A stretch of 64,000 bases of DNA from Physcia stellaris (taxonomy: Eukaryota; Ascomycota; Lecanoromycetes; Caliciales; Physciaceae). A program made the translations under genes and the position numbers. The stretch is from contig JABSSW010000077.1 in NCBI GenBank assembly GCA_018902385.1, forward strand, positions 1 through 64,000, read 5' to 3'. Every line of letters begins with the position of its first letter. Positions within the stretch are counted from its first letter, which is position 1. Positions 1-64,000 of the stretch are shown piece after piece. The notes under the pieces are model-generated. The model searched no databases. It was not told where the DNA came from and saw only the letters and a program-made list of their open reading frames with translations.

Positions 1-854
1 TTATTTTATTCAAATCAAATTCGCGATTCAACGATATACAATTGTGTGTAATTGATTCAAATAATTAATGTTTAACAACAAAAAAAATTTCACATTTTTT
101 ATCACATTTTTTTTCATAATAATTGTATTCATGACAATAATATTCGAATCGATCGAAATGTTGTCACGAATTGCGATTTCGAAAAATGTAATTGAATTTG
201 TTTAAACAACGATCGTTCGTTAACGTCATTTTCGAATTTGTTCACATTTTTTTTCAATTTTTGTTTCAATTTGTTGATACGAATTTCAATCGTTCACAAA
301 TTGTCGCGACATTTGATTTTCATTTTTTTCATAATATTGACGATTCAATTCGATAAAAAATATCGAAATACAAATTGTTTTTTTGTCGTTATTGACATTT
401 ATGCTTTGTTTCAACTATTCAAATTTCTGATTAGTTCGATCAAATTTTCATTTTTCGTCAGAAAGTCTGAGCCAAATAACGAATAAATCTTGTTTTGAAT
501 TTTCTCGATTGCAATATTATTCAAGAAAAATTCAACTAGTCAAAATTTCGTGTATTTTCTGAAAGATTGAACGAAATTTTGAAATAACGCAATATCGACT
601 TTGATAAATAGAATTAACATTGCACAATTTTGAAATGAAATCATTCGATTTTTTGACATGAAATAAACAATATCATGTTTTCAAATTCATCGTCAAAACG
701 TATTCTAATCAATCAAACTTTTGATGTATGTATTGTGATTTTTGTACAATTTATGCGCGAATTTGTGAAAAGATTATATCATGATGTTGTTGATTTTCAC
801 ACGTTTAATAATCAAGTTTTATGATTATCTCAATATGAGAAAAACAGTTTGAAT

Positions 855-1209
855 AATTTCGTCTCAGATATTCGACAATATCATATTATTTTCATTTTTT
901 TCAATATAGAGTTTAATCGATTGCTGTTTTTTGAACATTCTTTGAATCAATTGTACAACACCATCGCATCAATTTCAGAAAAAGCGAAAAAATATCATTG
1001 ACTTAAACGTTGACGAAGTAGTGTAAACACATTGTTATTTCATCTCGAATATTATACAATATCATATTATTATTATTTTTTCAATATAAAGTTCAACTAG
1101 CTGCTATTATTGGAAATCTTCTATTCAATTGTACAATTTATTTTATTGAATTTCAAAACGAAGCAGAGAAATGACATCGATTTAAATGTTGATGAAATAG
1201 TGAAAACAT
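855..1209. repeat. Direct repeat, two units of about 175 bp
   Basis: Unit 1 is about 855-1030 and unit 2 about 1036-1209 (period about 181 bp). Both contain a CAATATCATATTATT stretch near the start, a TCAATTGTACAA core in the middle, and a GATGAAATAGTG-like end. They differ by many substitutions, as expected of an old duplication. No coding capacity is evident. Confidence 0.7.
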
Positions 1210-4200
1210 GACATATAATTGAAATTTTGATAATCAATTTCACAAAAATGATCATAGTTTCATGTATGTATATTTTTCATGCTCATGTTTATATCGATCA
1301 TCAACTGTGCGTTCGAAAAATTCGATTTCTTTTTTGTTGACGCTGACATTGACGAAAATTTTGTGATTCAAATTTTCAAGAATTTCATTTGAATTTTTTC
1401 ATTGTATTTGTTCACGTTGACATCAAGATTCGCAACGTCGCTTTTGAGCAAATTTGCGACGACGTAAATCGAAAATTCACGTTCTTTCATATAACGTATG
1501 TCGCGTTTTAACAGATTTGTAAATCATTGTTTGCAAATTTTCGATTATCGATTTGATTGAATGATTGTTTCGATAATGACGATGCAGAAAATCATGAATT
1601 TTCAAACGAAATTGCAAGTTATATGATATGATTAACGCAAAATTTTTAAACAAATCGTGAAAATTTTTGATGAAATTTCGTCGAATTGTCAAATCTTTTT
1701 TGAAAATTTCATTGAGATATTTCAATAATCGATTCGTTTCAAAACATTTGTCATTTGAATTTTGCAAATTGACAAAACTGTTGATCAACATTGTTTTTGT
1801 AATATCACGTTCGATATTTGAACAATACAAATGTATAAATCGAATTAATTTCGTCGCGTAATTGAAAATATTTTTTTCGAAATTTGAAAAAGAACGCAAA
1901 TATTTCGTAAAGCATGTTTTAGCAATTCAATATCATCGTATTTAATGAAATGTCGCAGTTGAAAATATATTTTCATATGTTTAATAAAACGAAAATGATT
2001 TTCGAACATTTCGTTTTCGATCACGAAAACAAATTGAACTTGAAAATTGAAAAATGAATAGTGACAATCAATTCATTCACGAGATTTTCATAATTCGAAA
2101 GTTTTAGTCGTTTGAATCATTTCTCGAACTTGAAAACAAACAGTATGAAAACGAATTTTCATTGTCGATTGGAAACAGATCGTATGAAAGCAAATTTTTT
2201 CGTCGATTGTTGCACAAACGCATCGTTACAACGAAAATTTTCGTTTGATAAAAATGAATCAAAAACGCTTTCAATTTTAGTAAAATTCTGATCGATGTTT
2301 ACGTTATTGCGTTTTCAAGCATCAGCAACAAATTGCAATGTGAATTCATTTGTCGACTTAAAATTATTTCAATGATTTTTATGAATCAATCTCAGAAAAT
2401 TCAAACGCAAATGTCAAAATTCAAATTCGAAATCATTCATTTTCGAAAATCATATGATTTTTCGACGTCACGTCGACAGTTTTGCATTGTCAATATTCGC
2501 AATATGATTTTCAAATCATTATAATAAAACAAAAAAATATCGTTTCATATTGAATCGTTGAGATTTTTTTTCAATTGTCGTTTTTCAATGTTTTCGTGAA
2601 TCAATATATTGTTTTTCGTCGTGTTTTCGTTTTGTTGCACGAAAATTAAAAAATGCGATTTGATTTTATTATATGCAATTCGTTTGATTTTTGACATTTT
2701 CATCAATTTTTTACATTCGTCGAGTCTTTTCTTCGAAAAACTTTTGAAAAATGTTGTTTTCAAATTTTCATGAACGAAATGTCGACGACTTTGAACAATG
2801 ATAAATAAACAATGACGAAAATCAAATATTGCGAAACAAATTTATTTGATGAAATAATTTTCGTGTTTGAATTGATCACAACAATGTTTTGCATTCGTAT
2901 TTTGTGATTCGATCGTTACATGTTTTGTCGTAAACTTTCATTTGAAATCATAATGATTTGAAATTGAAAAACGATGATGATATCGCGTTGAGTTTTTCGA
3001 TTTTTATTTTTTCGACGAATTTGTGATTTACAAAATCGAAATTGTCATAAAATTTCGTTTGTTTTTCATTAAAAATGTTACGACAAATTTCATTTTTTTT
3101 CAATACGATCAAATGTTTGATCAAATTTTGCGTCGTGTTATAACAAACACAAATGTTGAAAATAAACAGTATGTCATTTTTTTTTTTTGATTTTGAATTT
3201 ATCAAATATAACGTCAACGTTTTTTGATCAAATCATTACATCGAGAATTTTGCATAAAAAAAAGCAATATCGACACTCACATGATTTGTTTGATGCTCAT
3301 GAATTAATTGTGAAAATGAATGATTCGATGATTTAACAACGAAATTCAAAAATTTCATCAAAAAAAATGTTGATTGACGTACGATATCAACAAGAAATTT
3401 CAATTTATCGATGAAGTTCAAAATTTGAATATTGAAATCGAAAATTTTCAACGAAAACGTTCACTCGTTCGTCAATTCGATCAATTTTTTCGAATTTGTC
3501 GTTGATATTTTGCTTTTTTCGTCGATTTTTAACATGTTGTTTCAATTTTGCACTTCAAGTCGAAATAAAGAATTGTTTTTTTTTTTTCGTTCAACATTTC
3601 TTGATATGCGAATTTTCGAAATTATAATCAATATTTGCGATATCGTTTTTTTGAATGATGTTTCGTCAAAACACGCAACAAATGTTGCATGTTTAAATTT
3701 TTTTTTTCATCATGTTCACGACGAATTGCAACTTGAATTTTTGTGTAATGAATGATTTACGATTCGATTTTCGAAAACGTTTGCGTTTGAATTGAAAAAA
3801 AGTTCGAAAATTAATCGATGTTTGAATGTTTGAATTCATGTTAAAAATTTGAGTTTGCGCAATGAAAAATTGTAATGATGAAAACGAAATGTTTTAAAAA
3901 TCGTAAACGTGATGAAAACAAAACGAAAAATTGCGATATGAAAAAAATTCGATTTCGTTTTAACGTGAAATTTGATATCAAATCAAATTCATGAATTTGA
4001 TTTTCAAAACGCGAATTTGTTCGCATACAACAAATTGTTATTTGATCGATTGACAATTTTTTAATGATGTTGATTTTAATTTAAATTAATTGTACAATGA
4101 CGATTATGTTATCAATAAAATCATTTGACGTTGTTTCGTATGAAAATGACGATTTGAAATATTTGATATTGTTTGATTTGAAAAAAAAAATGTTCATATA

Positions 4201-4258
4201 AACACATGTAAAAATTTACATTATTCAATATTTTTTTTGATTTTCACAATAAAAATCA

Positions 4259-4595
4259 AAATAAATTAATAGTTCAATTCACGATGTCATTTGCGCTTTT
4301 TAACGCTAAGACAAAAATTGTACAAATGCAATGAATCAGACATATTTATAGCGAATTCTTATATCACGTATGTTAGATGATATGAGTAAATTCGTATGAT
4401 TTTTTACGAAAAACGAAAATTGTTGAAATCAAAATGTTGTTGCTTTTTCGAAACGTGAATCGAAATAAATTAATTATTAAATTCACGATGTCATTTGAGC
4501 TGTTTGATGCTAATGAAAAAATTGTACAAATGCAATGTATTAAACATATTTACAATAAATTTTTATATCATGTATGTTAAATCATACGAGCAAAC
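4259..4595. repeat. Direct repeat, two units of about 135 bp
   Basis: Unit 1 (about 4259-4392) and unit 2 (about 4463-4595) share AAATAAATTAAT, TTCACGATGTCATTTG, AAATTGTACAAATGCAATG and a TATCA-GTATGTTA segment, with a period of about 203 bp. As in the repeats near 0.9 kb and 8.3 kb, the core includes the palindrome TTGTACAA. Confidence 0.7.
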
Positions 4596-7500
4596 GTTTA
4601 ACGATTTGCATAAAATTTTGATTGTATTTTTTGCGTGCGCATAAATTTTCATTTCAATATCATTTTTGAAATTTTCATTTATCGATTTTTGTTCGTCTGA
4701 TCGATGTTTGAACGTTTTCAATGTTTGTTTTTTCGTTCGATTTGTCAATGATTCGTATTTTGGATGAAAAATGAATAAAAACGACGTGTTCGTGTTGACG
4801 AATGAAAAAAAATAAAATCGTAACAAAATAAAAACGATGTGATCGAAAAAGTTGAAAAAAAAATTGAAAAAAAAAACGAATAATAAAAAAAATAAAAAAA
4901 CGAAAAAAATGTATCGACAAACTTCTTGAATTTTGTTGAAAAAAAAAAAAAAAAAAAGAAAATGAAAAAAAAAACGCGTAAAATTTTTTGAATGACGCAT
5001 CGTGTTTATATATGCAAATAAAAAATCAATATTTTAATGAAACGAATTTGATTGAATGATTTAACGATTAAAATTGTAAATAAACATTTTTCATTCATGA
5101 TCGTTTCATTCATGATTGCGAATTCGAATCGCGTGTGCAATGATAAATATTTTCAAAATTTATTTTTGTGATAATTTCGAGAACTCTGACTCAATGAAAC
5201 AATATTCACTTCTGAGCACATGACAAAATTTCGAGATAATTGAATTGATAATTTGAAATTTCGATTAACATGTGAAATATCACAGAAAACATCATTTTTT
5301 TGATTGTTGTGACAATGTTGAAAATCAGAATTTCGACGCGCAGAATTCGAAATCGAGAAAAAAAATATTCGAAAATACTTGATTGAATAATTGTGAATGC
5401 GAAAAAATAAAAAATGAAAACGAAAAAAAAATAATGATAAAATAAATTTGATATAGTTCGAAATCGAAATCGAAATCGAAAATCATGACAAAATAAAAAT
5501 GAATTGAATGAAAAATGAAAAGAATCGAAACGAAAATCATGAAAAAATAAAAACGATGTGATCGTATGAGCGAAAAATTTGAAAAAAAAAATTGAAAAAA
5601 AAAGAAGTTGAAAAAAAAAAATTGAAAAAAAATTGAAGAAAAAGAAGTTGAAAAAGAAAAATAGATTTCGCAAAAAAAAAAAAAAATTTTATACAATTGT
5701 TAATAGATTTTTCGATGATTGAAATTTGATATCATTCATTTTTTCGTGTTGAAAAAAAGAACTCGTTTCATCGTGACGAAAAATCTCGATCATTTCTCGA
5801 CGTATGTGAAATTTACGACGTGATGAAAATCTCAAAAACGCGTTGAATCGTGTCAAAAACACGCTTTTGAAACTCAGAATTTCGTATTGCAATTCATCGT
5901 CGTGTTGATTTAAAAAAAAAACATCGTGTAAAAAAAAAAAAAAAATGATGAAAAAAAGTTAAAAAAAAAAAAAAAACGAAAAATTGAACGACGAAACGAA
6001 ATCAATTTCGTCGTCATATTTTCAATTTCAACATCACAATTTCACGATCGTGAAACATTTTTTGCGCATAATGAAAACAGTTGTATTTAATCATTAAATC
6101 ACTCATTCATCTAAACGATTAATCGAATGAAATTTTGAAACAAGATTTTCGATTTGTGTACGATTAAAAATCGTAAACGATCGATCAATTCGACGTCGTT
6201 TCATATATTTTATTTTCAACAATAATCGAGCAACAAGAATATGTTTCTGTTATTATATTTAAAATCTTGTATATTTGCGAAGAAAAATCATTTGATTTCA
6301 TATTTCGTATCATGATTAACGTTATTAACAAAACGTCGATTTAATGCATGCATTTTTGCTTTTGTACAATTTAAATTTTTCAATATTTAAACAATAGATT
6401 TGTTCGTATATTTTTGCATTTTTTCGAAATTTTTGCATTTCTGACGTATAAACAAAAACAAGCAATTTACAATTTCGTGTACAACGACAATTTACGAAAA
6501 CGAATTTTCAACATCGAAACATACATATGAGCGATAGATAAAATAAAAAAAAAAAAACTTGAAAATGTATTGTTTTGATTTTATTTCTTTCAGATTTCGC
6601 GTTTCATTCTCATCGTTTGATTGTTGAAAAGATTTGATTTTTGAATTACAAAACGATGTTTTACAATCGCGAAAAAGCATGACTGTTTCAGAAAATTCAA
6701 AAAAATTCATAATCAAACAACATTGCAAAAAAATCTTTTTGCAATTTCGTATATAACGAAAAATGCAATGAAGTCGACACACAACATGATTATTTTCGAA
6801 ACAAAAATTCAATTGTGTTTAATTTCATTTCAAATCACAATTTCATTTCATTATTTTTCGTTTTCGTCGTTTGATTTGACATTTTTCATTTGAATGTTCG
6901 AAAACGATGTTCTCGTCAACGTTTCATACATTTTTTTGTTTGATTTTTCGATCAACACAGTTTTCAGCATTTTTTTCGTTTTCATTCAAAAACGTCTGAT
7001 ATTTTTTTTTTTTATAAATCAAAAAATGAGTTTTTTCAAATTTTTTAAAAACACATTTACAATTTTTTTGCGACGCGAAAGCGACGCGATTTTGAAATTC
7101 AAATTGTAAATGTTTTTGTAAAACGAAAATTCGAAATTTCTGTTTTTTCAATTGATGCGAAAACAACGATTTGAAACTCGATAAAATCGAATCGTTCGAT
7201 TTCGAAATTTTCAAATTCGAAATCGTCGAAATTGTTGTCGTGTTCAAAATGAATTTTTGTGTTCATATTCATAAATTCGTTCTCATTTTGAGACAAAAAT
7301 AATGATTCATTTTTGTCGACATTGAAGTCGATTCTTTGCAATCGCTCGCGATTTGTCGTAAATTGATTGATGAGCAATTTTTGACGATTTGATTGTCGTT
7401 GCGAAAAACACGCGTCGAAATTCGACAGTGTTGTTTTCACAACATTGATACGAATTCGCGTGTTTTTGTCATGCACAAAAAAATTTTTAATTTTGAAAAA

Positions 7501-8280
7501 AATCGAAAATATCATTTTTGCGATCGCAAACGATATTTGAATGTCAATTGAATTTAAAATCGAATCAAATCAAATACAAATTTGAAATTGAAAAATTGCA
7601 TACTCAACGAACATTGATTTTTTCTATATATGTACGTGCAGTTGTCGCACGTCTCAAACTGATTTTTGATTTGACGACATAAGCGAAAAATCAATTGAAT
7701 TTGATTTTGCTCAGTCTGAACGCAACGAATGCACGTTTGAATTGCATTTCGATCAATCGTTTAAAAACTTGTTAAACGATCGATTTTTATCAAAAAAAGC
7801 ATGTTTATTTGAACGATCAAAACGTCGAATTGTTACGATTGATGAATGTTGTCGAAATCGATGCGATTGATAAAATGCAAAAAAACGATGTGTCTGTCGA
7901 AAGCATTCGTAAATTGCGATCGTTTCATTGATGTTATGCGAATTTTGAGTTGAAATATCATTATCGTCAATCAAATTATCATGATGATTTCAAAATTCAA
8001 TTCACGACGTCGAAATTAACGTCGATGACATCGTCATCGAACACGTCTAAATACACATTAAAAATTGCATATAATTTCGAATATCAATGATACATTTACA
8101 GATGATCAAAGAATTCGCGCTGCGCGACATGATTGTGATGCTGAAACGAAAAAAAAAAAAAAAAAAAAATCGAGATTCAAGTAGATAGAGATGATTTTGC
8201 AAACGACGTTAATGATGAATATGTGTTGATGAATGATTTTCACATCAAAACAATAAAATTATCGAAATCACAAAAACAAA

Positions 8281-8885
8281 CAATATCGTCATACACTCGT
8301 AATCTCGAGAAATAATAATAAGCACTATTTGATTTGAAATAGACAGATTTATACTTTTGTACAATTAATTTGTATTGACAGATAGTTCTATTTATATCGA
8401 ATTTTCTATCATTTGATTCGAATATGCTACGCGAAGACGAGTATTCTCGACGACGACGATGCTCGAAATGTCAATGTTTAAAATCACGCAAAATTAAAAA
8501 TCAATTTTTCGAATTTCGTCAGAAAAACAACGATATTGACACGATCAAATCGTCTCGAATAGAAATAGCAAGCACTATTTGAACTAATGAGCGATTTGTG
8601 CGTTTGTACAATTCATCTGTATCGACAAATAGTCGTATGTCTGAAAAATTGATAACAATCGACTCACTTTCGTCGTGCGAAATCGAATATCTTTAACGAG
8701 AACGATATTCAAAAAAACAGTGACTAATATTTGATAAAAACTCAAAATGTTTAATTTTCAGACATCAATACGATGTCAAACAATATCGTCGAAATTACAT
8801 CGTCTCGTATAAAAACAACAAACACTATTCGATCGAGTAAACGATTTTGTGTTTTTGTACAATTCATTTTTGCTGACAGATAATT
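8281..8885. repeat. Direct repeat, three units of about 105 bp
   Basis: Three spaced copies lie at about 8281-8390, 8529-8632 and 8781-8885 (period about 250 bp). Each has a TCTCG segment, then A-GCACTATT or AACACTATT, then TTTGTACAATT and a GACAGATA or GACAAATA ending. The three units hold the TTGTACAA palindrome at equivalent positions. Confidence 0.7.
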
Positions 8886-11736
8886 TAATTTCAAAAACAT
8901 TGTTTATTTTTTGATTATTTTCGCTGAACGATAACGAACGATTTCACGAATATCAAAAACTGAATAATTGCGAAAAATGATAAATTCACGATTTCGAACG
9001 AAAACATGATCACAATACAAAAACAATATGATTTTTAAATTCGATGAAAATTGCTTCTAATTTATTTCGAATTTGTTCGTGAACGAAATTTTCTATTTAC
9101 ATTATCGCTTATAGCAAATAAAAAAAAATCGAATCGATGCAAATTGCGAAAATTGCGATTGAAATATCGATTGTTGATTTTTACTTTCTTCTATCGTGAA
9201 AAGTGAAAACGAAAAAAATCTGTTGATTGCGAAATTTTTTGCGATTGTGATTTTGATTTTATCGTCAACGAAACGTTAAACGTTGAAACGATTTTTTTTT
9301 TGCGTTTTTTGATATTTTTTTTTTCGATCGACACATTTTTGTTAATCAATCAAATTTCTCGTTGTTCATTATGTTTTCGAATAAATTTTTCAATTTCAAT
9401 TTTTTTTTCATTCGACAATTTTGTTTTTTTGCGAATTTTCGCGTCAAAATCAATTCGTCATATTATTCAAATTTCGTTGTTTGATTTTTTTTGATTTCGA
9501 AAGTCGATACACATATTCACAATCTCATTTTGATACAATTTTTTATTGAATCAATTTTTGCAATATTGCAACAAAACATTTCGATTTGTCAAAAATTCGA
9601 CGAATTGAATGATAATTTTCAAAAATCGATCAGAAAATATGATCGATTCGAGCATGAAAATATGAGAATTCGCATATATTTTTCGAGTTTTTTCATTTTT
9701 TCATAAAGTCAACTTTTTGATAAAATACGCATGAAAAACAGTATCGAATTTTTTCGATTCGAAATAAAATCAATGTTTCGAAATATGATTCGAAATGCAA
9801 AATGAACAACACATCGCGAATTTGATTAATTTTTCTTTTCATATTCGACGTAAATCTCGTCGTCGTATCGTTTTAATTCGCACAATTTATTGCAAAAAAA
9901 TTGATTAAATCGACGTATGTCAATATTTGCTTTTGACGTTGTTGCGCATTGCGAACAGATTTCGTCGTTTTGTTCATTGATTTGATTCGAAAATTAACAA
10001 CGTTGTTTTGATCGAATTCATATTCGCTATCGTTTTGTTCGAATATGTAAATTTTCAACAATGAATTTCGATTTTCTTTATTTTTTCTGATTTTCGATAA
10101 ATTGATTTTGTCACAAACTCATCGAGAAATCAACAAATAACAGAATTCAAAAAAAATTTGACGAGCGTTTCGATTCTTTCTTTGAATCAAAACGTGTTTG
10201 TTTTTAAAAATCATTCAATTACAAATGATTTTGATATTTGAATTATTCGCGTTCAATTCATATACTTCGCTAGCGATCAAAAATCGAATTGATTTGAATT
10301 AAATTCAAAAAAATTCGTTTGATTCGATTTCTCGAACGTATCAACAATTTTTTTCTTGTCGTCATCAATCATGTTCGCATGATACGTTGCTATTCAACGT
10401 CTGACGACGAAAAATAATTTCATTCGGAAAATCAAACGTCGATTGCAAATTGAACGAAATTTTGAATTTTCGATTTACTGTCGAAATAAAAAATCGTTTT
10501 GAAAATGTTATAAGAATCAATCGCATGAATCGAAAAAAAACGACGAAAATTTTCGAAATTGTTTTGATTGTTTTCGATAAATATAATATGCATATTGATT
10601 TTCGATTTATCGATAAAAATTTTGATTATTCGACAATTTTCGAAATCAACGTTTTTTTTTACGACGATCAGCGTATTTTTATTCAAAATAACGAAAATGT
10701 CAAAATATGACACATTCGAAAAAAATCGATTTTTGAACACATGAAATTCGTTGAATTTTGAACGAAAATTTCGTCAATCGTCAATCAAATGCAATTCATT
10801 TACGATCACAATTATCAAACGTTTTCGAAATTTCGATTTTTTGCAAATGTTTTCGTTGAATTCGATCGAAAATATGTATTCGAAATTGATGAACATTGTT
10901 CATTGTCAACAAAAATTTTGACAATCGATTGAAAATTTCGTATCATGAGTATACATCTCGACAGCAATTTTTTCACGATTCGATTTGAATTTATGATTTT
11001 TATCATAAACGAAAAATCGAATTCGAGAAAATTTATTGATTTTTTCGTATTGTTGTTTCGCAATGAGTTTCAAAAACACAATCATCAACACGATGTTCGT
11101 ATTCCGAAAATGTAACAAAAACAACATATTGAAAATCAAACTTTTATCGAAACTGATTCTCGTTATCAAAATCAAAACTTCTTGAAACACGCAACGATAT
11201 GTATGATTTCTATTTGTTTCTTTTTTTTTTTGAAGTCGAATATCTCAAAAATACGAATAACAATTTAATTTAAGATCATGTTTTTGAGTTTCGTATTATC
11301 TGAAATCGAAAAAATTTCTGTTGAGAAATTGTGTTCGTTCGTCAAAAATTCCGATCATTTTGATTCATTATCATAAACACTCGTCTGATTTTTGTACATG
11401 AGAAATCGAAATTCACAAATCGCGATCGTGCGTATCATTTGAAAATGTTGTTTTCGCGTTGAATGTTGTCAATGAATTTCATTGACTGAATGTAAAAATT
11501 CGAGAATTATGAAATGAACTGATCGTTTCAGCAAACATGTCGATGTTTATTGTGATATCGTAAAATCGTTTAAAAAATTGAGACGCGAAAGTCATGATAT
11601 ATAACAAAGAAATCGATAATAGTATGCGTAAAATGAGACTTTCTGATCAATTGCGCATTCGAAAACTGCTTTGAAATGATGATTTTGAAATTGAATAAAA
11701 TTTGCTTTCGTTTTGTTTGCGGTTCGTCAGTCTCAA

Positions 11737-12079
11737 CCACCACGTTATTTTAAGGAATTATTTTTGTGGGACCTTGTAGCCCGATATCGAAATAATGATT
11801 TCCTCGTCTTCAATTACTTGTAAACCGCGTGAGGTGTGGAATAATAAGCTTCGCAAACAGCTGAATTTGATGATTTATGATCTGAAAAATGTGACGAAAT
11901 ATGCCTGTCGCGTTGTCTCCCCGAATTTCGCAATTGAATTGAACAACAATCACAACGTATTATGAAATTATCTCTGTGAAACTTTGTAATTCGATATCGA
12001 AATAACGATTTTCTCGTCTTCAATTAATTGTATTCGGTGTGAAATGTGCAAAAAAAGTTTCAAAAAATGCTGAATTTGA
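11737..12079. repeat. Direct repeat, two units of about 135 bp; first unit little decayed
   Basis: Unit 1 (about 11737-11870) and unit 2 (about 11945-12079) share CGATATCGAAATAA-GATTT, CTCGTCTTCAATTA and GCTGAATTTGA, with a period of about 209 bp. Unit 1 keeps GG, CC and AG dinucleotides (for example GTGGGACCTTGTAGCCC), whereas unit 2 has lost most of them. The first unit is thus a small island of near-original sequence in the decayed block. Confidence 0.7.
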
Positions 12080-13199
12080 ATGATGACGCGAAAATAAATA
12101 CGATTATTTATTCGATTTCTGATTCAGACGTGTAGATAAAAAATTCGAGCTCTGTGACGCTTCGACTACACGACTCGAAACAAATTTGTGTCAGAATTCA
12201 AATTTCGAAATTAATTTTATATTTTTGTCACGTGATTTAGACGATTTTGACGTTTCAATATGTATATAACGAATTCAAATTTTCAGCATTTTTAGCAATA
12301 CAATGCGTTTTATTTTTTACTTTTGACAAATTATGAATTCGAAAAAACGAATAATTTATTTGTAATTTTCGTATTAAATTAATCGTTTAAGCGAACGAGC
12401 GTTATTATTGTTTTTATGTCAAAATTCAATACATTTTTACAAAATTTCTTTTCTAAAAACTTTTCAAAATCAAAAATTTACTGCATTGCAATGAAAAAAT
12501 ACGATTTCAAAAAACATGAATTTTGAACAAAAAACAAATTTCAAAAATGTCATCGAGATTCGTTCGACATAATTGAGCAAAAACAAATTTCAAAAATGTC
12601 GAAAAAATTGAACAAACGATTAAATTTATTTTTTATTCGCGATTTGTCGTTTTCGTTAAAAAGCGCATTGATTAATGAAATTGCAAACAAACAAATTATT
12701 GATAAATTCATTCAAACGATATGTATCAATCATGTGATCATGTGAAACGATTAATATCGCAATTGATTAACGAAATTTAAAACGCGTTTAATTTCGTCAA
12801 AATACGAATGTCGAATCGTTAAAAACATGCAAAATTTTTTCAATTTCAATTTTCTCAATTCATTTGAAATCGTATTGCGAAAAATCAACATCACAAAAAT
12901 TCGAACAATTGATTTCGAACAATCGAAATTCGAATTCGATCAATTTTTTTATTATTTTCAGTCAGACGAGTCACAATTGCGATTCACAATAATTTCGTAT
13001 TGATTTATCAAAATCAATAATCGATCAATTGTTGAACGATTTCAAAAACAAAATTGAATTGAAACGACAAATGATTTAAATCAGAATTTTAACGTAATTG
13101 CATATTTCAATATCACAAATTTTAATTCATTCGATTTGTCAAAAAAAAACAAATAAATTGATTCAAAAAAACAAATTCGAAAATTAAAAACGTGTCGCA

Positions 13200-16100
13200 T
13201 TGAACATTATTGCAATTAATACAAAATCGAATCAAATTGAAATCATTCAATCATTCAATATTAAGCGAAATTCAATTTTTTGTTTTTCAAAATTCAATCA
13301 AAAAATGATTGACATTTCAATAAATCAAATATTTGAAACAAATTCAAATTCAATAACGATTGACAATGTCAAAACGAAAATTGAAATCATTGTCGTATTA
13401 TCAAAAATTGAATTTTCAATTATCGTGAAAATTGAAATTATTGTCGCAACAAAATTCGAATTTTCAAACAACATTGAAACGAATGCATATAATCAAATAT
13501 TTTTTTCGAAAAAATTGACAAAAAACGAAAACGTTACAAAACTATTTCAATATTTGAAGTTCACGTTCATTTTCAACAATTCATATTTACGTTTTTTTTG
13601 CAATTATTCAAAAAACGATTCAAATTTAATTTCGAAAATTTTCAACAATTCAATTGAAATGTGTTTATTGATCAATCTTTTTCAATCAGTTTTATTAGCA
13701 AAATAAAAATCATTCGCTATTTATACGTAAAACATTTCGAAACAGAATTTTTAAATATTGTACACGAAATTGCACAAATCATAATTGATTATTTTTGCGA
13801 ATCAAACGAAAAAACATTAAATATTACGAATATCAATTGAATTTAAATTTGTCAAATTTTCATTTATGAATTCATTTTTTAATTTTCAAATATCGAATTT
13901 ATCGAATTTTCTCGATTTTTTTCGTTTAATCGCACAATTTTTTTTCAAATTTTCAAAATTATCATGTTTAATTCGACAATTCAATTCGACGTCGAAAGCG
14001 TTTTTTTCATCGTTTTCGTTTTCGTTTTTTTCTTTTTCGAGTCATTGTCAAAATCAATGATTTTTCAAAATATCTCAAATGAAATCGAAAAATGAAAAAC
14101 GTTTTCAAATGAATTCGTTTGTGAAAATATATTCAACGAATATTTTCAATTGACGATGAAAACAATGAATTGTGTTGTATCGTTTTACGTACAATCGTGA
14201 ACGACGATTTATATCATGACATTAAAAATACGAATGTAATCAAAAACGTTTGAAAAAAAATCGTCAAAATTTGCAAATTCAAAAAATTTAATGCGTTCAT
14301 GATTATTTATAACAAATTTGAATTTATTTAAAAAAAATTTTACGTCGACATCAATGAATATGAATTTAAATTTCGAAACGTCATTAACGAATTTGTCATT
14401 TATTTATTCAATTTAAAAATGAATAAAAATTGATTTATTTACAAATATTTTACGAATTTTTCAAAATTCGTTCGTTTTTTCATTGATCGTTGAATTTCGA
14501 AACATGAATTTTTCGACAATGATCAAAAAAATGATTTCAAACACGTTTTTTCGAACGTTATTCATTCATATGAAATTCAATGTATCAATTTTTTTGAAAT
14601 TGCGATCATCAACGATATTGATTTTGTTTTTTTAATTATCGATTTTGTTTCAAATTTCATTAAATCGTTTCAACAAAACGTCATTTTCGAACATATCAAA
14701 ATTATTATTCAAAAAATTAAATGATGCGATTATTGTCAAAAATTTTATCACGATATTATCGAATGCATCATTAAACATTTTCATTTTGTCGTTGTCAAAC
14801 AAATTCGAAAAAAAAAAAAGAAAAAACGACGCAAACGCAAAAATCAACAACGCAACGATAATTAAAATCAAAATCAAAATCAAAATCAAAATCAAAATCA
14901 AACGAAAAAGAACAAAAACAAAAAAACAACAAAAATAAAACGAAATTCGACGAAAACTTTTAAAAATTTGTGAACGAAACGATAATTATACATTCGATTT
15001 TCGTCGAAATTGTTGTTTTTTCAAAATCAATCAATTTTGACAAATTCATTGTCGTCATTTTTTTTTTCATTTTTGTCATTATCAAAATTCTGAATTTCAA
15101 CATCGTTTGATTGTTCAATACAAACGTTTTTTTTACATGATTAATAATCGTTGATTTTTCATCAATTTTGTTGTTATTTTCGATATTTCAATTGAAAACA
15201 TAAAAAAAAATCAAATTTTTCGATTACGATATTGTGCGATTTTTTTTGCGATATTTTCAACGAAAATCGTTATTTATTCATTCATCAAATGTTTTACGTT
15301 TCAAATTGTATTTATAAATTTTTTTTTCTCAATTTCAACAAAGCGATTGTTTTTTATTTATTATTTTCAACGATTTCGCAATGAATAACAAAAGCATTCG
15401 TGTTTTGAAACAGCAAAATTTTTACGTTTTTCAATTCGACAAATTCGTGATTTGTTTAATTGTCAATCAAAACACGTTGAAAATGTGACACGAACGATTG
15501 AATTATTTGAACATTCAAAATATTATTCAAATGATTTATCAACATGATATTGATTTTTTCAAATTATCATCATCGAATTCGTGTATTTTTGCGAAAAAGT
15601 CAATGATAAAACGAAATTTCATCGAAAATTTATCAAATCAAAACGTCATGTTGACGATTTCATTCACGATGATTTGATAAATTTTTTTCAAAAAAGCAAA
15701 ATGATGTTTATTGAATAATAATTTGAATTAACGATTTTATTCAAATGTTTCACGTGAACATTTTATACGACAAAACATTTTTCGAAATTTTGATTTCATT
15801 CAAAAAATTTCTGAATATTATTGAACACGATTATTTTCGTTGCATTCGTTTACGAATTGACAACGATGATGAATTTTTTGAAAATGTTTTTACGATTTAT
15901 CGAAAAAAACGCGACATTATAATGAAATTTTTTATTGTTGAAAATTTTCAAATGAACGAATGCGTTGAACGTTTTAATCAAATTATCATACGTAAAATCA
16001 GCACATTTTTGAAAAATTCAAAATTGTTCATAAAATGATGATTCGAATTTGTTAATGTTGTCAATCACATTCGCAACGTTTTTATTTTTATTTTCGTAAT

Positions 16101-16900
16101 CGACGACAATGTCAAATCAATATTTTTTATCAAAAATTTATCGATCATGTCTATTTTATCGAAAAATTTCGTCGCATCGATCAAAAAAAAATATTTAATA
16201 ATCAAATTCAACATTGATTGAAAAAAATTTCAAAATTATCGTCAACGTGAAATTTTGATAAAATACGATAAGAAAATCATATATCGAATGATCATTATTT
16301 CAATCAACATTTATCGTTTTTTCAACGTCGAATGATTGAACAACAAACGATTTTATTCAACGACAAAATCATTTGCGCAAATATTTAAAAATCAAATCGA
16401 CATTTTTTTAAACAATTTGAACGTGAAATTCAAAAATGACAATTATTGCATCGATGTCATTTTTCGTTTCACACAAATTCAATCGCAAAAAAGTTTTCAA
16501 AACAATGCGTTCGTGATTTTTGACATGTTCGATTTCGAAAACGATTTCGAAAAATCGCAAAAACAACGTCAATTTTTGCTTTTTCGTTTTTCATTTTGAA
16601 AAATTCAATTCGATCATTTTTTACGTTGATTGATGATAATGTCGACGAATTGATTATCAACATTTTTAATTTCGTTCAATTTCAAATCGTCAATATTGTC
16701 AATCAATTCGAAAAAACGTTGAGACAACATTTTTATTTGCGTTCTCGTCGTGATTTTTCAATTGATTTTTTGATTTTGTTGATTCAATATGTTTTTTCAA
16801 ATTTTCACGAATTCAAAATTTACAATGAAACAATGACGAACGTTCAACACAAAATGAATTGACAATTAAATATGAACGATAAAATGCAATTTCATAAAAA
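13200..16900 (+). mobile_element. Ty1/copia-like retrotransposon relic (fossil)
   Basis: Plus-strand frames at about 15.7-16.04 kb match the copia integrase core: a DNDDEF stretch (family form DNGGEF) and a later ECVERFNQ stretch (family form GVAERFNQ) lie at the usual spacing. Near 16.8 kb the frame ends in YNETMTNVQHKM, resembling the start of a copia reverse transcriptase (YEEAM..). An upstream frame at 13.2-13.7 kb may be gag. The reverse transcriptase and RNase H beyond that point are not visible, so the copy is truncated as well as heavily decayed, with many breaks. No LTR pair could be settled; about 60 bp near 12,283-12,350 recurs near 16,979-17,045, which could be an LTR remnant. Old. 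Confidence 0.65.
14866..14902 (+). repeat. Hexamer microsatellite (ATCAAA)n
   Basis: About six perfect repeats of ATCAAA lie inside the copia-like relic. Confidence 0.85.
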
Positions 16901-17539
16901 CAATGATATTTAAAAATTCGTGTTTTTCGTGTTTCAAAATCGTAAAATTTTCTCTGATAAATGAGTTTATAAAGCAAATTCTCAGCATTTTTAACAATAC
17001 AATGCGTTTTATTTTCTATTTTTGACAATTTGATTCATAAATAATATTGAAAAAAAATAAAATCGTTTGATATTTGTATCGATCAATCAAAATTTGCATT
17101 CGAATTCGCAATTCGATCGATTTCGACGAGACGTTTACAAAAAAATTAAAAAAAAATGATTGAAATTATCATGAATCGTGTTCGTATGACTGTATTAGTT
17201 GATTAATTAAACAAAAACAATAAATTTGCAAAAACAAATAAATACAAAATGTTGAAATTGCAAACAATGTGCGACGTCAAATTTCAAATCACGTTAATTT
17301 CGACGTAAAATTAAAACATAATTCGTTGTTCGATCACATATTATATTAATTATTTATTTGTCAAATTTATTTGTCAAACATGTTCGTAACATTAAATTTT
17401 TTTTTCGCGAACGTTGTTTCGACGATTCGTTGTTGTTTCGAAATTTTGAAAATTTTGTTGATTGATTTGAGTGTTTGCAAAATTCAAAAATTTTACAATC
17501 ATCATTTTATTTTTTGATACTTTGTTATTGTTTCAACGT

Positions 17540-18545
17540 TCGATAAAATTTGACAACAATTTTTGAAAATGTTTTTGACACGATTCAATTTTTTATGCAA
17601 TGTAAATTTTGATTGTAAACAACATCGAAATAATAATAAAAATTCAAAATCGAAAAAAAATCGAAAAAATAAAAATTTTGATGAATATATTGAATTTGAA
17701 ATTTTCAAATTTTAATCGAATATAATTTCAATAAAAGTCAAAACGACGATTTTTTTTCGAAAACGACGACGATTTGCAAAAAGTTTTTGAATATCGACGA
17801 CGAAAATATTTGATTTAAACGATTTTGAATTTGCGACGATAAAATGATTTCGATAATAATTTTTTATCACGTCGCAAACGTTATCGATGTAATATCACGT
17901 TCGATCATGTAATCAATTCGATCAATTGACACGATATTAAAAACGATTGTAATGATATCGAAATTTCAAAATGTCGTTCATTTTTTATTCGAAATTCTCG
18001 TTGATTATGACAAAATCGAATGATTCGTTAATTTGATTTTCGAAAAAATCACATAAATTTTTGCGCAAAAATCAACAATGAAAAACATCGTAAATTCGTA
18101 TAATGTTTGACAATTCGAATTGATAAACGTTGTTTAAACGTTGCAACATTTTGAAAAAATTTAATTTTTTGTCATCGAATTTATTAAATAATTTGACGAT
18201 TTTGATGTTTCGTCGATTTAAAAAAACGTAATTTTTTTCGACGTATTTCACGATTTTGCGATGTTTGTTGATTTGAATCGTTATGCGTTTTTGAATTACG
18301 TCGACGTGATTTCGCACGTAATTGAAAATGTTTTGCATCGTGTTCGTGATATTTTTCGTTTTGACGATCAACAATCGTTTTTTTGTAATAACGTACGAAA
18401 TAAAATTCGATGAAAAATTTATACGAAAATGAAAATTTTTGTTGACGAAAAACGATGATAATTCAATTAATGCAAAAATCACGTTGTTGTTTGCAAATTC
18501 AATCATGAATAACAAATTTGTTCGTGATTTTTTTCAAAAAAATTT
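17540..18545 (-). mobile_element. 3' end of a Ty3/gypsy-like element (fossil)
   Basis: The minus-strand frame at 18,072-18,515 reads like the end of a gypsy integrase followed by its C-terminal extension: FANNN near the start, NYVRNH in the middle, NYVFLNRRNIK, and IRIYDVFHC at the end (family form MRIHDVFHVS). About 480 bp further downstream, near 17,590, is a TTGAATCGTGTCAAAAACA-like segment that also lies about 470 bp past the equivalent point of the large gypsy element at 39.3 kb. This suggests both belong to one family. The 5' part is absent, because the sequence changes character at about 18.55 kb where Helitron DNA begins. Decayed and truncated; old. Confidence 0.7.
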
Positions 18546-19734
18546 CATGCAAAATTCTAGAATTAGATTTGCAATTCTAACAGCATTCGAAAATTTTCAC
18601 ATGAATAATTCGCGAACAACGTTGTTAATAATTCAGCAATCGATTTTATGACTATTCTTTACATTTGTTTTATCGTACGATTGTCTTCATGTATGTGCGT
18701 GAATTTCATGAGTTTTCGTCGATTGCGCATAAAGATGTGTAATTGATTAAACAGACGTTTTTCATGATTTTTGAAATTCGATGTCGAATTTTTTTCTCTA
18801 TCGAAATTCGAAATTTCAAATATCAATCAACGTATGCATTCTGTTCACACATCATTGTTTGCAACATATCATTATTCATTTTCAGTGTTACAACGTACGA
18901 ATCAAATCATAAATAAATTTCAATTACAATCGATTTCGATTGTTGCGCGTCATCGCGATATCTGTTTCAAACTGCATTTTTCTACAAAGACGAAAAATGC
19001 AAATCGAAATTTCGATTTAAACTCAATTAAACAAAAATGTCGCGCAAATCAGCTGAACATGAAAAGTTTTTTTCGTGAAAATGACAAAATTTCAACAAAT
19101 TCGATTTCATCGACGACGACGACAATCATCACACGTCAATTACAGATTATTTATGACATATCGACGTTAATTATCATACACATGTATTTTTCATATGAAC
19201 GAAAATGTCACAATTCAACATCTCGATCAAATAATCGAATTCTCAAAAAATTGCAACAATTTCAAATTGTCTGATCGCTTTTCAATCGTTTTCAATGTTT
19301 GTTTTCTGATTTCGTTTGCGCATGTCTCGTATATTTGATTTGACTAAACGTAATACGCGCAAAAACTAAAATAATTTCGTAAAATTGATTTTTGAACATA
19401 AGTCTGAAGAATGAAAATTTATGAAAATCAAAATTTTTGAATTTTGCTATAGAAATTCGACGAAACAACTCAAAAAATTTCAAACGAACTAAATTCGTAT
19501 TCAATACGTATCGTAAAATTGACTAATTGATATTGATTTTCGCAAAATGAACTGAAAAGCAAACATTGAAAGCGATCAAAAAGCGATCAAACAATTTGAA
19601 AACGTTGCGAAAAATTTGAAAAATGCAAAAAGTCGAATTTAAAACAGAAAATTTTTTTTTCATTGCACGTTTTTGATTTTTTTCACGATATTTTCGAGCA
19701 AAACGTTCATTTCAAAAACAATGATGTGAAAATT

Positions 19735-21000
19735 TCATTTTTTCGTGATTTTGAAAAATGCGACGTACAATTGATCATGCGTGAAACAATCGCGAATTTG
19801 TATATTCACGTCAACGTATTTCAAAAACTGTTTTTGCGATTTGTTAATTGTCATCGCGAATGCAAAACGAATAAAAAATTGACGTTTGATAAATTGACAA
19901 AACATTATAACACGACGATTTTTGCTGAATTCGTCATTTTTGAATTGCAATGATATGCGAAAAATGACGATTTTGAAATTTTTTTTTTGTCGTCGACGAT
20001 TTCAATCTCGAAAACATGCTAATTTATACGAATAATTCGAATTCTGATATCATTGCACTTGATAAAAAATTCGAAATTTTGAAAAATCATGATAAACATA
20101 TCGATTTTTAAACGCAAAATGTGAAAAAAAATGAAATTTCGTTATAACGATGAAAACACTCGTCGTCGAATTTTTTTCAAATTTGAATCGACGAAAATAT
20201 TGACGTTGTGTTTCAATTGCAATGATTCACGAAATTTGTCAATGCAAACGTCATTGATATGCAACACATCGATGTTAACGACGATCAAAATCGCTCGTTC
20301 GCTAAAATATTGATTGTTGAAAATACGAACGTGAAAATCAAAATATATGATATCAATGAAATCAATTTGCGAATTTTTGAAAAACAAATAATCGTGTTTT
20401 CATGAAATCATTTCATTATTTTTCGTGATCATCGCATTATCGATATCGAAAACGTCGCGAACAAATTCGATTGTTTTTCGACGATTTTGCTCGTTGAACG
20501 AAAAATTCTGAAAACGCATATTAATGATCAATGATCAAATATTCATCTGACGTCAAAAAAAAAAACTTTTGAAAATTTATGTTGATCACGATATTTCGAA
20601 ACTTGTTGACAACAACAAAAAAACATTGTTTGAAATTTTCGCAAAAACATACAATTTTTTTTTCAAAAACGATGATTTCGTTAACGTCGCAAAAATCGAA
20701 AAAATTTTGCTAACGATCATGAAATTTCATTTTCGTTGCATGAAAATTTCGTTTCAAAAAATCAATTTGATTTTTTTAATGAATTCGCAACGATCGTTAT
20801 CTTTTTTGATATTACACGTGTTTTCGTCGATTATATTCAAAAAAATCTTGAATCGAAAATGAACAATGAAATCGTTGTCGAAAAACATGATCGCAATGTT
20901 TGAAAAAATCATCGCGAAAACGATGATCGATTCGTTTTGCAATTCGATTGTTCGCAATTTGATCATGACAATGTTTTGAACAAAAATTTTTTTGTTTTTT
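19735..21000 (-). pseudogene. Helitron Pif1-type helicase remnant
   Basis: The minus-strand frame at 19,735-19,950 contains RFAFAMTINKSQKQ and FTHDQLYVAF, the C-terminal signature of Pif1/RecD-like helicases in Helitrons (family form FAMTINKSQGQ ... HGQLYVALSR). The frame at 20,142-20,387 contains YFSERAIL, another conserved block. The frame at 20,754-20,966 contains FFDNDF in place of the FGGDF motif. The Walker A region further upstream is not visible. The pieces lie in different frames and the gene is dead. Confidence 0.75.
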
Positions 21001-22336
21001 CAAAATCGTCGAAAAAAAATTGATCGAATTCGAATTTGTTTTTCATGATCGTTTCGACGATTGTATTCGCGATTTTTAATTGATTCGCATTGAATTTGTT
21101 TCAATCGTTCGTAACAAATTGTGAATCAACGATCAATGCGAATTTTTCGCGAATCAATCGATTGATTTCAATTGCGAATGCGTTGAAATCGATAATCGAA
21201 TCGAACAAATCGTAATTGAAAAAACTGTTCGAAATTTCGTCGTCAATTGCTCTATTCAAAAATTTTGTCAATAAAAACAATTTCAATTGCTCGTTTTGAT
21301 CATTGAAAACATCGATATTTATTTTTTCTGACTCGAATAATAATGATCGAAACAACGAAAAATATTCACGATCGATAATTCATTTGCAATCGAAAAAATT
21401 TGCGAAAAAATTAGTCGAAATTCACGAAAATGCGATCGCAAAATTCAAAAAACATAATCAATTTCAAAAAACATCAAAAGATGTGCACGAGTCACAAAAA
21501 TTTCGATCAATGAAAAATTTAAAAAATTCAACATTATCATACAAAAATTTCTGTATATTTGAAACGATTTTCGATATTTTCAACATTTTCAAATGTTCAA
21601 AAAACAATCAAAATGCAAAAATCAATTTACGTTTTTTTGTGAATATTTCAAAATTTTAAAAATTCAACAAAAGCACATTCAATCAAAATCGTAACGAATA
21701 ATTTTTTAAACATCGTCGTTGTATCGAATTCAATGATTTCGATCATGACGATATTTCATTCGTCGTCGTCATCAATCAAATCGAATTTCACGCAAATCTG
21801 TTTGTAACTGAAAAAACGTGATTTCATTTCATTTTTTGAAATTTCAGAAATTTGCATATCAATCGTTTTTAAATTCTCGAAAAATATGATTTTTTTTCGA
21901 TTGCAAAACAACAATCGCAAATAAAAAACATCGTCGAATTTGAAATTCATGTAATACATTCGATTTACGCATTTTTTTTTTTTTCGCATCATTCACGTTT
22001 TGTTTTTTTTGTTTCAAATGAAATATTTCGAAATATTTTGATAAAAAATCTCACGTGAATTCACAACAATATTTTTATTTTTTTTGCGAACAACGAAAAA
22101 AAAAACTGATCATTGTTTTCGCATTCGAAAATTAAACGATTGATCGCAAAATATTTCGTCAACATGATTTTGCGAAATTTCTCGTTATCGAACAATTGTT
22201 GAGTCGTAATCGAATCATCGAAATTGATGATTGTTTTTTGTTGATTTTTCAAATGAATCGAAAAACGTGTAACGACGAATTTGATTTTATCGACGAAATA
22301 ATCATTTAATCGTCACGCAATTTCACAAAATTTTAT

Positions 22337-23008
22337 TCATCGAACGTTATGAAATATTTTGATTTCATCGATCGCAAATTCGTTGTTTCGACGATTCGTT
22401 AACGACACGTTGATTCGTCGTTCAAAAACAAAAACATTGATCGAAACGTCGACGCAATCGCATTTTTTGAAAATATATTTGTACAAATAATCGACGAACT
22501 TCGCGTTGATGCAAATTTCGACATTGATGTGAATTCGATATTTTTGCAACAATCAAAAATTATACGAAATTATTCATTTGTTATTTCACGTCGTTTTTTC
22601 GATTGATTCACGATGAATACGTCGATAAAACGAAAATTTCGAATGATAAATCAAATTCGTGTGTTTTTTGAAAAATTTGAAAAAAATTTTGATGTAACGA
22701 TTTTGATCGTCATGACAAAAAATCTTTTCATTGTCGTCGCATTTTTTATGAATCATGTGTTCAACAATCAAATTGTGAAAATTTTCGTTTTCGATTTTAT
22801 CAGAAATAACGATTTGAACAGCGACATTCACGTTGACGACAATGATTTCGTTTTTTGAATCAACGATTATTAAAATATGAACGTGAAAAAAATCACGTTT
22901 TTGAAATTCAATAACGTAAATATGTACATTCATGATTTTCAATACATGACGTTCGATAAAATCACGCAACAATTTTTTCAATTTCAATTCAAACATTTTA
23001 TTGATCAA
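22337..23008 (-). pseudogene. Helitron Rep (HUH endonuclease) domain remnant
   Basis: The minus-strand frame at 22,586-23,008 contains IEFQKRDFFHVHILI, matching the Helitron Rep motif EFQKRGLPHAHIL. The HVH is the metal-binding HUH motif of rolling-circle nucleases. The next frame (22,337-22,552) contains HINVEI and VDYLYKYIFK, matching the Rep tyrosine motif (YLYKY), where the tyrosines attack DNA at the transposon end. The two blocks are now in separate frames. Rep would nick and join DNA during rolling-circle transposition. Identity is secure; activity is not expected. Confidence 0.8.
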
Positions 23009-24842
23009 TTCGAAACGATTTTTTATCGATTCGTCAAAATTTGCATCGCGAAAAATTCAAATCAATTCGAATTACAAATGAAAATGATGAAAAACGTGAA
23101 TTTGATGTATTTTCGTATCAAAATCAAAACATTTTGTTTTTTGTTTTTCAATCATCGAGAAAATTTCACGTGATTGAAAAACAATACGATGATTTTTTGT
23201 TCGATATCGTTGAATTCGTAATCATTATTCAATCGATTCATGACGTCGTCATAAAAATCAACGCGTAAAATCTGCTGATTAAAACGAAAATAATTGAAAT
23301 CATTAAATTCGCAATTGACGAAAACATTTATCACGAAATGTTGCAATAAACGTTTCGAATGTAACAAACGATTGAACTTTTTTTTGCGATTTTGTGTATA
23401 TTAAATCAAAAACGAACAGAACAATAAAGCGTAAAATGATCGAATAATAACAAATCAATTCATCGTAATTTTTCACTATATATCGATCAATTCGCGAAAC
23501 GTATGTGAAATTTACATCGTGATGAAAATCTCAAAACGCACTGAATCGTGTCAAAAACACGTTCGTGAAACTCAAAACACGAATAACAGTTCATCGTCAT
23601 TGAAAATTTTACGATTTGACGTGTGAAAATCGCTATTGCAAAAAAACGACATTAAATCGAAAAAAACAACGATTTTCGCATTTTTTTCGCATTCGATTTC
23701 GAAATATGCAAAAACGAAACATTTCGCAAAATCTACGAAAAAAAAAACTAATCGAAAAAAAAAATGATTTCGAATACGAAAAATGTAAAAATCGACGTAT
23801 TTGAAACATATAACGATAAATTTTTTTTGAATCATTCGTTTCGATTTTCTTTTTCACATGATGCATCATTATTATCGTTTTTTTTATCGTTTTCAGCATC
23901 ACGTTCAGAATTCTCGTCAACGTTGTATTTCAAATCATGATCATAAACGAAAAAACTTCGTCAAATTTAGTCGTTTCAGATTTTCGAATCAACAATCGAA
24001 TACTGTTTTCGTGACTTTGCAATGATATATTGTTCATTCAACTTTACTTTTCGCACGAAAATATGATCGAATATCGAAACGTCATATAACAAAAATGTCA
24101 ATAAAAAACACGAATGAAATCATCGTCTGTAATCTGAATCAACGAATTTCTCTCAACGAATTTGTTGAAATTGAATATATCGAATATACTGAAAATTTCA
24201 ACGACTTCGATGAATGTAAATTTATTGTGAATATTCTTGATCATGCGTTTCGAATCATGTTGTTTCAATATCATTTGAATTTCGAAATCGTTTTTTTTCA
24301 AACGTTGATTACAACTTTTGAAAATTTTCGCGTATGAGTTGTGATTTTTGATCAAACGTTGAAAAATTTTGAACACGTTGACATCGAGTTTCTCGTCATG
24401 CATCAAACGACGTTTCAATTCTTTCTGTAAAACGTCGATTTGATATATCTGACAAAAATGTTCATAATCATCTGAATCAACGAAAACGAAATTCAACTTA
24501 TAATATATTTTTCTCATTGCACGAAAGATCGTTCACGCGTTGTGCTTTTCATTTATTTTGATTTTCTCGTTGCAAAACGACAGAACGTTGTTGTAAATTA
24601 TGATGTACTCGTGAAATTTCTTGTTTCGTCGAGTGCGTCGTTGTTTGTTGACGAAATCGATTTGTTTTTGCATTATAAAATTTTTCATTTCGTACATGAA
24701 TCGATCGAGAATTTTTTCGAATTTTCGCTCGCGACGACGTACACGATTCTTTTCGAAATCGTCAAAAAATTTCTCATAATCGTCAAGATTTCGCTCAGAT
24801 GTCATCATGTCGAAAAAAATTCTGTCGTTGAAACAACAATGT

Positions 24843-25162
24843 TGTAAAAAATAAAAGTTCAGAATTTTCGAAAGTGCGATTCGCATTTCGTCAAGCAATT
24901 CGATTATCGAAATTCGAATGATTTCGAAAAAAATCAATCTCAATTATTTTACAACTCGATCAACGATAAACTCAACAAGCTTATATTTTCAGTCGAAATC
25001 GATCGAATTCGTACGATTGAACAAATAAAATATAAATAAAAAACAATTGCAGAACGTAATCTGTTCTGTAACGATTAATAAATCAATATATTACATTTCA
25101 AATTATACATCTCTGATGTCAATAATTCATTAAATTATACTATTTTTAGTACGAGTTTTACA
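24843..25162 (+). repeat. 5' LTR of the gypsy-like element
   Basis: This 320-bp sequence starts TGT and ends ACA and aligns along its length with 39,865-40,184. It retains more CT and AG dinucleotides than the internal region. Confidence 0.88.
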
Positions 25163-25316
25163 TTTTAATCGTTGTCATATTTCAAAGTGATGTCATTCGT
25201 GTATATTTAACAAAACACAATTTTGTTGTTTCGTATACATCATGTCGAACTTTGATGATGATTTGTTTTTGAATTTGTCGAAAATGCTGATTTTTTTTTT
25301 TGATTGATTTATTACA

Positions 25317-25530
25317 TGTGAGATGCTATGCAGAGATATAGTACTACTACATAACTACACGAGAATATCGAAGTGAGAAACTAACTACTGAAATCTGACA
25401 GAACATATGTAGAAAATTTGATTATAGCGAAATCCGAGCCCGAATCTCGATGTGATAAAATAAAAATGTTAACTCTAGTGACTGATCAAATGTTGATCTC
25501 AAATGTTGAAATCGATGCACGCTCGTCACA
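25317..25530. repeat. LTR of element A (left copy)
   Basis: This 214-bp copy matches 31,783-31,996 along its whole length, with mainly C/T and G/A differences. On the coding (minus) strand it starts TGTGACGAGC, close to the TGTTACGAGC start of the element B LTR. Confidence 0.88.
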
Positions 25531-26395
25531 TTATTTTTCGTTTTTTTCAACTTCGTTTCGAAGCGATCAACTGACTTCTTTCTTTTCTGTCGATCGACAG
25601 AGCACGTGATCTCGATGACTTGTTCGTAAATGCATTGAGTTCATAGCGGACGCGACAATCGTAAAAACGTACAAAAATCTGAGATAAAAACGACGAAAAC
25701 GATTTCTGCAAATCATTTGATTTTGTATCTGCGAGAATCGTTGAATGTCAAAGATATCTGGCGTTTAGTATGATGAAAACGATCGTTTTCTCAGAGCATG
25801 AAGATCTCTCAGAAAATTTGCGTTTGAATTCAGATGTAAAGAATTATTAAGGCATGAAATATGCGAAAATATCGTCTCATGTCGTATGATGAAAAGACGT
25901 TTTTTTGACAGATTCTTGAGCATGCATGCGATGTTCATTAGTAGTTAATACACAGAAGAAAAGATGAAAACGTTCTCGAATCATCATTCGAAACGTGACA
26001 GCTAAGCGTGAGCTATGATATGATACTCGTGAGTAAATGATATAATAAATCATTTGAAAGTATCTGAAACTCGAAAACTTTGAAGCAGACTGATCGAGAC
26101 GAGAAAATTGATCAATGCTCGAAATCTCTGATCAGAATAGCGATTCGCTTCTATCAGACTTTCGATATGAATAGAAGTATCTGTATTCGATGCCGAATGC
26201 AAATCTATGCGAGATATCTGAAGTCGAAATCATTGCAACTGATAAAAGAATTGATTTGCAATCAACTCGCTGAGAATGCAAACGATGACGTAAATGATGA
26301 AATAAACAGACGATCGAAAGTTTGCTTCTTCAGAATCTAATACGTAGTTTAGAATGTAAAGAATCGAAAACTCGAGCTTTTGAATGTAATGAAGA

Positions 26396-26449
26396 CATTA
26401 ATGTAGACGTTTCGCATTAATGTAGACGTTTCGCATTAATGTAAACGTT
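26396..26449. repeat. Tandem 19-bp repeat, three copies
   Basis: CATTAATGTAGACGTTTCG is repeated twice exactly and once more with slight change, inside element A near its 3' end in coding orientation. Confidence 0.9.
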
Positions 26450-26477
26450 GAATTTTTGCAACATCAGATCGATTATA

Positions 26478-26822
26478 CGATGAGACGAGCAGTCTCGTCA
26501 TGTTAATAGAACCAGCTCAACAGCGTTTAACGCGTTGATGCTTACGCATATTCGATAGTTGGTGTGTACATTGTATCCGGCAGAGCGCGAATGTAATGGA
26601 CTTCGTTGAAGGTAGTAGTCCATACAATCTTTTACGAATAGTTTCGACGATCAATTAGTCGTTTGCACCACGAGACAAGCAGTTTCGTCATGTCAATAGG
26701 GCCATTGCATCCACGGTTAAGGCATCGATACTTTCGCATCTAAAATGTTTGATTCGTACATTGCATTCAGCAAAGCGTGTATGCAATAGATTTTCTAGAA
26801 ATCAAATAGTTTGCACGAATTT
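26478..26822. repeat. Direct repeat, two units of about 160 bp, in element A
   Basis: Units at about 26,478-26,640 and 26,668-26,822 both begin with CGAGACAAGCAG/GACGAGCAG followed by T(C/T)TCGTCATGT and share TCGTACATTGCATTCAGCA-like and TGCAATAGA-like segments. The area is less decayed than its surroundings, because GG and CC dinucleotides survive. Confidence 0.7.
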
Positions 26823-27090
26823 TAGAAATAGCTTCGCCAATCATTAGTAAACAGTTGAGAATCTTGTTGTCAAACTTGTAGATGTTCGAGCTTTCTTTGA
26901 CAATCTGTTGTTTACTCATATCATTGCATGACATTTTACACTAGACGCGAAAAGTCTTCGCGAACATATGAGATTTCGAAAACTTCATTTTTGAAGAATC
27001 TAGAATCTGCAAACGCTTCTGAGTTGACGCAAAAAATGTCTGACAATTTGTATGATCAATAGATCGAGTTTTTGACATGACAAGACGAAT

Positions 27091-29737
27091 CTATTTCGCA
27101 GACGTAGATTGTTGAAAATTCTTCGAATTCGAGCTTTTCAAACTCTGACTAATCGATGTCTTTTGATTGATTGCAAACAGAAAATAGACGATGATGCGAG
27201 ACTGATATGTGACAGATGATCGAACGTCGATGCTTTGCGAAGAGAAACGACGCTTTTGATGCTGCGATAAATCAATTGATTTGAACTTTTCATGAAACAT
27301 GCGAATCAGATCATCGATTGTAAAATGAAATTTCTGATGTTTCGAAACAAATGTTCGAGAAGATGTAAACGAACAATTGAATGTTGCAATTTCGACGCGT
27401 TTTGATGTAAATTCTCGAGTCGTTAACATTGATGCAATTTCTGTTTGCTTTGATGTAATATTGAGTGTCGCAATAGAGAAATGCGAACACTTTGATGATA
27501 TCGATGCAAAATAGAATATCGACTTTGATGTTGCAAAAAAAAAAGAGTAGACGAAGCAGACGAGCAAACGACTGCTGATTTCTTCATGATTTTGTACGTG
27601 ATTTTGAGTGTACAATGTTGAAAACTCGAACTTTTGATGTTTCGTGACTGGATATTCGAGCAATTTATTCTTCGTTTTTTCTCAGTTTCGTCTCGAAGCG
27701 ACAAATTCATTATTCTTATCGAATGACACGATCAATGATCGAAACGACTTGTTCGTAAACGTTAATGCAGCTCGTTTTTGTAACTGAAATGATCGAAACG
27801 AATGTGAGAGCAAGAAGAAAAATCGAAAAAAGACGAAAAAATATAAAAATGAAAAAAAGAAGTCTCGTCGAAAACATCGAACATTTTGTATAATAATTTG
27901 ATCGATTTCTCAAACAAGTTTTCGCTGAAGACAGTGCGAATTGATTTCGCAAACATGTGTTGATTCAAACTTTTCGATTTTGAGCTTTTCGAGTTCTGAT
28001 CAATCGACGACTTCTGATTGACTGTGAGCTTGACATAGATCGTAGTTGACGATCGATCTGAGATCATTTGATTCTGAAATAAATCGATTTTTTTGATTTT
28101 CTCATCGAACATCTCGACCAGATTTTCGATAGTGAGATAAGACTTTTTCGAAGATGCGAAGCGATGTTGACGAACGTCGAAACTCTGCGAAAAAGAACGA
28201 CGATTGTGATGCTGTTGCAAATCAAATGATTTAGACTTTTCAGCAAACATGCGACTCAAATCATTCACAATCAAATAGAACTTCTGAACGTGAAATTCTT
28301 GATGTTTTGAAACTGAGCCAAACGATAAAGTAGATGAAAAAATGAGCGAGCAAATGACAACTGCGCTCTTCATCGATTTTGAGCTAATTTTGTATGTCGC
28401 AATCGAGAGATTCGAGCATTTCGATGATAAAAATTGCGAAACTATTTTCGTCGAAGATATTTGACTTCGTGATGTTGCAAAAAAAGTAAACGAGCATTCA
28501 ATTGTTGATTTCTTCTTGATTTTACATGTAGATTCTTGTGTAAAAATTCGAAAATCAAAGTTTTCGATCGATTTTCGAGCATGATGTTGACGTATATGCT
28601 CGTGAAATTTGTTATTGAAGTTGAAATTCTGTTTGCAACGTTTGCAAATTCGAACGCAAACGATCTGTTGAATCAGAGATCTTTTCATCGATTTTGATGC
28701 AAATTCGAGTGCTGATAATTGGAAAATTGCTCGTTCAATTTCTAATCTTACGCGAATGCAAAGCAACTTGAGTTCGAAATGTTGTGAATCATTCTGCGAT
28801 AGACTTCGCATCTTTTGCGAGTAAAGCAATTGCTGATTTCTTTGCGACTTCGCACGTTGAATTGACTGTATTATTCAAAAGAGATGAACAAATGTCTGAA
28901 AACTTTTGAAGAGAAATTTTTGAAATTTTGACTCGAACGTTCGAGATGATGACTTCGACGAAATAAAAAGAACATTGAGTTGACTTATTCTTCTTCGACT
29001 TTGATACAGATTCTGATGTATGAACTGAAAGATGCGTACTTTTTAATGTTGATTCAAAAATCTGCTTTGATGTTGCAATAGAGATATCAAATTCTTGCGA
29101 TGCAAACGCAAAAAGCGAATCATTGACTGTTGATTTTTTCATTTTTGCACGTCGACTTGACTGCATCGATCAAAAGAATTGAATTGACAATTGAATGCTT
29201 TCGAACATTCATATACTGATGTTTCTGAGCAGAAATCTGTGACACAAATGAAAAAAATGAAGCGATCAAACACTGCATCGATGTGTTCTCTATCGATTTC
29301 GATACAGACTCGAATGTAAATGATGAAAAAATCGAACGTTTCAATAGAGTGACTGATCTGAATGCTGTTGCAAACTCGAATATCGAGTTCTGAAATTTCG
29401 CAGATGAAACAGATGATACGTGCGTGACGAATGACTTCTTCTCGATATCGCATACTAAATTGACTGCATTGATCGAAAGATGAAAATCTTTGACGAGTTT
29501 CAGAGCTTCATGATTGCGAATATGCTCGTATAACTTTTTATTGAAATTGAAGCTCTGCTTGCAAAGCTTGCAAATCACTAAAACAGATGTGAATTCAAAA
29601 TCTGATGAGTTCTCGATCGATTCTGATATAACATCGAGTGCATCTAGCTGAAAATGCGAACTTCTCGATAGAGCACGTCGCGAGAAAATTTCTGCAAAAG
29701 AAAATGTTTTCGTAAAAATCTTATCGAAGCGTTTCAA
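27091..29737 (-). pseudogene. Decayed multi-module C2H2 / LTIEDL-motif coding region of element A
   Basis: Several overlapping minus-strand frames (27,091-27,663; 27,762-28,829; 28,789-29,166; 29,120-29,737) make up this block. Visible parts are two C2H2 finger signatures, three LTIxDLxxMFxEK motifs, and one QxxIxxYF stretch near 27.2 kb that keeps the PCNA-box pattern seen in element C. The modules recur more often than in element C, so A either carries an expanded gene or several tandem gene copies. Function is unknown. Treated as a fossil. Confidence 0.6.
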
Positions 29738-31782
29738 AAAAATGAATTCTGACTGAGTTTTGAATCAATCAGATGCAAAATCACATAGACAATTCGACAA
29801 TAAATTCAGCAAATTTGACTTGCGATATTGATATCGACATTGCTGAAAATGTTGCAGAAAATTCGCGACTTCACTGTACAGTCCGAATTCTGACTCATTA
29901 CATGTTGTTGAGTCGAAGATATCGATATTCTGAAACGTTGATGTTGACTTAACAGTCTGTTCTGCTTTCGAAATCTTTTTGAATTTCGAAACTTCAGATT
30001 TAATTTTCAACTTCTGTTGTTTCTGATTTGCGAAATAGACGATTCTGATGAAACGAGAATTGATTGTATCGTTGCAGACTCGCTAAAAGAAAATGTTTTC
30101 GTCAAAGCGATATCGAAATCGTGTAATGAGATGAATTTGAATTGCTCGTCGAATCATGCACTGACAGAATCAATAAAAGCGATTATCAATAGATCGAGCA
30201 ATTCTGACTCGCGATAAAAATGTAAACATTGCTGAAAATGTTGAAAAAGTCTGCGATGTGATTGAACAGTCCATTTTCAAATCAATTGTAAAAAAATGTC
30301 GAGTTGAAAATTCCAAATTCATCGAGTATTGAATTCATCGCAAAAGCGAAAAATATGAATTCACTTTATCAATGAAACGAATGCAAATTCGAACTAGTTT
30401 TCAGACACAATGAATGAATTCAATGTCGAATGTTGATGTAGAGTTTCGCTAGAAGATTCTTGTCGTTATTGATAGAACGATATTGAATTCAACGTCGAGA
30501 CGAGAAAAACAAGATCTTTTGCTAGTGATACAAATATGATCTCGCAATGATCTCGAAGAAGACGAATAATTTCAGTATTGATTTCTTATCGAAGTATTGA
30601 ACGAAAATATGAGAAATCTGAAGAACTGATTCGAAATCTGAATTTCAAAATGTAACAACTTCATCATCGATGCGAAAGAAATCAGACTGATTTGCTAAAC
30701 AGACAGATGTAATTCTTAAAGACTCTCAAGAATCAAAAATGACTCATGTACTGATATGAGATTGTCAATACTGAAAATTCTGTCGAAAAATTGACGAGTT
30801 TTCGATTATTGAGACTATTCTTGTAGTAAAAAAGAAATGCCGATTTGTTATGATCAATAGATATGCTCTATGATCGACTCTCAAGTAAAAAAAATGACTT
30901 CAATGTTGATTGTTTGAAGAAGTATCGTGAAAAAATTTGAAAATTTCTAGACGAGATATTGAATTGATCGAATGAATAGAAAAAAACGATCAATTCGCTA
31001 AAAATTTGATAAAAATTCTGAAAAATTCTCGAAACAAATAAATAATTCGAATTCGATCGAGAAAATGAAAATCGATCGAGAATTTCGATCTTCGATATGA
31101 GATTTCGAAAAATTGATATTGAATTCACCGCAAAGATTGAAGAGAGAAATCGTTTTATTAAAATCAACAAACACAAATTCGAACTGCTTCTCGAACAAAA
31201 GAAATGATTACACTATCAGATGCTGAATGATCTTCAAATGAAATATTGAACGATTTTCTGGCCCGATACTGAGACTATCGAGTTAAAACGAGAGAACGAT
31301 CGCTTTGTTAAGAAAGTAGATAGAATTTCGAAACGTTCTCGAAGAAAAGAGATGATTTCAGTTCGTTCGAGAGAGTGAAAGTTCGATCGAAGATTTCTGA
31401 TCGAATAACGAAGTTTCTGGTTCGACCTTTGCTCGAATTTCTTGTATGATGTTTTTCTGATGATCTAAATCTGATTTGATGATTTTCTGAATTTCAAGCA
31501 CGAATGCTTCGTCAAAAATGATAAAGATTGTTGTTGTTTGTGAATCGAGACTATCGCGTAGATTCGTCTGTTCTGAACGCTCTTTAAGACAAAGCAAACG
31601 AGTTTATTATGTTTCGTTTCTTTCAATTCACAACGAGTCTATTATGCTTCGTTGTTTTCGTTGAATGATCAAGCGATACGAGTCTATTATGCTCCTCTAT
31701 CGTCATTGAATTTGACAGAAAGCTTTGTTTATTTGATGTTCGCGTATCTTAAACGAACATGACGTGAATGATTTCGATATAA

Positions 31783-31996
31783 TGTGAAATGTTATGCAAA
31801 AATATGAACTAACTACATAATTACACGAGAATATCGAAGTGAAAAACTAACTACTGAAATCTGACAAAACATATGTAGAAAATTTGATTATAGCGAAATT
31901 CGAGCTCGAATCTCGATGTGATAAGATAAGAATGTTAATTTTAGTGATTGATCAAATGTTGATTTCAGATGTTGAAATCGATGCACGTTCGTCACA
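31783..31996. repeat. LTR of element A (right copy)
   Basis: Partner of the left copy and followed directly by the target duplication TTACA. Confidence 0.88.
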
Positions 31997-32082
31997 TTAC
32001 AAACAACAAATCGAAAAAAAAATCACAAAAAAATCAAATTCAAAATTCGAATTGTCGAGCGTTCGAAATTTGCAATCACTAT

Positions 32083-32260
32083 TGTAAGACGCATGCCTAG
32101 AAAACAGATAGCATAACGAGAATATTTGATTTAAAGAGCAAATATCTACATGAAGATCGAATGTCAAAAGTAGAAATGTGCGTCAAATCACACTAGTTCT
32201 CATATGAATTCTCGTTGATAAAATAAGTTCTCAATCGAGATTTCAAACATGCTCGTAACA
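32083..32260. repeat. LTR of element B (left copy)
   Basis: This 178-bp copy matches 33,937-34,109 apart from a short region of length difference in the middle. On the coding strand it starts TGTTACGAGCATG. Confidence 0.88.
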
Positions 32261-33285
32261 CTATTTTCTCGTTTTCTTCAAGTTTCGTCTCGAAGCGAAT
32301 AAATCACTTTTTCTATCGATCGGTATTGCGAAGAGATTCATTGACTGTGATTCAGATATCAATCTGATCATGACAGAAGCAGAAGAACTCAAGCAGATGT
32401 GATAGACGTGAAAAGATAAATGCGAAAGCAAAAGAAGAAGAACGAAAACAGAAAATATAAAATCACGAAAATGAGAATCTTGTTGAGAACTTTGATCTCG
32501 ATCGATGCGAGAGACATCTGCAGATTAATATGATGAAACGATCGATTTCTCGAGCAAAGTAGAAGCAGAAACAGCAAAGCAATATCGATTTCGCGAGCGT
32601 ATGTTGTTTCAAATTTCTCGAATTTGAGCTTTTCGAGTTTTTATTAATCGACGCGTCCTGATTGGCTGCAGAATCTGAAACAAAGTATTGACGCATTGAC
32701 GACGACAAAGACGAAAAAAGCGAGCTGATTTGATCGTGTAGCAGATCTATTGAATCGATGTTCTTCAACTCTTTTCTCTATGTCATTGTTCTCGTATCGC
32801 TTGTATGTAAAAGATTCATCTAAAATTGATGTTGATTGCGAAGATGTAAATAAAAATTGAACAAAAATGCGCTTTTGAGATCGTTGTAGCAAACTCATTG
32901 AGATCGATGCGAGCTCGTTCGTAAGACGAAACGAAATTGAAAAGAATCACTAGTCGTTGAAAGGAAAAACGAGTGTCATCGAAACGAGCAGATCGCTGAG
33001 ACAGAAGCGAAACGAAGCGAAATCCAAAATTTTTTTGTTTGATGTTTTGGATGTTGATTTGTTTGTTAGAGATAGATGATTTGATGTGTGTAAAACTTTT
33101 ATTTCTTTTTTATCAAGCGGTGTCTCAACGCTTCAAGAAAACGACTATTCAAAGAACTTGTTGGCGGATTTTTTCAACTCGAGAAATCATGAAAGTCGTC
33201 GATTGACGAGTTGATAGAGTTTTTTCTCATCACGATGAGTTGATTGTTTTTCAGAACAAAAAGATCAACGATTGATTGTCATTAT

Positions 33286-33650
33286 CGCTGATTCACGATC
33301 ATTCTCGCAGACTCACGATGCGTCAAAAGTAGAGTCGATTCATCGTCTTCAAAGAGAAAATTTCTTCATTAACGCAAATTCACGATCATTCTCGCTGACT
33401 CACGATGCGCATAGTGAAAATAAAATGCAATCATCGTCTTCAAAGAAGAACTTCAGACGTTGGCGATTTTCGTTTTTTTTTTAACTCGCGTATTTCTACG
33501 AGTGATCTGAGAATTTCAAATCGGCGATTTTCTTTTGACTCGCGTATCTCTACGAGTGATTCGACGATTTTCTTTAACAACTCGCGTATCTCTACGAGCA
33601 TAATTGACGATTTTGTTTTGTTTACGATTCGCGTATCTCGACGAGCAACT
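33286..33650. repeat. Two families of short tandem repeats in the element B leader
   Basis: At about 33,286-33,450 two units of about 88 bp share TTCACGATCATTCTCGC, GACTCACGATGCG and CATCGTCTTCAAAGA. At about 33,463-33,650 four units of 40-60 bp share CGATTTTCTTT and ACTCGCGTATCTCTACGAG. On the coding strand the second unit resembles the CCCGTGGAGTATCCAGTCC units in the leader of element C. Confidence 0.75.
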
Positions 33651-33936
33651 CACTTGTTTCGACAGAGCGTTTGATTTGAGTGTCACTTAGTCTCGCAGAA
33701 CTCAGAGCGAGAAATCGCTGTGTTGAAGACAATGAATCGTCACTGCTACGATTAATAAATAGATTTCGTGCTGAAGATGAAATCGTCACGAAATTGATCG
33801 AAAGATTCGTGCTGAAAATTGCGATCGTCACGAAATTGACAACGATCTTGTTTCTTTCTACTATTTTGATCGAATTTCACGATAACGATCATATTTCAAA
33901 ATTTACATCGTTCGTCACGATGAAAATCAAATATAA

Positions 33937-34109
33937 TGTAAGACGCATGTCTAGAAAACAAATAGCATAACGAGAATATTTGATCTAAAGAGCAAATATC
34001 TACATGAAAATCGAATGTCAAAAGTAGAATTTATTCAAATCAACAGTTCTCAATGAACTTTCGCTGATAAGATAAGTTCTCAATCGAGATCTCAAACATG
34101 CTCGTAACA
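33937..34109. repeat. LTR of element B (right copy)
   Basis: Partner of the left copy and followed directly by the target duplication ACTAT. Confidence 0.88.
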
Positions 34110-37100
34110 ACTATTTCATTTGTTTTTATTTCATTTATTTTTGTTTTTGATTTTGTTTGAAAATTTTTCGTCATGAAAATTATCGAAACGACATCGAATC
34201 AATATGAAAAAAAAAATTACAAAAAGTGAAAAAAATATTGCAAACAAATAAAAAATCAATTCACGCAAAACAACGTGAATTACAAAATTCAATTTTCGAA
34301 TTTAATCAAAATCGCATATGTTAATATTTATTTTAAATCAAATAACAATGCGAACAAGTTTTGAAACGCAAAAATCGATTTTCATTCAAACAAACAATAC
34401 ATTTGAATCGAATTCAAAAATTTTTGAAAAACGACATCGAACAAACAATCACGTTGCAACAAAATTTTTGAAAAATATCGCAAACACAAACAAAATCACG
34501 ATCAATCGATTAAAAATTACAATGTCGAACGAATAAATATGTTTGTTGAATTGAAATTCGAATTCAAATTCACGAAAACAATGAAATTCAACGATTTTCG
34601 TGACGAATTACGTCTGAAATTTCGTTGCATGCTTTTTAAAAAAAAAAAATTCACAAAAACGAAATTGTTTGAACGATTCAAACGTATGAAAAACGTTCAA
34701 ATTTTGAAAAAAATTCAAAAATTTCAAAAACGTAAAATTTCGATCGATATTGACAATTTTGAAAACGAAAACGAAAAATTCAAAATTGCGAAATTTAAAA
34801 ATAAAAAAATAAAAAATATTAACAAAGTCAATTCGAATTACGAATCAATCAAATCGAAAAATATTCGAATGTATCGTTGATTCGTTAGCGAATTAAAAAA
34901 ATTCAAAACAAAAATAATTGTATAAATTGTGACAAATCAAATCATCAAATCGAAATTTGCACAAACAAAAAAACAAAATCATTTTCGTTGATCAAATTTT
35001 TGAACAATCAAAAATTAATCGATTTGATGATTTTCGCTCAAATCGTTAAAAAAAAAGAAATTTTCGAATTTTGATTTCGATACGTCGTTTTTTTCAAACA
35101 TGAACAAAAATCATATTAACAAAAAAAAAAAACGACGCAAAAATTTAAAAAATTTGTGATTCGTAAATGCGTTAAAATCAAAATTAATATACAAAACAAA
35201 AATCAAATTTGAAACGAATCGAAAACAATATTCGATACAAAAACGAAAAATAATTTGATAAATCATGTTTATGCGAAAAAATTCGATTTTCGTCGTTTCG
35301 AAACTTTAAATTGTAATGCAATAACAATTGACAATTATCGTTTGAAAACATATGACGTTTATTTCGTACAATTCGAAATGTCAAACGTCAAAAAATCAAT
35401 CGTTTTTTCGAAAATCGTTTTTGATCGTGAATTTGAATTGAAATTTAACGTTAAACATGTTTTGAATACAATTTTCGAAAATCAAAAAAAAATTGAAACG
35501 ACGACAATATCAAAATTTAACGTTGCAAAAAAAAACATTTTATTTTCACGACGAATCGTATCGAAAACATCGAATCAAAACAATTGATTATAAACGTCAT
35601 CGATAACGAAATTGAAACGTATTTCATGTTCGTACGAATGTATATTGACAAGCAATTCGACATGCATGAAATACACGTTTTAAAACGAATTCAAATAAAA
35701 TTTGTTTTGATTGAAATGAAAAAAAATTCGATATCAAAATCACGTTTTTCGATATTTTGAAAACGTATGAAAAATTCGATAACGAAAATAAAATTTACGA
35801 ATTATCGAATCATGATTCAAACGATCATGTTATTGATTTAAAAAAAAACAAAAAATCGTCGCATGAATCAATTTATTTTTTATTTGAAAATGAATTTCGA
35901 ATATTACGTGTTTACATCGAAAAACATTTAATTAACGATTTCATTCGATTTTCATAATTTTTTGCAAAAACGTTCATTTTGTTCGTCAAAAAAAAACGAT
36001 AATTTACGTTTATGTGTGAATTACAAAAATTTTAATGTTTTCACGATAAAAAATAAATATTTTTTATCGTTAATCGATGAAAATTTAAATAAATTCAACA
36101 AAATCGTCAAATATATCAATATCGATTTGATTGTTGTTTATCATCGATTGCGTATCAAACATGAAAACGAATGAAAAACAATTTTTCGTATTCGATATGA
36201 TCATTTCGAATATAACGTATTTTTTTTCGATTTCATTAACGTTTCGACGACGTTTCAAAATTTTATCAATCGAATTTTGACGATTCGTTTCGATATTAAC
36301 GTCATAATATATTTGAACGATATAGTAATTTATTCGATGAACGTCGAAATTCATGTCGACGATATCAAATGAATTTTTGATCGTTTTAAAAAAAATAAAT
36401 TATATATTGTTTTTGAGAAATGCAAATGATTCGTTGACGAAATAAATTTTTTTGAATTCGTTGTTTCATTCAAAAAAATACGAATGCAAAACAAAAAAAT
36501 CGAAATTATTCAACAATGATTTGTATTTCGCAACGTTTTCGACATCATGCAATTTTTCGATATCGTTAATTTTTATCGACGATTCATTAAACATTTCAAT
36601 AAAATTGTTGAATTTTTGATCGTTATGTTAAAAAAATCGCAAAAATTACGAAAAAATATTCGTAAACGCAAACGAAATCAAAATCGAAATCGCAACAAAT
36701 TTTCGAATATTCACATTTTTTTGATCAATGAAACGTTGAAAATTTTCAAACGATTTCGCAAAACATTTATCGAAACATCAATTTTACGTCATTTCGATTT
36801 CGAACGTGTTATTCGAATCGAAATCGACGTATTCGACAAAATCATCGAAATCATTTTATGTCAACAAAACGACGAAAATCATTGACATTTTGTTGCGTAT
36901 TTTTCACGCAAAATGATTTCGATCGAATGCAATTACGAAATTCATGACAAAAAATTGTTGATTATTGTGATTTCGTTCAAACAATGAAAACATTATTTCG
37001 AAAACGCAAAAAAACAAATTTTTGTTTTTATTGATTATCGCAATTTGAAACAATTTATGATCACAATTAAATTGTCGTCACGTCAAATTCGATGAATTCA

Positions 37101-39864
37101 AAAATTAAATCGATATAATTTTTTAATCGATTATCGTTTCGATAACAAAAATTTTGTTGACGAATTTTCAAAACGATTTGATCACATGATGATTATTGAG
37201 AAAAACGTCGAAAACAATCGTCAAATTTTGAAACAATTGCAAAAATCATTGATCGCAAATTCGAAACGTTTCGAAAAAATGCGAATAAATGCGATCAAAA
37301 TCATGAATGCGATGCATGTCATGAAACGATTCATGAATGCGATGCATAACATGAAACGTCGATCGCATTTAAATGATTCAAAAAATATCGAATCAATCAA
37401 CGTTGTTTCAAAAACATTTGATTTAAAAAATTCAAAACGAAATCGAATTTCAATCAACGTTGTTTCGAAAACATTCGATTCAAAAAATTCAAAAAATTCG
37501 AAACATTCGATTGAACAAAAATCAAACGTGACATTCATAAAATGAAAAATTTTTATGTTAAAATCAACGATTGTATTTGAATGCGCAATGCATAAAATTC
37601 GAATACAAATTGTTTTACGAAAAAAAACGACATATAACGACGAATCAACATTTTCATTGTTGAATTTCGTTCGAAATTTGATCGATAAAAATCAATTCGT
37701 TTTTGAAATATGTCGAAAATTAATTATTTCGAAAACAAAAACAAATCATTGACAACACAAAAATGAATTTTTGTATTACGACGACGTCGTTTACATTTCA
37801 AAAAATTTGCGTGAAAACGTTATTCGTGTCAATCACGATAATTCGTTCGTTGATTATTTCGACATCGAACGAACGTTAAAATTGATACGTCGAAAATATT
37901 ATTGATCGAATCAAAATTTTATCGAAATTTTTAAAATGCGACAACAAATCAAAAAACATTGTGAAACATGCGTCGTTTGCAAACGAAACAAAATTGCACG
38001 ACACAAATCATACGACGAGTTTTTTTTTTCGATTTTGAATTTAAGTGAATTGATTTTTTCATGAATTTCGTGACAAAACTTTTTCAAATAAAGCGTGAAA
38101 TGAAACGATTTACGATTCGATTTTAATGATTGTGAATCGTTTAACGAAAATGATTCATTACATATCAATGATTAAAACGATTTTCGCAAAAAATTTGATC
38201 GAAATTTTATTTCGCGAAATCATTCGATTTCACGATTTTTTTTCGTCAATCGTTATCGACAAAAATTTCATTTTCACATTCAAATACAACGATGCGTTGT
38301 GTTACGTTTTGAAAATCAAACGTAAATTGTCAATCGTTTTTCATTTTCAAATCGATGAACAAATCGAACGAATGAACAACGTCATGAAACAATTTTTTCG
38401 CGTTTTCGTCAATTTCGAACAAAATGATTGAATAAAATTGTTGTTCATGATCGAATTCGTTTACAACAACAGCAAACACGCATTCACAAACATTTTTTCG
38501 TTCGAAATCATGTTTGAATATTCGTTTCGCATGTTTTTCGAAAAAATATGAAACAAAAAAATTAAATTCAAATTCGCAAAAAAACACGTTGAACATTTAA
38601 TTGAATTATTTCGAATATTGAAAAACAATTTATTCGTGACACAACAACAACAAACAATGTACAAAAACGAACGCACAAAATCAATGTCATACAACGTCGA
38701 AAATTACGTGAATTTGAACGATAAAAACATCAAAATTAAACGAAACAAAAAATTGAAATGAAAATTCTTTGAATCATTTCAAATTTTAAAAATTATAAAA
38801 AATCAAATTTATCGTTTAAATTTATTCAAACGTTGACGCATTCACGACGTCTTTCACGTCTTTTTTTTGAAAAAATTCAATTTTAAAAAAAAAAAAAGCA
38901 TACGTCACATTTTTTTGAATTTTCGTATCAAGTTGAAAATATTGAATTCGACGAGAACATGAAAATGAAAATCACGAAAAAATTTTATGAGATCGAAATC
39001 ATTAAAAACAACAAAATTTTCAAGACAAATGAAATTTCAAACAAGTTTTACAACGAATTCGATTTTTACTATCTGATAAAGTGAAAAAATTATGAGAACG
39101 CGATTTGAAAGTTTGCATCGTTTGTCAAGCATTTTCGAGAAACTTTGCGACAATTTCACAACGAAAATTCAAAAAAATTTGATGTCAATAAGAAAACAAA
39201 TCATCGAAAATCACGAAAAAAATGAGTTGAAATATTTATTGCATGTTAACACATTTTCGTTCTCAAAACTTTGTGTGCTATTTACTGTCTAAAACTTACG
39301 ACGCATGAAAAGTTGAATCGTGTCAAAAACATTTTCAAAAATTGTTGTTCGATTTGATCGAACGATAAATCGTTGAATAAAAATGTGAAATGAAATAAAA
39401 AAAAAATTTCGAAATTTGAATATCAATGCGATCGCGATTAATGAACGTCTATCGCGTTTACACATTTTTTCATGATATCGATGTTGATATTCGAAATAAA
39501 AAAATGAAAAAATGAAAAAATGTTCGAATTCAAAACTTTTTGTCAACAAATCAATTGTCAATCATCATATCGAAAATTGTGAATGATACGAAATCAAACA
39601 TTCGATCATGAAAACAACAAACAATTGATTCATCAAATTATGTTTTTTTTTAGTCATTCAAAAAAATGTTTTTTCAAATTTTTAACGCAAATTGACTATT
39701 GAATTCGAGCAAAAATATTTCGAAATGCGAAAATCACGATCATAATGATTTTTCAAATCAATGCAAAATCAAGACAAACAGAACACGTCAAAGCAAACAA
39801 AATACGTCAAAATCTTTGTTAACATGTTGATTTCAAAAAACTTCGATGCTTAAAGAAAAACGTA

Positions 39865-40184
39865 TGTAAAAAATAAGAATTCAAAATCTTCGAGAGTGCG
39901 ACTCGCATCTCGTCAAACAATTCGATTATCGAAATTCGAATGACTTCGAAAAGAATCAATTTCAATCATTTTACAATTCAATCAACGATAAACTCAACAA
40001 ACTCATATTTTCAGTCGAAGTCGATCGAATTCGTACGATTGAATAAATAGAATGCAAATAAAAAGCAACTGCAAAACGTAATCTGTTCTGTAACGATTAA
40101 TAAATCAATATACTACATTTCAAGCTATACATTTCTGATGTCAATAATTCATTAGACTATACTATTTCTAGTACGAGTTTTACA
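39865..40184 (+). repeat. 3' LTR of the gypsy-like element
   Basis: Same length and ends as the 5' copy. Most differences between the two copies look like C/T or G/A changes, as expected from the decay process. Confidence 0.88.
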
Positions 40185-43100
40185 AAAACAACAAATTGCG
40201 TGTTTTTGCGAAACGTAACAAGCAACGACGAAAAAAAAATGAAATTATGATTTATTGCATCGTTAATACAAATTGCATTGTCGACGTTCGAAAATCAATT
40301 TCGTCGTCATTGAAATATCATTGCGACAACATTATCATTTGCAAAAACGATGTGATAATTGTACAAACAGCGATATATCATGTTGATATCATTGTCGCAA
40401 TAATTGTTGTTATTGCAAAAACAAAAAAAAAATCAAATGAAATATTTATTATGTTATGAAATAAAAATGCTAAAAGAAAAAAATTCAAAAATGAATTGAA
40501 AAATTGAAATAAACATTTATCAACACACGACGCGATTCATTTCGACTCGATTTCACAACACGAACGCGATAATTGAAATTGCATTACATTGTTATTGTTA
40601 TTTTTATTTATTGAATTACAATGTTTCAAGATTACACGTCGAAAACACAAAATTATTTACAAAACAACGTTGTTGCGATACATTTCTGATATGTTATAAA
40701 GGCATTGATATTTGACACGAAAAATCGATCATTCAAAAAAGAAACAATTGTAATGAGACGAAATCGATCAAGTGAACGTTAAAACGTTATGAATTTAATT
40801 GTCGCATCTCGTGTTTATATACTCGAAGTTTCACGAATTTCTTTCTGTTTCTTTAGCAATTAATTTTATTATGTGTCTAGCATTTATCATAACAATTAAT
40901 ATTATTATTCGCACATTCTAGTCACGCAGTGTTTACATTCTTACATCAAATCAAAAAATATATACGATAAAAAAATATTTTTCAACAAAAAAAACGATAT
41001 GTCATGAATTTGTGTGTTGTTTGCGACTTCAAAAAAAAATTTATTTACATATTTATTGATTGATTTAATTTTCAACATGACGTTCGAATTTAATTTACAA
41101 CAAATCTTAACAGACGATTTGAAAAATACTTTAATCATCGAAAATATTTTTTGATCGATAATGCATATTTCAACATTGCACACGTTATTTTTTTACAAAA
41201 AATTGCAAACGAAAATCAAAAAAACAAACGTTTGAACAAAAAATTGTTTAACATTCGCATTGATATCGAGCACGCATTCGATATTTTCAAAAATCGATAA
41301 ATCAATTTGACGAATTTGCGTTTGTTTTTGTACACGAAATTTTAATACGAATACATAATTCGATGAATTATCGCGTGTGTAATTTTACACAATATATTGA
41401 TATCGTTTCAAAATACATGAAAAAAAAAACTGATAAACAAAAAAAAAAAATAAAAAAAACATAACGAGAATTTTCTTGAAATATTCAAACAAAAAACGCA
41501 ATTGAAATTCGATAAAAAAAATTTCTGAAAAACGTAATATTAAAAATAAAATTCGCAAAACAAATGTAATGAAATCGAATTCATATCGAATGCTTTCGCA
41601 CATGAAAATTGATTGAACGTTTTTTGATTTTTTTTTTTGCGAAATTGTAATAAATTTATGTTATCAATACATCATCAATTTTTTTGTGTGAAAAGTTTTG
41701 ATATTGCGTAATTTATGCGTCAAAAATGAAACAATTTAATGTTAACGATCGTTTCAATACAGTCGAATTTATCGAATTTAAAAAATTTGAAAAAATTTCG
41801 ACAACATTTTTTCTGCGAAAAACATAAAGTGATTTTTTTTCTCGAATTTTTCGCTTTCGATTGAAAACGAAAAAATCGATTATTGTCGTAAATATCATGA
41901 TATGTTCATTTTTAATCAGTATGTGTTGTAATATGTTTTTCGTTTTGTTATATTCAATTAACATATCGTGTAAATTTTCGATAAAAATGAAAAAAAAACG
42001 AAAAAACATCGAGTCGAAAACAGAATTTCATAAAAAATCAAACGTTAATTTTGTTTATATAATGACATTAATTCATCGAAATGCGTGTTATTCGATTTTT
42101 TCATTTTTCAAGTCGTTTTCGAATTACGAAACTTATTGTCAGAATTTACGTCGCAATAAAGAATTAAATCGTATTAAAAACATTTTCGTAAATTGCTGTT
42201 TGAATTTACTGTTCAACGATAAAAAACAAATGAGTTTATTGTTGTTGTTGAAAATGTGAAAATAAATTGAAAAAAAAAAAAATGAAAAAAATGAAAACGA
42301 TCAAGTAAATTTACAAACGAAATATCATTTCGTATCGTACATTAATTTTAAATGTTTCGAATTCGTGATATTTGAAACAACATATTAATTGACTTGACGT
42401 CATCGAAAATCGTGTGAAATTTGCTGTGAATTTGACATGCTAATAATACAAAATTTTTTTTTTTCGTTTTTTTTTCTGTTTCGATCGAGATTTTTTTTTT
42501 TTTTCGTTTCGATCGAATATTTTTTTGATACAATTTATTCAATCGTTGAAATTATCAACTTTTGAATCATACGATTTCAATTCACGAAATCATGATGCGA
42601 ATTTCGATTTAACGTTCGAATTCAAATCAACACGTTTTTGCAATTGAATTTTCTGATTTTTCAAAATTTGTAATTGAATTTGTCGATCGAACATGATCGT
42701 TTCGTGCTGTTAATTTCGTTGTTTCATTTCTTGTTAAAATTGAACGTTTTTTTCGCGTTTTCGATCGAATTGATTTCGTCGTTTTTTTTATTCAGTTCAT
42801 TTTGTGTTAAAACAAATTTGACGTTCTGAAATTTGATTTTTACAATGACGTCAATCATGAATTTTTCAATGATTTTTCGTTTTTTTTTTTGATCGTTTCT
42901 CGTCATTATTTGATTCGATGACGCGAATCGTTTTGACGATCGTCGTTTTTGAATTTTCGTTAAACGTTTGAATTTGAATTTGTCGATTTTGAAAATTGCA
43001 AAAATATTCGATTTGAATTTTGCAAATTTGACAACGACAATGAAAATTTAAATCGTTGTAACAAATTCGAATTCGAAAATACGTATAATCGTGTTTACGT

Positions 43101-43516
43101 TTTCAAAAACATCGTCGACAATTACAATTTTTTCGATAATTGTTTTTTTTCAATTCGAAATTTGTATCATTTTCGACATTTTTTTTTTTTTTTGCGTCGT
43201 TGTCAAATCATTTTAAAAAATGATTTTTCGATTGTTTTTCTGTGTGATTTTTTGATTGATTTTTTTCGTTTTCAATCGTCGACGTTTCGTTCATTTTTTC
43301 ATTTTGTGTATTCAATGATTTCAAATTTCGACGATTTGATCGATTTGATTTTGAAAAATACGAAAACGTTACGTTGAATTTGTCGTCGAAAATTTTTTCG
43401 AATTCGTAATATCACGAACACATTTCGAAAATTCTGTTTTTAATCGTAAATGTTTCATCGATGTTTATTTTTTTTTGAATTTAATTATGATCAACAACGT
43501 TCAATTTTCAATTCGT
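40185..43516. other. AT-rich decayed DNA between the gypsy element and element C
   Basis: The composition is the same as at 1-13 kb, with CT, CC, AG and GG rare. It may include the displaced 5' part of the Helitron just after 40,184, but I could not confirm coding. A segment near 42.15 kb (plus strand) resembles the segment found downstream of the gypsy coding region at 39.3 kb and at 17.59 kb (minus strand), so part of it is probably another gypsy-family remnant. Confidence 0.6.
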
Positions 43517-43521
43517 GTATT

Positions 43522-43682
43522 TGTTACGGTAAACCTCCACATAGGGCTGGAGTCAGGATATCTTGACCAGAACGGACTAGCGCCTTGGCAGCCTGGCCCA
43601 TATCTCGCACTCTGCCTCCTAGATAGTAACAATTCAACTACATTATCCACCTTATTATTATCCAATACGTTTTTTCGTAACA
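43522..43682 (+). repeat. 5' LTR of element C
   Basis: 161 bp with TG..CA ends and directly preceded by the target duplication GTATT. Confidence 0.92.
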
Positions 43683-43762
43683 AATGGTAGCATCATCGAG
43701 TAACGATTGACAGCTTCTATCGCTGTCTTATTAGCATGAGCAGCATCCAACTGCAGTGCAGT

Positions 43763-43945
43763 ATCTAGCCCCCGTGGAGCATCTAGTCCGACAGACGATA
43801 ATTGTCACAACTCCCGTGGAGTATCCAGTCCAAGCAGACGATAAACGCATCTAGTCCGCAGACGATAATTGCACCAATTGCTCTGCAATATCCAGTCCTG
43901 CCTGACGATAACGGCCTCAGTTGCTCTGCAACAACCAGCATCTAT
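43763..43945 (+). repeat. Imperfect short tandem repeats in the element C leader
   Basis: About four to five imperfect units of 35-45 bp, built from GTGGAG(C/T)ATC(C/T)AGTCC followed by GCAGACGATAA, or CTCTGCAATATCCAGTCC followed by TGACGATAA. They lie between the primer-binding site and the first coding block, the position where LTR elements often carry packaging or translation signals. Confidence 0.75.
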
Positions 43946-44072
43946 TGCACCAGAAATCTAGCCATTCGGCGCCCAAACACCACGAGTCCTCCGCAGCCCA
44001 AATACACCAACATACCTATCCAACAACGAGTCCTAGCCACCGAGCACCCGAAACCAATCACCGCCTGACGAT

Positions 44073-44732
44073 ATGACATCCATCTTTCGCAATGAAACAC
44101 CCGACTGCCTAGCAACACCATTACCGAAACCGCCAACTATTCAAGCCCCCTCATCACTTCGCAAGTTCAAGAAAGTACCCATACCTCCTTTAATGCTTCA
44201 AACCTTCGACGAATGGTGGCAGGAAGAGCTAAAAGCCAAGCGACGAATTGCTCTCGAGACCAATACACCAGAATTGCGAGCGAAATCGTTTGAGACAAAT
44301 AAATGGCCGCTTCAATATCCTACGTCTCAACAACTCGTTGATGCAGGCTTCAAGTACACTCCCACCAAGAGCGTCAAGGATATAACACACTGCATTACCT
44401 GCAATCTGTACGCCGACGGCTGGGACAAGAGCGACGATCCATACGAGGTACATTTGCGATTGTCACCTGATTGCGAATGGTTGAAGAAACACCATGACGA
44501 GCTCATGGCCATGAGGAAGCACGCATGCAGGCGTTGCCCAGCGAAGTTTCCTAGCAATACGAAGCTCCACCAACATATCCAGGATCACCACCAGAAGAAG
44601 CCTACAAACGAGACCCCGAAACCAACACCCCCTCCACACCAGAAGCAGTGGCCGCAGAACGTATGTCCATTGCATCGACCGCAGAATCAACACCCACTGC
44701 AACACCTCCATCACCGAGTGAGCCAGCATTGA
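44073..44732 (+). CDS. Element C: BIR domain plus C2H2 zinc-finger ORF (219 aa)
   Basis: The 219-residue frame starts at an ATG. Residues about 85-140 form a baculovirus-IAP-repeat (BIR) zinc domain. AGFKYTPT precedes CITC, then GW, DDPYEVH and SPDC, with spacing C-x2-C-x16-H-x6-C, which is exactly the BIR pattern. Residues about 150-171 form a C2H2 finger (CRRC ... LHQHIQDHH). The N-terminal part (about residues 1-70) is Pro-rich and basic and not recognised. BIR domains bind peptides and occur in apoptosis inhibitors and in survivin-type chromosomal passenger proteins; in fungi they are best known from the survivin relative Bir1. I infer a captured host-type domain. Its role in the element is unknown, and the combination may be a nucleic-acid or chromatin-tethering module. 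Confidence 0.7.
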   Translation: MTSIFRNETPDCLATPLPKPPTIQAPSSLRKFKKVPIPPLMLQTFDEWWQEELKAKRRIALETNTPELRAKSFETNKWPLQYPTSQQLVDAGFKYTPTKSVKDITHCITCNLYADGWDKSDDPYEVHLRLSPDCEWLKKHHDELMAMRKHACRRCPAKFPSNTKLHQHIQDHHQKKPTNETPKPTPPPHQKQWPQNVCPLHRPQNQHPLQHLHHRVSQH

Positions 44733-45691
44733 TGCTCACATCACCTGTCAGCCACCCAGAACCGACCATCGATAACTCACTTCCAATAACTCCACCTGCA
44801 ACACCAACTGCCACACCAGAGCAGTCAACTCCAACAAGCCCCGCAACACCACGAAAGCAGATATCCTGGGCCGAAATAGTCTCACGATCAGTCGTTGCAC
44901 CAAAGCCTTCGCGTCTCCCAGTTCCTACACCAAAGATCGTACCAACATGCACGGAGACTGCACCAATTACCTGCCCGCCTACTCCGCCGCCTACCCCCCC
45001 TCAGAAACCAGTACCAAAACACCAACACCAAGAGCAGAAACCTTACCTTACTATCGAAGACCTGTTCGAGATGTTTGCTGAGAAGCGCACGAAATCAGGC
45101 CTATTACACACCAAGAAGAGCAAATCACCTCCGAAGCTCTCCAACCAGACCAAAATCACCGCCTACTTCAGGCCTGCAGCCAATCAGAGCAAGCCGATTA
45201 CTCAGGGCTCGAAAACGCCAAATCCGAGGAGTTTTCAACAGCATACGCCCGCGGAATCGAACCGCGCCAAATCCACCCCCAGCAAGTGGTCTGAGAAATC
45301 GGCCATTTTACCATACAAAACATCGACCTTCTCCCGCCTGCATACCTCTGAGATATCAAGCAATTCGCCATACAAAATGCCAGGTATCTCATGCCTTCAA
45401 CCAATGGCCGCACCTTGCAAATCGTCGGCCCACCTACCTGTTTCACCTACCATTCAATCCTCGTCCAAGCCTCCCTCAATATCTCGGGCTCCCGCGCCTG
45501 CCGCATATGCTATGGTACTTTCGGATCGAACAATGGCCTGCATCGGCACCTACGAGCAATCCATTTCCACCAAGCACCTCGCCATGGATCTGAGAAGCAT
45601 GCGCCCGGGCGCAATTTCATGGCTTGAGATCGTTGACCGCATAGCGGAGAAACAGGCCCTTTTCTTACTTCATACTGTGTATTACTATTAG
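44648..45691 (+). CDS. Element C: Pro/Thr-rich ORF with LTIEDLFEMFAEK and PCNA-box-like motif (347 aa)
   Basis: The 347-residue frame overlaps the end of the BIR/C2H2 frame in another phase. Its first 125 residues are Pro/Thr/Ser-rich and probably disordered, although KQISWAEIVSRS looks like a short linear motif. At about residues 137-150 is PYLTIEDLFEMFAEK, also present in decayed form three times in element A. Near residues 167-174 (45,146-45,169) is QTKITAYF, a textbook fit to the PCNA-interacting box Q-x-x-[ILM]-x-x-[FY]-[FY], followed by a conserved AANQ...SFQQHTPAES stretch. The remainder is basic and Pro-rich. A second C2H2 finger signature (CRICYGTF ... LHRHLRAIH) is readable in another frame near 45.5 kb. 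Function is unknown. Confidence 0.6.
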   Translation: MAAERMSIASTAESTPTATPPSPSEPALMLTSPVSHPEPTIDNSLPITPPATPTATPEQSTPTSPATPRKQISWAEIVSRSVVAPKPSRLPVPTPKIVPTCTETAPITCPPTPPPTPPQKPVPKHQHQEQKPYLTIEDLFEMFAEKRTKSGLLHTKKSKSPPKLSNQTKITAYFRPAANQSKPITQGSKTPNPRSFQQHTPAESNRAKSTPSKWSEKSAILPYKTSTFSRLHTSEISSNSPYKMPGISCLQPMAAPCKSSAHLPVSPTIQSSSKPPSISRAPAPAAYAMVLSDRTMACIGTYEQSISTKHLAMDLRSMRPGAISWLEIVDRIAEKQALFLLHTVYYY

Positions 45692-45769
45692 ATTTCTCGA
45701 AGGATGGATCGCATGTCCCCGCCACACGGCACAACGAGGGCGTTGTGGTCTTCTTTCGTTGGTGGCATC

Positions 45770-45930
45770 TGTTACGGTAAACCTCCACATAGGGCTGGAG
45801 TCAGGATATCTTGACAAGAACGGACTAGCGCCTTGGCAGCCTGGCCCATATCTCGCACTCTGCCTTCTAGATAGTAACAATTCAACCACTTTATCCACCA
45901 CATTATTATCCAATACGTTTTATCGTAACA
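45770..45930 (+). repeat. 3' LTR of element C
   Basis: 161 bp, about 7 differences from the 5' copy, and directly followed by GTATT. Confidence 0.92.
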
Positions 45931-45935
45931 GTATT

Positions 45936-46350
45936 CGACGATTTTTTTTGTTTTTTTGTATTTGTTTATCATGTTGTTTATTTTCTCATTCAGTTTTTTA
46001 TGATTGACGTTTTTTTCGTCGAAAAATCACAATTTTCGAAACATCGTTTAGCGAAATTAATCTTGATTTTTTTGACATAACGATTGACGTTATCGACGAT
46101 TTCAATTTTCGAATTTCGATAATTAAATCATTCAACGATAAACTTGATATCATCGTTTTTTCAAATACAACGAGAATTTTCAATCTCGACGATTGTTTTT
46201 TTCGACGACGATTTTTTTGATCGTCAAATTGAACTTTTTGCACGATCAATGTCAGCGTTGAACTTTTTCGCAAAATCAATGTCAATGTTGAATTTTTTTG
46301 CACGAATCATGATAAATAAACTACGAAAATAAAAACACAAACAAAAACAA
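45936..46350. other. AT-rich decayed DNA, right flank of element C
   Basis: Continues the decayed sequence interrupted by element C. CT, CC, AG and GG become frequent again after about 46,390, which marks the edge of the AT-rich block. No gene is seen. Confidence 0.7.
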
Positions 46351-46431
46351 TAATGTTGATGAATCAAATTTATTTACATAAATCACATCAACAAGGCAGT
46401 TAAAACATCAAAATCACGCTAAAAACGTCAT

Positions 46432-46578
46432 CTTATGAGCTCATTATGAGTTCACATATGTGGCACATATGTGAAAAAGTAACACCCGAGGCACTTTTTC
46501 ACATATTCGCATATGGACTCATAAGCACATAAGTGAACCCCTGTTATGTGCCAAGAAATGTGCTTATGGGTCCATATG
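46432..46578. other. Cluster of overlapping stem-loops at the AT-block boundary
   Basis: A perfect 14-bp inverted repeat (ATATGTGAAAAAGT at 46,467-46,480 and its complement at 46,493-46,506) encloses a 12-nt loop. A second, 21-bp inverted repeat with one mismatch pairs 46,510-46,530 with 46,558-46,578 around a 27-nt loop. Outer segments rich in CTTATGAG, CATATG and CACATATG can pair in further ways. The cluster could be a foldback element remnant, a transposon end, or a terminator-like structure. No flanking target duplication was identified. Confidence 0.65.
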
Positions 46579-47106
46579 GGTCGAAAAACGAGATGTCTGA
46601 ATACCCCTATTGTATGTCGTTGAAGCAGCACCCACCTTCAGTAAGTAGATGCGTTTGAGGGTAGATTTAAGGTTTATATAACTAGACAAGGGGTGCTGCT
46701 TAAATGGCTGTGGGCTTTGGCGAGGGAAGGTTTTGCCGCTGACTTGCACGAGTTCAGTTGCCATTAACACATGAGCCAATAGTAATGTCGCGGGGATCAA
46801 AGTCAAGGTTTTCTCCTCAGCACTCCACATCATGTTAGCACTCAATCCTGTGCTCTCAAAGCAGTTCTTATTCAGCTCCTCTGTGACAAGGCTCAGACCC
46901 CCCGGACCGATCGCAACCCTTTGGCAGCAAAGTCCATCGCCTTGAAGTGCATCGGTACGAAAGTGAGTAGTCTTTAACGTCGAGTACGGAAGTAGTGACA
47001 GAGACTGAGGCATCTCATCACTGTTGCTCATCAAGATCAGCCTTGTGCACCACTGCCTGCCGTCATGGACGTCGAAGCTGACGGAAGCATGCGATTGCCT
47101 TAACAA
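46564..47106 (-). CDS. Hypothetical protein ORF (180 aa), weakly supported
   Basis: A 180-codon minus-strand frame with normal composition, ending at the edge of the AT-rich block. No domain, signal peptide or membrane segment is recognised. An adjacent minus-strand frame at 47,125-47,328 has protein-like sequence, so both could be exons of one gene, but I could not settle splice sites. It may also be a remnant of a gene cut by the transposon block, or chance. Confidence 0.3.
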   Translation of the reverse strand: MLRQSHASVSFDVHDGRQWCTRLILMSNSDEMPQSLSLLPYSTLKTTHFRTDALQGDGLCCQRVAIGPGGLSLVTEELNKNCFESTGLSANMMWSAEEKTLTLIPATLLLAHVLMATELVQVSGKTFPRQSPQPFKQHPLSSYINLKSTLKRIYLLKVGAASTTYNRGIQTSRFSTHMDP

Positions 47107-47470
47107 CGCACACTTCAGCGACTCTCAGGTGAATCCTTCATGCCACCTCGTCATCGTAGCGGAAGAGAAGATATTGAAAGATTCTTCGTCGAATAGAAAC
47201 CCTGCATACCAGCCGGCATAATGGACCGCATTTCCTAAGATACAGCGGTTTTTGTGGTGCACTACCACGTATGGGACGCCTAATGGACGCCTAACGGACT
47301 TGTTGCTTAGATAAACATATATCAGCACGGTGTTACGGCCTTAATCAAATAACAATGGTACATAAAAGCATACATCTCCGTGTAAAGAGTTACACGAACT
47401 CAGAAGCGTACTTACGAGGCCTCAGCATCATTCAGCGTCAAGTAAAGCCAGTTCACTCACACAATCCACC

Positions 47471-48284
47471 ATGGTTGCATTCAACGATCTCGTTCCGGCT
47501 CTGATCCTGAATGTGAGTCGACCTCCTTGGTGTTTCCATGGGCAGATAAGTTCCGCTGACAACAAAGTAGCTTACAGTACAGACAGTGGTAAGACCTTAC
47601 TTCATGATGTTTCCATCTCGCATCACCCACTGATATGACCCCTCCAGTTTCCCATTGGCTCTGGCGAGATCTCCACGGGTGGTAGAGTGATCGTAGGCCC
47701 CATTGTGAACGGAACACTCCAGTCCGAGCCCGGCGTCGGTCTTCCTCGCACATCGCCATCCTAGCGACTGACGAGGCACTAGTTCGAGACCAGGATCAAT
47801 GCCACCATATCCAATGCCGACGACTGGCCAACCATAGACCCAGACGGTAAACACGAACGACCCGATCTACGCGGGCTTGTTACGACCGACGATGACGAGC
47901 ATCTGGAGATTCTAGCCACGGGCATCCAGACAATCATCCCCGAGCTGAATCAGATTATCACTGGAGAGAAGCAGCTAAATCTGCCCTTTGGAACGTTCCA
48001 GAGTGGTGAGTTGTTGATGACTGCGACTTACCTGGGCACACTTTCCCGCCCCTAAGTAACACCTCGTTATCTCTGGTATTCAGGAGGAAGATTGGACTTT
48101 CGATGAAGCTGACGGAGATACAGTCATTCTAGTGAGCTTCCGAACTGGCACTTCGCAGTATAAGAACCTGGAAGATAGCATCTTCGTTGGCAGCGAAACG
48201 GTCAAGTCTTTGGGCGGTGGGGCTTTCTTAGCGGGAGTGAGGATTAGTAAGGTATATTCTTCGAAGACGAATATTACCTTGTGA
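47471..48284 (+). CDS. DUF3237-family protein, multi-exon
   Basis: Start ATG at 47,471. Proposed exons are 47,471-47,512, 47,571-47,588, 47,648-47,734, 47,783 to about 48,005, and a last exon from about 48,092 to the stop at 48,284. Blocks matching the family in order are IGSGEISTGGRVIVGPIVNG, INATISNADDWPTIDPDG, DLRGLVTTDDDEHLEI, LPFGTFQ, and EDWTFDEA then LEDSIFVGSE at the C-terminus. The 47,735-47,782 segment contains in-frame stops but has a CTGAC branch site and a TAG acceptor and keeps frame, so I read it as a 48-nt intron with an unusual GTCGGT donor. The phase of the last intron does not resolve cleanly, which leaves room for a small break. DUF3237 proteins form a small beta-barrel of unknown function. 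The gene is convergent with the next one. Confidence 0.65.
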
Positions 48285-48485
48285 TAGGAAAGGTAAATTG
48301 GATGAATCGTTTGATCAGCCAAAAATAAGGTATCTACGATCGGTGTTCGGCTTTAATGCTTGTAGACTTGGAGATCAGTAAATAAACTGGATAATCCTAT
48401 ACACGCGTGCTCATTTTCATTCGGTCCATTTAACCCAAAAGCGGATTTATCTTCTCGATATCACGTGATTGGGCGGGATGTTCTT

Positions 48486-50315
48486 CTATTGCATATTTTC
48501 GTTGTATTCCGATACTCTATTTCCTCCCGACCTTGCGGCGATACAGATCTTGACATCGTTCTCGCAATTCGGTGCATGGACGCTCAATCCCCAGCGGTGA
48601 ATCTCATTGATCCAATCCGACAAATCTGTAATAACACAAAAATTAGCTTTTATGCTCTCGAGTAATCGCTGGTCTATCCTGATCTCGAGTTTCAAGCAGT
48701 CCCAGGAAATGATATTGACGACCAATGTAGTCCCAGTAAGACACCAATCAACGAAATATTGCAGAACGAAACACCCATGAAACGAATAATCTACAAAACG
48801 ACTTACCTTTGACATCAACCGGGGCGAGACAAGTCCCTTGAAACATGCTTGTCATCATGCACCCCTCCCATTGGAAAGTGCTACTGTTAACAGTGGGCCG
48901 GATGCACCAGACTTCATAGCAATCTCTTGTGAATGTGACTCCATACACTTTGATATTAGTCAAGTCGAGAGTCTTCAGAGGTTTCTTTGATTGCTCGAAA
49001 CGGGCAATCCGAAGGTTGAATCGATTGTACAAGGCAATAGAAGCTGCTGCAGCGATTTGATTTTCGGCTGCAGTGAAGGCACTATCATCTTTCTTAAATT
49101 CAATGAAAAAGTACGGACATGTAATCCGTCGTTTGAGGACTAGAATCCATTGTCGCACCCTCGAGGCGTACATCTGGCTCCACGCTTGTAAAGACAGCCA
49201 GTAGCCACAGTCGGGACGGATGTCGAAATCGTACTGTTTCACACTTTGCTGGCCAGGTAAGACTGGAGGCACTATCCAGCAGTCGTCTGGCTTTGCGACG
49301 AGTTCTAGCATACGATCTGTCTTCCATACACGGAGATCTTGGTAGTCTCGACCTGGGGCTCTTGGATCTCGCAGAAATAGCTTCTGTCAACATGGGTAGA
49401 TAGATTAGCATCTCTGAGCTCAAGAACTAAAAATTTTCTAGACCTGCCAGTAGTATGCTGATATCTTCAAAGTGTACATCATGGGCCAGGAAAGGGCAAG
49501 CGGCGGTCCAAACATACTTACCTCTCTAGCATATGATGCGAACTCTGCCTCACACATCTCGCCTTCTATCATACATTCGTATTCTTGAGTGACCTCGTCG
49601 GCAAAAGCCTTGTCTGCATTCAGCCAGACACTGGAATGTTCGGAGCCTTTTTCCGATAATAAGCCTGCCGATCTTCCTTTGGTTCTTCGGTCTCGAAATG
49701 ATCCCATACGGAGATAGAGTGCGGTTTATCGATAACAATGCCGCGCGGGCTGAGAATCTGCTCACGGAAATTTTTATCATATGGCGTTGCTCTCTTTGCT
49801 TTGGCAATCGAAGTTGTGGTGATGACTGTTGACGTAGCGTCGGTCTTGGTCATTTCTCTTGTGGATGGCGTCTCCGATGGTGTACCGCCTCCAACCTCCT
49901 GACCTTTATTCAGGTTGACTGACCTCTCGGGAGCTCTCCGAACAGGGAGTCGACTCTTTTCCGAACTCATGCTGAGGACCTTTTCCTTTCTAATGCACTT
50001 CCACAGTTCGTCCACCTCTTCAGGCTCCGTATCAGGTATGAGAGTATCACCGCCCACGCTCGCGCTTCTGGCGCGGTCAGCTCGCCAGTGCAGAAAGTTT
50101 GTCTTCTTGGCCCGGTCCAGGCTCGATGATCGACTATTGCAGGGCGAGCTCTTTCGCAGGCTCGCAGGAGAAATTGACTCGTCTCTAGGCATCAGCGGCT
50201 TTTGGTGCGGCGTAGCGGTTTTAAAGTAGCGCGGAATCGAAGGCATGGTGTTAGTTTTGAGAACAGTATCGTGACGTGAAGTAAGAAAGCCAGTCTTGAT
50301 TGTTGCCGTGTCCAT
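48486..50315 (-). CDS. PD-(D/E)XK-like fungal protein (DUF7924-type), one apparent frame break
   Basis: Minus-strand gene with ATG at 50,315 and stop at 48,486. Exons: 50,315-49,522, 49,383-48,807 and 48,625-48,486. Both introns (138 and 181 nt) have GT..AG ends and keep frame. The N-terminal 200 residues are Ser/Lys-rich and probably disordered. The C-terminal half has DCGYWLSLQAW, ITCPYFFIEFKKD (an E-x-K pair in a strand, as in PD-(D/E)XK nuclease folds), QIAAAASIALYNRF, and an ending DWINEIHRWGL. I remember this architecture as DUF7924, common in fungi, with no established function. Within the first exon the frame must change once near 49,630 (between NIPVS and VWLNAD), because the exon is one base short of a multiple of three. 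This could be a real frameshift, so the gene may be inactive, or a sequence error. Length would be about 500 aa. Confidence 0.65.
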
Positions 50316-51037
50316 GAGATGTTTGATTCAAATGATTGAGTTGTCGCATTTGATAGACACGCGGCTGTTATCGATAACACAGGGCTGTTGTCCCAGCAAC
50401 GTCCCTGTCAGTCTGGAAGTGCAACATGGGCCCTGGGTCAATTAGGACACCAACACCACCTGGAAGTTGACCTATCAGCGAAGTTGACCGCGATGTAACT
50501 CCATTTTCTTGTGATGCCCGGTCCGCTACGATCCGAATGGCAAGCTGTCACTTGTCTCGACACTGACTGTCACTTGTCTCGACACTGACTCTCACTGGTC
50601 TACACTCTTGCCTCACTGCCCTATGCTCTGGTCTAATGCATGGCTTGAATATCGATCGCAAATGGGTACGGGTTTCAAGGGCCCATGAAGAGTTTTCTTA
50701 GATTGTTGGCAATCGTGTGTCTGATAATAATATCCTCTTGCAGTCAAGTTTCCTGTTCTCATTGTGTCCTCCGCTCAAAGCCAAATGATTAGGGAAGTCA
50801 ACCTCCCAAATAAGGTCTTGTGCAATGGCTCTGATGACTCTGGTAAAACATCGGTGGCTACACAAAGAACCGTTCTCAATCGTTACTGCCGACAAACGCT
50901 CTGGCGTGGATTTGAGTTCTCCAGCTCGCGCAACATAGCCGCTTCGTATGGCTGGTCCCCAATCACAGAGTTACACATTCAAAGCTAGACTCTATTGGAG
51001 AGATTACGGGTTTACACACCTCCTGTTTCTATCCACA
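50316..51037. other. Intergenic, 720 bp
   Basis: Separates the divergent DUF7924-type gene and the first secreted-protein gene. Apart from a 22-bp tandem repeat at 50,545-50,588, nothing is recognised. It must hold both promoters. Confidence 0.6.
50545..50588 (+). repeat. Tandem 22-bp repeat, two perfect copies plus a degenerate third
   Basis: The unit CTGTCACTTGTCTCGACACT plus GA occurs twice head to tail and is followed by a partial third copy (CTCTCACTGGTCT). Confidence 0.9.
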
Positions 51038-51766
51038 ATGCTATTTCAAAGTTCCGTTGTGATTTTGACGTTGGGCGCCCAATTGCACGGATCAACCGGC
51101 TGGCCGCTCACAGTGGGAAACCAACCACTTGCTCTTCAGCCATTGAACGATAGCTTCCCATCTCGCCCTTTCTCCACTGGGACGAGATCCAATCTGGCTA
51201 CCCTGAATGAATGTACGTGTTTCGATTCTTACTTCTATTCACATAGCATACGTCCAATACTACAACAGGCGATGAGATGTCAATACCCTTCGAGCTTCAT
51301 GCCTATGTTGAGCTCTGCCGCAGTATCCTAGCGATGTATATGCTGACTTTGGTATGCAACGTCAGACGACATTAAATGGCGAACCCCCAATCCTACTCTG
51401 ACTCTTGACCTGGATGTGACGCCTCATGAACCGCTTGGCCGTTGGGCAATATGGAAGCTACTTACAGACGCGAAGAACTACGTCAACACCAAGCCTAAAC
51501 ATGCTAAAATGGGGGCAGTATTTTGGTACCCTGACAGGAGAACCCAACATAGTCCGCGCTTTGTAGTTGTTCAGGGAATGATGGGACCTCCATTGCGCTG
51601 GGAAGATATCTGGAACGTTTTGAGTGGATTAGAAACTTTCTACAACACGCGTTTTGTTTGGACGAAGGTCGCTTTTAGCATTGAAGATTCGGAGAGAGGC
51701 ACGCTAGGTTCTGGCATCATCAGGGAGGCGTCTCGGGGAGGAGATCCTGGCACAGAAACATCTTGA
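51038..51766 (+). CDS. Secreted protein, paralogue 1 of a tandem pair (191 aa)
   Basis: Exons 51,038-51,212 and 51,366-51,766; the 153-nt intron has a GTACGT donor, a GCTGAC branch site 18 nt before the acceptor, and phase 1. I chose the ATG at 51,038 because a signal peptide follows (MLFQSSVVILTLGAQLHGSTG); an upstream in-frame start would bury it. The mature part contains YDIKWRTP just after the intron, WYPDRR, PPLRWEDIWNVLSGLETFY and, near the C-terminus, DSERGTLGSGII. The downstream neighbour shares the intron position and phase, IKWR, the helix before the C-terminus and DSKRGALGSGTV, so the two arose by tandem duplication. Family not recognised. It is a candidate secreted effector by context only. 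Confidence 0.7.
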
Positions 51767-52630
51767 CAAATGAGAGTTACACAATAGCCGGGAACGGCGA
51801 TCCCATCGAGTTAATGGTAACATCTATTTCTAGATCAACAGACTAACTTGCATCACTCAATAAGTGTTGTGCGGCTAGATTCGCACATGTTAGTTGACAG
51901 CCATCTAGAGACATGTACTTCGGAAAGCTTGAGGCCATGGAACATAGCAAAAATTAGGCCTGGGACACGCATTAAGAGAACAGATGGTCTCTACAACAAG
52001 AACTGGTGCGAAATGAACAAGTCGAACAGGTATCGTATCGAAGGCTGACCAAGGAACTGTCACGTACAGCGCTGCTGAAGATTCGGATCCGCAGTCAGAG
52101 CAAATTATTGCGATGGGAGGAACATGCCTACTAAGGACTTCGACTTTTAATTTGATGGTCTTGACACAGTTTGAGCCACTTAGTTGGGATATTGATGAGC
52201 GTCTCAACTATCAGCATCTTTGATCAGGGCTGCCGAGCTCTGTGTTGAACTTTTAAGCAAACCAGTCACCCCGTTGCTCATTATCGTCGAGCAATTCCTG
52301 GGAACCATTATCGCGATACGCGTCCTCTTTGCAACCTCGGTGAACAGGCTCGAAAATCTCCCTTCTCGGACGGCCTATCGCTTATAGCAAGGATTCGCGG
52401 TTGGGACACTGTCTTATGATGAGGCCAGAAGGATTCGCGGGTAAACCGCGGCCACACTGCCGACACACAGCGCTTTGGCAATTGGCATAGCGAAAATGAC
52501 GTTGATCTATGTGCATGCGGATACTTTGTCGCTTCTTGGAGGTTTCGCAATGGTTCGATGACGGAGCATACTTCTAGATGAACACAAGTTTCTGGAGACG
52601 CCGTAATTGTTCACCTTAAGGTCTCTCACG
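51767..52630. other. Intergenic, about 860 bp
   Basis: Only short frames on both strands, none with a family signature. No third paralogue is convincing here. It must contain the promoter of the second secreted gene. Confidence 0.5.
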
Positions 52631-53324
52631 ATGTTCCTAGCTATCTTGTACTGGACGACTAATTTCGGTTTACAATTTCACGCAGCCCATTGTTCACCGA
52701 TTTCCGTTGAGGCTTCTCTCCCTACCCTTCAGACTCTGAACGATGGTTCAATTCATGCTCATGCAGATGGGAGGTCAAATCTGACGTTTCATGGCGGCTG
52801 TAAGTGATCCCTTTCCTTTGCTACCAATCTCGAAATACATTTGAAGATACAACGACCTCAAAACGAATTGCTGATCATGAGAATACTAACCTTTGTGATC
52901 ACCACAAGATCCCATTAAGTGGCGTGTTAGCCCAACAATGTGGCTTGAAATGGACACTACGCCCAGTTACATAAATTGTTTGGAATTGGCAGCACTTCTG
53001 CACCTAGTAACAAATAAAGTCGCCCACGATAATCATCCCGATACGCCAGTGGCGAAGAGAACCTGGATTCGAGATCCATCGAAACCGAGCGGTCCTTGGT
53101 TTGCAATCGCGCCCTCACTGTTACTCCGGAAACTTCTATGGAAAGACGTGTTATACATAGTCGAAGCACTGAAGCGATACTATCAGGAGCAGCCTTGTAA
53201 CGAGCTAGCATTCCTTATTCATGATAGCAAAAGGGGTGCTTTAGGTTCGGGGACTGTTTGGGCGGGAGGGGAAAAACAAGACAGCCGACCTGGAGCAGAC
53301 AATGATCACACAGCTACCTCATGA
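52631..53324 (+). CDS. Secreted protein, paralogue 2 of a tandem pair (194 aa)
   Basis: Exons 52,631-52,799 and 52,909-53,324; the 109-nt phase-1 intron has a GTAAGT donor and a perfect TACTAAC branch site at 52,884-52,890, 18 nt before the acceptor. The ATG at 52,631 opens a signal peptide (MFLAILYWTTNFGLQFHAAH, then CSPIS). The mature protein has NDGS...NLTF (a possible N-glycosylation site) before the intron, YPIKWRVS right after it, LLWKDVLYIVEALKRYY, and a C-terminal DSKRGALGSGTVW. It is clearly related to the preceding gene but much diverged, suggesting fast evolution. No enzyme motif is seen. Confidence 0.72.
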
Positions 53325-54044
53325 AGGAGCCGACACATTCCAAAGTCACGAACAGTGAAGTTTTTGTGCGAGGACGAGTGCTTCGACAACATTACTCCAC
53401 CCCACTAGTGCAGCCAAAGCTTTGAGAAGTTGGTTCAAACGATGACCAGTATCTAACACGGTGTGCAAGCATAGTTTACATCAGTTTGGGCCCTTACCGA
53501 CCTCCAAACTGCATTACCTTGTCTAATATAGTATGCGGGAGAATTTTGAGCGAATCATCCAACCCATCATTTGTCTTCAGCCTTCTCGCGTCCACACATC
53601 ACATCCAAACACGGGTTTGGTTTAGTGCAGCAGATCTTCTGACGGTCAATTATTTGCTACAACTCACAAAAATATCTTACAATTTCACATATGGTGTTGC
53701 ACATCTTCAAATGTCTCGGGGAAACCGTGCGGCTAGTACGAGTGTATGTCAGTGGAGTTCGGAAGATCCGTATAAGCGATAAGGCACCCAACACATCCCA
53801 GAGGATTTTCAAAGGAACAGGATCTCGCCCGTGAGCGCTTCAATCCTTTGTGTAACAAGCTCACCGCTCCGGCATGCCCTTCCCCCCCACGTAAGCTGCA
53901 TACCTCGTGTGGTAGTCCGCATGAGGCTCAAAAGTACTTGGTAGTCGGCATTTCCACTCTATCTCTCGCTTCCTACTTGAAGAAGAAAGTTCTGCTCGTT
54001 CAAGTTGGAACTCCGTTTGTTTCCCATTCTCAGGACTCGGCGCT
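53325..54044. other. Intergenic, 720 bp
   Basis: One plus-strand frame of 98 codons at 53,486-53,782 has no recognised features and I do not call it a gene. The stretch before 54,045 is pyrimidine-rich, as expected of a fungal promoter and 5' leader. Confidence 0.5.
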
Positions 54045-55241
54045 ATGTTTGTCACGATTTCATTCCTAGCCTTCGCCGTTTCCATCTTGCACGGTGCGAT
54101 TTGCAGCACTCATGAGTCACCTACCCACGGTACCTCGGTTAACTTCCGGCATGATTATATCAAAACAGCGCAAGCTCCTGCTGAACCAAATCATCATGGC
54201 TTCTTTCGTAATGAGGAAGATAAAACTTCGTCGTTGCTGGTATCCAGCAATAGTTTACCGTCGAGACCAATCCGTTCCGGCGAGAGCATGTACACTTCTC
54301 CATCACATCCTGCACTACTCGTCATTCACCATCTCAAATATATCCTCAACCTTGCTAAAACCAGCTTCTCATTCCTCTTGCACATCACCAGTGGTTCTGG
54401 CAACGAAATACTCCAAGACTTCAGTACGAAGCCTAGTCTACTCGCACGTCACGTCGCTGTCGTCGAATCTCCAAGCGTTCTTCTCCAGCCGGTCAACAGC
54501 AATTCCACAATACTCGGTGAGATCGTACTAAACTCCAACAACCCTCTTCTGGATGCCCTCGGCTTTTTCATGAATCGAATCGACGCCTTCATAGACAGTG
54601 CAGACAGGGTGATGCTCAACGTCCTCGGGGAAGAACCTGATAGTATGTCCCTGTCCCTCTCCCCCCGTCCCGAATTTCCCTCCCTCCAATCGCCATCCGA
54701 AATCAAGCCTTCCTTCCAAATCGTTCCAAAATCTCTGCGAACCGACATCCTGTTCCCAAGACCCAAAATACACGAGACCTATGACACGCGACTAATCAGA
54801 AGAAATCACACAGCGTACGTGACCGGCCTAACAGGAAACTACCCCCTCGACAGGGACTACACCATCGGCGACGGCGGCCCCGAAACCCAAACCTTCCGCC
54901 GCCGCGACCGGGCCGACAACCCGCTCCTCTGGGAAATCCGCTGGGACTACAGCAACAGCGCGCGCCCCGGCGCGGTCGTGGGCGCGCACGTCAACGCCCA
55001 GTTCGGCGGCCGCAGAGCGGGGGACCGACGCGTAAGATTCGCGTATCAGTTGCTGCCGACGGGAAGCCAGTATTTTGCTGATCAGGAGGCGTCGTTTGAT
55101 CAGGTTGTTACGGGGCTGACGTCGCTGGCGAGGTATTTCCCTGATACGAAGACTTGGAGGGTTGGGAGGGATATGGCGAGGGAGGATTTGAAGCAGTATT
55201 TTCGGAATGTGGCGAGGGGGGCGGATCCGGGGCGGTATTAA
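54045..55241 (+). CDS. Secreted protein of unknown function (398 aa)
   Basis: Single exon of 398 codons. Residues 1-20 (MFVTISFLAFAVSILHGAIC) are a signal peptide. Residues about 25-250 are Ser/Pro/His-rich with several NxS/T sites and a hydrophobic stretch near residue 105 (YILNLAKTSFSFLLHI). The C-terminal 140 residues look folded: YPLDRDYTIGDGG, NPLLWEIRWDYS, GAHVNAQFGG, RRVRFAYQLLP and DQVVTGLTSLARYF. The G-x-H-V-N segment followed by a basic strand is the best candidate for an active or binding site, but I recognise no family and assign no function. It is third in a row of plus-strand secreted genes, although the sequence is not obviously related to the first two. Confidence 0.75.
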   Translation: MFVTISFLAFAVSILHGAICSTHESPTHGTSVNFRHDYIKTAQAPAEPNHHGFFRNEEDKTSSLLVSSNSLPSRPIRSGESMYTSPSHPALLVIHHLKYILNLAKTSFSFLLHITSGSGNEILQDFSTKPSLLARHVAVVESPSVLLQPVNSNSTILGEIVLNSNNPLLDALGFFMNRIDAFIDSADRVMLNVLGEEPDSMSLSLSPRPEFPSLQSPSEIKPSFQIVPKSLRTDILFPRPKIHETYDTRLIRRNHTAYVTGLTGNYPLDRDYTIGDGGPETQTFRRRDRADNPLLWEIRWDYSNSARPGAVVGAHVNAQFGGRRAGDRRVRFAYQLLPTGSQYFADQEASFDQVVTGLTSLARYFPDTKTWRVGRDMAREDLKQYFRNVARGADPGRY

Positions 55242-55785
55242 TTAGGGATCGATGTTATGGAGGGGGTTCTTTGGAGCGAGGCGTTGAGGGTGGTATGGGG
55301 CTTGTTTTTCCCACCTAGACTTTGACTTTGGGGAGCCGATTATGGGAGCTGCATGCAAAAACTGCCCCGGATTGGTAATATCTTCTTGTTGCGTTGGCAG
55401 TATATCTGATTACATCGCGAACTATCACTGAAGAGACTTCGCGGCATCTACTGACGTCAGTACGAATGGGAGACTACCTGCAGCGGCCGCTTCGCAGTCT
55501 ATATGGCACAAGTAAAGAGCAGATTGTTAAAGTCCAAAGTAAAGAAAGAAGAAGAAGAAGAAGAGAAAGAAAAGAGAGATGGAGGTTAAGATTGACATCC
55601 GGGGTGACGACCGCGCCTGCCAACTTAGATCACACAGTCGCATTTTCCCGGAATTGAGCCCGAGCTCGTCTCCGTGGGGCATCAAGACCCACCAACGAAA
55701 ACGGCTGTCCAAGGTACGGTGTTCTTTCAGCAAAGGATTGAGCTAGATTGATGTAGAGTTGGCGCTCAATCTTACAAAAGCCGAA
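55242..55785. other. Intergenic between convergent genes, with a GA-rich microsatellite
   Basis: Separates the secreted-protein gene from the convergent F-box-like gene. It holds a purine run with GAAGAAGAAGAAGA at about 55,540-55,580. No gene is recognised. Confidence 0.6.
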
Positions 55786-57027
55786 TCAACTCAAGAACCG
55801 TACCTGTATCCAAAAGTGAAGCGGGAGAAGAAAACAAACCGCAAACACAAGGAGTACCAAATCAGATCGCCGCTTCAGGTGCTCTATAAAGGGTAATCGT
55901 TGACCGCCCTGTAGGATCCACGTCTTGTCACCCCAGCGGTCCATTACTTTCATATACCGTTTATCAATCAAGTATCCAGCATTCCTTGCCGAAAGCTCGT
56001 CCTGCGACAACCCCGGCTCGCCCTCGAAGCGTCGACGAGCCGCACCCGGCGTCGCAGGAATTGCTCGTCTGCGGTCATCGACTCGGAAGTAGTGCCATTT
56101 GATGTCCGTCGGAGTCAATCCTGCGCCTAGATCAAGCCATTTGGTGATGACCAAGGCTAGTCCTTCGTCGCCGAGCATTTTCAGCTGGACTTGGTAGTCC
56201 AGCATGCACTCCCGGCATTGAAGAATGGCTGAAGTGGCGGGACGATCACTCCTCACCTCTGTACCGTGCGAGGTCCAAACCTTCTCGATGAGCCGTGTGA
56301 TGTCGCCATTCAGATTGATTAGATGGTCGCATATCCTCGCGAACTCGATCGCGGAAAGCAATCTGGGCAGATGCCGAGACTTGACGGTCGCCCATTGTTG
56401 GACGCGCAGATGGAGACTCGCTGGCTCGGGACGGATTTGTGCTTCGACGGACAAAAGCGTCGTCAGCTGCTCAGCACCCTGCTCACGATCTGATACGTGG
56501 ACCTCCACATAAGCTAAGGAATTGGTTGAGATGCCATGCAAAGGACCATGGCGGTATCGCTTCATAGCAAGCTGTACGTGAGGGAAGGTGAGGAGGTAAT
56601 GATGTACCCCATCAGGAGGATGCGCTTTGAGCCTCGAATAGAGCTGCAAGTCAGGTGATGACGCAACACAGAGTAACCGATTTCGAGGCTGCAACGCTGG
56701 GCCCGGCGGCCCCACTCTATCTTGAGGATGGAGGCGAGAACATTGGTGGCAGTAGAAATGGGTGGGGATGTCTCGTGTTAGCGTTGTCAGAAATTTGTCG
56801 AGGTCTCCCTCTTCCTCCTTAGTGCCAGGTTGCAGAACAGAGAAGACTCGGGGTCCTAAGATGGCGAACAGGAAGTGGTTGCAGAGCGCTAGGCAGGCTT
56901 TGTCGGGAGGCGATGTGTATCCTGCGATCGTTCGGACGATCTCTGGGGGCAAAGTATCTAGTCTATTTCGTTGGGGTTGGGACTGGTTTCTGATGGGCGT
57001 TGAGATATGATGTGTTGGCAGATCCAT
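55786..57027 (-). CDS. F-box-like protein with CxxC zinc motifs (413 aa)
   Basis: Minus-strand frame ending at 55,786. I prefer the ATG at 57,027 (MDLPTHHIS) over the upstream in-frame ATG at 57,114, which would add 29 hydrophobic residues before the F-box. Residues about 20-60 (LDTLPPEIVRTIAGYTSPPD, then CLALCNHFLFAILG) fit the F-box pattern LP.EI...I..YL.P.D...L..., which docks to Skp1 in SCF ubiquitin ligases. FYCHQCSRLH and, later, LQCRECMLDYQ are CxxC pairs typical of a large Ascomycota-specific F-box-like family. Near the C-terminus LVLLVFAVCFLLPLHFW may be a membrane anchor, which is unusual. The gene is divergent from the SDR gene. Substrates are unknown. Confidence 0.7.
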   Translation of the reverse strand: MDLPTHHISTPIRNQSQPQRNRLDTLPPEIVRTIAGYTSPPDKACLALCNHFLFAILGPRVFSVLQPGTKEEEGDLDKFLTTLTRDIPTHFYCHQCSRLHPQDRVGPPGPALQPRNRLLCVASSPDLQLYSRLKAHPPDGVHHYLLTFPHVQLAMKRYRHGPLHGISTNSLAYVEVHVSDREQGAEQLTTLLSVEAQIRPEPASLHLRVQQWATVKSRHLPRLLSAIEFARICDHLINLNGDITRLIEKVWTSHGTEVRSDRPATSAILQCRECMLDYQVQLKMLGDEGLALVITKWLDLGAGLTPTDIKWHYFRVDDRRRAIPATPGAARRRFEGEPGLSQDELSARNAGYLIDKRYMKVMDRWGDKTWILQGGQRLPFIEHLKRRSDLVLLVFAVCFLLPLHFWIQVRFLS

Positions 57028-57527
57028 CCTGAATGGCAAATGGCTCGGAGGTTGCCTGGTGAGTAGGCTGCTGAATATCATCAGACAATATATGCAGAAT
57101 GCTGTATTTTGCACGTGAGAGAGAAGGGTAGGTAGAGTGTGAAATAATCGTTCTTCTGAGTAGGTTTTTCTTGTGTACGCGTACTCTCAATCTCGGGAGC
57201 GGCAAAGTGCTCGTTTCCGGATTCAATCCGCTCTTGCGAAATCCCTTCGATTCAAGAGATCTGCCTGTCAGGAGGTAATTCTTCAATTTTTTATAACTGC
57301 TAAGACGTCAAAAGAACTCGGATCTCCTGAAAAGGGGTGACATGTGAAAGGCCCGATACGGACAGGACGAGCCGCATCGGCCCGAGCAGGTTCCGCGTTG
57401 CTTTAACATTTAAATCATGACGACTTGATTGTACCTTGGATTTCTCCTCCAATCAGGATAATGTGATTTGATAACTGTCAACTCACCATGGCCATCGCTC
57501 TTCGTTCAAACTCCTTCACATGCTGTC
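57028..57527. promoter_or_regulatory. Shared divergent promoter region (F-box-like gene and SDR gene)
   Basis: 500 bp between two divergent start codons. A CCAATCA box at 57,449-57,455, about 75 bp before the SDR start codon, fits the consensus of the fungal CCAAT-binding (HAP) complex, which often controls mitochondrial and redox genes. No TATA box is evident. Confidence 0.45.
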
Positions 57528-58756
57528 ATGAGGTCTCTTGTCATTTTGCGTCCGACTCTCTACAAATTGAACCAGCTCCCTCCCACGGCACCTTCTTTCT
57601 CAGCATTCAGACTCCCTTTCAAGTCACCACTCCAACATCAACAATCCAGAACATACGCACTCCAAGAAGCTATGCAGACCATCAAGCAAACCATCGCTCA
57701 GAACATCGGTTCCGACGAGAGCCATAAACTCGTTCCCGAGGACCAGCAGTTCGCACTCGAAGAAACGCCATCCCTCGAAGGCAAGGTAGCCGTCATCACC
57801 GGTGGCTCGGAAGGAATCGGCTATGGCGTCTCTCACACCTTCCTGTCAAAGGGTATCAGCAAGCTCTTCATCTTGTCCGTCTCGAAGGAGGTTGTCGACG
57901 GTGCTATTGATGCCCTCAAGCAAGAGATGGGAGAAGAGACAGCCAACAAAGTCACTTGGCTTCATTGTGATCTCGCAGATTGGCAGGCGGTGAAAGAGAC
58001 GGCAGATAAGATCGCCAGCAGCACAGACCGCTTGGATATCTTGGTCAACAATGCTGCCAGAGGCATCATGACCTATCAACTCACCGACTATGGTGTCGAC
58101 CGTCATGTAAGCAAGAGAGCTCTTCCGTTTTTAGACCTTTGCTGACCGGGTGCAAGATGGCGGTCAACCATATGGGCCACGTAATTCTGACCAGTCACCT
58201 CCTGCCGCTCATGAAGAAGACCGCGTCAAACGGCAACACAGTCCGCATTGTCAACCAAGCTTCCAATCTTCACGCGGGGACGCCTTCAGACACAAAGTTC
58301 GAGTCATTGGACGAGCTCAACCGCGATCTGGGTCCCAATCCGCAATATGGACGCGCCAAGCTCACCGGTATCCTCTACGCTCGATATCTCAACAAACATC
58401 TCACCTCCTCGCATCCCAACATTCTGGCGAACGCCACCCATCCAGGTTTCGTCGATACCAAGATGTCTAGCGAAGACATCCATGAGCCATTCCCGCTTGG
58501 TGGATATGCCATGTCCATCGGAATGGCCCCCTTCAAGAAGACCCAATTCCAAGGCGCTGTCAGTGCTGTGTTCGCCGCGACGAAGACGGAGAAGAGTGGG
58601 CAGTATATCTGTCCTCCTGCAGTCCCAGAGCAAGGGAGCGCGATGTCTCAGGATGAGCAACTGGGTGAAAACTTGATGAAATTGACGAGGGAGATTATCA
58701 AGGAGAAAACCTACAGCGACTCTGCTGCCAAGGGTTGTCCATTCACGGATTATTGA
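57528..58756 (+). CDS. Short-chain dehydrogenase/reductase, retinol-dehydrogenase-like, likely mitochondrial (392 aa)
   Basis: Exons 57,528-58,106 and 58,157-58,756; the 50-nt phase-0 intron has a GTAAGC donor and a GCTGAC branch site. Residues 1-45 are rich in Arg, Ser and Leu with no acidic residue, ending SRTYA, and look like a mitochondrial targeting sequence. The Rossmann cofactor motif TGGSEGIG is at 91-98, CDLAD at about 147-151 and NNAARG at 174-179. The catalytic tetrad is N197 (VNHMGH), S229 (NQASN), Y257 and K261 (YGRAK). HPGFVDT follows. The protein should oxidise or reduce an alcohol or carbonyl with NAD(P)(H). The subfamily resembles retinol dehydrogenase/WWOX-like SDRs; the substrate cannot be told from sequence. 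Confidence 0.9.
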
Positions 58757-60074
58757 GGGTTTCTACGTGCATAGCGGCGGGCGCATAGTGTAAGGAGGAG
58801 GTTAATATAGCTTCAGAATGTAGAACTAATAGAAATGAATCCATCGTTGACAGACACTCTTTTTAGCTGACAGTGACTTGGTTGCTGTTGTGTTCCCATG
58901 TCACCGATTGGGCCTCGGCCCAGGCAGGCGAAGCAGTTTCGACGCAAGCACACCAATGAAGAATGGAAATCTTTACGTTCCCAGGCATCAGCTTTTACGT
59001 TGAAGCAAAGGAATTGAGAAGAGAGTTTCATCCTTTGGAACCTTTGGAGAAACTGCATCCTTCCCCACCACTTGCCCCGCGCTCACCCTCCAACAGTGTC
59101 GAGTGGTAGGCGAGTGATACCATCGTACTCCAAGATTCGAGAACCCAGGTAAAGTACTTTATGTACATAATATGGCAGGGGGAAACTAGCGGGTGCCAGG
59201 CCCGGAAGAACCTCTAGAGCGTTCCGCTGCCGGGAACCCCTTGGCGCGGAATCTGAAGTGCCACCCTTTCAACGCTGCTAGGAAACCCTCAAGCATCATG
59301 CTGGAGGAAGCTCATCAAATATTCTATGTTAGCAAGAAGCGATGCACCCCCTCTATTCGAACTATTGAGCGTTACCAAGGAACAGAAGGGATACCATTCA
59401 CCCAATACTGAAACGAGCATCACGCCAGCCCATGGGATAAACCGCCCTTTGTGTCTACCGCACCCCTACATATATTGATGGAGAAAGGTGAAGTACAGCT
59501 GAAGCTCAATCCGTGGCTTTATAGCGGCGCTCGCTTCTCAAACACTGCTGTTTAGGTTAACTCCGCAGCCAGGAGAAGCTGCACGTCGATTCACCAAGCT
59601 AACCGGAACCTGCAATTCTAACCGCTGGCCACCATGCGCCCCCCCCTTCCCCATAGATACGACCATACGAGTTACCTGCAGGCGCCAAAATCCTACCTTC
59701 ACTCCCAATTCAGATTGTTGATTGCAAGCAATTGAATATTGTCGTAGTGCGAGTACACAATGGTACTGTTACGTCTCCATTACGAGTACGAGTGCAGCAA
59801 ATTCAATGATCTCGAAATGGGTTGTCACTCGACCATCAATGTTGGCCGTAAAGATCTTCTAAGACTCTCCAGTGTCTATAAGAGTCCCTTTGCTTCCTCC
59901 CTCATTCCAAGAGTACATCAGACAATTCTCCATCAGAAACACTACTAGCTCAGGCACCAATCTACTTCCTCTATCTCTTAATCTTTCTATCACCAAACAC
60001 GCAAACCCTTTTCTTTCATTCAAACACCAACTCCAGCTCATCGCACCTGCACCTGACAAATTAAACCTTCAAGA
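58757..60074. other. Intergenic, 1.3 kb
   Basis: No frame with family features; short frames on both strands look like chance. The last 200 bp form the promoter and leader of the small secreted protein, with TATAAG at 59,877-59,882 and CT-rich DNA after it. Confidence 0.55.
59877..59882 (+). promoter_or_regulatory. TATA box candidate of the small secreted protein gene
   Basis: TATAAG about 195 bp before the start codon, followed by pyrimidine-rich leader DNA. By position only. Confidence 0.4.
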
Positions 60075-60493
60075 ATGCATTTCGCCCTTCTCCCCACTCT
60101 CACCTCACTCCTTCTCACCCTCTCCTTCTCATCCTCCGTCCTGGCAGGCAAGAATTGCAAATGTCAGGACCCGTCCGGTACCGGGCCGCAATGGGACGAT
60201 TTGACCGAAACAATCTGTAGGGCGCAGCAGGATATCCACCCGTGTGCATCGGCGTACAAGACCTCGCATCATCAGGTGAGTCGTATTCTTCGCCATCTAT
60301 TTTCCTTCTACCCATCTGATTCCGCCGTAATCTGAGTTGGGGGCCATCCTTCTTTGCTTGCAACGCGACAGTGTCTATGCTGACGAGTCCGGGATGATAG
60401 TGCAGTGCCATTGTTCCAGCCAATTGTCTGGACAGCGGAGAATTCAACAGATGGTGTATTACGCTGGGGGCCCCTGGAGCTTTTTGCTGGTGA
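60075..60493 (+). CDS. Small secreted cysteine-rich protein (97 aa, 8 Cys)
   Basis: Exons 60,075-60,275 and 60,401-60,493; the 125-nt phase-0 intron has a GTGAGT donor and a GCTGAC branch site about 18 nt before the TAG acceptor. Residues 1-24 form a signal peptide (leucine-rich core, ending SVLAG). The mature part has CKC, then C48, C57 and, across the splice site, HHQ-C68, C76 followed by LDSGEF, then W-C86 and C96. Eight cysteines and the HQC...N.xDSG pattern fit a common class of fungal secreted disulfide-rich proteins, several of which act in host interaction. Choosing an earlier acceptor would give premature stops or lose the cysteine pattern, which supports this model. Specific function unknown. 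Confidence 0.72.
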
Positions 60494-61034
60494 AGGGTGT
60501 TAGGAATGGAGGGAGTATGGTGCTTGGAAATAAGCGTACAGAGCGATGGTTATGTTGAAATCTATAATAATGGGGACTTAATCAATATCTTTTGAGAACA
60601 GGGGTAAAAGAGCGAGAGCAGGGTATCAGTTAAGCCTTGAATTAATCAAAATTGCCACTTTGCATTGTTTCTGAAAGATGGGATAGGATGATCAAATAAT
60701 TCTGAGAAGCTTCCATTTGCACACTACCTTCGACGTCTTCAAAACCCCCTTTCTTCGGCTCTTCTACCTCCTATGACCCGCTTTGTGTCTCCTTCGCCTC
60801 CTTCTCCACTTCCAATCCGTGGAGTCGGGGTTACAAAGGCAACTTCCGAACTTTTGATGTAAACCCTACATGGAGTAATCGTAACCCTTATCGTTGTTTT
60901 ATCGAAGCCGGAATGATTCCGGGGGATTGCGCCTCAGTGCAACGCAATAGCGGGCAGTGTGCAAATTATAAGAGCTCCCTTTATTTATTCACTGCACTTC
61001 ACCTTCTTGTCGCAAGCTTGCGCCGCGCACAGTC
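60494..61034. promoter_or_regulatory. Upstream region of fimbrin
   Basis: 540 bp without a gene. TATAAG at 60,967-60,972 is about 65 bp before the fimbrin start codon, followed by TTTATTTATTCACTGCACTT, consistent with a core promoter. CT-rich DNA lies at about 60,720-60,800. Confidence 0.45.
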
Positions 61035-63280
61035 ATGAATGTCATCAAGCTCCAAAGGTAGCCAAAAATCCTTCTATGCCTAGGCACCGCCTCCATGCTT
61101 CTAAAGCGCTATTCAGGCTTCCTCGCTGACTGTCGCCTGTGCTAGGAAATACCCCCAATTCCAACAAGCCGACATCTTCAGCCTCCAAGATGCCTTTCGG
61201 AAGCTCGATGTCGAGGACAAGGGTTACATCGACGAAGCTACCGTAATCAAGGCAACTCAGTCCTCCGAGAGGCAACCCTACGATGTTGTTAGGCAGGCGC
61301 TGAAAGAGGTCGAACTGGATAGCTCGAGAAGGGTGGAATTGGATGATTATGTCGATGTGAGCCTCTCACACTGAACGAAAGATGTCCCCACGAAATACGA
61401 AATACCGGCTGATATTGAATTTCTGTTTAGCTTATCTCAAAAGTGCGAGGCGCACAGCCAGGCCAACAGACGCAAATGTCCACGGGCCGAGTACGTGGAA
61501 TGAGCAATGCTGCCAACAACAATGGACGGCCTGCACCATCGCCAGGACACCAATCAAAAAGCAGTGTTTCTGGGAGAATCCAAGTGCAAGGCTCCTCGGC
61601 CAACGTTACACATACCATTAACGAGGATGAGCGGACGGAATTCACAAGACATATCAACGCAGTGCTGGCCGGAGATCCAGATATTGGCGGCCGCCTACCT
61701 TTTCCCACCGATACTTTTGAGATGTTCGACGAGTGTAAAGATGGATTGGTTCTGGCAAAACTTATCAACGACAGCGTGCCGGATACTATTGACGAACGTG
61801 TGCTGAACCGAGCTGGCAAGAAGATCAAGACACTCAATGCATTTCACATGACAGAGAACAACAATATCGTCATCAACTCTGCAAAGGGCATAGGATGCTC
61901 CGTCGTCAATATCGGGAGTGGGGATATCATAGAAGTCCGGGAGCATCTCATTTTAGGCCTGATATGGCAGGTCATCCGAAGAGGATTACTAGGGAAAATC
62001 GATATCAAGTTACATCCTGAGTTATACCGATTGTTGGAGGACGACGAGACTCTCGAGCAATTTCTAAGATTACCGCCTGAGCAGATCCTACTAAGATGGT
62101 TCAACTATCACCTCAAAAACGCCAAGTGGAATAGAACGTATGCAAACCCACCATGGAGTAGACCTGTACTAATGCAATGATAGAGTCCAGAATTTCTCCA
62201 GCGACGTCAAAGACGGTGAGAATTATACTATCCTCCTAAATCAATTAGCACCAGACCTTTGCAGCCGCTCTCCTCTCCAAACACGCGACCTCCACCAGCG
62301 AGCCGAACAAGTCCTCGACAACGCCGACAAACTCGACTGCCGCAAATTCCTCTCCGCCACCTCCCTCGTCGCCGGAAACCCGAAACTAAACCTGGCCTTC
62401 GTAGCCAACCTCTTCAACACCCACCCTGGCCTTGACCCCATCACCGAGGAAGAAAAAGCGCAAGTCGAAGACTTCGACGCCGAAGGCGAGCGAGAAGCCC
62501 GAGTCTTCACCCTCTGGCTCAACTCGCTCGACGTGCAACCATCCGTCATTTCGCTCTTCGACGATCTGGGCGACGGCACTATCCTTCTTCAAGCATACGA
62601 CAAAGTCGTACCCGGCAGCGTCAACTGGCGGCACGTCAACAAGCGCCCTGCGTCCGGAGCGGAGTTGATGCGCTTCAAAGCCGTCGAAAACACGAACTAC
62701 ACGATCGAACTCGGCAAACAGATGCGCTTCTCGCTGGTCGGGGTGCAGGGCGCCGATATAACCGATGGGCAGCGAACTCTTACCTTGGGGCTTGTGTGGC
62801 AGCTCATGCGGCGCGATATCTCCGAGACGCTATCCGCGCTGGCACAGCGATTGGGGAAGCGCGAGATTACAGATAACGAGATGATCAAGTGGGCGAATGA
62901 TCAGAGCAAGAAGGGCGGTCGTAGCTCCAGCGTTCGCTCGTTCAAGGATCAGGCTATTGGCAGCGGCGTGTTTCTGCTGGATGTACTGAACGGGATGAAG
63001 AGCAGCTATGTGGACTATGAGCTCGTGACGGCGGGCAGGACGGATGAGGAGGCGTATCTGAATGCGAAGCTGGCGATCAGTATTGCAAGGAAGATGGGCG
63101 CGACGATTTGGTTGGTGCCCGAGGATATTTGTCAGGTGCGGTCGAGGCTGGTTGTTACTTTTATCGGTAAGTCTGAACATGTCATCGGCATCGAGGGATC
63201 AGGTTGTTCTTGGTGAGAAAGAAGGGCATAGGCTAACTTCCAGGATAGGTTCTCTGATGGCGACGGCGGAGAAAATGTAA
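61035..63280 (+). CDS. SAC6/fimA: Fimbrin (plastin/Sac6-type actin-bundling protein), five exons, 651 aa
   Basis: Exons 61,035-61,057, 61,146-61,356, 61,431-62,137, 62,184-63,166 and 63,249-63,280, total 1,956 nt, all joining in frame. Residues about 8-80 form the EF-hand-like N-terminal region (DAFRKLDVEDKGYIDEATV). A Ser/Gly/Gln-rich linker runs to about residue 140. Four calponin-homology domains then form two actin-binding domains: CH1 about 142-255 (FEMFDECKDGLVLAKLINDS), CH2 about 270-375 (LLRWFNYHLK, DGENYTILLNQLAP), CH3 about 395-505 (REARVFTLWLNSL, FDDLGDGTILLQAYD) and CH4 about 515-640 (EMIKWANDQ, FLLDVLNGM, YLNAKLAISIARKMGA). The length matches fungal fimbrins. It cross-links actin filaments in endocytic patches, the hyphal-tip collar and the contractile ring. 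The C-terminal exon is only 10 codons. Confidence 0.95.
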
Positions 63281-64000
63281 CCGCTTTGTGACGACTGATG
63301 GCTGATGCGAGATGATGGTTGTCGAGTTGGTACCCTAGAGAAAAGCAGTAAATTCAGTATATGCTACATGAGCCGCTCTTGAATCTCTACGTGGGGGCCC
63401 TTCCCTTCAAGGCATCCCGATTCCTTCCCGATTCCTCTCTTATCCTTCATCCCCAAAAACAATACCTCCAACCCTCAAGCAAGCCACCGATTGAAATACC
63501 TCAGAAACCGCCAAGGTTTACGTAGTCCTACTATCAAGCGCTGCCGGATCTGTCCGTCTGCTTCATTCCCCTTTCGATTTCTCTTACCGGTTTTCTTCTT
63601 TTTCTTCCTTCTACACACGGCGAGCCCATGGAAGCTGGGGTTGAGGTTATATGCCCTTCTCTGGAGTAAGCTTATCTCCCCTTTTCCTCCCCTTTTCTGA
63701 TTGTCTCACTACATGCGTAAGATCATAGAGATAGGGATGGGAAAGATAAGAGAGGCGCAGGGCAGGAAAGGAAGGGGGTGGAGTTGGGATGATTTGCTTG
63801 CTTGGAAGGTACGGTGTGTGATTTTCTGGAGGTTGTTCGTTCGCAATGGCTTTGTTGGTAGGCAGTAGGGGTTGGATTCCAGTTTAAATCGAGTAGCAGG
63901 ATCGAAGAAGAAGTAGGAGAAATACCGTTCTGAGGTTATTGTGGAAGAGAGGCATGAGGCAGCCGCTTCGAAGTTATTTGAAAGCAGAAATGAAGAGTTG
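63281..64000. other. Intergenic, downstream of fimbrin to window end
   Basis: No convincing gene. Long pyrimidine tracts at about 63,580-63,700 (plus strand) look like the promoter or leader of a gene further right. The last 250 bp are purine-rich. Confidence 0.5.

Follow-up and report, generated by a model that had tools for sequence, protein, structure and literature searches.

A stretch of 64,000 nt of Physcia stellaris DNA, here called the window, carries at positions 43522-45930 an LTR insertion with a total length of 2.4 kb. Its identity as a non-autonomous LTR element is well supported, with a probable derivation from a gypsy retrotransposon, and its Gag-like protein belongs to a family in which a BIR domain or a capsid-like domain precedes a common tail. 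The strongest constant of the family is a PIP box in this tail, which the initial annotation did not name. We propose, with a probability of about 0.6, that the Gag-like protein tethers the nucleic acid of the element to host replication or chromatin proteins, and that a partner element supplies reverse transcriptase and integrase.

Anatomy of the insertion

The features of the window copy are as follows (all on the + strand except the duplications, to which no strand is assigned).

43517..43521, target-site duplication (TSD) GTATT, 5′ side (sequence flanking the LTR)
43522..43682, +, 5′ LTR, 161 bp, TGTTACGG...CGTAACA (repeat comparison)
43685..43697, +, primer binding site, 13-nt perfect run (16/18) complementary to a tRNA 3′ end
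44037..44732, +, frame 1, 231 aa stop to stop, BIR and first C2H2 finger (ORF translation, Pfam)
44277..44486, +, BIR domain (Pfam, phmmer, dN/dS)
44526..44591, +, first C2H2 finger CRRCPAKFPSNTKLHQHIQDHH (Pfam scan, family recurrence)
44555..45691, +, frame 2, 378 aa, proline-rich tail with SWAEI, YLTIEDL and the PIP box (ORF translation)
45044..45064, +, YLTIEDL, conserved short motif, helix in the P0006 model (family comparison, model)
45146..45169, +, PIP-box-like motif QTKITAYF (motif search, family comparison)
45499..45564, +, C-terminal C2H2 finger CRICYGTFGSNNGLHRHLRAIH, in frame 3 (45352-45627) (Pfam scan, family recurrence)
45745..45769, +, conserved 25-nt tract adjoining the 3′ LTR, at the usual position of a polypurine tract, though not rich in purines
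45770..45930, +, 3′ LTR, 161 bp (repeat comparison)
45931..45935, target-site duplication GTATT, 3′ side (sequence flanking the LTR)

The LTRs are direct repeats with TG...CA ends. They had been described as perfect, which is not so, since 154 of 161 positions are identical; the 5-bp duplication described with them, GTATT, is present on both sides. The primer binding site begins two bases past the 5′ LTR and is complementary to the product of a tRNA gene at C32:406058-406128, with the tRNA CCA and the discriminator A assumed in this match. By our reading of its sequence this tRNA would be of the initiator type, with CAT in the anticodon loop and A1-T72. A purine-rich tract before the 3′ LTR is present in a second type of element (type B, L069), in L072 and in C12; the type of the window copy (type A) is without one.

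The BIR domain and both C2H2 fingers had been assigned to one frame. The BIR domain and the first finger do lie together in frame 1, in which the first ATG at 44073 gives a protein of 219 aa, but the family tail in frame 2 is out of frame with the BIR domain, and the last finger is in frame 3. The window copy is therefore broken. Intact ORFs with both fingers are found in relatives, for example C56 (535 aa) and C3 (527 aa). The two C2H2 signatures score 16.1 and 20.3 bits, under the Pfam cut-off of 27 bits, and both recur across the element family. The first finger agrees at 13 of 22 residues with the one in the Gag of L076, which is a gypsy element from this genome, and hence need not have arrived with the BIR domain. 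The proposal that a non-autonomous element had captured or evolved a BIR/zinc-finger gene is upheld for the non-autonomous LTR element, the genuine BIR domain and the C2H2 fingers, while the first finger may be that of a gypsy Gag.

As the initial annotation stated, protease, polymerase and integrase are absent from the three frames of the window copy in a Pfam scan. No reverse transcriptase match falls inside the element among the best 150 of 527 RVT_1 and the best 150 of 165 RVT_2 matches in the genome. An autonomous LTR retrotransposon was rejected, as none of protease, reverse transcriptase, RNase H and integrase was detected in the three frames.

A multicopy family with separate insertions

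Both the LTR and the internal part served as queries against the genome, the best 40 candidates of each search being taken. At least 24 loci have two LTR matches and at least four have one (C15, C21, C30 and C59); the latter were omitted from the copy counts. In 23 of the 24 two-LTR copies an exact TSD of 5 bp follows an LTR that ends in AACA; C19 has none. Three pairs (C71/C102, C109/C46 and C95/C60) have a common TSD and common flank ends and are probably duplicated segments or redundant contigs, which leaves about 20 separate insertion sites. Identity within LTR pairs ranges from 151/151 (C23) and 161/162 (C31, C3b) down to 143/160 aligned positions (C29b). The primer site has a perfect run of 13-16 nt in 15 of 23 copies and of 12 nt in four, and is broken in four.

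These copies answer the question, raised with the first description, whether further LTR-flanked relatives exist, and they bear on the explanation that a host BIR/zinc-finger gene family lies by chance between solo LTRs. There is indeed a conserved BIR-BIR-C2H2 gene of the host (C2:1420246-1420686; 16 homologues), but the LTR-flanked copies have their own TSDs and share a tail with a PIP box that occurs in 0/16 proteins of the host group. A multicopy family with exact TSDs in 23/24 copies refutes this explanation, to which we give practically no credence.

The BIR domain

BIR domains occur in proteins of cell death and of cell division. The domain had been called a canonical BIR, and the Pfam profile search proposed as a check bears this out (E 3.1e-17; 63.3 bits, the cut-off being 22.9), with the spacing CX2C-X16-H-X6-C. 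In a genome-wide profile search the same domain scored E 1.1e-16, and against solved structures phmmer matched it to NAIP (4e-22) and survivin (6e-9). Pfam BIR gave 20 matches across the genome in 15 loci, namely 10 element-related loci (C21, without an established LTR pair, among them), three of the second type and two host genes. Of the host genes, one, on C23, is Bir1-like, and the other is the BIR-BIR-C2H2 gene on C2 (L004 874-1776, − strand), whose homologues include proteins of Heterodermia, Caloplaca and Squamulea. The latter gene is a possible donor of the type-B BIRs.

Ten BIR sequences gave 45 pairs, the codons of two stops in C46 being skipped. In the 21 measurable pairs (dS < 2.5) dN/dS was 0.03-0.48, with 17 of the 21 at 0.1-0.3. 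The BIR codons are under purifying selection, and the low ratio indicates that the BIR domain is kept as a protein inside the mobile element. Both the tryptophan and the acidic residue at what we take to be the pocket positions of the N-terminal-alanine (IBM or H3 tail) site are kept in the window copy. By a fixed-spacing pattern, however, no more than 11 of the 51 BIR domains of elements keep both, and a ligand shared among these domains is accordingly not indicated. A loose pattern of the zinc ligands is found in 41 of the 51. In the host BIR-BIR-C2H2 group the pocket pattern occurs in 3/32 domains and the zinc pattern in 31/32.

The preservation of zinc ligands (41/51) over pocket residues (11/51) would suit an N-terminal module without a conserved partner, a zinc-stabilised spacer or oligomerisation unit exchangeable with a capsid N-lobe without consequence, in which selection acts on the fold only; C71 and C102, which have neither module, would suit it as well. 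We regard this as unlikely, because a dN/dS of 0.1-0.3, as seen in 17 of the 21 measurable pairs, speaks of stronger constraint than a spacer calls for, and because type-B proteins combine two BIRs with a capsid-like domain.

The N-terminal module is BIR or capsid-like

The initial annotation treated the BIR domain as the module of the element. This was incomplete, since BIR is one of two alternatives and the other is capsid-like. HMM searches of 23 copies found BIR in 14, a capsid-like domain in seven, neither in two (C71, C102) and both in none; the window copy is without a Gag capsid domain. Calls were made at E 0.01, those for C29b (BIR) and for C5a and C28 (capsid) being weak and that for C2 (BIR) partial; C60 contributed to the capsid HMM, and the seeds of the BIR HMM comprised BIRs of the host, of type B and of C77, C56 and C3b. 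Neither HMM matched the reverse strands of the 23 copies.

Aligned by hhalign to the Gag of an element with reverse transcriptase, RNase H, an integrase zinc-binding domain and a chromodomain, the capsid-like domain gave a probability of 87 (E 4.4e-6). In Foldseek, 21 of the 22 rows for its low-confidence model were capsids of Arc, dArc, PNMA2, PEG10 or Ty1, none of them under E 0.001.

Type-B elements (C48, C36 and C26) have the order BIR-BIR-capsid-finger and different LTRs. C36 has both LTRs and, by our reading, the TSD TTTGT; in C48 and C26 one LTR is whole or cut, and C26 is split over two frames. Among 148 homologues the BIR HMM matched 47, the capsid HMM 31, and both together nine, so that BIR and capsid are alternatives only within the element type of the window copy. 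The combination of BIR and capsid may be the older arrangement, and single-module copies may be losses of one or the other.

The tail and its PIP box

A motif of the form Qxx[ILM]xx[FY][FY] (QxxITxYF type) is present in 131 of the 148 homologues, against 2.6 expected by shuffling; the homologues are related to one another and come, with the host group excluded, from two protein searches (each the best ~7990 candidates sharing most words) whose queries include the tail, which favours PIP-bearing matches. Named sources are Physcia stellaris and Heterodermia speciosa, plus the Bir1-like P0161. Within the genome, 21 of 23 copies have the motif. In a 34-codon piece around it, picked by motif from 20 of 23 copies, the median dN/dS was 0.60 (167 pairs), which is only moderately low. 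The PIP stretch is disordered in the P0006 model. PIP boxes bind PCNA, and the motif suggests that the element protein would do so as well.

The BIR domain and PIP box might instead serve as counter-defence, against RIP, PCNA-recruited DNA methylation and heterochromatin, or cell death, in the same element. RIP-like damage is present in the genome, with TGA stops in most of the best 150 of 527 RVT_1 matches, and 22 of 23 type-A copies nonetheless hold a GC of 0.49-0.53; the QxxITSxF form of the element presumably resembles the PIP box of DNMT1. However, copies with the capsid-like module and no BIR hold equal GC, C29b is AT-shifted to 0.31, and identity to the window copy is 69-83% in the longer matches, so that many copies may be below what we take to be the identity threshold of RIP. 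Counter-defence seems to us improbable.

A proposed tethering model

The analysis demonstrates the anatomy of the element, its insertion, the variable N-terminal module, selection on the BIR domain and conservation of the PIP box; mobilisation in trans, PCNA binding, a BIR ligand and tethering, which the initial annotation had also suggested, are hypotheses built on these. Elements without pol depend on the enzymes of a partner, and BIR domains bind peptides. In the tethering model, an autonomous Ty3/gypsy partner would provide reverse transcriptase and integrase and, for capsid-less copies, also the particle. The fingers of the element protein would bind the element nucleic acid, the PIP box would contact PCNA and the BIR domain a host protein. 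The element could then be held at replicating or AT-rich chromatin, as the insertion site or the place of integration-gap repair. Both flanks are below 35% GC in 22 of 23 copies (500-bp flanks, one side shorter in five copies), a figure that stands without a genome-wide background and beside a window in which 64% of 500-bp blocks are below 35%. L076 is a candidate partner copy, with pol over several frames, a chromodomain, and a C2H2-type Gag finger and primer site in common with the window element; the body of its LTR is unlike that of the window element. A more specific version, which we offer only tentatively, is that the capsid was traded for a BIR reader of host origin together with a PCNA motif, and that Gag is now an adaptor docking partner-made cDNA to replicating heterochromatin, the BIR surface diversifying while the PCNA motif is fixed.

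Comparison with known systems

TRIM, LARD and Gag-only elements share with the window element the LTRs, TSD, tRNA primer site, absence of pol and expected dependence on a partner. TRIMs are short, and LARDs are long and non-coding, whereas here selection acts on a chimeric protein that combines BIR, fingers and a PIP box. A TRIM, with its very short non-coding internal region, is ruled out by internal regions of 1.65-2.2 kb and ORFs of up to 616 aa in the family.

With fungal Ty3/gypsy chromoviruses the element has in common a capsid N-lobe-like domain (in related copies) and the C2H2-type Gag finger and primer site seen in L076, but it lacks polymerase, integrase and chromodomain, and BIR replaces the capsid in 14 of 23 copies. 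The available part of an account of fungal chromoviruses (PMC3248453) mentions no zinc finger, C2H2 or BIR domain.

Survivin/Bir1 and the IAPs, among which NAIP and survivin give the best matches to solved structures, share the BIR fold and zinc ligands, but the element BIR is mobile and has a Gag-like tail. Pfam scans of the window frames and type-B proteins showed neither RING nor any other domain that partners BIR in IAPs.

PIP-box-type motifs occur in other mobile-element proteins, the pogo transposase and LINE-1 ORF2p. The former is a DNA transposase and the latter a non-LTR reverse transcriptase, in contrast to a Gag-like protein without catalytic domains. An account of links between transposons and the replication fork describes PIP boxes for pogo and LINE-1 and, for LTR elements of fungi, sites of fork arrest, and its available part names a PCNA-binding motif for no LTR element (PMC5371812); a non-canonical PCNA site has been proposed in LINE-1 ORF2p (PMC7617806, from the part available). 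The statement that no described LTR family was known to carry a BIR domain agrees with our search, in which neither a BIR domain nor a PIP box was attributed to an LTR element among the matches listed in the open-licence literature, subscription papers and preprints lying outside it. Clamp binding, covered for DNA transposons and LINE-1 by the available part of PMC5371812, would reach LTR elements too through a PIP box that is constant in so large a family of their Gag-like proteins. Replacement of a capsid lobe by BIR suggests that modules for host interaction can become the core of a rebuilt Gag, and the variants occurring in nature, with BIR, capsid, both or neither on one common tail, offer a way to test the contribution of each part.

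Neighbouring and related elements

AT-rich relatives of the element protein family, up to 47% identical to P0079 and apparently RIP-degraded, lie in the window at 27049-30076 (− strand), between LTR-like direct repeats at 25301-25533 and 31765-31999 that are 89% identical. Direct repeats of ~188 nt at 32080-32266 and 33934-34116, 89% identical and 1.85 kb apart, are possibly another small LTR element. Elsewhere in the genome, L075 (C12:57000-64500) is a gypsy-like element with open frames of 519 and 1151 aa and 224-nt repeats that are 100% identical, and its LTR start and polypurine tract are similar to those of the BIR-BIR-capsid elements.
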